Shown in pieces: positions 1-25,890 of a stretch of 25,890 bases of DNA. A program made the position numbers and the translations under genes. Location: positions 1 through 25,890 of the IMG/VR virus record IMGVR_UViG_3300035698_005917; one strand, written 5' to 3'. This stretch comes from a virus. The notes beneath the pieces were generated by a model. The model ran no database searches. It was not told where the DNA came from and saw only the letters and a list, made by a program, of their open reading frames with translations. How positions within the stretch are numbered: the stretch's first letter is position 1; each line of letters begins with the position of its first letter.

Positions 1-75
1 CGTCCTTATATTTCCATTGTAAATATATCTATGACCCTCGTTTACCAACCCTTCAAAATCTTTTGTTATTTTCAT
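1..75 (-). CDS. Partial CDS, N-terminus of unknown protein
   Basis: An ATG at 75 on the minus strand opens a frame that runs off the left edge of the window; 25 codons are visible, beginning MKITKDFEGLVNEG. AAAGGA lies 8 nt upstream of the ATG and serves as a Shine-Dalgarno sequence. The gene follows the pentapeptide-repeat gene by 24 nt and is probably in the same transcript. Too little is present to assign a function. Confidence 0.55.
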   Translation of the reverse strand, partial: MKITKDFEGLVNEGHRYIYNGNIRT

Positions 76-99
76 CTCTTATTCCTTTAGTAAGTAAAT

Positions 100-681
100 T
101 TAATCTTTCTTAATCTTCAAATCCTTAACATCAATTCCTAATGAGTTAGCTATCTCGTCCGTTGTATATTCTCGTGAGCTACTCAATTCCTTCTCAACAT
201 CTATCCCTGTGATTTCTAAGAAGATTTCGTTATTCCAGTTAGGTAGTTTTAACGTCTTACCTCTATCCTCCTTGCCCGCTTTATTCCAAGATAACCGCCA
301 AGCCTCTTTGTAACCATAGGCTTTCAGATACCCACCAGTGGTTTCATATATCGGGTTATCCCTCTTTTCTTCGTCTGTCATATCGAGCTCAGCTATCCAT
401 ACTATTAGGTCAAAGAAGAAATAACTAGGAAAGCCGATGTCATCTCGTTTAACGTCCGTTTCCTTTTCAAATATTACGAACTTTGGTGTGCCACGATTGA
501 AACATCCTGCATTACTATTCCCTGTATTCCAATTCCCTGCATTACTATTCCCTGTATTCCAATTCCCTGCATTCCTATCTCCTGCATTCCTATCTCCTGT
601 ATTCCTATCTCCTGTATTCGCGTACCCTGTATTCCAATTCCCTGTATTCCAATTCCCTGTATTCCTATCTTTCATACTCAT
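100..681 (-). CDS. Pentapeptide (NxGxx) repeat protein, phage type
   Basis: A 193-residue protein. Residues 5-64 are about twelve consecutive pentads of N-T/A-G-x-x type (NTGNW, NTGDR, NAGNS), as in the Pentapeptide_2 class. Residues 65-193 form a non-repetitive domain with the block DMTDEEKRDNPIYETTGGYL and, further on, KLPNW and EITGID. I recall this combination from small phage and gut-virome proteins whose NTG repeats precede a DMTDEEK..TGGYL..EISGID domain; their function is not known to me. The N-terminal repeats probably fold as a beta-helix. An ATG at 675 (MKDRN) is an alternative start. It begins 4 nt after the preceding gene and is probably co-transcribed from the promoter at 1000-1028. 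Confidence 0.8.
   Translation of the reverse strand: MSMKDRNTGNWNTGNWNTGYANTGDRNTGDRNAGDRNAGNWNTGNSNAGNWNTGNSNAGCFNRGTPKFVIFEKETDVKRDDIGFPSYFFFDLIVWIAELDMTDEEKRDNPIYETTGGYLKAYGYKEAWRLSWNKAGKEDRGKTLKLPNWNNEIFLEITGIDVEKELSSSREYTTDEIANSLGIDVKDLKIKKD
490..669 (-). repeat. 15-nt coding tandem repeats (NTG/NAG pentads)
   Basis: About twelve imperfect 15-nt units encode the NxGxx pentads. On the plus strand they read as alternating ccctgtattccaatt and ccctgcattcctatt-like units. Several neighbouring units are identical, which suggests slippage or unequal exchange. The repeats are in frame and coding, so this is not a CRISPR or noncoding array. Confidence 0.85.
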
Positions 682-685
682 AATG

Positions 686-973
686 CTAAAATAATATTGA
701 TTCTCCTGTACTTACATCTAACACCATGCCCGATTTAAACTCGCCTACATCTGGTTCAAAATCGCAACCGCCTGTACAATCATTACTATGACACCCTACC
801 CCGAATACATACCGAGCAGAACATACCCCCATTTCCATAAGGGCCTTGCTAGGTGTGTTAGATTCCGGGTATTCTCTATTTTTTATTAATACTTTCTTCA
901 CCATCGACGCTGTATCCATACTTAGAAGGTGGTTTCTTGCTGCCCATGCTGATTTAGATCTCGTATATTCCAT
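686..973 (-). CDS. Small cysteine-containing protein of unknown function
   Basis: A 95-residue protein I do not recognise. The N-terminal 35 residues are basic. The middle holds C51, C61, C66 and C70 in the segment CSARYVFG..CHSNDCTGGC, which could bind a metal or form disulfides. It is the first gene behind a good sigma-70-like promoter (-35 at 1023-1028, -10 at 1000-1005), with TTAGG about 7 nt before the ATG as a weak ribosome binding site. It appears to head an operon with the pentapeptide-repeat gene and the partial gene at the window edge. No function is proposed. Confidence 0.6.
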   Translation of the reverse strand: MEYTRSKSAWAARNHLLSMDTASMVKKVLIKNREYPESNTPSKALMEMGVCSARYVFGVGCHSNDCTGGCDFEPDVGEFKSGMVLDVSTGESILF

Positions 974-999
974 GTGTTACCTAACTCAATTTATAATCT

Positions 1000-1028
1000 A
1001 TTATACATACTCCCACTCTATCCGTCAA
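1000..1028 (-). promoter_or_regulatory. Sigma-70-like promoter for the 973 operon
   Basis: On the minus strand TTGACG (1028-1023) is followed, after exactly 17 nt, by TATAAT (1005-1000). This is a 5/6 match for the -35 and 6/6 for the -10 with ideal spacing. It lies in the 57-nt gap between the stop at 1031 and the start at 973, leaving a leader of about 20 nt. It is the best two-box promoter in the window. Confidence 0.75.
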
Positions 1029-1030
1029 CC

Positions 1031-1303
1031 CTATTCATCTAGTAATTGCTCAAACACTGAAACGGTCAAAGAGTTCATTAGCTCACGCCATGCACACCCT
1101 CTGAGGTCGTTCGTATTTTTGATTCTATCTATAAAAATTGGTACTTTGTTTTGGTCGTGAGTATCTAACCTGAACAGCTCTCTACTCTCCCTTAGTGATA
1201 CAAGTATCGTACTAAATACAGCGTGAGAATATTCAACAACAATGTCGTAATCATCGCCTACACACTTTGCTTTAGTCCTCGCCCTGTAAATCTGAAGTAT
1301 CAT
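1031..1303 (-). CDS. Unknown small protein
   Basis: A 90-residue soluble protein with a mixed charged sequence (VEYSHAVFSTILVSL, RELFRLDTHDQNK). It has no recognisable motif, membrane segment or cysteine cluster. Its ATG overlaps the stop of the upstream gene (ATGA), which suggests translational coupling and supports it as a real gene. It is the last gene of the replication-protein transcript before the promoter at 1000-1028. Confidence 0.6.
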   Translation of the reverse strand: MILQIYRARTKAKCVGDDYDIVVEYSHAVFSTILVSLRESRELFRLDTHDQNKVPIFIDRIKNTNDLRGCAWRELMNSLTVSVFEQLLDE

Positions 1304-1533
1304 AACGATTTAGTATCACCTAAAATATATTGCAGTATCCTGTACGCCCCATAACTCACCCCATTCGGGGTATAACCTAATTGCTTGTTTATGACCGCTA
1401 CAAACCCTTTCTCACGGACTATTTCTATACGAGCAGAGAATACCCATCCCCACGATGATTTTCTATATCCTAGCTTACACAAGGCATCATCTGCTTGTGT
1501 GGCTTCTATAGCTATTCTTTCTTTTGTGTTCAT
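1300..1533 (-). CDS. Unknown small protein
   Basis: A 77-residue protein, MNTKERIAIEATQADDALCK..., with no motif I can name. Its start overlaps the stop of the replication gene (TAATG) and its stop overlaps the next start (ATGA), so three genes form a coupled translational unit. That places it with replication or early functions, but nothing in the sequence shows a specific role. Confidence 0.6.
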   Translation of the reverse strand: MNTKERIAIEATQADDALCKLGYRKSSWGWVFSARIEIVREKGFVAVINKQLGYTPNGVSYGAYRILQYILGDTKSL

Positions 1534-2261
1534 TAAAAAGGTAAACTCAACTTACTTGCTATTGTACTTCTATTTTTTGTGTACTTGTTATCGCTTAATA
1601 GTTCTCTTGTCTTGTCTATATCCTTCTGGCGTTGATCGCTCTGCTGTTTGTATGGGTCTACTATCTTTTCTAATACATCATCCCACCGCTCCTGGTTAAG
1701 CCAAGTCATCGGATTAGGGATAAACTGGCTTTCGGTTCCGTCTACTTTCCATTTCTTGAGGTGTGCATTAAGCCCATTCATAATTTCAGACTCCTTTTTC
1801 TTTGAGGTGGCCAGCTTCATGTACTTAGATTTACACTTCGGTTTTGCGACCTTCTTCGGGTACAGTTTCCAGAAAGAATTAAAATCGCCTGTGTGTTTCT
1901 TTACATTAACATTATCATTAACAGTTACATTAACATTAACACTATCAGCTAACTTTGCTACACTTTGCTTAGCACTTTTAGCACTTGCTAGGTTTGCTAC
2001 AGAGTTCTTAGCTTTTGCTAGCCCACCCAAACGCCCAGCCTCACGCCTCTTTTCTATTTCTGCGTTCCATTTGTCACATTCTCGATTAAGGGTGTTTTTT
2101 ATTGGAAGGAATGCAACACGTTCCATTTTTGACAATTCGTACTCCTCATCGCGTTGGTGTGCAACTATGGCCCTAAATAAATTAGCGACCTCTTTATCGT
2201 TAAGTTCGTTGAGAATATCTAGGCTATCGAGGTATAAAATAAATGATTTTTTGCTCACCAT
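1533..2261 (-). CDS. Phage replication-initiation type protein (DUF6291-like N-terminus, DnaT/O-like C-terminus)
   Basis: A 242-residue protein. The N-terminal third (KKSFILYLDSLDILNELNDKEVANLFRAI) resembles the domain that opens many phage replication or replisome-organiser proteins. A low-complexity linker follows (residues about 85-125, rich in VNVNVTVN). The C-terminal part contains FWKLYPKK ... W ... FIPNPMTWLNQERWDD, the usual signature of helix-rich replisome-organiser C-termini. The expected role is loading of host helicase at the phage origin; that is family knowledge, not seen here. AGG directly abuts the ATG, which is poor Shine-Dalgarno spacing; a GTG three bases on is an alternative start. 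A 236-nt structured leader precedes it. It is coupled to the next gene by TAATG. Confidence 0.7.
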   Translation of the reverse strand: MVSKKSFILYLDSLDILNELNDKEVANLFRAIVAHQRDEEYELSKMERVAFLPIKNTLNRECDKWNAEIEKRREAGRLGGLAKAKNSVANLASAKSAKQSVAKLADSVNVNVTVNDNVNVKKHTGDFNSFWKLYPKKVAKPKCKSKYMKLATSKKKESEIMNGLNAHLKKWKVDGTESQFIPNPMTWLNQERWDDVLEKIVDPYKQQSDQRQKDIDKTRELLSDNKYTKNRSTIASKLSLPF

Positions 2262-2497
2262 CCTGTCGGTTGCTTAAAATTTAATCACTTAGTTGGACTG
2301 GTAGGCGAACCGACAAAAGTAAGACCTATCAGCCCAACTAAACTTTCAAATCTCCAACAGAAGCTAGTCGGTTGCTTGATATAGATATAACTTACAAAAT
2401 ATTCGATATCTTTGCAAGTTATTTAAGACTATAAGATGCCGCTCAGAGTTACTGGAGAGGTACATTGATTAAATCATTTATGCACCCCTCCAAGTAC
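2262..2497 (-). promoter_or_regulatory. Structured 5' leader of the replication gene, possible pseudoknot switch
   Basis: 236 nt without a gene. Read on the minus strand it holds three hairpins. H1 (2493-2480 with 2465-2452) has 14 pairs including three G-U. H2 (2422-2387) has 13 pairs including two G-U, then a bulged A and a short top stem. H3 (2341-2325 with 2305-2289) has 16 of 17 positions paired. AAGCAACCGAC occurs at 2377-2367 and again at 2275-2265, the second copy being followed by AGG and the ATG at 2261. The H3 loop contains UGUCGGUU (2315-2308), which can pair 7 bp with the first copy or 8 bp with the second. In every stem, mismatches on the plus strand become G-U on the minus strand, so the structure is selected as minus-strand RNA. 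No clear promoter was found inside it. Confidence 0.6.
2265..2377 (-). repeat. Direct repeat AAGCAACCGAC flanking hairpin H3
   Basis: Two exact 11-nt copies lie at 2377-2367 and 2275-2265 on the minus strand, 102 nt apart. An inverted partner (GUCGGUU, 2314-2308) lies between them in the H3 loop. The downstream copy overlaps the ribosome binding region of the replication gene. Confidence 0.75.
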
Positions 2498-2863
2498 TCA
2501 GCTATATCCATTTTTCTCTCGCCATTTCCAAGTCCTACGATCACGCTTTTCAAGCTTGCCAACTGCGTAATCATCTCCACGATTGCCGAGGCTCGTACCA
2601 CGCTCGTGTTGTTCTTGGTGGTGGTCTATACAACGGATATCGCCTCCAGCAGTTGTGTCGTAATCGGGGTGGCTTCGTTGATGGGTTTCGGGGTGATGAG
2701 CTGCATCTACCATGTAACCATCTTGAAAGCGTTTTTCACACCCGACCTCTTGACATTCCCAGCCGTCACGCTTGCCTATTGCCTTGCGGACTCCAATAGT
2801 AAAAGCGAATAATGGAACTACTAAACATAGCCCCATGTACCAAAACGGTAACAATGCGTTCAT
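2498..2863 (-). CDS. Membrane-tethered HNH-like endonuclease
   Basis: A 121-residue protein from the ATG at 2863, chosen because GGAGGTG stands 4 nt before it, one of the strongest ribosome binding sites in the window. The longer frame from 2887 begins inside a terminator T-tract. Residues 6-24 (LPFWYMGLCLVVPLFAF) form one membrane segment followed by RKAIGKR, so the C-terminus should be cytoplasmic. Residues 32-92 look like an HNH/zinc-finger nuclease: DGWECQEVGCEKRF (C37, C42), DAAHH (H56, H57), then CIDHHQEQH (C78, H81, H82, H86). An HNH fold behind a membrane anchor is unusual. The role may be cleavage of DNA at the membrane, for instance incoming DNA, but that is inference. It sits after the lysis cassette, behind a leader peptide and terminator. 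Confidence 0.65.
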   Translation of the reverse strand: MNALLPFWYMGLCLVVPLFAFTIGVRKAIGKRDGWECQEVGCEKRFQDGYMVDAAHHPETHQRSHPDYDTTAGGDIRCIDHHQEQHERGTSLGNRGDDYAVGKLEKRDRRTWKWREKNGYS

Positions 2864-2884
2864 ATTACACCTCCATGTAAAGAA

Positions 2885-2908
2885 CAAAAAAGAGGCTACT
2901 CGGCCTCT
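2885..2908 (-). terminator. Intrinsic terminator/attenuator before the HNH-like gene
   Basis: On the minus strand AGAGGC (2908-2903), a 6-nt loop, GCCTCT (2896-2891) and a T-tract TTTTTT (2891-2886). It lies between the leader peptide at 2907-2939 and the HNH-like gene at 2863. The leader stop codon TAG overlaps the first bases of the stem, a layout expected for transcription attenuation. Confidence 0.8.
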
Positions 2909-2939
2909 AAATCACGGAATATTTTGCTGAATACTTCAT
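2907..2939 (-). CDS. Putative 10-residue leader peptide (MKYSAKYSVI)
   Basis: An ATG at 2939, 6 nt after a perfect TATAAT (2951-2946), opens an 11-codon frame. Its TAG stop overlaps the terminator stem at 2908-2891. The peptide repeats K-Y-S (KYS..KYS). The position between promoter and terminator, and the stop in the stem, resemble attenuation leader peptides. It has no ribosome binding site and would be translated leaderless. It is too short to be certain as a gene. Confidence 0.4.
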   Translation of the reverse strand: MKYSAKYSVI

Positions 2940-2945
2940 TAGTTG

Positions 2946-2951
2946 ATTATA
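2946..2951 (-). promoter_or_regulatory. -10 element of unit 4
   Basis: TATAAT preceded by TTG on the minus strand, 6 nt before the leader-peptide ATG. No good -35 is seen 16-18 nt upstream. Transcription would begin at or next to the ATG at 2939. Confidence 0.5.
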
Positions 2952-3000
2952 CAATATATTGTGGTCATTAGTCTATGAATCACCAGATATAGGCTATTAG

Positions 3001-3050
3001 TGAAAGAAAGGGTAGGGGTTAAAGCATGAAAGCTGTAGTAACCCCTACCC
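3001..3050 (-). terminator. Long-stem terminator of unit 3
   Basis: A perfect 11-bp stem (3050-3040 with 3020-3010) around a 19-nt loop with a small inner AGC/GCT stem, followed on the minus strand by TTTCTTTCA. The T-tract is interrupted, so efficiency is uncertain. No T-run follows on the plus side. Confidence 0.55.
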
Positions 3051-3110
3051 ATATTGCCTGTACCGGAGTACGGCAAAGACCTGTTAAGGTCAGAATGTGG
3101 CTTGTTAAAG
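3001..3110 (-). ncRNA. Structured small RNA of unit 3
   Basis: About 110 nt from the expected start after TATAAT at 3122-3117. It contains four hairpins in order: A, GCUU-UAAC-AAGC (3111-3100, whose 5' base may lie just before the start); B, GACCU-UAAC-AGGUC (3091-3078); C, TTGCC-GTAC-tccg-GTAC-a-GGCAA, 9 bp with one bulge (3076-3054); D, GGGTAGGGGTT with AACCCCTACCC, 11 perfect bp (3050-3010), then TTTCTTTC. Hairpins A and B share the UAAC loop. I recognise no known RNA family. A 64-codon frame across it (3133-2939) is probably chance. Confidence 0.5.
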
Positions 3111-3116
3111 CTAGAG

Positions 3117-3122
3117 ATTATA
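3117..3122 (-). promoter_or_regulatory. -10 element of unit 3
   Basis: TATAAT preceded by TAG on the minus strand, directly after the T-tract of the preceding terminator. No convincing -35. It precedes the four-hairpin RNA. Confidence 0.45.
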
Positions 3123-3126
3123 CTAT

Positions 3127-3152
3127 AAAACAAAAACCCCCATCGCTGGAGG
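3127..3152 (-). terminator. Intrinsic terminator of unit 2 with GNRA loop
   Basis: On the minus strand CCTCCA (3152-3147), loop GCGA, TGGGGG (3142-3137), then TTTTTGTTTT. Six pairs including one G-U, closed by a GNRA tetraloop, with a strong T-tract. Confidence 0.8.
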
Positions 3153-3197
3153 CTGTTGTTATTGGAGTATCTGACAAAGATACAAAGTTACATTAGG
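3127..3197 (-). ncRNA. Putative short RNA of unit 2
   Basis: About 70 nt between an extended -10 promoter (TGGTATAAT, 3212-3204) and the GNRA-loop terminator at 3152-3127. Its only ATG is followed at once by TAA, so it is unlikely to encode a peptide. The function is unknown. It could be a regulatory or decoy RNA, or only a by-product of a terminator-promoter junction. Confidence 0.4.
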
Positions 3198-3203
3198 TAG
3201 TTT

Positions 3204-3212
3204 ATTATACCA
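3204..3212 (-). promoter_or_regulatory. Extended -10 promoter of unit 2
   Basis: TGGTATAAT on the minus strand (TG at -15/-14 and a perfect -10). It overlaps the end of the T-rich tail of the upstream CUUCGG terminator, so termination and re-initiation are back to back. Confidence 0.55.
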
Positions 3213-3240
3213 TAAAACAGAAACAGGCCCGAAGACCTGT
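3213..3240 (-). terminator. Terminator after the holin, CUUCGG tetraloop
   Basis: On the minus strand ACAGGTC, loop TTCG, GGCCTGT (3240-3223), then TTCTGTTTT. Seven pairs including one G-U; the loop is the very stable C(UUCG)G type. On the plus strand the wobble becomes a C-A mismatch, so it works for minus-strand transcription. It ends the lysis-cassette transcript and also a short transcript from the -10 at 3289-3284. Confidence 0.85.
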
Positions 3241-3283
3241 AACTGCTAAATTGAGTTCACAACATGAATGTAGTGAAGAACCT

Positions 3284-3289
3284 ATTATA
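3284..3289 (-). promoter_or_regulatory. -10 element of unit 1, just after the holin stop
   Basis: TATAAT preceded by GTG on the minus strand, 3 nt beyond the holin stop codon. No -35 is evident. It would give a transcript of about 65 nt ending at the CUUCGG terminator, with a possible internal TTCAC/GTGAA stem. It is the weakest of the four units in evidence. Confidence 0.4.
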
Positions 3290-3291
3290 CA

Positions 3292-3558
3292 CTACTTCCC
3301 TTCAAGTACACTATCAAGTTTCAATTGTTTAAGTACAATCTCGTAGACAAGCTGAGAGCTACCAAAAACGATTGAAAGATTTTCAAGCACATTCGATACC
3401 TGTAGTGACCCATCATAGAGTCCTAACCCCACTACAGCCCCTAGAGAAGCTACCAGTGCTATCCCTGATGCCTGTAATCTGCTGACTTCTATATACCGCC
3501 TAAGAATTGCGACAAAAAGAGTTACAAGCACGCCAACTACCATTGCTATTGTTTCCAT
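3292..3558 (-). CDS. Holin-like membrane protein
   Basis: An 88-residue protein with two hydrophobic segments (about residues 4-18, METIAMVVGVLVTLFVAIL, and 31-48, GIALVASLGAVVGLGL) and a charged C-terminus, the usual shape of a class II holin. In phage lysis such proteins open the inner membrane so the endolysin can reach peptidoglycan. The context agrees: an M23 endolysin lies just upstream and a strong terminator just downstream. Its ATG overlaps the stop of a micro-membrane protein (TAATG). The exact family was not identified. Confidence 0.75.
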   Translation of the reverse strand: METIAMVVGVLVTLFVAILRRYIEVSRLQASGIALVASLGAVVGLGLYDGSLQVSNVLENLSIVFGSSQLVYEIVLKQLKLDSVLEGK

Positions 3559-3716
3559 TAATATATTACCCCTAAAATATAAAGTACTACAGCGAACCCT
3601 ACTAAGACTAAAATAGATATCCTCCGCAACTTTTCATCCTCCCGTCTCTGTGTTATCTCTTCCGTTCTGTCCCAGTCCGCCTTGATCTGTCCGCGCCCTT
3701 TTGTATTCGGTTTAAT
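3558..3716 (-). CDS. Micro-membrane protein without a standard start codon
   Basis: The frame between endolysin and holin encodes IKPNTKGRGQ, then a charged helix (WDRTEEITQRREDEKLRR), then one membrane segment (ISILVLVGFAVVLYILGVIY) and TAA. The stop overlaps the holin ATG (TAATG). The frame has no ATG or GTG, and its only TTG would leave little more than the membrane segment. I place the start at ATT (3716), 4 nt after the endolysin stop, giving 52 residues. Amphipathic plus hydrophobic composition and the overlaps on both sides argue for a real gene, perhaps a second holin or lysis regulator. The start codon is uncertain: AUU initiation, a sequencing error, or re-initiation are all possible. 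Confidence 0.5.
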   Translation of the reverse strand: MKPNTKGRGQIKADWDRTEEITQRREDEKLRRISILVLVGFAVVLYILGVIY

Positions 3717-3720
3717 GGCA

Positions 3721-4644
3721 CTAGCTTAAAGAATTTATTGCCTCTATAAAGTCTGCATAAGATGAGGCTACTCTATCTATTTTCTCGTTTGCGACCCCTA
3801 ACCCCTTTGTAAGCGCTGAATTTGCTAATCTCAGGGCCTTTATCTCCTGTCCTAATTTTGCATTCTTGGATTCTAGCTCTTTGATTTCTTCTCTGCAATC
3901 TGGAACCGGAGGTTTAACTACCGGAGGTAGAATAACTGTACCGTCTGACTTTGTTTTTTTATCCTTCGTGATATCAAGGTAAATCTTTCCTGTTTCTATG
4001 TGCTTTGTTCTACTCCAGCCCTGCGAATCGGTTGTATTAAAATTCATTCTCTCATAACCGCCTTCGGTTCTGATCTCCGTGCTTATAAGTTCACTCACCG
4101 CACCGGTGCTTAAAGTCTTATTAGACGGCATGACTGCCGTGTCCTGTCTCCACTTTACCCTAGTACCTACTACCATAGGCTTATTATCTAAAATTATATC
4201 TCTGATGCTCACTGGTGTTGAGAATATATGCAGGTGTGGGGCCACTTTGCTTATTATCTTAGGCGCAATTTTACAAATAACTTGCCCCGCTCTTATAGTT
4301 TTTCCAAGCCCTGCCCATTTATAGGTATGTACGAGTAATACATCAAACCCATTGCCCGATACAACGCAATAACTACCATCTGCGATAGTCTGTGATTTCA
4401 TTTTTAGGTCTTCGCCACAAGTGATGCTCCAGTCTTGCTGTGCATAGATATCTAGAGGATTCTGGTGCTTGTAGCTTTTATGGCTGCCGTTTGTATAGGC
4501 CTTAAACCCTTTAGGCGGTGTAGCAGTGTCGAACTTGTCTAGTGTAGTCCTCCAGTATGTAGCCCCATTGTAATAATACCGTCCTACCTCATTTTGAGTA
4601 ACTAACGCTTTGCTTAGTTCGATACCATTCAGAAAAAATTTCAT
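3721..4644 (-). CDS. M23-type endopeptidase endolysin
   Basis: A 307-residue protein with no signal peptide. Residues about 55-150 resemble a LytM/M23 zinc metallopeptidase: H60-x4-D65, the beta-strand block SYCVVSGNGFDVLLVH with H106, GLGKTIRAGQVI, and the HLH motif (H137, H139). In M23 these residues bind zinc and cut peptidoglycan cross-bridges or stems. The spacing HQNPLD is one residue longer than the usual HxxxD, so activity needs proof. Residues about 155-225 look like an SH3-like wall-binding domain, and residues 250-300 form a coiled coil (EEIKELESKNAKLGQEIKAL). It starts by TAATG overlap with the upstream membrane protein and precedes the holin, a standard lysis context. Confidence 0.75.
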   Translation of the reverse strand: MKFFLNGIELSKALVTQNEVGRYYYNGATYWRTTLDKFDTATPPKGFKAYTNGSHKSYKHQNPLDIYAQQDWSITCGEDLKMKSQTIADGSYCVVSGNGFDVLLVHTYKWAGLGKTIRAGQVICKIAPKIISKVAPHLHIFSTPVSIRDIILDNKPMVVGTRVKWRQDTAVMPSNKTLSTGAVSELISTEIRTEGGYERMNFNTTDSQGWSRTKHIETGKIYLDITKDKKTKSDGTVILPPVVKPPVPDCREEIKELESKNAKLGQEIKALRLANSALTKGLGVANEKIDRVASSYADFIEAINSLS

Positions 4645-5066
4645 TATCTTATTATCTCAAATAATTCTGACTCGTATACATACGTTATATCTCTAATCGG
4701 GTTCACATGGTATGTAATACTCTCGACATACTTGTAGACTCCAGGTGCTAAATGTGGTAAATGCTTCTCAACGACTGCTTGGTAACACCCCTCTGGTAAC
4801 CTGCCAATTTGAATCGGCAATATGTGTATTTCCCCATTGACAATACTCGCTTCAATCTTAGATTCATGGTTGGTGAATTTGCAAAAATTCACCTCGTATA
4901 TTAGTGGGCTTCCTTGTTTGATTGTTTTTTCCTCTACAGTGTACGGCACTAGGTTGTGCTCCTGTATATTATATGGCCGAACTGTCCAATATATCCCTAG
5001 TAACATAAGGAGTATTGCCCCTACCACCGGAGTTAGTATCAGATGTTGCTTTGCTCTTTCAGTCAC
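4644..5066 (-). CDS. Membrane-anchored extracytoplasmic protein, unknown
   Basis: A 140-residue protein starting at GTG (5066), which overlaps the XhlA-like stop by 4 nt. Residues 9-29 (LILTPVVGAILLMLLGIYWTV) form an N-terminal membrane anchor. The remaining 110 residues are beta-rich (LIYEVNFCKFT, GCYQAVVEKHLPHLAPGVYKY, ITYVYESELFEI), probably an Ig-like fold outside the membrane. Two cysteines could pair. The position inside the lysis cassette suggests a spanin-like or lysis-accessory role, but it could equally be a superinfection-exclusion factor. Confidence 0.65.
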   Translation of the reverse strand: MTERAKQHLILTPVVGAILLMLLGIYWTVRPYNIQEHNLVPYTVEEKTIKQGSPLIYEVNFCKFTNHESKIEASIVNGEIHILPIQIGRLPEGCYQAVVEKHLPHLAPGVYKYVESITYHVNPIRDITYVYESELFEIIR

Positions 5067-5260
5067 GCTCTCAAGACTAAGTTTAATACTGCACCAATAA
5101 CGCCAACCCCTACAGCACTGACTAACACGTACACGACATTTTGTACTGGGCGAAATTCGTCCCGAGTTACAGAATTCTCTTTCATATCCTTAATATGGCC
5201 CTGGACTGTAATCATTCTTTCTTCAAGCCGTATTAGCGTTTTTAGTGTCTCGTTATCCAT
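5063..5260 (-). CDS. XhlA-like haemolysin/holin accessory protein
   Basis: A 65-residue protein. The N-terminal 38 residues form an amphipathic, coiled-coil-like helix (MDNETLKTLIRLEERMITVQGHI), followed by a single C-terminal membrane segment (VVYVLVSAVGVGVIGAVLNLVL). This is the layout of XhlA-type proteins, which sit beside holins in phage lysis cassettes and help lysis from the cytoplasmic face. It precedes the membrane-anchored protein with a 4-nt overlap. No clear ribosome binding site is seen. Confidence 0.7.
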   Translation of the reverse strand: MDNETLKTLIRLEERMITVQGHIKDMKENSVTRDEFRPVQNVVYVLVSAVGVGVIGAVLNLVLRA

Positions 5261-5299
5261 CCAGCATGTAGTCTATATTAGGTGATATATTTTGTCATA

Positions 5300-6328
5300 C
5301 TAGCTAGATATTTTTTGAATCTGTAAGGCCGATGTGGCTATAATATCTTTATTGCTTCCTGATCCTTGGAATACATCTACATATATTGAGCCACCACTAG
5401 CAACGTATCCACTCATAGAGAAAGTCATAGTATTTGATATTGTCGCTGAAATTCCTCTATAGTATTTTGTCCTGGATACCGTTCCGATCTGATTTATGAC
5501 TCTAATGTCTGTATTTGTCCCAGGATTCTGGAACCTAACTATAGATTCTAATCTATAATATCCACTAGAAGGAGCGGTATACACACCAAGCGATGAATTG
5601 TAGTTACTACCAAGGTCATACTCTACATTATCAGCAATAAATGTTGTGGCAGTGCTGGTCGCAACAGATTGTGTCCCGGATATTGAGGCAGAGACTAGTG
5701 TCTCATTCGTTAAGGTATTATCCTCTAATTCTACTGTTTTATTTGTGATAGTTTTGGTATTGTCTTCTGTTAAGACTACCGCACCCCCCGCCTCTAACTC
5801 TGATACTACCCTTTTGTCTGTAATTTCTGAATCTGTAATACTCGAAAAGCCATTCGCTACCGCTACTTCCGAAATGATATATCCACTTGTTGAGGCCGGC
5901 ATACTTGGTGCAACTGGTGAAGCCGCTGGAGTTCCCTCTTCTACTTCGATTGAAGAAACATTACTTGCTGAGCCGTCAGGCGTTGTAACTTGGTCTACCT
6001 TCACATAGATAATATCTATACGTGGATTACCAGATACATTATCTGTGATCGGTTGGTTTATTATTGCGTTATTCTCTACCCTGTAGAATTTTGCTTTTCC
6101 TATGTTCTTTGAATAAGAATAGTTTTCTACATAGACAGTACCGACAGCAATATCTACACTCTTATCTGCTGGGCTATTCTCTGATACTTCAAAGTCTGTG
6201 TCTGTTACCGATTGGACACCCGCATTTGCTACAAAATCCGTAGCGATATGCATCAAATCGGACTCGTCCGCACCTGTGCCGGCGGTATAATCCCCCATTC
6301 CATTGATTATTGATACGTTCATTCCCAT
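5300..6328 (-). CDS. Tail/baseplate protein with C1q-like receptor-binding domain
   Basis: A 342-residue protein. The N-terminal half (IATDFVANAGVQSV, DIAVGTVYVENYSYSKN, NPRIDIIYVKVD, SGYIISEVAVANG) matches the baseplate-attachment domain of many phage tail proteins. A glycine/threonine linker with ITNKTVELEDNT follows. Residues about 220-342 look like a C1q/TNF-type jelly-roll: NVEYDLGSNYNSSLGVYTAP, SGYYRLESIVRF, ending SALQIQKISS. Such domains trimerise and bind host surface glycans or proteins. It is the last tail gene before the lysis cassette, the usual place for a receptor-binding protein. The start has no ribosome binding site but has an extended -10 element 6 nt upstream. Confidence 0.75.
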   Translation of the reverse strand: MGMNVSIINGMGDYTAGTGADESDLMHIATDFVANAGVQSVTDTDFEVSENSPADKSVDIAVGTVYVENYSYSKNIGKAKFYRVENNAIINQPITDNVSGNPRIDIIYVKVDQVTTPDGSASNVSSIEVEEGTPAASPVAPSMPASTSGYIISEVAVANGFSSITDSEITDKRVVSELEAGGAVVLTEDNTKTITNKTVELEDNTLTNETLVSASISGTQSVATSTATTFIADNVEYDLGSNYNSSLGVYTAPSSGYYRLESIVRFQNPGTNTDIRVINQIGTVSRTKYYRGISATISNTMTFSMSGYVASGGSIYVDVFQGSGSNKDIIATSALQIQKISS

Positions 6329-6334
6329 AACATT

Positions 6335-6343
6335 ATTATAACA
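6335..6343 (-). promoter_or_regulatory. Extended -10 promoter, leaderless type
   Basis: TGTTATAAT on the minus strand, then AATGTT and the ATG at 6328. The whole TGTTATAATAATGTTATG string is identical to that before the prohead protease start at 16319. Transcription should begin at or beside the ATG. Confidence 0.65.
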
Positions 6344-6349
6344 TTTTAT

Positions 6350-7105
6350 TTACAAATCCGATATCGGCACCACTAACATATCTACCCACCGGTAAGACCC
6401 CACCGGGATATTACCGACAAATGATAGATACGCTTCTTCGTTCCCCCCTACAGTAACAGTTGTAAATTTAATATCTACTTCAACGTCAGTTATTGTCAGC
6501 GTGTTTGTGTCTGTATGTATCTGCGCTTCCATTGCATTTTGCTGTGGATAGTCGGATGTAGCAAGCCCAGTTGTCATATAATAAGCTGCAAACCCTCCCG
6601 ATGGAAACGCAACCGTTCCAGTATCTATAAAAAATATAATCATATTACCGACAAAATTATAAGCAAGTGTACCTGCAACAGTTGTTAAAGGTGTACCGGC
6701 TGCATCAAGAAATTGTCGGCTTATATTATGTGTCATCTGTTGCGGGAACCCATCTACATATTGCTGATTAGATATAGATATACCGCTAATTGCTTCGTTA
6801 TACACCGTATGCGAATCACCCCCTAATAAGTATATCTTTTTTGCTGTTGTATCTACTTTCCACACAAAGAAGTACCCCGTGCCGCTGGCTTGGATTAGCC
6901 TGGCCTTAGTCCCTACAACAACATTCTTTATTACACTGTCGTCCGTGTAGCTGATGCTATACGCATTCGAGTACGCCACAAATGAATGGTTAGTAGAAAC
7001 CCAGCCCGCTTGATAAGGCTGTCTCGTTGTTTCGATATTCTCTAGGCGAGTTTCTAGGCTGTTTATTCTGTCAACTAACCTTGTATCTATTGGTAAAGGG
7101 TTCAT
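6350..7105 (-). CDS. Tail fibre-like protein
   Basis: A 251-residue protein from the ATG at 7105. Residues 1-30 (MNPLPIDTRLVDRINSLETRLENIE) form a coiled coil, then a beta-rich body with GTKARLIQASGTGYFFVWKVD and KIYLLGGDSHTVYNEAIS, a pattern I know from phage fibre or tip-associated proteins. An upstream ATG at 7144 overlaps the Tal-like stop (ATGA) and would add 13 hydrophobic residues (MIKYLVLIVIIVL). I prefer 7105 because TATAAT lies 7 nt before it, the added residues are just the translated AT-rich promoter, and a virion fibre should not have a membrane segment. Confidence 0.7.
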   Translation of the reverse strand: MNPLPIDTRLVDRINSLETRLENIETTRQPYQAGWVSTNHSFVAYSNAYSISYTDDSVIKNVVVGTKARLIQASGTGYFFVWKVDTTAKKIYLLGGDSHTVYNEAISGISISNQQYVDGFPQQMTHNISRQFLDAAGTPLTTVAGTLAYNFVGNMIIFFIDTGTVAFPSGGFAAYYMTTGLATSDYPQQNAMEAQIHTDTNTLTITDVEVDIKFTTVTVGGNEEAYLSFVGNIPVGSYRWVDMLVVPISDL

Positions 7106-7112
7106 AAGTACA

Positions 7113-7118
7113 ATTATA
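7113..7118 (-). promoter_or_regulatory. -10 element, leaderless type
   Basis: TATAAT on the minus strand, preceded by AGT and followed by TGTACTT and the ATG at 7105. It lacks the TG of the extended -10 but keeps the spacing seen at the other leaderless starts. Confidence 0.5.
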
Positions 7119-7140
7119 ACTATTAATACTAAGTATTTTA

Positions 7141-8202
7141 TCATGTAAGCACTGTATATGTTACAAACTCGACGCCGTTCTCATCGGGGCTTACCTTGTA
7201 TTCTATCAATTCGCCAGTTCTTTCAATATCCAGATAGCTGTCTTGCCCCTTCGTTTTAAACTTTAGAGGTACAATATCTCCTAAATTCATAGACCCAAAG
7301 ACAGGTTTTCTATCCGGAATCATTTCCAGTTGTATTTTGAATTTCTCAGCCTTTGATTCGTTCACTGCGTTCTCTGCTTTACTGTCGAGTGTATCTTGCC
7401 CGGAGATATCAGACCGAGAAAGAATAGCCTCTCGCCTTGTGAAACTAATCTGGCTTGTTGCGTCTTCATCACTTGATGTTATAGCGTCTTCACCAGTGCC
7501 TGCACCATAGGCAATTACAGAATTGATAATATTCTCTCTTAGTATCATTCCGACTCCGTTTACATTTTCGCCTATTTCTAGATCAGGAATACCGGTTCTC
7601 ACAGTCGACAAACTCGCATAGACATTTAGGTTAATCCCGTTAAACCCGCCCGAAGCTGTAGAAAGAATAGTAGTATCGAAGTCAAACCCACCCGAAACCG
7701 CTGTCAAATCTATTCCAGCATCTAGTATGCGTTTATTCTCATAAGTCCTATCTCTATCTGCAGTTGCCTCTATCGTCCCTTCGTTTACGCCTAGCCATCC
7801 GTTAGTTTTATCTTGAGAGGCTTCAAGCAACCCCCAAAATATAGCGCCCGCGTCTTCAGCCGAGTAGTAAACTAGCCTATCTGTATATCTGTTTAAAAAG
7901 TGCCCCATGTATTCAGTCCCTTCGACCATCACGACACCCGCATCTGGCTGATACTGTGTAGACACGTTGGATATAAACCCCGCCCACACAAAAGCCCCAT
8001 TCTTTTTAATTACTATTTGCGTTCTAAAAGGTATTAAATTTTCACGCCTTGCATATTGGTCGAATAGGTTTAGTGAAAATGTACACAACCCGATGTTATT
8101 TTTCTTCTTGGTAAACGATAACCCATTGTAGTTATCGAGGATTGCCACCCGCTCAAAGGTTTCACCGCTTACGTCAATTCTGTATAGCTCTATTGTGTAC
8201 AT
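7141..8202 (-). CDS. Tail-associated (Tal-like) protein
   Basis: A 353-residue protein beginning YTIELYRIDVSGETFERVAILDNYNGLSFTKKKNNIGLCTFSLNL. It is of the class of siphovirus tail proteins that follow Dit (Tal/gp37-like, gp27-fold hub proteins). Segments PFRTQIVIKKNGAFVWAGFISNV and GDIVPLKFKTKG fit the hub beta-barrels. It should form the trimeric tail tip that closes the tube. There is no obvious C-terminal peptidase domain, so it is short compared with Tal proteins that carry lytic domains. It starts by TAATG overlap with Dit. Confidence 0.75.
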   Translation of the reverse strand: MYTIELYRIDVSGETFERVAILDNYNGLSFTKKKNNIGLCTFSLNLFDQYARRENLIPFRTQIVIKKNGAFVWAGFISNVSTQYQPDAGVVMVEGTEYMGHFLNRYTDRLVYYSAEDAGAIFWGLLEASQDKTNGWLGVNEGTIEATADRDRTYENKRILDAGIDLTAVSGGFDFDTTILSTASGGFNGINLNVYASLSTVRTGIPDLEIGENVNGVGMILRENIINSVIAYGAGTGEDAITSSDEDATSQISFTRREAILSRSDISGQDTLDSKAENAVNESKAEKFKIQLEMIPDRKPVFGSMNLGDIVPLKFKTKGQDSYLDIERTGELIEYKVSPDENGVEFVTYTVLT

Positions 8203-9026
8203 TAGATTGATAGATAAGGTTTGCTAAATTCCGCTTCTACAATTCCATCTCCGCTAGTTGCTGTAAATACTACCGTATTATTGCCCTGTACTATTTCAAA
8301 AAAATCCCCTTCAAAGAATGTAAACCAGTCTACAGTTCCATTTTTCAAGACATGAAGGCCTTGAGAGTCCCTATACACCTCTACATAATCACCTGCCGTT
8401 ATCGTAGTTGCTATTGTAAAGCTCTCTGATGTGGCTAGATTGGTTAAAGTTGCATTTGTTACAATGCCGGTCACGTCAATCGTGAACCCTGCATATGCGT
8501 CAACACCGCCATCATTTGTTATGGTAAATCTATTTGCCGAACTCGCACCGAGTGCCGCCGGAACTGCTGTAGCAATCGGAGTACCACCGCCTGACGCTAA
8601 TGTTGCCGAGTATGTACTAGCCGAACCTAGGAAAAATGGTATCTCAGCCTGCAAAACAACTCTAAACTCTGTAAAGGTTACTCGCCCTGTTTCATCTTTG
8701 AATATAGGGGCTTGGACTACCTTACAGTTAATAGTTCTTACTGTACCTGCCCAGTTAGCAATTGATAATTCCTTCCCGTCAAGATTGAAGGCGTTTACAA
8801 GGGCGTTTCTCTTCGTGAAGTAGTCGGCTGAGTCCGAACCCTGTACAACCCCTTCAAAAGATATCTGTCGCATACCCCAGTGCTGGCTATATATATTGCC
8901 CCCGTCCCTATTGGTTATATTATCCTCTGATGTTCTTATCGGAGGGGTGTCTAATCCGGTTGCCCTGTTTACGGTTATACCGCTTGTAGAATCTAAACCA
9001 TAAGTGCCGTATGTAATTACTATCAT
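8202..9026 (-). CDS. Distal tail protein (Dit-like)
   Basis: A 274-residue protein. The N-terminal part (DNITNRDGGNIYSQHWGMRQISFEGVVQGSDSADYFTKRNALVNAF) is a typical Dit N-terminal domain that forms the hexameric ring at the tail end. The C-terminal part (TITAGDYVEVYRDSQGLHVLKNGTVDWFTF, FFEIVQGNNTVVFT) is the galectin-like domain. Its place between tape measure and Tal-like gene is the canonical one. It starts by ATGA overlap with the tape measure stop. Confidence 0.85.
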   Translation of the reverse strand: MIVITYGTYGLDSTSGITVNRATGLDTPPIRTSEDNITNRDGGNIYSQHWGMRQISFEGVVQGSDSADYFTKRNALVNAFNLDGKELSIANWAGTVRTINCKVVQAPIFKDETGRVTFTEFRVVLQAEIPFFLGSASTYSATLASGGGTPIATAVPAALGASSANRFTITNDGGVDAYAGFTIDVTGIVTNATLTNLATSESFTIATTITAGDYVEVYRDSQGLHVLKNGTVDWFTFFEGDFFEIVQGNNTVVFTATSGDGIVEAEFSKPYLSI

Positions 9027-10519
9027 CTGAGAAGGAATGCCAAGTTAGAAGCTACCATTTCAGGATTAGTATCGCCCTGTGAATAGTAGTTTATTGTCGT
9101 TTCTTTGTTCTGTTTTAGCTGTGAGGTCTTTTCTGCTGAGTTAATCTGAGTGCCTTTAGGTAGCACTATAGATTCAGACCCACCCCCGAAGAAACTAGAC
9201 CCCGTTGCGCTCGTTACACTTCCCCGGGCTTTAGCCGCACCAACCCCACCACTAAATGACCTAGTTACCCCGCTAGTAGGGGATATCTCTCTTAGGTCTA
9301 CTCCAGGGATTCTGTTAATAGCCTGTATGACCTCGTTTACATTGTCAACTATAACACTTCTCCAGTTCTTAAAATTTTCCTTCGCAATGTTAAGACTCTT
9401 CCCAATGTCCGACCACTGATTGCCGGTAGCCATTAACTTAAAGCCCTCTATTGCCTTACCTATTAGCCAAATTAAACCACGGAAAACAAGCCCAGCCGTA
9501 TTCCAGATGAGCGCCCCTAGTGTTATCGCTACATCTGTGAATATACCCCATGCAATCCCTAAGCTCTCAAAGGAATTTTCGAGTGTTATTATTTCCCCGT
9601 CTATATCTCGGAATTCGGAGTTGTAAGAGTCTCCTAGTATTTTTGTACTTTCGATCATTTGCCCTTGCCCCTCTTTGACACCGTCTGAGAACGAGGACAT
9701 TGCTTTCCCGGCATTTTTAGCAAATTCTAAAATATCAGCTTCATTATCCTCTAAGCTTTGCCCGAATTTTCCTACCCACTCTATAACCCCCGGTAGAATA
9801 GTATCGGATAAGACAGTAAACAACGGCATTAACGCTTCCCCGAGCCTTTGGCGCAAATTGTCGAATTGCGCCCGCATTATCGCAAACCTATCCGATGTTG
9901 TTATAGAGTCTTCCCCTAATTCTTTAAGTAGGGTAGAGCCATCCTTAATAACGAAATTCAACAGTGTCTGTTTTTTTTCAGTATCTGTCATACTCTCCAT
10001 AGTCTTCTTGACCGCGCTAGGGATAACGATCCCTAAGTTGTCGAGAATCATAGCCGACCCGCGCCCGATACCTGTTACAAGGTCATCAAACGCCTGAGTA
10101 GTGCTAAGACCCATCGCCTTACCCCTCAACCTAGCAGTAACCATGAGCTTTGATAAGTCATCTACACTATTCGCAACACCGAGCAAAGAAGCCCTATTAG
10201 ACGCGCCCATGAGGTCTATATCATTTATTGTACCCTTCGCTGCCACTCTAAGCTTTTGCAGGGCTTCCTCTGGCTCTCCAAAGGCTTTAGCAAACGCAGG
10301 TGTCATATCCTCGGCCTTAGATGCTGTTAATAAAAAACTTGTAGACAACGCCCCGAGACCAACACCAACCCCTGCAACTATTTTCGCCAACTTAGCGGCC
10401 CCTTTTGCAAAGTTGGAAAACCTATTACTAGCCCTATCCGAGGCAGCCGAGACATTCCCGAGTACCCCGGAGGCCATATCTTTTGCAAGTATTCGGATGT
10501 CTATAACTGACTTATTCAT
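9023..10519 (-). CDS. Tape measure protein
   Basis: A 498-residue protein with a long helical sequence, a basic amphipathic N-terminus, a hydrophobic segment at about residues 44-66 (AKIVAGVGVGLGALSTSFLL) and a second hydrophobic block at 321-356. The segment GEPEEALQKLRVAAKGTINDIDLMGASNRA and the DLVTGIGRGSAMILDNLGI block are common in siphovirus tape measures. It sets tail length and may help DNA cross the membrane. It is short for the family, so the tail should be short (roughly 75 nm at 1.5 angstrom per residue). It overlaps the end of the frameshifted chaperone. Confidence 0.9.
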   Translation of the reverse strand: MNKSVIDIRILAKDMASGVLGNVSAASDRASNRFSNFAKGAAKLAKIVAGVGVGLGALSTSFLLTASKAEDMTPAFAKAFGEPEEALQKLRVAAKGTINDIDLMGASNRASLLGVANSVDDLSKLMVTARLRGKAMGLSTTQAFDDLVTGIGRGSAMILDNLGIVIPSAVKKTMESMTDTEKKQTLLNFVIKDGSTLLKELGEDSITTSDRFAIMRAQFDNLRQRLGEALMPLFTVLSDTILPGVIEWVGKFGQSLEDNEADILEFAKNAGKAMSSFSDGVKEGQGQMIESTKILGDSYNSEFRDIDGEIITLENSFESLGIAWGIFTDVAITLGALIWNTAGLVFRGLIWLIGKAIEGFKLMATGNQWSDIGKSLNIAKENFKNWRSVIVDNVNEVIQAINRIPGVDLREISPTSGVTRSFSGGVGAAKARGSVTSATGSSFFGGGSESIVLPKGTQINSAEKTSQLKQNKETTINYYSQGDTNPEMVASNLAFLLR

Positions 10520-11101
10520 TTTGTTTCTGCTTTAACTCTTCTTCTAAGTTAATTGCATTGAGTGTAAAATATATCCATGACGGTTGTTCGTCCATAACCT
10601 GCTGATAAGTAAGCCCTCCGACCTCTCTTTGATATCTAGAAGCCATGTATAGTAACGAAGCCTCCACATCTGGCTCTGCTGAGTTGAACACCCCCTGTAG
10701 AGCCTCTAAGCTTTTCCCTCAAGTTGTCCCGTAATAAGCTTCACGCACTCGCCAAGTATTTTAACGTCAAACATTTCTATATCATCAGCTGTCATATCCC
10801 GAATCTCAGAATCAAGCACGCTACCAGATAAGAATTGCCCTCTTATGACTTTGACCATAACATCTAATTGATTAGTAGATAGAGCGTCTCTTTCTTCTAG
10901 TAACTCAAGCACATCTCCGTCCTTTTTCTCTAATTTCTTTATCCCTTTATCAATCTTGTATAAATCTCTCTCGACCTTGCTTATTTTCTTCTGCATGTCG
11001 ATGGTTTCTCGGAAGGATGCGATCTTAAACAAGATATAGCACCCCTTCCAATCAACGTCGTACACGCTTAAATCTAGTTTTATTTTCCTTACAATTGCCA
11101 T
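10512..11101 (-). CDS. Tail assembly chaperone GT, -1 frameshift product
   Basis: A -1 shift at GGGAAAA (10718-10712) in the G-like frame joins residues 1-130 to a 66-residue extension reading SLEALQGVFNSAEPDVEASL... and ending ...LEEELKQKQNE before TAA at 10514-10512. The product is 196 residues. The extension frame is open with no start of its own, and its stop overlaps the tape measure ATG, as for lambda gpG/gpGT and many siphoviruses. The longer form binds the tape measure, the shorter form coats it, and the tail tube then replaces them. That role is family knowledge; the frame arrangement is directly visible. Confidence 0.85.
10672..10718 (-). promoter_or_regulatory. -1 ribosomal frameshift site: GGGAAAA plus 3' stem
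   Basis: The heptamer G-GGA-AAA is in the correct phase (X-XXY-YYZ) two codons before the frame-0 stop TAG (10708-10706). Seven nt after it, GGCTCT (10704-10699) can pair with AGAGCC (10677-10672) across a 21-nt loop, a stimulatory stem at the usual distance. The loop is G-rich (GGGGG), so a pseudoknot is possible. Confidence 0.85.
10706..11101 (-). CDS. Tail assembly chaperone G, frame-0 product
   Basis: A 131-residue protein, MAIVRKIKLDLSVYDVDWKGCYI..., helical and charged in the middle (KKISKVERDLYKIDKGIKKLEKKDG), ending TGQLEGKA. It lies between the tail tube and the tape measure, where siphoviruses encode the G chaperone. It is the main product of the gene; frameshifting gives the longer GT form. 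No Shine-Dalgarno is obvious before the ATG. Confidence 0.8.
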   Translation of the reverse strand: MAIVRKIKLDLSVYDVDWKGCYILFKIASFRETIDMQKKISKVERDLYKIDKGIKKLEKKDGDVLELLEERDALSTNQLDVMVKVIRGQFLSGSVLDSEIRDMTADDIEMFDVKILGECVKLITGQLEGKA

Positions 11102-11122
11102 TAACTCTATTTATTAAACTTA

Positions 11123-12115
11123 TTAGTAACTCGCTACTGAATTTGTAATTACTATTCCCATAGGCGCACCGCTCACACCTGGCATATCGTTAGCAGTCAG
11201 TGTCATGCTCTGCTTCATTAACTCATCTGCTCCCGCATCAGTCCATGTACCGGCCGTAATATGCTGGTGAGGGGCTGTGAAAGCTATAGAAGGGCTAGTA
11301 TTTGCGACCGAAGTATCAACAAACCGTGCTGTGTCTGTAACTGTTATCGCTGAGTGTACCGCTGTACCTGCTAAGAAGTAGTCTTTGTAGGTTTCATCTG
11401 GATATAGAGCTTCTACCGTAGAAGTAATCTCTGTCCCTAATGTGCTGTTGTTTGCAAGGTCAGCAGATCCTAATTCGTACCTTGTGTCATCTCCTACTAG
11501 TGGGCTAGAAAGTACTAGCTCAGCTGTAAGTAACCCGAAAGTTGCCAATGACGACTCATAAGCCGCAATCTGGAATGATGCATGTCGTCCTACAAACTCT
11601 CGTAATGTAGAGATACTGTTAGTAACTGAACCTGAAGCCTCTAAACTTGCAACCCCTGTAATCTGAGCTGTAACAAACCCGTCTACTACTGGTGTTACTG
11701 TAAGGTTCTCATATCTGAATCCCTTGATAATCAAATCGCCTCGCTCATCGTCTTGGATAAAGATTGTATAAGACGCTCCGTTATTAGAATTGGAGTATGT
11801 GAAAGTGTGGTCGTATACAGTTGTTTCACCTGCTGATGCCGCTGTAGAGTCTGTATAGTTCTGTAAAAGTAGCAATCCTAGAACGTCTTCATCAACTTTC
11901 ATTGTAAAATTCACTTCTTGGTGCTTTGTTGTAACCATGCTTGTGCTTGTCATATGGCTAGAGCCTAGCATAGACTGGTTTTGGGCATAATTAACAACTG
12001 GATTGAACGAAGCTTCAACATTCGGTAATACATATGTTGGGCTAGCCTCTGCTACGTTGAAAGTACCTTCTTTTGCGATACCCATTGTAATTTTCCTCTT
12101 AATTCCGTTTGCCAT
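11123..12115 (-). CDS. Major tail (tube) protein
   Basis: A 330-residue protein beginning MANGIKRKITMGIAKEGTFN. The early segment EASFNPVVNYAQNQSMLGS and the later FTMKVDEDVLGLLLLQNY and YTIFIQDDERGDLIIKGFRYENLTVTP are typical of phage tail-tube proteins, which stack as hexameric rings. The C-terminal third looks like an added beta domain. Its position, after the terminator protein and before the chaperones, is canonical. An extended -10 (TGATATATT) lies 6 nt before the ATG, with no ribosome binding site, so it is probably made from its own leaderless mRNA, which suits a highly expressed protein. Confidence 0.85.
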   Translation of the reverse strand: MANGIKRKITMGIAKEGTFNVAEASPTYVLPNVEASFNPVVNYAQNQSMLGSSHMTSTSMVTTKHQEVNFTMKVDEDVLGLLLLQNYTDSTAASAGETTVYDHTFTYSNSNNGASYTIFIQDDERGDLIIKGFRYENLTVTPVVDGFVTAQITGVASLEASGSVTNSISTLREFVGRHASFQIAAYESSLATFGLLTAELVLSSPLVGDDTRYELGSADLANNSTLGTEITSTVEALYPDETYKDYFLAGTAVHSAITVTDTARFVDTSVANTSPSIAFTAPHQHITAGTWTDAGADELMKQSMTLTANDMPGVSGAPMGIVITNSVASY

Positions 12116-12121
12116 CGTATA

Positions 12122-12130
12122 AATATATCA
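12122..12130 (-). promoter_or_regulatory. Extended -10 promoter before the tail tube gene
   Basis: TGATATATT on the minus strand, then TATACG and the ATG at 12115. The -10 is 5/6. It sits after the stop of the 45-residue gene. Confidence 0.55.
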
Positions 12131-12138
12131 AATTATTT

Positions 12139-12276
12139 CTAACCCTTTGTGGCCGTGACATTCTGAACCTTTGCCCTTGCCTCTTCAAGTGTTTTGCCAG
12201 TGATAAAGACTTTTTTACCGTCAATATATGCGGTTAAAGTGACCTTTACAGGCTTTTTCGTACTCTTTTCTTCCAT
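12139..12276 (-). CDS. 45-residue protein in the tail module
   Basis: An ATG at 12276 opens MEEKSTKKPVKVTLTAYIDG, continuing through KKVFITGKTLEEARAKVQNV to TAG at 12141-12139. The sequence reads as a small beta-beta-alpha fold with a basic N-terminus. It lies between tail terminator and tail tube. An extended -10 (TGCTATAAT) stands 7 nt before the ATG, and there is no ribosome binding site. I do not recognise it. Sensible codons and a promoter aligned with the start support it as a gene. Confidence 0.65.
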   Translation of the reverse strand: MEEKSTKKPVKVTLTAYIDGKKVFITGKTLEEARAKVQNVTATKG

Positions 12277-12283
12277 GTATTTA

Positions 12284-12292
12284 ATTATAGCA
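12284..12292 (-). promoter_or_regulatory. Extended -10 promoter, leaderless type
   Basis: TGCTATAAT on the minus strand, then TAAATAC and the ATG at 12276. Perfect -10 with TG extension; it lies just after the tail terminator stop. Confidence 0.65.
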
Positions 12293-12296
12293 AAAT

Positions 12297-12770
12297 TTAT
12301 GTAACATTTACATTACAATAGATATTGAAGTCCATTTGTAAATATAATCTAGTGCCGTCTACATCGCCTTCATAAGTGTATGAGCTTGGCAACACCTCTA
12401 TTTTATAAGCGTGTACACCTGTGACTTCTCTCTCTACAGGGTTGGGAATCTGCTCTAAATAAGCGACTATCATATCTTCTATATCTTCCAGCCTATCGAT
12501 CCTGTCCTCGCCATCGTCTGCATCCTCCGATCCCTCTACTGAATCATAAACGATAGCTGAGAATCCAAGGACTCTATCATTTGCTGTAAGCCCCTGTACC
12601 TCTACGTTAGGGGTTGTTGGCATGATTGCGCAAGTAGGGCCTAAAGACGGAAAGTCCTTAAAAAACTTTCTAACCTCTACAAATATATCGTTTGTATCAT
12701 CGGGGAAGGTAAGAAGCTTAAAATCGGTTATTAATTTATCGTGTAGTGCCTTTCTATATATAACAGCCAT
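12297..12770 (-). CDS. Tail terminator-like protein
   Basis: A 157-residue protein (MAVIYRKALHDKLITDFKLL ... LGFSAIVYDSVEGSEDADDGEDRIDRLEDIEDMIVAYLEQIP ... YLQMDFNIYCNV). The alternating strand and long acidic helix pattern, the size and the place between the gp10-like gene and the tail tube fit the terminator (lambda gpU/SPP1 gp17-type) that caps the tube and binds the head. Assignment rests mainly on context. It begins with TAATG overlap. Confidence 0.65.
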   Translation of the reverse strand: MAVIYRKALHDKLITDFKLLTFPDDTNDIFVEVRKFFKDFPSLGPTCAIMPTTPNVEVQGLTANDRVLGFSAIVYDSVEGSEDADDGEDRIDRLEDIEDMIVAYLEQIPNPVEREVTGVHAYKIEVLPSSYTYEGDVDGTRLYLQMDFNIYCNVNVT

Positions 12771-13207
12771 TAGAATTGAGTGGATAATTTATCTGATAAG
12801 CCTTTCATTTCCTTTTGTATAAATGTGTATGTTGTTGCTCTGGCTCTATCTGCAAACTTATTAGGGCGTATACCCTTTCCGGAATCAAGATAGCTTAAAG
12901 GCTTTCTACCTACGCTACGCCTTCCATAATCTCTAGCCCATTTGAATTGATAAGTACCTTCATGCACAAATATCGGGTATGGCTTCCCACCTCTCTTGGC
13001 GTTTGTGCTTATGATATAGCCAAGGCCTGATCTCCTAGCCGCTACGGAATTGCGTAATATCCCAATATCTACAGGCGATTCTTTCTTGTATTCTCTTATA
13101 GCTGTATTTTTGCCCCTGTTTATAAGCCGTGTCACATGTGGAATCATGTTAGGGTCTTTTAGTATCCTGTGTAGCCTCTTTGTAACAGTAACTTGTATAT
13201 CGCTCAT
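12770..13207 (-). CDS. HK97 gp10-like neck/tail completion protein
   Basis: A 145-residue basic protein. The segment KKESPVDIGILRNSVAARR is the hallmark SPVDTGxLRxS motif of the HK97 gp10 family, followed by PYPIFVHEGTYQFKW, which matches the YAxFVExGT motif. These proteins take part in joining tail to head. It starts by ATGA overlap with the stopper gene and ends by TAATG overlap with the terminator gene. Confidence 0.85.
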   Translation of the reverse strand: MSDIQVTVTKRLHRILKDPNMIPHVTRLINRGKNTAIREYKKESPVDIGILRNSVAARRSGLGYIISTNAKRGGKPYPIFVHEGTYQFKWARDYGRRSVGRKPLSYLDSGKGIRPNKFADRARATTYTFIQKEMKGLSDKLSTQF

Positions 13208-13536
13208 GAATATAATGCGGTAGTATTCATCTTAGTAGCCCGCACACTATAGAACTTGTTACTAGAATATAATGAATTTCTTTCTTGTACGCTGTCTACC
13301 CTAAAACCGACACTATTATATTCTATTTGATCACCGACCCAAATATCAGTACCATCAGCAAAGAAAATTATATACTCCTTGCCGATTTCATTGCCTACTG
13401 TCAAGTTACTAGAGTTAGACACCGCCTGAATAAGTGCGTTGACCGTACCAACAGTAGCTACAATATCCCTCCGGGTAGTAGCATCTAATGACTTTCTTTT
13501 AACTGTAACGGAATACTTCAATAAGTCATCTATCAT
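13204..13536 (-). CDS. Head closure (stopper) protein
   Basis: A 110-residue beta-rich protein (LKYSVTVKRKSLDATTRRDIVATVGTV ... ADGTDIWVGDQIEYNSVGFRVDSVQ). It fits the SPP1 gp16/HK97 gp7 head-tail joining family, which keeps DNA in the packed head. The position between adaptor and gp10-like genes is canonical. Both ends overlap neighbours as ATGA. Confidence 0.75.
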   Translation of the reverse strand: MIDDLLKYSVTVKRKSLDATTRRDIVATVGTVNALIQAVSNSSNLTVGNEIGKEYIIFFADGTDIWVGDQIEYNSVGFRVDSVQERNSLYSSNKFYSVRATKMNTTALYS

Positions 13537-14150
13537 AGTGAGTAACGCTTGTATTTACTGATAATTGTTTGTACTTCGCCTGAGCTTGCAAATGACCCTA
13601 CATCCTCGGTCGAGTAAGTAACTGAGTACTCGCCTATCTTTTCGCTTGCCACGTCTTTAGACCCCCTTGCAGGTGCTGTACTGTTCTGATACATTATCTT
13701 GACCATCTCGTATACTATCCAATTCAATTCTACTGGCGCACCGTCTTCGGCATAGCCCGCTGTGTATGTTGCTAGGGCGTTCTTGTATGTATCATTTACA
13801 CTTACCGCAAGGATAATGACCCCCTCACCGGGTAGAAGGTAGTAATCCTCATCTACCGTGAGGGCATCGCCTCCAACCTCTAATTCTGTGAATGTGGTAA
13901 TCGGGTACTCTTTCAAAAAGATATACGACCTCGCACTTGCTAAATCGAATTTAACCCACCCTTGCAAGTCATGAACGGTTCTTTCAAGTTGTAACACTTC
14001 GTCTGTGTATACAGTACTTGCTAGGCTACGTCCGACTAGAGCATCTAGCCTAGCACCTGCAATGGTGGCGAAGCTAGTCAAAAGGGCATCGTCTTTTGTA
14101 CTCGTGATTGATAAATATTCTTTTACACTGTTTAGTGATACTAGTGCCAT
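13533..14150 (-). CDS. Head-tail connector/adaptor protein (gp6/gp15-like)
   Basis: A 205-residue protein opening ALVSLNSVKEYLSITSTKDDALLTSFATIAGARLDALVGR, the familiar start of phage gp6-like connectors (SLxxVKxYLxI...DDxLL). These form a ring under the portal. The middle is beta-rich (YIFLKEYPITTFTELEVGGDALTVDEDYYL) and the end is helical (VYEMVKIMYQN). TAATG overlap with the preceding small gene. Confidence 0.85.
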   Translation of the reverse strand: MALVSLNSVKEYLSITSTKDDALLTSFATIAGARLDALVGRSLASTVYTDEVLQLERTVHDLQGWVKFDLASARSYIFLKEYPITTFTELEVGGDALTVDEDYYLLPGEGVIILAVSVNDTYKNALATYTAGYAEDGAPVELNWIVYEMVKIMYQNSTAPARGSKDVASEKIGEYSVTYSTEDVGSFASSGEVQTIISKYKRYSL

Positions 14151-14335
14151 TATTTAGTCTTTGACTTTTTAATTTGCTTATTACTCGCTTTCTTTACTTC
14201 CTTCTTTTTCGGAGTCTTAATAACAATAAACTCATCAGGGATTGCTTTGTACACTTCCTTAGATACTGTATAGATCTTACCACCAACGTATCGCACGCCT
14301 TGATAGGCGAAGTTTAATTTGGCCTGTGCCTTCAT
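14150..14335 (-). CDS. Small basic protein after the capsid gene
   Basis: A 61-residue protein: KLNFAYQGVRYVGGKIYTVSKEVYKAIPDEFIVIKTP followed by a lysine-rich tail (KKKEVKKASNKQIKKSKTK). The GxxYxxGxxYxV pattern occurs in small proteins often found between capsid and connector genes, perhaps head completion or capsid-associated factors. The basic tail may touch DNA. No firm family is assigned. Confidence 0.65.
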   Translation of the reverse strand: MKAQAKLNFAYQGVRYVGGKIYTVSKEVYKAIPDEFIVIKTPKKKEVKKASNKQIKKSKTK

Positions 14336-14360
14336 AGAGATTAACTCTAAAATTATCTAG

Positions 14361-14386
14361 CGGAAGGGGTGAATACACCCCAACCG
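14361..14386 (-). terminator. Strong hairpin after the capsid gene
   Basis: CGG-AA-GGGGTG-AATA-CACCCC-AA-CCG on the plus strand: a 6-bp GC-rich stem with a 4-nt loop and an outer 3-bp stem across an internal loop. It lies 18 nt after the capsid stop. No T-tract follows on the minus strand, so it may block 3' decay or cause partial termination rather than full termination. Confidence 0.55.
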
Positions 14387-14404
14387 TTAAACAACGTACA
14401 ACTT

Positions 14405-15556
14405 CTAAGAAGCCGCTCCTGTTGCTAATGTTGCTAGCCCTGCTGGTAATACAACTGTATTTCCTGTTCTCTTAACAATTCTTAGAGCTTGCATATCCTG
14501 CTCGCCTAAGTTGTTAGAACCAACTGTACCCTCTTCAAGAATCTTAACTTTGAGGCCTGTTCGGTCTCCGATCATTAAGTGCTTGCTTAGATCACCATAA
14601 AACGCAAACTTTGTAGCTGCGGCTGTAGTTGATGGGAAGCTGTTAGAAAGAATTACTTTCTGACCCCATGCCATAAGGCCGACTTGGTCTTGTGGGTTAG
14701 TTCCGTAGTAAGTTGCATTTGTTGGCTTGGTCTTCAAAATTGCATTCCATACTGACGGGTGCATACCGAAAACGCCATTTTCACCTTCAAGTACACTGTA
14801 TTCCATTATTTCGTTCTTCATATCTGCTAAGTTGTCCCAGGTAGCATCTGTGAATACTGACGCAACGGCCATTGTCACAGCTGAAGTGCCTGTAATGGCT
14901 AGAAGTCCCTCAGAACCGGAAACTGCACCGGAAATGAACTGCCCTTCCTCAGTTAGTGATAATGCTTGTGCATATCGCCCTGCTAGATACTCAATCAAAG
15001 GAATCTCTGCGTCTTCAAATACTTCTGAAGAAAATGCCGAAATTGCTGCATACTTACGAGCTGTCAAAACTGGCTCTCCGAATGCTGCATTTGATTCTGC
15101 AATCTGGTCTGCTTCACCTTCAATAGTAACAGCAACATCTGTAACTAATGTGTTTAGGTTTAACACTTTGCTGTTCATAGGCAAAATCTGAGCTTCTTTT
15201 CTTACCTTTGAGTAGTCATCTAGCTTGTCATGTACTCTTTTCTCAAACTCTGTAGGGACTAAGTAGCCACCTGCTGAGCCTGTACCCTCGTTCAACGCTT
15301 TAGCTCTTACTGCGTGCATGCCCTTTAGGGTTGCGTAGTCTTCTGTTGCTAATGCTTTGAAGAAGGCTATCTCTACTTCTCTGCTCTTTGCTTCTTTAAG
15401 TTTCTTTTCCTCAACTGGAGAAACATCAACCTTTTTTTGTCTCTTCTCAATTGTCTCTTTGTTCTTTGCTGACGCTTCGGCTATCACTTCTGCAAGTTCC
15501 CTCTTATCGAACTTTACAACTGTAGCCTGTGCATCAACTTTCTTTTCGTCATTCAT
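14405..15556 (-). CDS. Major capsid protein, HK97 fold
   Basis: A 383-residue protein. Residues 1-90 form a charged, coiled-coil delta/scaffold domain expected to be removed by the protease. GSAGGYLVPTEFEKRVHD (residues 93-110) marks the start of the mature HK97-like domain, and IAESNAAFGEPVLTARKYAAISAFSSEVFEDAEI is the classic P-domain block. The C-terminal part (GLKVKILEEGTVGSNNLGEQDMQALRIVKRTG) is also typical. It follows the protease by 16 nt. No clear ribosome binding site is seen before ATG, notable for what should be the most abundant virion protein. Confidence 0.93.
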   Translation of the reverse strand: MNDEKKVDAQATVVKFDKRELAEVIAEASAKNKETIEKRQKKVDVSPVEEKKLKEAKSREVEIAFFKALATEDYATLKGMHAVRAKALNEGTGSAGGYLVPTEFEKRVHDKLDDYSKVRKEAQILPMNSKVLNLNTLVTDVAVTIEGEADQIAESNAAFGEPVLTARKYAAISAFSSEVFEDAEIPLIEYLAGRYAQALSLTEEGQFISGAVSGSEGLLAITGTSAVTMAVASVFTDATWDNLADMKNEIMEYSVLEGENGVFGMHPSVWNAILKTKPTNATYYGTNPQDQVGLMAWGQKVILSNSFPSTTAAATKFAFYGDLSKHLMIGDRTGLKVKILEEGTVGSNNLGEQDMQALRIVKRTGNTVVLPAGLATLATGAAS

Positions 15557-15572
15557 TTTCTGAAAGTCTAAA

Positions 15573-16319
15573 CTATAAATTTTCTCTTATCAATTCTTGC
15601 AAGTCTTTGACCGTTAAAACTACCTCGTTCGGGTTCTCCTCACGGGCTGTAGTGTCCTTTGGGGTTTCCTCAGAACTGGCAAGCTTCGCAATTATTGCTT
15701 TATATATCCCGGCAACGTCTTTTACTTCATCGCCTGTCTTCTCGTACCCAAGCATGTCTGTAAGCTCGGTACTCATAAATGATTTTCTGTATTCTTTAAC
15801 TGCTGGCTTTGTGTCTGCATGGTTTTTGAGCCTCTTTACTAGTTCCTGTCCTATTTCCTCGGCCTTCAAGCCCTTTGATTCTATTTCCGCATATGTGTTA
15901 GCTGGCACACTCACAAGTGATAATTCGTATAATTCACTCTGAGGTATTTGGCCACTCTTTCTATCATAATCAAACACCTTAAACCCGATGGATGTAGCTT
16001 TAACAAACCCACCATCGACTAAGGCTTTAGCTATCTTACCTCTAGGGGTATTAGCAAACTCTAATTCGCCTTTCAATACATTCACCCCTGTATTATCAAC
16101 TTCCTTACGAGGGTTTAATACTCTACCAAGTACATTATCGACAACTGAACCGCCCATATTATGGGCATCTAGTAGCACAGGATTCTTTGCAAAGTTATCA
16201 ATATTTATCCCGTCAATTACTACGACTTCACCGTCTCTATCTGCAACCTCACGTGATAGCGTCACGGTATAAGATTTATTACCGAACTCTACTTGTCCTT
16301 CTGTGTGTTTTGTTTTCAT
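15573..16319 (-). CDS. Prohead serine protease, HK97 family
   Basis: A 248-residue protein. The core has DRDGEVVVIDGINIDNFAKNPVLLDAHN with H53, then VKATSIGF with S110, then SELYELSLVSVPAN (131-141), the expected catalytic and fold signatures of caudovirus prohead proteases. It cleaves the capsid delta domain and itself during maturation. The last 70 residues are a charged C-terminal tail. The start has an extended -10 promoter 6 nt upstream and no ribosome binding site, so a leaderless protease-capsid mRNA is likely. Confidence 0.9.
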   Translation of the reverse strand: MKTKHTEGQVEFGNKSYTVTLSREVADRDGEVVVIDGINIDNFAKNPVLLDAHNMGGSVVDNVLGRVLNPRKEVDNTGVNVLKGELEFANTPRGKIAKALVDGGFVKATSIGFKVFDYDRKSGQIPQSELYELSLVSVPANTYAEIESKGLKAEEIGQELVKRLKNHADTKPAVKEYRKSFMSTELTDMLGYEKTGDEVKDVAGIYKAIIAKLASSEETPKDTTAREENPNEVVLTVKDLQELIRENL

Positions 16320-16325
16320 AACATT

Positions 16326-16334
16326 ATTATAACA
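16326..16334 (-). promoter_or_regulatory. Extended -10 promoter, leaderless type
   Basis: TGTTATAAT on the minus strand, then AATGTT and the ATG at 16319. TTAAAA stands 17 nt upstream of the -10 as a possible weak -35. Identical from TG to ATG to the promoter before 6328. It would drive the protease-capsid genes separately from the upstream virion module. Confidence 0.7.
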
Positions 16335-16361
16335 AATTATGCTCCACTTTTTAATACCACC

Positions 16362-17795
16362 CTAAGCCGATACCGTTCCGGATATCCCACCGCTTAATAC
16401 AGTTCCGGAGGTTGCCCCGTCATCGAGGGTGGCTGTTATTGCATTAGTAGTTACCACCCCATTAATCTGTACCGGTGCTTGTTGACCTGAAATTGCGTAC
16501 TGTAACCCAAGCGATAGAAGGGTGCCACCACTCATGACATATTCTAAGCCTAACTGAGTACTCACTTCAGATAGCACCGAGTAATCCAACTCCCTTGTAG
16601 GCGATGTAGACGTGGTTATTGAGTAATCCAACCCCCTTGTAGCACTAGAGCCGGTCTGAATCGAGTAGTTTAATGCTCTTTGAATAGCAATTGACCCGGT
16701 AGTTGTTACCGTATATCCCATCTCTAATTGCGTAGTAGCGGCTGTTAAAACGTTGTAGTCTAGTACCTTTTGAGCCGAAACAGGTGATTTTACGCTATAT
16801 TCGAGAATTTTCTGTTCAGAACTGCTTATTTCCACTGAATAACTGGCTACTTTTGTAGTGCCGGAAGCTGTCAATAATGAGTAATCTAAACCCTTTGTGC
16901 TGTCGCTTTGTGTTAATACAGAATATTCGGCCGCCTTTGTAGCTGAATCGCTTGTTAAAATAGTATAATCTGCGTCCTTTGTAGCTGAATCGCTTGTTAA
17001 AATAGTATAATCTGCGTCCTTTGTTGTTGAGCTATCAGTCAATATTGAATAATCTGCGCCCTTAGTTGTTGAGCTATCAGTCAATATTGAATAATCTGCA
17101 CACCTTGTTGTTGACGAACCCGTTTGAACCGAATATCCGAGCGTCTTTGTAACTGAAACAGTAGTAGAACCGTAGTCGATTGTAGGGTGGGCTACTTCTG
17201 TTGTCCCATTTACCGTAGCAGTTACGCTACCAATATCAATATCGCCTGATGTATCGGTCAGTTTCATATAAAAAGTTGCAGAACTGACTTGGTCTGCTGA
17301 CAACCCACCTGCTAAATCGGAAATATCACCTACTGATAGTACAGAGTTCCACATTGCAACCTCAGCTATAGCCCCATCGTAATGTCTTTGCTCACTACCA
17401 CTATTAAACTGCATACCGATAGAAGCATAACCACTTGTCGGAGTGTTCGGGGTGTTTGTAACACTTGTTGACTTTGTGCCATCAAGATATAAAGAAAGCG
17501 TACCTGAATCTCTTATAAGCAAGAGGTGTTGCCATGTTGCATCGGTCATTGTTACACCAGGGTCAGCCCACGCCACAGAACCCAACAACCCTACATACTT
17601 GCTACCGCTACTATCAAATGCCGCCCCTGCGAACATACCATAGCCACCCGCATCATCGCCATTGCTAAATATACAGCCCGTAGCCTGTGCCAAATTAGGC
17701 TTAACCCAAGCCTGTATCGTAAAGTCATCTGTTGAAGTACTAATCCTATTTGATAGAGTTACATCGTCCGTGCTGTTATTGAATGAGAGTGCCAT
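16362..17795 (-). CDS. LamG-domain protein with 14-residue tandem repeats, probable virion decoration/fibre
   Basis: A 477-residue protein. Residues 1-180 resemble a LamG/concanavalin jelly-roll (SFNNSTDDVTL, DDFTIQAWVKPN, TWQHLLLIRDSGTLSLYLDG, YDGAIAEVAMWN), likely to bind carbohydrate. Residues 221-437 contain about fifteen repeats of 14 residues with consensus YSxLTxSSTTKxAD; one copy is 16 long. A short glycine/threonine-rich tail follows (ATSGTVLSGGISG). Such repeats may form a beta-solenoid or extended fibre. It lies in the head gene region between portal and protease, so a capsid-surface decoration or head fibre is a fair guess; a tail-tip role is possible. It starts with TAATG overlap. 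Confidence 0.7.
   Translation of the reverse strand: MALSFNNSTDDVTLSNRISTSTDDFTIQAWVKPNLAQATGCIFSNGDDAGGYGMFAGAAFDSSGSKYVGLLGSVAWADPGVTMTDATWQHLLLIRDSGTLSLYLDGTKSTSVTNTPNTPTSGYASIGMQFNSGSEQRHYDGAIAEVAMWNSVLSVGDISDLAGGLSADQVSSATFYMKLTDTSGDIDIGSVTATVNGTTEVAHPTIDYGSTTVSVTKTLGYSVQTGSSTTRCADYSILTDSSTTKGADYSILTDSSTTKDADYTILTSDSATKDADYTILTSDSATKAAEYSVLTQSDSTKGLDYSLLTASGTTKVASYSVEISSSEQKILEYSVKSPVSAQKVLDYNVLTAATTQLEMGYTVTTTGSIAIQRALNYSIQTGSSATRGLDYSITTSTSPTRELDYSVLSEVSTQLGLEYVMSGGTLLSLGLQYAISGQQAPVQINGVVTTNAITATLDDGATSGTVLSGGISGTVSA
16485..17135 (-). repeat. 42-nt coding tandem repeats
   Basis: About fifteen in-frame 42-nt units encode the 14-residue repeats. Copies at 16934-16975 and 16976-17017 are identical. 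Copies at 17018-17059 and 17060-17101 differ at two bases. The outer copies are much more diverged, so the centre of the array has expanded recently. Confidence 0.9.
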
Positions 17796-18169
17796 TAGTG
17801 AATTTTTATCCTATCAATATCATCTATTAAAACAGTAGAGTCATCAGGCAAGATCACTATCATTACCTTGCACGTGCCTATCTCGTACCCAAAACAATAC
17901 AATCTAATAGATTGCTCGTTTGGTAACCCGTGATTCAAGACAATATTCCTGTAAAAATGTATAAGCTTTGCACACTTCGGCATGTGTAGAGTGTGCAACC
18001 CTGTATCCGAATACATAGTAAACCCATCCAGAGCCTTTTGGTTTATATCGTGGAAGTTGTGAAAGACATTATCAGCCCCGAACTGCTCAAGAATAGAGCC
18101 GTCAGCATAGACAGCTCGCCATCTCCATTTTTCCTGCGGGATTGTATTCCCTTCTTTGTCTTTCCACAT
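17795..18169 (-). CDS. Unknown protein of the accessory virion module
   Basis: A 124-residue protein, MWKDKEGNTIPQEKWRWRAVYADGSILEQFG..., rich in aromatic residues and histidine, with three cysteines. No motif I can name. The opening (WRAVYADGSxLxQF) is seen in small phage proteins of unknown function. It overlaps the LamG gene by TAATG and is probably translated with it, so it may be a chaperone or partner for the fibre. Confidence 0.6.
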   Translation of the reverse strand: MWKDKEGNTIPQEKWRWRAVYADGSILEQFGADNVFHNFHDINQKALDGFTMYSDTGLHTLHMPKCAKLIHFYRNIVLNHGLPNEQSIRLYCFGYEIGTCKVMIVILPDDSTVLIDDIDRIKIH

Positions 18170-18186
18170 TGCATTGTGTTTATAAG

Positions 18187-18690
18187 TTACGCAATTTCGT
18201 CGTACTGGTAATTCATTGTAGTGCTTGCCCCTGCTGTAGTTCCTGAATCTGTTTGCAATTGGTGTATCAGGTAATCGCTATACCCTGTAGCCGTTAATGT
18301 CCCAGCCAACGAGCCGTCAATTCCTAAGTTAGCTCCTGTAGGCTCACTAGTTGGCATTGCCTGAGTAGCAAGCGTAGATGTAGTCGCTATTGGTGTTGCG
18401 TATGTTTCGGCACCCCCATAGCTAGACTCGCGCGCGTTTGTGTCGTGTGCATCTGACCCGCTCAGTGATGTTGTTCGCCACACTTTCAAATTACTGATAG
18501 ATGTTGACCCGCCCAAATTAGTGACATTAATTCGTTGCCACTTTTCGTATGAGTTATTGCCCGGTGTAATCGGGTAAGTAGCGCTTACAAGATTGATTGC
18601 GTCTGTACTGCCCATATTTGAGTTAGTAATAGAAGCTGTTATGATCTCACCTGCTCCGTTACTCTCTGATATAGATACTGTTGCTGCCAT
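18187..18690 (-). CDS. Probable structural protein of the accessory virion module
   Basis: A 167-residue protein rich in Ser, Thr and Ala (ISESNGAGEIITASITNSNMGSTDAINLV), beta-strand-like throughout, with INVTNLGGSTSISNLKVWRTT in the middle. No signal peptide or membrane segment. Composition and neighbours suggest a virion surface protein. A TATATT element lies 7 nt before the ATG and no ribosome binding site is seen. No family assigned. Confidence 0.6.
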   Translation of the reverse strand: MAATVSISESNGAGEIITASITNSNMGSTDAINLVSATYPITPGNNSYEKWQRINVTNLGGSTSISNLKVWRTTSLSGSDAHDTNARESSYGGAETYATPIATTSTLATQAMPTSEPTGANLGIDGSLAGTLTATGYSDYLIHQLQTDSGTTAGASTTMNYQYDEIA

Positions 18691-18697
18691 GTCTTTT

Positions 18698-18703
18698 AAT
18701 ATA
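18698..18703 (-). promoter_or_regulatory. Possible -10 element, leaderless type
   Basis: TATATT on the minus strand, then AAAAGAC and the ATG at 18690. No TG extension and 5/6 match, so weaker than the others, but the spacing fits the pattern. Confidence 0.35.
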
Positions 18704-18707
18704 AAAA

Positions 18708-19043
18708 TTAGCTTGTTCTTAGTGTAACATCCTGTACCACTTTCAAAGGGGCCGCTTGTACCGAAAGGATATCCCCTGTTGAAGTCTTAACCTGTAAATC
18801 GTAGCTATACCCGCCTATTGCGATATCTGTATCCGAAGCGGTTAGGGATACTGTAGCGATCCCTCCAGAACCATCACCGGCAACAGTCGCATCGTATGAT
18901 ATCTCAGCGTCTACGTCGGCTTCTGTTATGTTTGACTTAGCAGTGAAAAAGATTGTCCCACCCGTAATATCAAGTGCCGCCCCTGCTGAGTCGGTAAGTG
19001 TAAATGTCAAAGTTGTAGTATCCCCTCGTATAATTTCTAGCAT
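18708..19043 (-). CDS. BppU N-terminal-like protein
   Basis: A 111-residue beta-rich protein. IIRGDTTTLTFTLTDSAGAALDITGGTIFFTAKSN, TVSLTASDTDIAIGGYSYDLQVKTSTGD and a final KVVQDVTLR match the N-terminal domain of baseplate upper proteins (BppU) and related Ig-like phage modules. In lactococcal phages this domain attaches receptor-binding proteins to the baseplate. Here it is the whole protein and is encoded among head genes, so it may be an adaptor for the neighbouring LamG protein. An extended -10 lies 5 nt before the ATG. Confidence 0.75.
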   Translation of the reverse strand: MLEIIRGDTTTLTFTLTDSAGAALDITGGTIFFTAKSNITEADVDAEISYDATVAGDGSGGIATVSLTASDTDIAIGGYSYDLQVKTSTGDILSVQAAPLKVVQDVTLRTS

Positions 19044-19048
19044 TATCT

Positions 19049-19057
19049 ATTATATCA
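19049..19057 (-). promoter_or_regulatory. Extended -10 promoter, leaderless type
   Basis: TGATATAAT on the minus strand, then AGATA and the ATG at 19043. Perfect -10 with TG extension. It would start transcription of the accessory virion module. Confidence 0.65.
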
Positions 19058-19059
19058 AA

Positions 19060-19161
19060 TTAATTATCGACTAGCACAATATCAAATCCAGCAGACACCC
19101 CAGCGATATCTTGGTCTGTATCCATTCTAATTTCTATATCCGTTTTTTCTGTGAATGGCAT
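19060..19161 (-). CDS. Possible 33-residue protein
   Basis: An ATG at 19161 opens MPFTEKTDIEIRMDTDQDIA, continuing GVSAGFDIVLVDN to TAA at 19062-19060. It fills the gap between the small coiled-coil gene and the BppU-like gene. There is no ribosome binding site or clear promoter. The composition is protein-like, but the size makes it uncertain. No function proposed. Confidence 0.4.
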   Translation of the reverse strand: MPFTEKTDIEIRMDTDQDIAGVSAGFDIVLVDN

Positions 19162-19170
19162 TGGCTATTA

Positions 19171-19467
19171 TTAAACTATTTTATCTTTTGCCTCCAATAC
19201 TGCGACCCTCGCCTCAAGTGCTACGAGGTCAATAACTAATCCGTCAATTTGTTTATTAATATCTGCTATCACGTCTGCCACTTCCCTATGCCATTCAGCT
19301 ATAGCAGTGACTAGCTCTTGGATTACCTTGTCTAGTGTAGATCTCTTGTAAGAATTGGAGTTAATCGACTTGGCCCTGCTCTTCACCGCCTCGCCTACCC
19401 CCTGTTCTATAAGAATGTTGATTCTATCTTGTGAATCCTGTGCAAATGTCTGTTTTGTGAGTTTCAT
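19171..19467 (-). CDS. Small coiled-coil protein after the portal
   Basis: A 98-residue protein from the ATG at 19467 (MKLTKQTFAQDSQDRINILIEQG), which begins 2 nt after the portal stop. An ATG at 19503 would overlap the portal end and has no better ribosome binding site, so I prefer 19467. The C-terminal half is a long helix with heptad character (VIQELVTAIAEWHREVADVIADINKQIDGLVIDLVALEARVAVLEAK), likely a trimeric or tetrameric coiled coil. It could be a virion or assembly factor. Confidence 0.6.
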   Translation of the reverse strand: MKLTKQTFAQDSQDRINILIEQGVGEAVKSRAKSINSNSYKRSTLDKVIQELVTAIAEWHREVADVIADINKQIDGLVIDLVALEARVAVLEAKDKIV

Positions 19468-19469
19468 AT

Positions 19470-21503
19470 CTATTCTATTACAGGTAATATCGTACACCGA
19501 CAATTGATAGTATTAGAGGCACTACCACTTGGATCTGATGGGAATTTTAGGCTTTCACCGCCTACACTAAACGACTTGCCCTTATCGACTACTTGGCCGT
19601 CTGCTGAAACGTGTGCATCTCTTACAAAGCTATCCTGTGCTGTAAGCCATTCGACTTTATCGATAGTTTCATCGCTGTTAAATACTGTAGATTGTGTGTA
19701 ATTCTTTACTCTGGATATTTCCGTTCTTGCTATCGTCTCTGAGCGTGTAGCCTCCTCACCCCTACCATATTCTATATATAAGTTGTCTATTTTGTACCTA
19801 ATATCGCTTAACCCAAGCCCTTCATCGTTCGCATCGGCTATTAGCTGCTCCAGAAGGCCATTAGTTGTTTCATTAACTTGTAGGGTAGAGCCTTTGAAGC
19901 TCTTACCTATTTCTGCTCGTTCCTTAGCTGTTAGATTGTGAGGGGTAACAACTACCTCATTAGCAATATCTTCATACTCACCGGATATATCAAATATTGT
20001 CGCAATTAGAGAGTCGTACATTAACTGGGCCTCTGCTTCGGTGTTGAAGTTTAGCCCTACTTCCTTGTTGCCTAACCCTGCAAGCACTCGCTTCTTCTGC
20101 TCTTCAAAGAAAACATCCATTTCTTTTATTAATACAGTTTCCTGTTCTACCGCCTTGTCATGATAAAACGCCTTCATCTTGTCCCGTTTAGTCTGTTTTG
20201 TTTCTGTAACTTGTGGAAGGTTCTTTACTTCGTCCACAACCTCTTCGGCCTTTTGCACTACCTCTTCTGTTCTTGATTTTATCTCGTCCGCTAATTGATT
20301 AAAGTCATCAAACTTTCTAACTGATAGGTCATTAAATAACATCTCACCTATTTCGCTTTCTATAGCCTCAAGACCCATCTCTTCTCTGGCCTCGTTTACT
20401 GTCATAAAGCCACCTTGAAAAGAGATGGTCGCTGTTTCTGCTATCTCTTTTCTATCCGCTTCAACTGGATTCTTAAATTCCATAAATAAATCTTCTCTAG
20501 CCTCTCCGTAATACTTAGGGATTAACTGTTCATTATAAACACTCTGTTCATTCTCTAGCAAAGGCTTCAATGTATATCTCTGGAATATCCTCTGTGCCTC
20601 TAGTGAATTGGTATACGTTGAATCGGTCAGCCCCACTAACGGCTTAGGCACGCCATGAATAGCTAGTATCTCGTCCCTCATCTGTACTAAGCCATTAACA
20701 AAATCCAAATCCTTATTATTATTCATTATTGGAATCCACTTAGGGATAGCGTTCACTATTCCAAGTTTCCTTGCATTCTCGACCCCTCCGTATTTCATTT
20801 TCAAGGTCTTTTCTACTCGCTTGCGTGAATCCTCGTCTATATTCTCAAAACCAAGCAACCCGTCAGGGCGCCCCATATTCCCGAAGACATTCATGTTGAA
20901 GCGACTCATATACTCATAGGTGTTGTGCGATAACCTACTGGCTTGTAAAGGCCCGTACCCACCATATAACCTGACAGGGTGAGGCTCTCTAAATACTACA
21001 ATATTCTCAGGGTCTATTTTATGTTGGCCACCGTCTGAATCTTGAAATGAGTATAGAAACGGTTCACCGAATGTATCTACCTCAAGCGTTATTTGCTGAG
21101 GGTTTAATATTTGAAACTCGAATTTATACCCCGGCTCATCGGATACGACAATATGCCAATACGCCATCCCAGATAACCCGATGTGAATATCTTTAATTCT
21201 TCTAGCATCACGGTATGTGATATGTCTATTAAATCTGTATAAATCTCTTAGAAATTGATCACGGCTTGGTGAAACCTCCTCTCTATCGTCTCCGTTAATC
21301 TTGTAAAGGGTTGGCTCGTATGATGATGATGCGTCTGACTTTGTTTTAACTGCTTTATATGTCCATCCACTGTACTGCTCTAGGTAATTTTCACTGTCAA
21401 TAAGGCGTGAGTAATCCTGCCAAGATGGAATCCCAGAAGCGTTGTATGTAGTCTCGGAAGCCTTCTGTGATTGCTCTCGTCTGAATATATCTAATAATCC
21501 CAT
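19470..21503 (-). CDS. Portal protein fused to a MuF-like head morphogenesis domain
   Basis: A 677-residue protein from the ATG at 21503 (MGLLDIFRREQSQK), a usual portal opening; a TTG at 21518 would add five residues. The first 420 residues are HK97-type portal (SGWTYKAVKTKSDASSSYEPTLY, FQILNPQQITLEVD, HGVPKPLVGLTDSTY, AREEMGLEAIESEIG). The dodecameric portal is the DNA entry gate. The final 110 residues match the MuF domain (SETIARTEISRVKNYTQ, DSFVRDAHVSADGQ, NTINCRCTILPV). Portal and MuF are separate genes in many phages, so this is a fused form. A highly charged helix-rich linker joins them. Confidence 0.88.
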   Translation of the reverse strand: MGLLDIFRREQSQKASETTYNASGIPSWQDYSRLIDSENYLEQYSGWTYKAVKTKSDASSSYEPTLYKINGDDREEVSPSRDQFLRDLYRFNRHITYRDARRIKDIHIGLSGMAYWHIVVSDEPGYKFEFQILNPQQITLEVDTFGEPFLYSFQDSDGGQHKIDPENIVVFREPHPVRLYGGYGPLQASRLSHNTYEYMSRFNMNVFGNMGRPDGLLGFENIDEDSRKRVEKTLKMKYGGVENARKLGIVNAIPKWIPIMNNNKDLDFVNGLVQMRDEILAIHGVPKPLVGLTDSTYTNSLEAQRIFQRYTLKPLLENEQSVYNEQLIPKYYGEAREDLFMEFKNPVEADRKEIAETATISFQGGFMTVNEAREEMGLEAIESEIGEMLFNDLSVRKFDDFNQLADEIKSRTEEVVQKAEEVVDEVKNLPQVTETKQTKRDKMKAFYHDKAVEQETVLIKEMDVFFEEQKKRVLAGLGNKEVGLNFNTEAEAQLMYDSLIATIFDISGEYEDIANEVVVTPHNLTAKERAEIGKSFKGSTLQVNETTNGLLEQLIADANDEGLGLSDIRYKIDNLYIEYGRGEEATRSETIARTEISRVKNYTQSTVFNSDETIDKVEWLTAQDSFVRDAHVSADGQVVDKGKSFSVGGESLKFPSDPSGSASNTINCRCTILPVIE

Positions 21504-21561
21504 GGAATGTGACGGCAATGTTATATGTATATTCTATCATTTTTTGTGTAACATTTGTATA

Positions 21562-22839
21562 TCATGCCCACGAGACGGAGATTTCTCCGCTTGGAGCATC
21601 TAACCCATACCGGGTAGCATCCATAGCATGATTGTATTCGTCTACAGGGTCGTTAGTCGGCATCTTGTTCTTATTCAAAGCCCAAACATAATTTAGATAC
21701 TCTTCCCATATGTCCTCACTATCATCACAGACATAGACCTCTCGGAAGGCTATCATTTTGTCTAATCCGGCGTTGACGCTTCCCGGCCCTTTCGCTGCCC
21801 CGGTAACCCGTACCCCGTGCTGGCTTATCTCCTTGATACTTTTAGGCTCTGAGCTATCAGCCCCGATATTACCAGTAATCCCCATTGCTTTTGCTTTATT
21901 AGCTATCGCCGGGTTAGTTAGACCGTAGTCGTATATCCTTTGCCTCAAATATAGCTTGTTATTATGCTCTTTAATCTCGACTAGTGCTGTAGGGTCATTA
22001 GTAAACCCGAAGTCTAGCCCGTGTTTACTGCTGTACGGTAGAGCTTCAAAGTCATCTACGCTGATACGCTTCCAGTTGTTAAATATTCGCCCCTTCCGGC
22101 CTTCTGATACATAGCCTAGAATGGACGATAGGTAATGGTCTTTGTCGTAGTTCTCAGATGTTTTATCTCCGTAAGACTCGTATTGCTCTACAGCGGGATG
22201 TATAAGTTTAGGATTGTCTTTGTATGTAGGCAAGAAGTAATGAACGTTCTTTAAGTCTTTAGGGATTGGAATGAAAAATCCCTCATGCTCTGACGGCTCT
22301 AGTGTGAAATACTTTTTTATTATCCAGTGGTCTTTATCCGGAGTATTGAGGATAAAGACAACAATAGCATTCTCTCTAATGACTGTGTCCATTAAGGTGT
22401 TTACCTTTGCTTCGTCCCTTACGTCTTCGGCTTCGTCAATGATAACAAGCTTCACACCTGATAGCCCCTTCATTTTTGTCTTGTCATCTTTAGTAGAAGC
22501 TCTGAAGCCAAGCGAGAACAGAAGAGAGTCCCCGCCACTGCGTTTAGAAAGGCCTTGGTCTGTGAATGAATAGTACTTGTCCAACTCTCCTTCCATCCCT
22601 TCATTAATTCGGTCGTAGGCATCTTTAATATCACGCTGTATAGACTCCTTAACCTTGGTCTTCTCATCTCGAAGGATACAAACCCTCTCACCGTCTTCTA
22701 GTGTCTTCTTGTTCGCGAATCTGGACATGAACCATGTCTTACCAGTACCACGCCCGGACATCATAATAATGACACCGCTTTTAATATCGTGTATGGGTTT
22801 ATAAATATCCAGAGTCGGAATAGCTATATTAGCCTTCAT
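21562..22839 (-). CDS. terL: Terminase large subunit
   Basis: A 425-residue DNA-packaging motor of the PBSX-like type. Walker A is SGRGTGKT (residues 28-35). Walker B is VKLVIIDEAED with D135 and E136. Coupling motif region FILNTP lies at 163-167. The nuclease domain has D276 (HGLDFGFTNDPTAL), D328 (IGADSSEP) and D407 (HAMDATRY), the three metal-binding acids of the RNase H-like fold. It pumps DNA into the prohead and cuts concatemers. Its ATG overlaps the end of the small subunit gene by 11 nt. Length and motif order are normal and it appears intact. Confidence 0.95.
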   Translation of the reverse strand: MKANIAIPTLDIYKPIHDIKSGVIIMMSGRGTGKTWFMSRFANKKTLEDGERVCILRDEKTKVKESIQRDIKDAYDRINEGMEGELDKYYSFTDQGLSKRSGGDSLLFSLGFRASTKDDKTKMKGLSGVKLVIIDEAEDVRDEAKVNTLMDTVIRENAIVVFILNTPDKDHWIIKKYFTLEPSEHEGFFIPIPKDLKNVHYFLPTYKDNPKLIHPAVEQYESYGDKTSENYDKDHYLSSILGYVSEGRKGRIFNNWKRISVDDFEALPYSSKHGLDFGFTNDPTALVEIKEHNNKLYLRQRIYDYGLTNPAIANKAKAMGITGNIGADSSEPKSIKEISQHGVRVTGAAKGPGSVNAGLDKMIAFREVYVCDDSEDIWEEYLNYVWALNKNKMPTNDPVDEYNHAMDATRYGLDAPSGEISVSWA

Positions 22840-23098
22840 CTATTGTGAACTTTATAGATAGATTCTCTGTATCAAGTTTCATCTCTCCGGTCTGCTTGGC
22901 CTTCCCGAAATACTGGTCAGCAAACCACTTCAGAAGGTCTATGCTTTCCTCGTCCCTCTTTATAGCCAAGTTCCACATAGTATCAAGTAATTCTCTATCC
23001 TTCTCTCCGTGGAGGAAGTCGAATAATAGCTCTCTTGATATACATTCGAGGGCCTTCTTATCCTCTTGTCTTCTTGTTTTTGAACTCTTTTTAGTCAT
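22829..23098 (-). CDS. Terminase small subunit-like protein
   Basis: An 89-residue helical, charged protein. The N-terminus is very basic (MTKKSSKTRRQEDKK). The C-terminal part LLKWFADQYFGKAKQTGE resembles the DxxxGKPxQ motif seen near the end of small terminase-like proteins. It lies directly before and overlaps the large subunit gene, the expected place for the DNA-recognition subunit. A GGGGG ribosome binding site 5 nt before the ATG and an upstream TATAAT mark it as the start of a packaging transcript. Confidence 0.7.
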   Translation of the reverse strand: MTKKSSKTRRQEDKKALECISRELLFDFLHGEKDRELLDTMWNLAIKRDEESIDLLKWFADQYFGKAKQTGEMKLDTENLSIKFTIDEG

Positions 23099-23127
23099 AG
23101 TAACCCCCTATAGGATTTTATTATCTT

Positions 23128-23133
23128 ATTATA
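23128..23133 (-). promoter_or_regulatory. -10 element with leader and ribosome binding site, terminase operon
   Basis: TATAAT preceded by GTG on the minus strand, about 30 nt before the start at 23098, with AGGGGG 5 nt before the ATG. Unlike the leaderless starts, this one has a leader. The -35 is not clear. Confidence 0.55.
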
Positions 23134-23135
23134 CA

Positions 23136-23810
23136 CTATTTCTCGTATTTACATTTACTAGGGTATAGGGTATCTAACCACTCTAGCAACTCCCCTGCGT
23201 TGTCGTTAGTCGATACCACATCTGCGCATGGTGGGATGTACTGGATATCTTCAGAACTTCTTACCTTATGATCTCTAGTTCTCTTGCCTCCTATTCTGTT
23301 TAGGGTTCCGTACATACATCTAAAGCTTGAATCAGGGTATGGGTAGTACTCGTCTACCATTTCTATAAACTTTGCCTTGTTTATTATCATGGGCTTATGA
23401 AGAGCGTAATCTTTAGCATTCGGGAGTATCCTTAATACGTTTAACATTCTATCTAAGTAGTGCCCTGCTAGTCCGTAACCTCGCATTGTGAGCACTCTCT
23501 CTTTAAGCGACCCGTTCTGGTAATTAGTGGGCTTCGTGTCTCTCAGGAAAATAAAATCATCATTCATAAAAAGGAAGTCTTCTGATACTCTCTCATCGTT
23601 ACACGCCCCTAGGACCTTGTAGACCACGTTTGACGATGGGTCTTGCTTGTCATCGGTACCGGGGATATATGATAGGCCCTTGCCCCATGTAGGATTACCG
23701 CCTACTATGTATACGTTGCCATGTGCGACCCTGGCCAAGCTCCTTAACGAGTATTTAAGCTCTCTGTAGTCGTCATCTGATTTATCTCTGAGTACGTATA
23801 CTATATCCAC
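23136..23810 (-). CDS. Stealth-like glycan phosphotransferase/glycosyltransferase
   Basis: A 224-residue protein with GTG start. DIVYVLRDKSDDDYRELKYSLRSL at the N-terminus and FLFMNDDFIFL (NDD at residues 83-85), plus ALHKPMIINKAKF, match the conserved regions of the Stealth family (hexose-phosphate transferases of capsule synthesis) and related phage enzymes. The NDD acids probably bind a metal or sugar nucleotide. In a phage it could modify the host surface to exclude other phages, or sugar-modify virion parts or DNA; the sequence does not say which. It is a short form for the family. It precedes the terminase operon. Confidence 0.7.
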   Translation of the reverse strand: MDIVYVLRDKSDDDYRELKYSLRSLARVAHGNVYIVGGNPTWGKGLSYIPGTDDKQDPSSNVVYKVLGACNDERVSEDFLFMNDDFIFLRDTKPTNYQNGSLKERVLTMRGYGLAGHYLDRMLNVLRILPNAKDYALHKPMIINKAKFIEMVDEYYPYPDSSFRCMYGTLNRIGGKRTRDHKVRSSEDIQYIPPCADVVSTNDNAGELLEWLDTLYPSKCKYEK

Positions 23811-23816
23811 AATCTG

Positions 23817-24098
23817 CTATAGATTAAGATTAAGATTAAGCTTTTCGCCTGACATCCTTTCCAACTCTTCAAACGGATCAAGAGCCGAAAGTGGTATGCC
23901 CTGTTGCACTAATTCAGCCGATACTTTGCTTTTTGTTGCCCGGGGGCTATATATCGCCCCTGTGTGTACGCATCCTGCAACGGTGTAATATAATCCATTT
24001 GGGGCTAGCAGCCCTATATACAGCCTTATGTCTACGTGTGTATCGTAATACAGTACGACCCCATCAATAGAATCTGGTAGTTTGATATATCTCTCCAT
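23817..24098 (-). CDS. Unknown small protein
   Basis: A 93-residue protein: MERYIKLPDSIDGVVLYYDTHVDIRLYIGLLAPNG, then helical EELERMSGEKLNLNLNL. The end is encoded by a three-fold AGATTA-type hexanucleotide repeat (plus strand 23821-23839), which may vary in copy number. No family recognised. It sits between NinG-like and Stealth-like genes. Confidence 0.55.
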   Translation of the reverse strand: MERYIKLPDSIDGVVLYYDTHVDIRLYIGLLAPNGLYYTVAGCVHTGAIYSPRATKSKVSAELVQQGIPLSALDPFEELERMSGEKLNLNLNL

Positions 24099-24119
24099 GG
24101 TTATATACTACTCAGCTTA

Positions 24120-24557
24120 TTAAAACGGTAACATGCTTGTATCAATGTCCTGAGACTTTAGCGCTTTCAATCCTTTGTACTTCAATCTGTACTCTGTCGC
24201 AAATTCTCGGAAATGATATTCTTTATAATTCTGTGTCTCTTGCGATTCTACAAGCTTGCTCGCTGTGAATTCAAGCCCGTACTTCTTGTGCATGAACGCT
24301 ATATATCCTTCGTTATTACCGCTCAAATACATATTGCACCGGTAACACTGCGCATGGACTCCGGTTTCATCAAATAGGACTGTATCCGATCTACCGTTAA
24401 TAAAATGTCCAGCATGTAATTCTTTGAAGTGCTTCCTACGCCCACATGAACAACAAAGACCATACTCGCTATCACCTGTAGTTTCTAAGCAATCCCGTAA
24501 GCGGATAAACTTACTAAACCAACCCCATGCCGTATCTTTCGCCTGTGTCCTACCCAT
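24120..24557 (-). CDS. NinG/Rap-like HNH-type recombination protein
   Basis: A 145-residue protein from the ATG at 24557; a GTG at 24563 is an alternative start. WGWFSKFIRLRDC, then CCSCGRRKHFKELHAGHFING (C35, C36, C38, H48, H51), then GVHAQCYRCNMYLSGNNEGYIAFM (H68, C71, C74, N75) match lambda NinG, a zinc-binding, HNH-related enzyme that acts on branched DNA in recombination. Its start overlaps the upstream HTH-like gene by 8 nt. No strong ribosome binding site. Confidence 0.85.
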   Translation of the reverse strand: MGRTQAKDTAWGWFSKFIRLRDCLETTGDSEYGLCCSCGRRKHFKELHAGHFINGRSDTVLFDETGVHAQCYRCNMYLSGNNEGYIAFMHKKYGLEFTASKLVESQETQNYKEYHFREFATEYRLKYKGLKALKSQDIDTSMLPF

Positions 24558-24738
24558 TACCACGAGGATAGAACTTTATCTGATAAAGAATACAATACCT
24601 TTGTAAATTTACTAAAGATACCTTGTATACCCCGCTAGGCGCTTGCTGTGTTTCTAGCAACCCTAAGTCGATAGCTTCTTTCAACTCGCTATGGCTCTTA
24701 TTGCAATATGTTGTAGCCTCTTTGAGTCGTAGTATCAT
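24550..24738 (-). CDS. Small HTH/excisionase-like DNA-binding protein
   Basis: A 62-residue protein: MILRLKEATTYCNKSHSELKEAIDLGLLETQQAPSGVYKVSLVNLQRYC. The pattern of a helix-turn-helix (LKEATTYCNKSHSELKEAIDLGLL) followed by a short wing and helix fits excisionase/MerR-like winged helix proteins. It may regulate transcription or recombination. An extended -10 (TGCTATAAT) lies 5 nt before the ATG, so it would be leaderless. Confidence 0.6.
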   Translation of the reverse strand: MILRLKEATTYCNKSHSELKEAIDLGLLETQQAPSGVYKVSLVNLQRYCILYQIKFYPRGNG

Positions 24739-24743
24739 AGGGT

Positions 24744-24752
24744 ATTATAGCA
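24744..24752 (-). promoter_or_regulatory. Extended -10 promoter, leaderless type
   Basis: TGCTATAAT on the minus strand, then ACCCT and the ATG at 24738. Perfect -10 and TG extension, in the 19-nt gap after the previous gene. Confidence 0.65.
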
Positions 24753-24757
24753 ATTAA

Positions 24758-24961
24758 TTACTTCTTCCGAAAGACCGATAATAAACTCTCTAGCAGTGTG
24801 GGCCTGTACCCCATATCCTCATATACCGTATCCATGAATATTGTAAATCTATCCTTTGCTACGTGCCACCCTCCCGATTTACTCACAAAAACCTTATCCG
24901 CTATCCTCTGGTAATTCTCAGGGGTGATACTTTCTCTATCTGTGTTGATCCAGCTTGGCAT
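24758..24961 (-). CDS. Unknown small protein
   Basis: A 67-residue protein (MPSWINTDRESITPENYQRIADKVFVSKSGGWHVAKDRF...) with a basic end SVFRKK. GAGG stands 9 nt before the ATG as a ribosome binding site. It overlaps the upstream gene by 26 nt. No family recognised. Confidence 0.55.
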   Translation of the reverse strand: MPSWINTDRESITPENYQRIADKVFVSKSGGWHVAKDRFTIFMDTVYEDMGYRPTLLESLLSVFRKK

Positions 24962-25142
24962 TCTTCTTATCCTCTAAGGTTAGGTATTTATTAAGCAACC
25001 CATCGAAATCTACCATTATCACGTCACCATAACTGTTACTCTGTGACTTCAGGTTCTCTACTATTTCCCTCACCACCTTCTCTCTCTCGAAATGGAATTC
25101 CTTATTAACCTTATTAATCCGGCACTTTGAACAACGCTTCAT
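24936..25142 (-). CDS. Small protein with CxxC zinc half-site
   Basis: A 68-residue protein opening MKRCSKCRINKVNKEFHFEREK. The C4-x-x-C7 ... K ... F layout is like the N-terminus of phage HNH/zinc-ribbon proteins, but no second cysteine pair or HNH motif follows. It may be a truncated relative or may bind zinc as a dimer. GCAGGTG 8 nt before the ATG serves as a ribosome binding site. Confidence 0.55.
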   Translation of the reverse strand: MKRCSKCRINKVNKEFHFEREKVVREIVENLKSQSNSYGDVIMVDFDGLLNKYLTLEDKKNAKLDQHR

Positions 25143-25170
25143 AATCTACACCTGCTCAATTTAATCAAAA

Positions 25171-25857
25171 TTACATCGCATTCATCGCCTCATTAACAGC
25201 CACTAACCACGTATCGACCCTATCGTTGCCCGTATAAGTAACCGCTAGATCCCTATTGCTCTCTACACCTCTATAATATTCAAGCCCATTCATTAACCGC
25301 CTTGCGAATACATCAACATCTACAGGATCATAACCGTTGTGTATATCGTATCCGTGCCAATTAGTATTACGAGTCCCCGCTACTGATGGGTGCGTACCTA
25401 GTGTAGTTTCGGCATATGCAATACCCACAGCTAACTCGGTCAGGTATATATCGCCATTAGAAGCCCTGTACAGCGCCTCAACGTATTCTAGGTTAATAGG
25501 GCTATTGGTTACCGTACTATCTACCCAATCCACGATGTACTGAGCCTCTGAGGGCTTCCCCGCTTTTCCTGGCACCTCAACAGCTGATGTCGGCTCGCTC
25601 TCAGTCCTCACATCTGGAACGTCATCAACTGTCTGTGCTTCCTGTAAGTCTTCAATAGTGCATATCTCTATCGCCTGTGCCTTCTCTTCTGGCACGACCT
25701 GTACATCATGAGTGTTAAATACCCATAAGACTACAATTCCAAAAAATATATAAAGTAGTATCTCAAATAGATTCCATCCCCAGGTTCTCTTAACTATCTT
25801 TATACTACCGCTTCTATAAGCTTTGATATCTCCAAGTTTAATATTTATTGTTTTCAT
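25171..25857 (-). CDS. Membrane-anchored lysozyme-like (transglycosylase-fold) protein
   Basis: A 228-residue protein. One membrane segment at residues 29-48 (NLFEILLYIFFGIVVLWVF) after a basic N-terminus gives N-in, C-out topology. Residues 50-105 are an acidic, proline-containing linker. Residues 108-228 look like a lysozyme-like domain: ELAVGIAYAETTLGTHPSVAG with probable catalytic E150, NTNWHGYDIHNGYDP, and YTGNDRVDTWLVAVNEAMNAM. It should cut or bind glycan strands from the outside of the membrane. It could be a second lytic enzyme, an entry or exit aid, or a superinfection factor. Its left neighbour starts 28 nt away. Confidence 0.65.
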   Translation of the reverse strand: MKTINIKLGDIKAYRSGSIKIVKRTWGWNLFEILLYIFFGIVVLWVFNTHDVQVVPEEKAQAIEICTIEDLQEAQTVDDVPDVRTESEPTSAVEVPGKAGKPSEAQYIVDWVDSTVTNSPINLEYVEALYRASNGDIYLTELAVGIAYAETTLGTHPSVAGTRNTNWHGYDIHNGYDPVDVDVFARRLMNGLEYYRGVESNRDLAVTYTGNDRVDTWLVAVNEAMNAM

Positions 25858-25890
25858 CCTAACACAGCCCCTATCATATAAGTTGCAATC

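Follow-up and report, generated by a model that had tools for sequence, protein, structure and literature searches.

The copies of LhrC, a small RNA of Listeria monocytogenes, are clustered, and the OOP RNA of phage lambda has a terminator of its own. LhrC is present as five small structured RNA copies per genome that end in terminator hairpins (PMC4132741), OOP is a short phage RNA made from its own promoter, pO (reviewed in PMC12197685), and the Racrs are stand-alone, promoter-driven phage RNAs, three of which, of type V-A, are active inhibitors (PMC10651486). The phage locus described here, a short block of four predicted promoter-RNA-terminator units, resembles LhrC in holding several small structured RNAs with terminator hairpins, but the LhrC copies are homologous and chromosomal, whereas the units of the block have no sequence relation to one another and belong to a phage. 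With OOP and other stand-alone phage sRNAs the units would share short length and a promoter of their own, but those sRNAs have been described singly, and the word "tandem" is absent from the review (PMC12197685). The Racrs are likewise small, promoter-driven and intergenic (PMC10651486), and a terminase relative of our phage (G001) carries a candidate, but no CRISPR-repeat-like element was found in the four units on checking for a Cas12a-type handle and for Rfam families. Unit 4 approaches a leader-peptide attenuator, its short ORF ending where the stem of a terminator begins, with a gene downstream; the unit 4 peptide differs in being leaderless, in having no obvious run of regulatory codons and in preceding an HNH nuclease. 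The parts are ordinary, each kind of component being known, and it is the four-unit array that is unusual; our search of the open-access literature turned up no account of a phage with three or four unrelated autonomous RNA units in tandem, an absence that is weak evidence.

The window, i.e., the whole stretch of DNA that was analyzed, is a 25.9-kb virus record in which all predicted genes lie on the minus strand, in the order terminase, portal, major head protein, tail genes and a lysis-like group with a small membrane protein as its last member. Its head-protein matches in bacterial genomes are generic, mostly to Firmicutes prophages at 30% identity or less. The block is the 428-nt gap 2864-3291, just after the lysis genes and between a holin-like gene and an HNH gene. 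The holin-like protein had no match in the family databases searched; it aligns weakly (about 25% identity) with small proteins that occupy this position in four other phages, and we use the name because of its size, its position and this alignment. The features are given below in the direction of transcription, with RNA starts assumed to lie about 6-8 nt past the -10.

3292-3558, minus strand: upstream gene, small membrane protein, holin-like
3284-3289, minus strand: P1, TATAAT with TG directly before it, 3 nt past the holin-like stop codon
3213-3277, minus strand: predicted unit 1 RNA, about 65 nt
3277-3256, minus strand: 5' hairpin of unit 1, UUCACUACAUUCAUGUUGUGAA
3240-3223, minus strand: terminator T1, ACAGGUCUUCGGGCCUGU, UUCG, tail UUUCUGUUUUA
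3204-3209, minus strand: P2, extended -10 TGG-TATAAT, with its -35 region inside terminator T1
3126-3197, minus strand: predicted unit 2 RNA, about 72 nt
3183-3167, minus strand: hairpin of unit 2, GUAUCUUUGUCAGAUAC
3159-3130, minus strand: terminator T2, GCGA loop, 13-pair stem, tail to 3126
3117-3122, minus strand: P3, TATAAT without TG
3001-3111, minus strand: predicted unit 3 RNA, about 110 nt, with up to three hairpins before the terminator
3111-3100, minus strand: unit 3 hairpin GCUU-UAAC-AAGC
3091-3078, minus strand: unit 3 hairpin GACCU-UAAC-AGGUC
3076-3054, minus strand: unit 3 hairpin UUGCCGUAC-UCCG-GUAC(A)GGCAA
3050-3010, minus strand: terminator T3, perfect 12-bp stem, tail UUUCUUUC
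2946-2951, minus strand: P4, TATAAT with TG directly before it, and TAGACT at -35 with an 18-nt spacer
2884-2939, minus strand: predicted unit 4 RNA, about 56 nt, starting at or next to the ATG of the ORF
2907-2939, minus strand: leaderless 10-codon ORF, MKYSAKYSVI*, ATG 6 nt past the -10 (from the sequence)
2908-2891, minus strand: terminator T4, AGAGGCCGAGUAGCCUCU, tail UUUUUUGUU
2874-2870, minus strand: Shine-Dalgarno GGAGG of the HNH gene (from the sequence)
2498-2863, minus strand: downstream gene, HNH endonuclease (phrog_119, E 2.6e-4)
1533-2261, minus strand: replication-initiation-like gene (phrog_270, E 1.3e-18), next after the HNH gene

The gap 2262-2497, before the replication gene, has very strong structure on the minus strand (MFE -77.3, z -6.2). 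It contains long inverted repeats and a pair of GTCGGTTGCTT direct repeats, and may be a replication origin or encode a large leader RNA. Elsewhere in the window, 23136-23810 shows weak Stealth_CR2 similarity (E 3.6e-6, under the Pfam cut-off) in a protein that sits between a NinG-like gene and the terminase genes and is unusual in a phage; 100-681 encodes a pentapeptide-repeat protein and 16362-17795 a LamG-domain protein with internal repeats DYTILTSDSATK.

An initial annotation of this DNA had reported four minus-strand TATAAT hexamers (at 3289, 3209, 3122 and 2951), each followed by a hairpin and a T run. All four hexamers are present where claimed, and hairpins with T runs follow them at 3240-3223, 3159-3130, 3050-3010 and 2908-2891; the stem of T2 had been understated, having really 13 pairs. 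Scored with one fixed rule set, the minus strand of the block contains four TATAAT and four hairpin/T-tract terminators in strict alternation, i.e., four units, and its plus strand contains no TATAAT, no terminator and no unit. Among 2000 dinucleotide shuffles of the block the mean was 0.34 terminators and the maximum a single alternating unit, with four terminators or four alternating units in 0/2000, and shuffles of the region gave a mean of 0.39 TATAAT and reached four in 0/5000; since the block was picked for looking unusual, these results are not clean probabilities, though the margin is still large. The TATAAT count on its own is only moderately unusual, at least four per 407 nt having appeared in 19/200 shuffles of the whole window. 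The base composition given in the initial annotation (A and T each near 0.29) was approximate, the minus strand having A 0.33 and T 0.25, and the expectation of one TATAAT per about 1.7 kb stands. The block is non-random. A chance origin of the array is ruled out by the shuffles, an assembly artefact is unlikely in a block without a long repeat, and protein coding was rejected as well, the 64-aa and 56-aa ORFs of the block having no PHROGs match. Outside the block, nearly all of the terminator-like hairpins that lie between genes of the window are in the short gap 14336-14404.

A promoter is predicted from sequence ahead of all four units, with a perfect TATAAT in 4/4 and TG in 3/4: the strict extended -10 occurs only in P2, P1 and P4 have an adjacent TG, and P3 has none. 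The -35 regions are poor, the best matches to TTGACA being 3/6 for P1, 2/6 for P2, 2/6 for P3 and 4/6 for P4. Intergenic sequence outside the block (1333 nt) holds seven TATAAT on the minus strand versus one on the plus strand. By a looser definition that we chose after inspection (TG upstream of the hexamer, either adjoining it or one base away), TG accompanies 10/11 intergenic versus 0/7 coding TATAAT (Fisher P 2.5e-4); for the strict TGn form the counts are 6/11 versus 0/7 (Fisher P 0.038). By sequence, then, the -10 boxes of the block resemble the likely promoters used elsewhere in the phage. Four of the latter, the minus-strand TGn-TATAAT at 24749, 19054, 16331 and 6340, each lie 6-7 nt ahead of a start codon, a spacing that has been taken as the mark of leaderless genes (PMC3160421), and Shine-Dalgarno sequences are present at few genes of the phage; because of this spacing and this scarcity, several phage genes probably use leaderless mRNAs.

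Each of units 1-3 is predicted to form hairpins of its own ahead of its terminator, and these three fold beyond shuffled sequence (z -5.8, -3.2 and -6.1, respectively), the z of unit 4 being only -1.4. The four hairpins with T-tracts have the form of intrinsic terminators, the tails of T1 and T3 being broken by C or G. The alternation, the strand asymmetry, the folding z-scores and the phage-like -10 boxes all argue for the promoter-short RNA-terminator reading of the initial annotation, which we keep as a prediction. Unit 4 has a different build: the stop codon of MKYSAKYSVI* (2909-2907) reaches into the base of the T4 stem (from 2908) and the HNH gene then follows, so that, as in an attenuator, a short ORF ends at a terminator upstream of a gene. 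No alternative antiterminator hairpin is evident in the fold of 2939-2841, and no regulatory codons are evident in the peptide.

For comparison with other phages we had a set consisting only of distant relatives, found by protein searches. Among the phage records and fetched loci there was no DNA relative of the block and no sequence homologue of any unit. The closest comparable phage, G011 (L017), has a major head protein 50% and a tape measure protein 47% identical to ours and a similar gene order, and its 96-nt gap between holin-like and HNH-like genes holds one terminator; pairwise comparison left the homology of its lysis proteins unproven, so its synteny is judged from order, size and the homology of the structural genes. 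The stem of that single terminator (L017:15012-15107), CTACTTTTGTAG, equals the 12-base core of a Cas12a handle in G001 (L002), which is probably a coincidence. In G012 (L112, L196), in which one lysis-side protein matches (E 6e-6), a holin-like gene is followed by two small ORFs, TGA-TATAAT, a predicted 77-nt RNA (z -6.0), a strong terminator and an HNH-like gene, the promoter-RNA-terminator unit occupying L196:7462-7602 on the minus strand. The 5' GUACGCC of this RNA is the complement of GGCGUAC in the loop of its terminator, so that a pseudoknot is possible. In G001 (L002, L011), the terminase of which is 40% identical to ours, two predicted elements lie in the interval from a holin-like gene to an integrase (PF00589): an RNA with several hairpins and a terminator (z -5.3), and a unit in which TGA-TATAAT is followed by a 5' hairpin and a terminator (z -4.9). 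G007 shows no such array within the stretch seen. None of these units shows sequence similarity. On conservation in relatives, which the initial annotation had raised, the picture is mixed: none was found in sequence, G011 has one terminator in the equivalent gap, and two other phages have one unit each there.

Applied to 193 other loci (2.4 Mb, of which about 287 kb is intergenic), the rule set used for the block gave only single units, 57 in all; a second tandem cluster did not occur. Comparable junctions, about 777 nt together, hold two single units against 0.15 expected (P 0.011), a modest, post hoc indication that the post-lysis junction is a preferred place for such units. The best reading is that the array is specific to its lineage and was probably added at the late-operon terminator.

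In a search for function, no unit exceeded shuffled controls as antisense to the start regions of the phage's own genes, and nothing longer than 7 nt was found in pairing between units or pseudoknots within them. Rfam includes CRISPR repeat families; no Rfam family rose above chance in the block, and a Cas12a-type CRISPR mimic was rejected for the window units, in which no handle is present. Such an element does occur in G001 (IMGVR_UViG_3300025018_000077), where L002:11496-11611 consists of TGT-TATAAT, AATTTCTACTTTTGTAGAT, about 40 nt and a strong terminator, in a stand-alone unit that adjoins the terminase and portal genes, away from the post-lysis junction. We take AATTTCTACTTTTGTAGAT to have the form of a typical Cas12a repeat handle, which makes this unit a candidate type V-A RNA anti-CRISPR.

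Several separate small RNAs are probably made from the block, and with confidence a little better than even we read it as a cluster of autonomous small-RNA cassettes at the end of the late operon, the last of which doubles as a leader for the HNH gene. T1 would stop late (structural and lysis) transcription. P1, P2 and P3 would act as promoters of the host type, with a -10 or extended -10 but no good -35, each starting an RNA of 65-110 nt with a 5' part that folds into one or more hairpins and an intrinsic terminator of its own to end it; these three RNAs are predicted most likely to be trans-acting, on functions of the host or the phage. P4 would give a leaderless mRNA for the 10-residue leader peptide, and because a ribosome at the stop codon, which abuts T4, would hinder that terminator and let transcription run on into the HNH gene, the most likely role of unit 4 is that of a leader sensitive to translation. 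The transcription of the units, the activity of the terminators, the direction of control and any target are all things that we infer.

The position of the block, with the late genes on one side and the HNH and replication genes on the other, the direction of all units towards the HNH gene and the one terminator at the same point in G011 would also suit a transcription gate, in which the terminator stack keeps late transcription from reaching the HNH and replication genes, tandem promoters restart it and the short RNAs are by-products. We regard such a gate as possible but doubtful: transcripts from P1-P3 would end before the HNH gene, so these are not restart promoters, the 5' hairpins and the multi-hairpin RNA ahead of the terminators are not needed for it, and G011 manages with one terminator. 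It is less likely still that only the HNH leader matters, with P4/T4 an attenuator and P1-P3 weak or non-functional. P4 does have the best -35 (4/6) and leaderless spacing, the peptide stop abuts T4, and the HNH-like gene of G012 has a promoter, a structured RNA and a terminator immediately ahead of it, but the -10 boxes of units 1-3 are as good or better, their folding is stronger and their terminators are equally clear. That each unit mimics a host RNA, as an RNA anti-CRISPR comparable to the solitary repeat units of the Racrs or as another anti-defence RNA, draws on the stand-alone, promoter-driven nature of the Racrs (PMC10651486) and on the TGT-TATAAT unit of G001 with its handle and terminator; we consider it quite improbable for the window units, which lack the handle, any Rfam family above chance and any repeat-like element common to them. 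Least plausible of all is a DNA-level structure, i.e., inverted repeats serving as a replication origin or packaging site: the hairpins are dense, lie near the replication gene and form in both DNA strands, but the T-runs and TATAAT are confined to one strand, and the gap 2262-2497 next to the replication gene, with its direct and long inverted repeats, is the better origin candidate.

Within the cluster of small-RNA cassettes that we prefer, two junctions share a direct repeat (family D2):

3117-3137, plus strand: copy a, ATTATACTATAAAACAAAAAC, tail of T2 plus P3
3204-3224, plus strand: copy b, ATTATACCATAAAACAGAAAC, tail of T1 plus P2

The copies are 21 bp long and 19/21 identical (90%), with unit 2 between them. 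Because the T1/P2 and T2/P3 junctions share this repeat around unit 2, duplication or exchange of units at D2 may be supposed, which suggests that units have been gained or duplicated through recombination at T-tract/promoter junctions. An unlikely extension of this idea is that the post-lysis junction would serve for the exchange of "RNA morons", i.e., self-contained promoter-RNA-terminator cassettes, that might be gained and lost like moron genes through recombination at shared T-tract/promoter junctions; just as tentatively, such cassettes could deliver fast-evolving RNAs against host defences, and by analogy the Cas12a-handle unit of G001 might be a recognizable cassette of the same kind, though it lies elsewhere in its genome.

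Maps of phage genomes list proteins and mostly leave short intergenic blocks blank. If these units are transcribed, this one 428-base gap would encode three or four separate RNAs, and the single units in two other phages would mark a common RNA site in a poorly known group of phages. Because the junction holds none, one or four units in related phages and the anti-CRISPR candidate of G001 has the same format, the exchange of RNA-gene cassettes between phages would become a testable idea.
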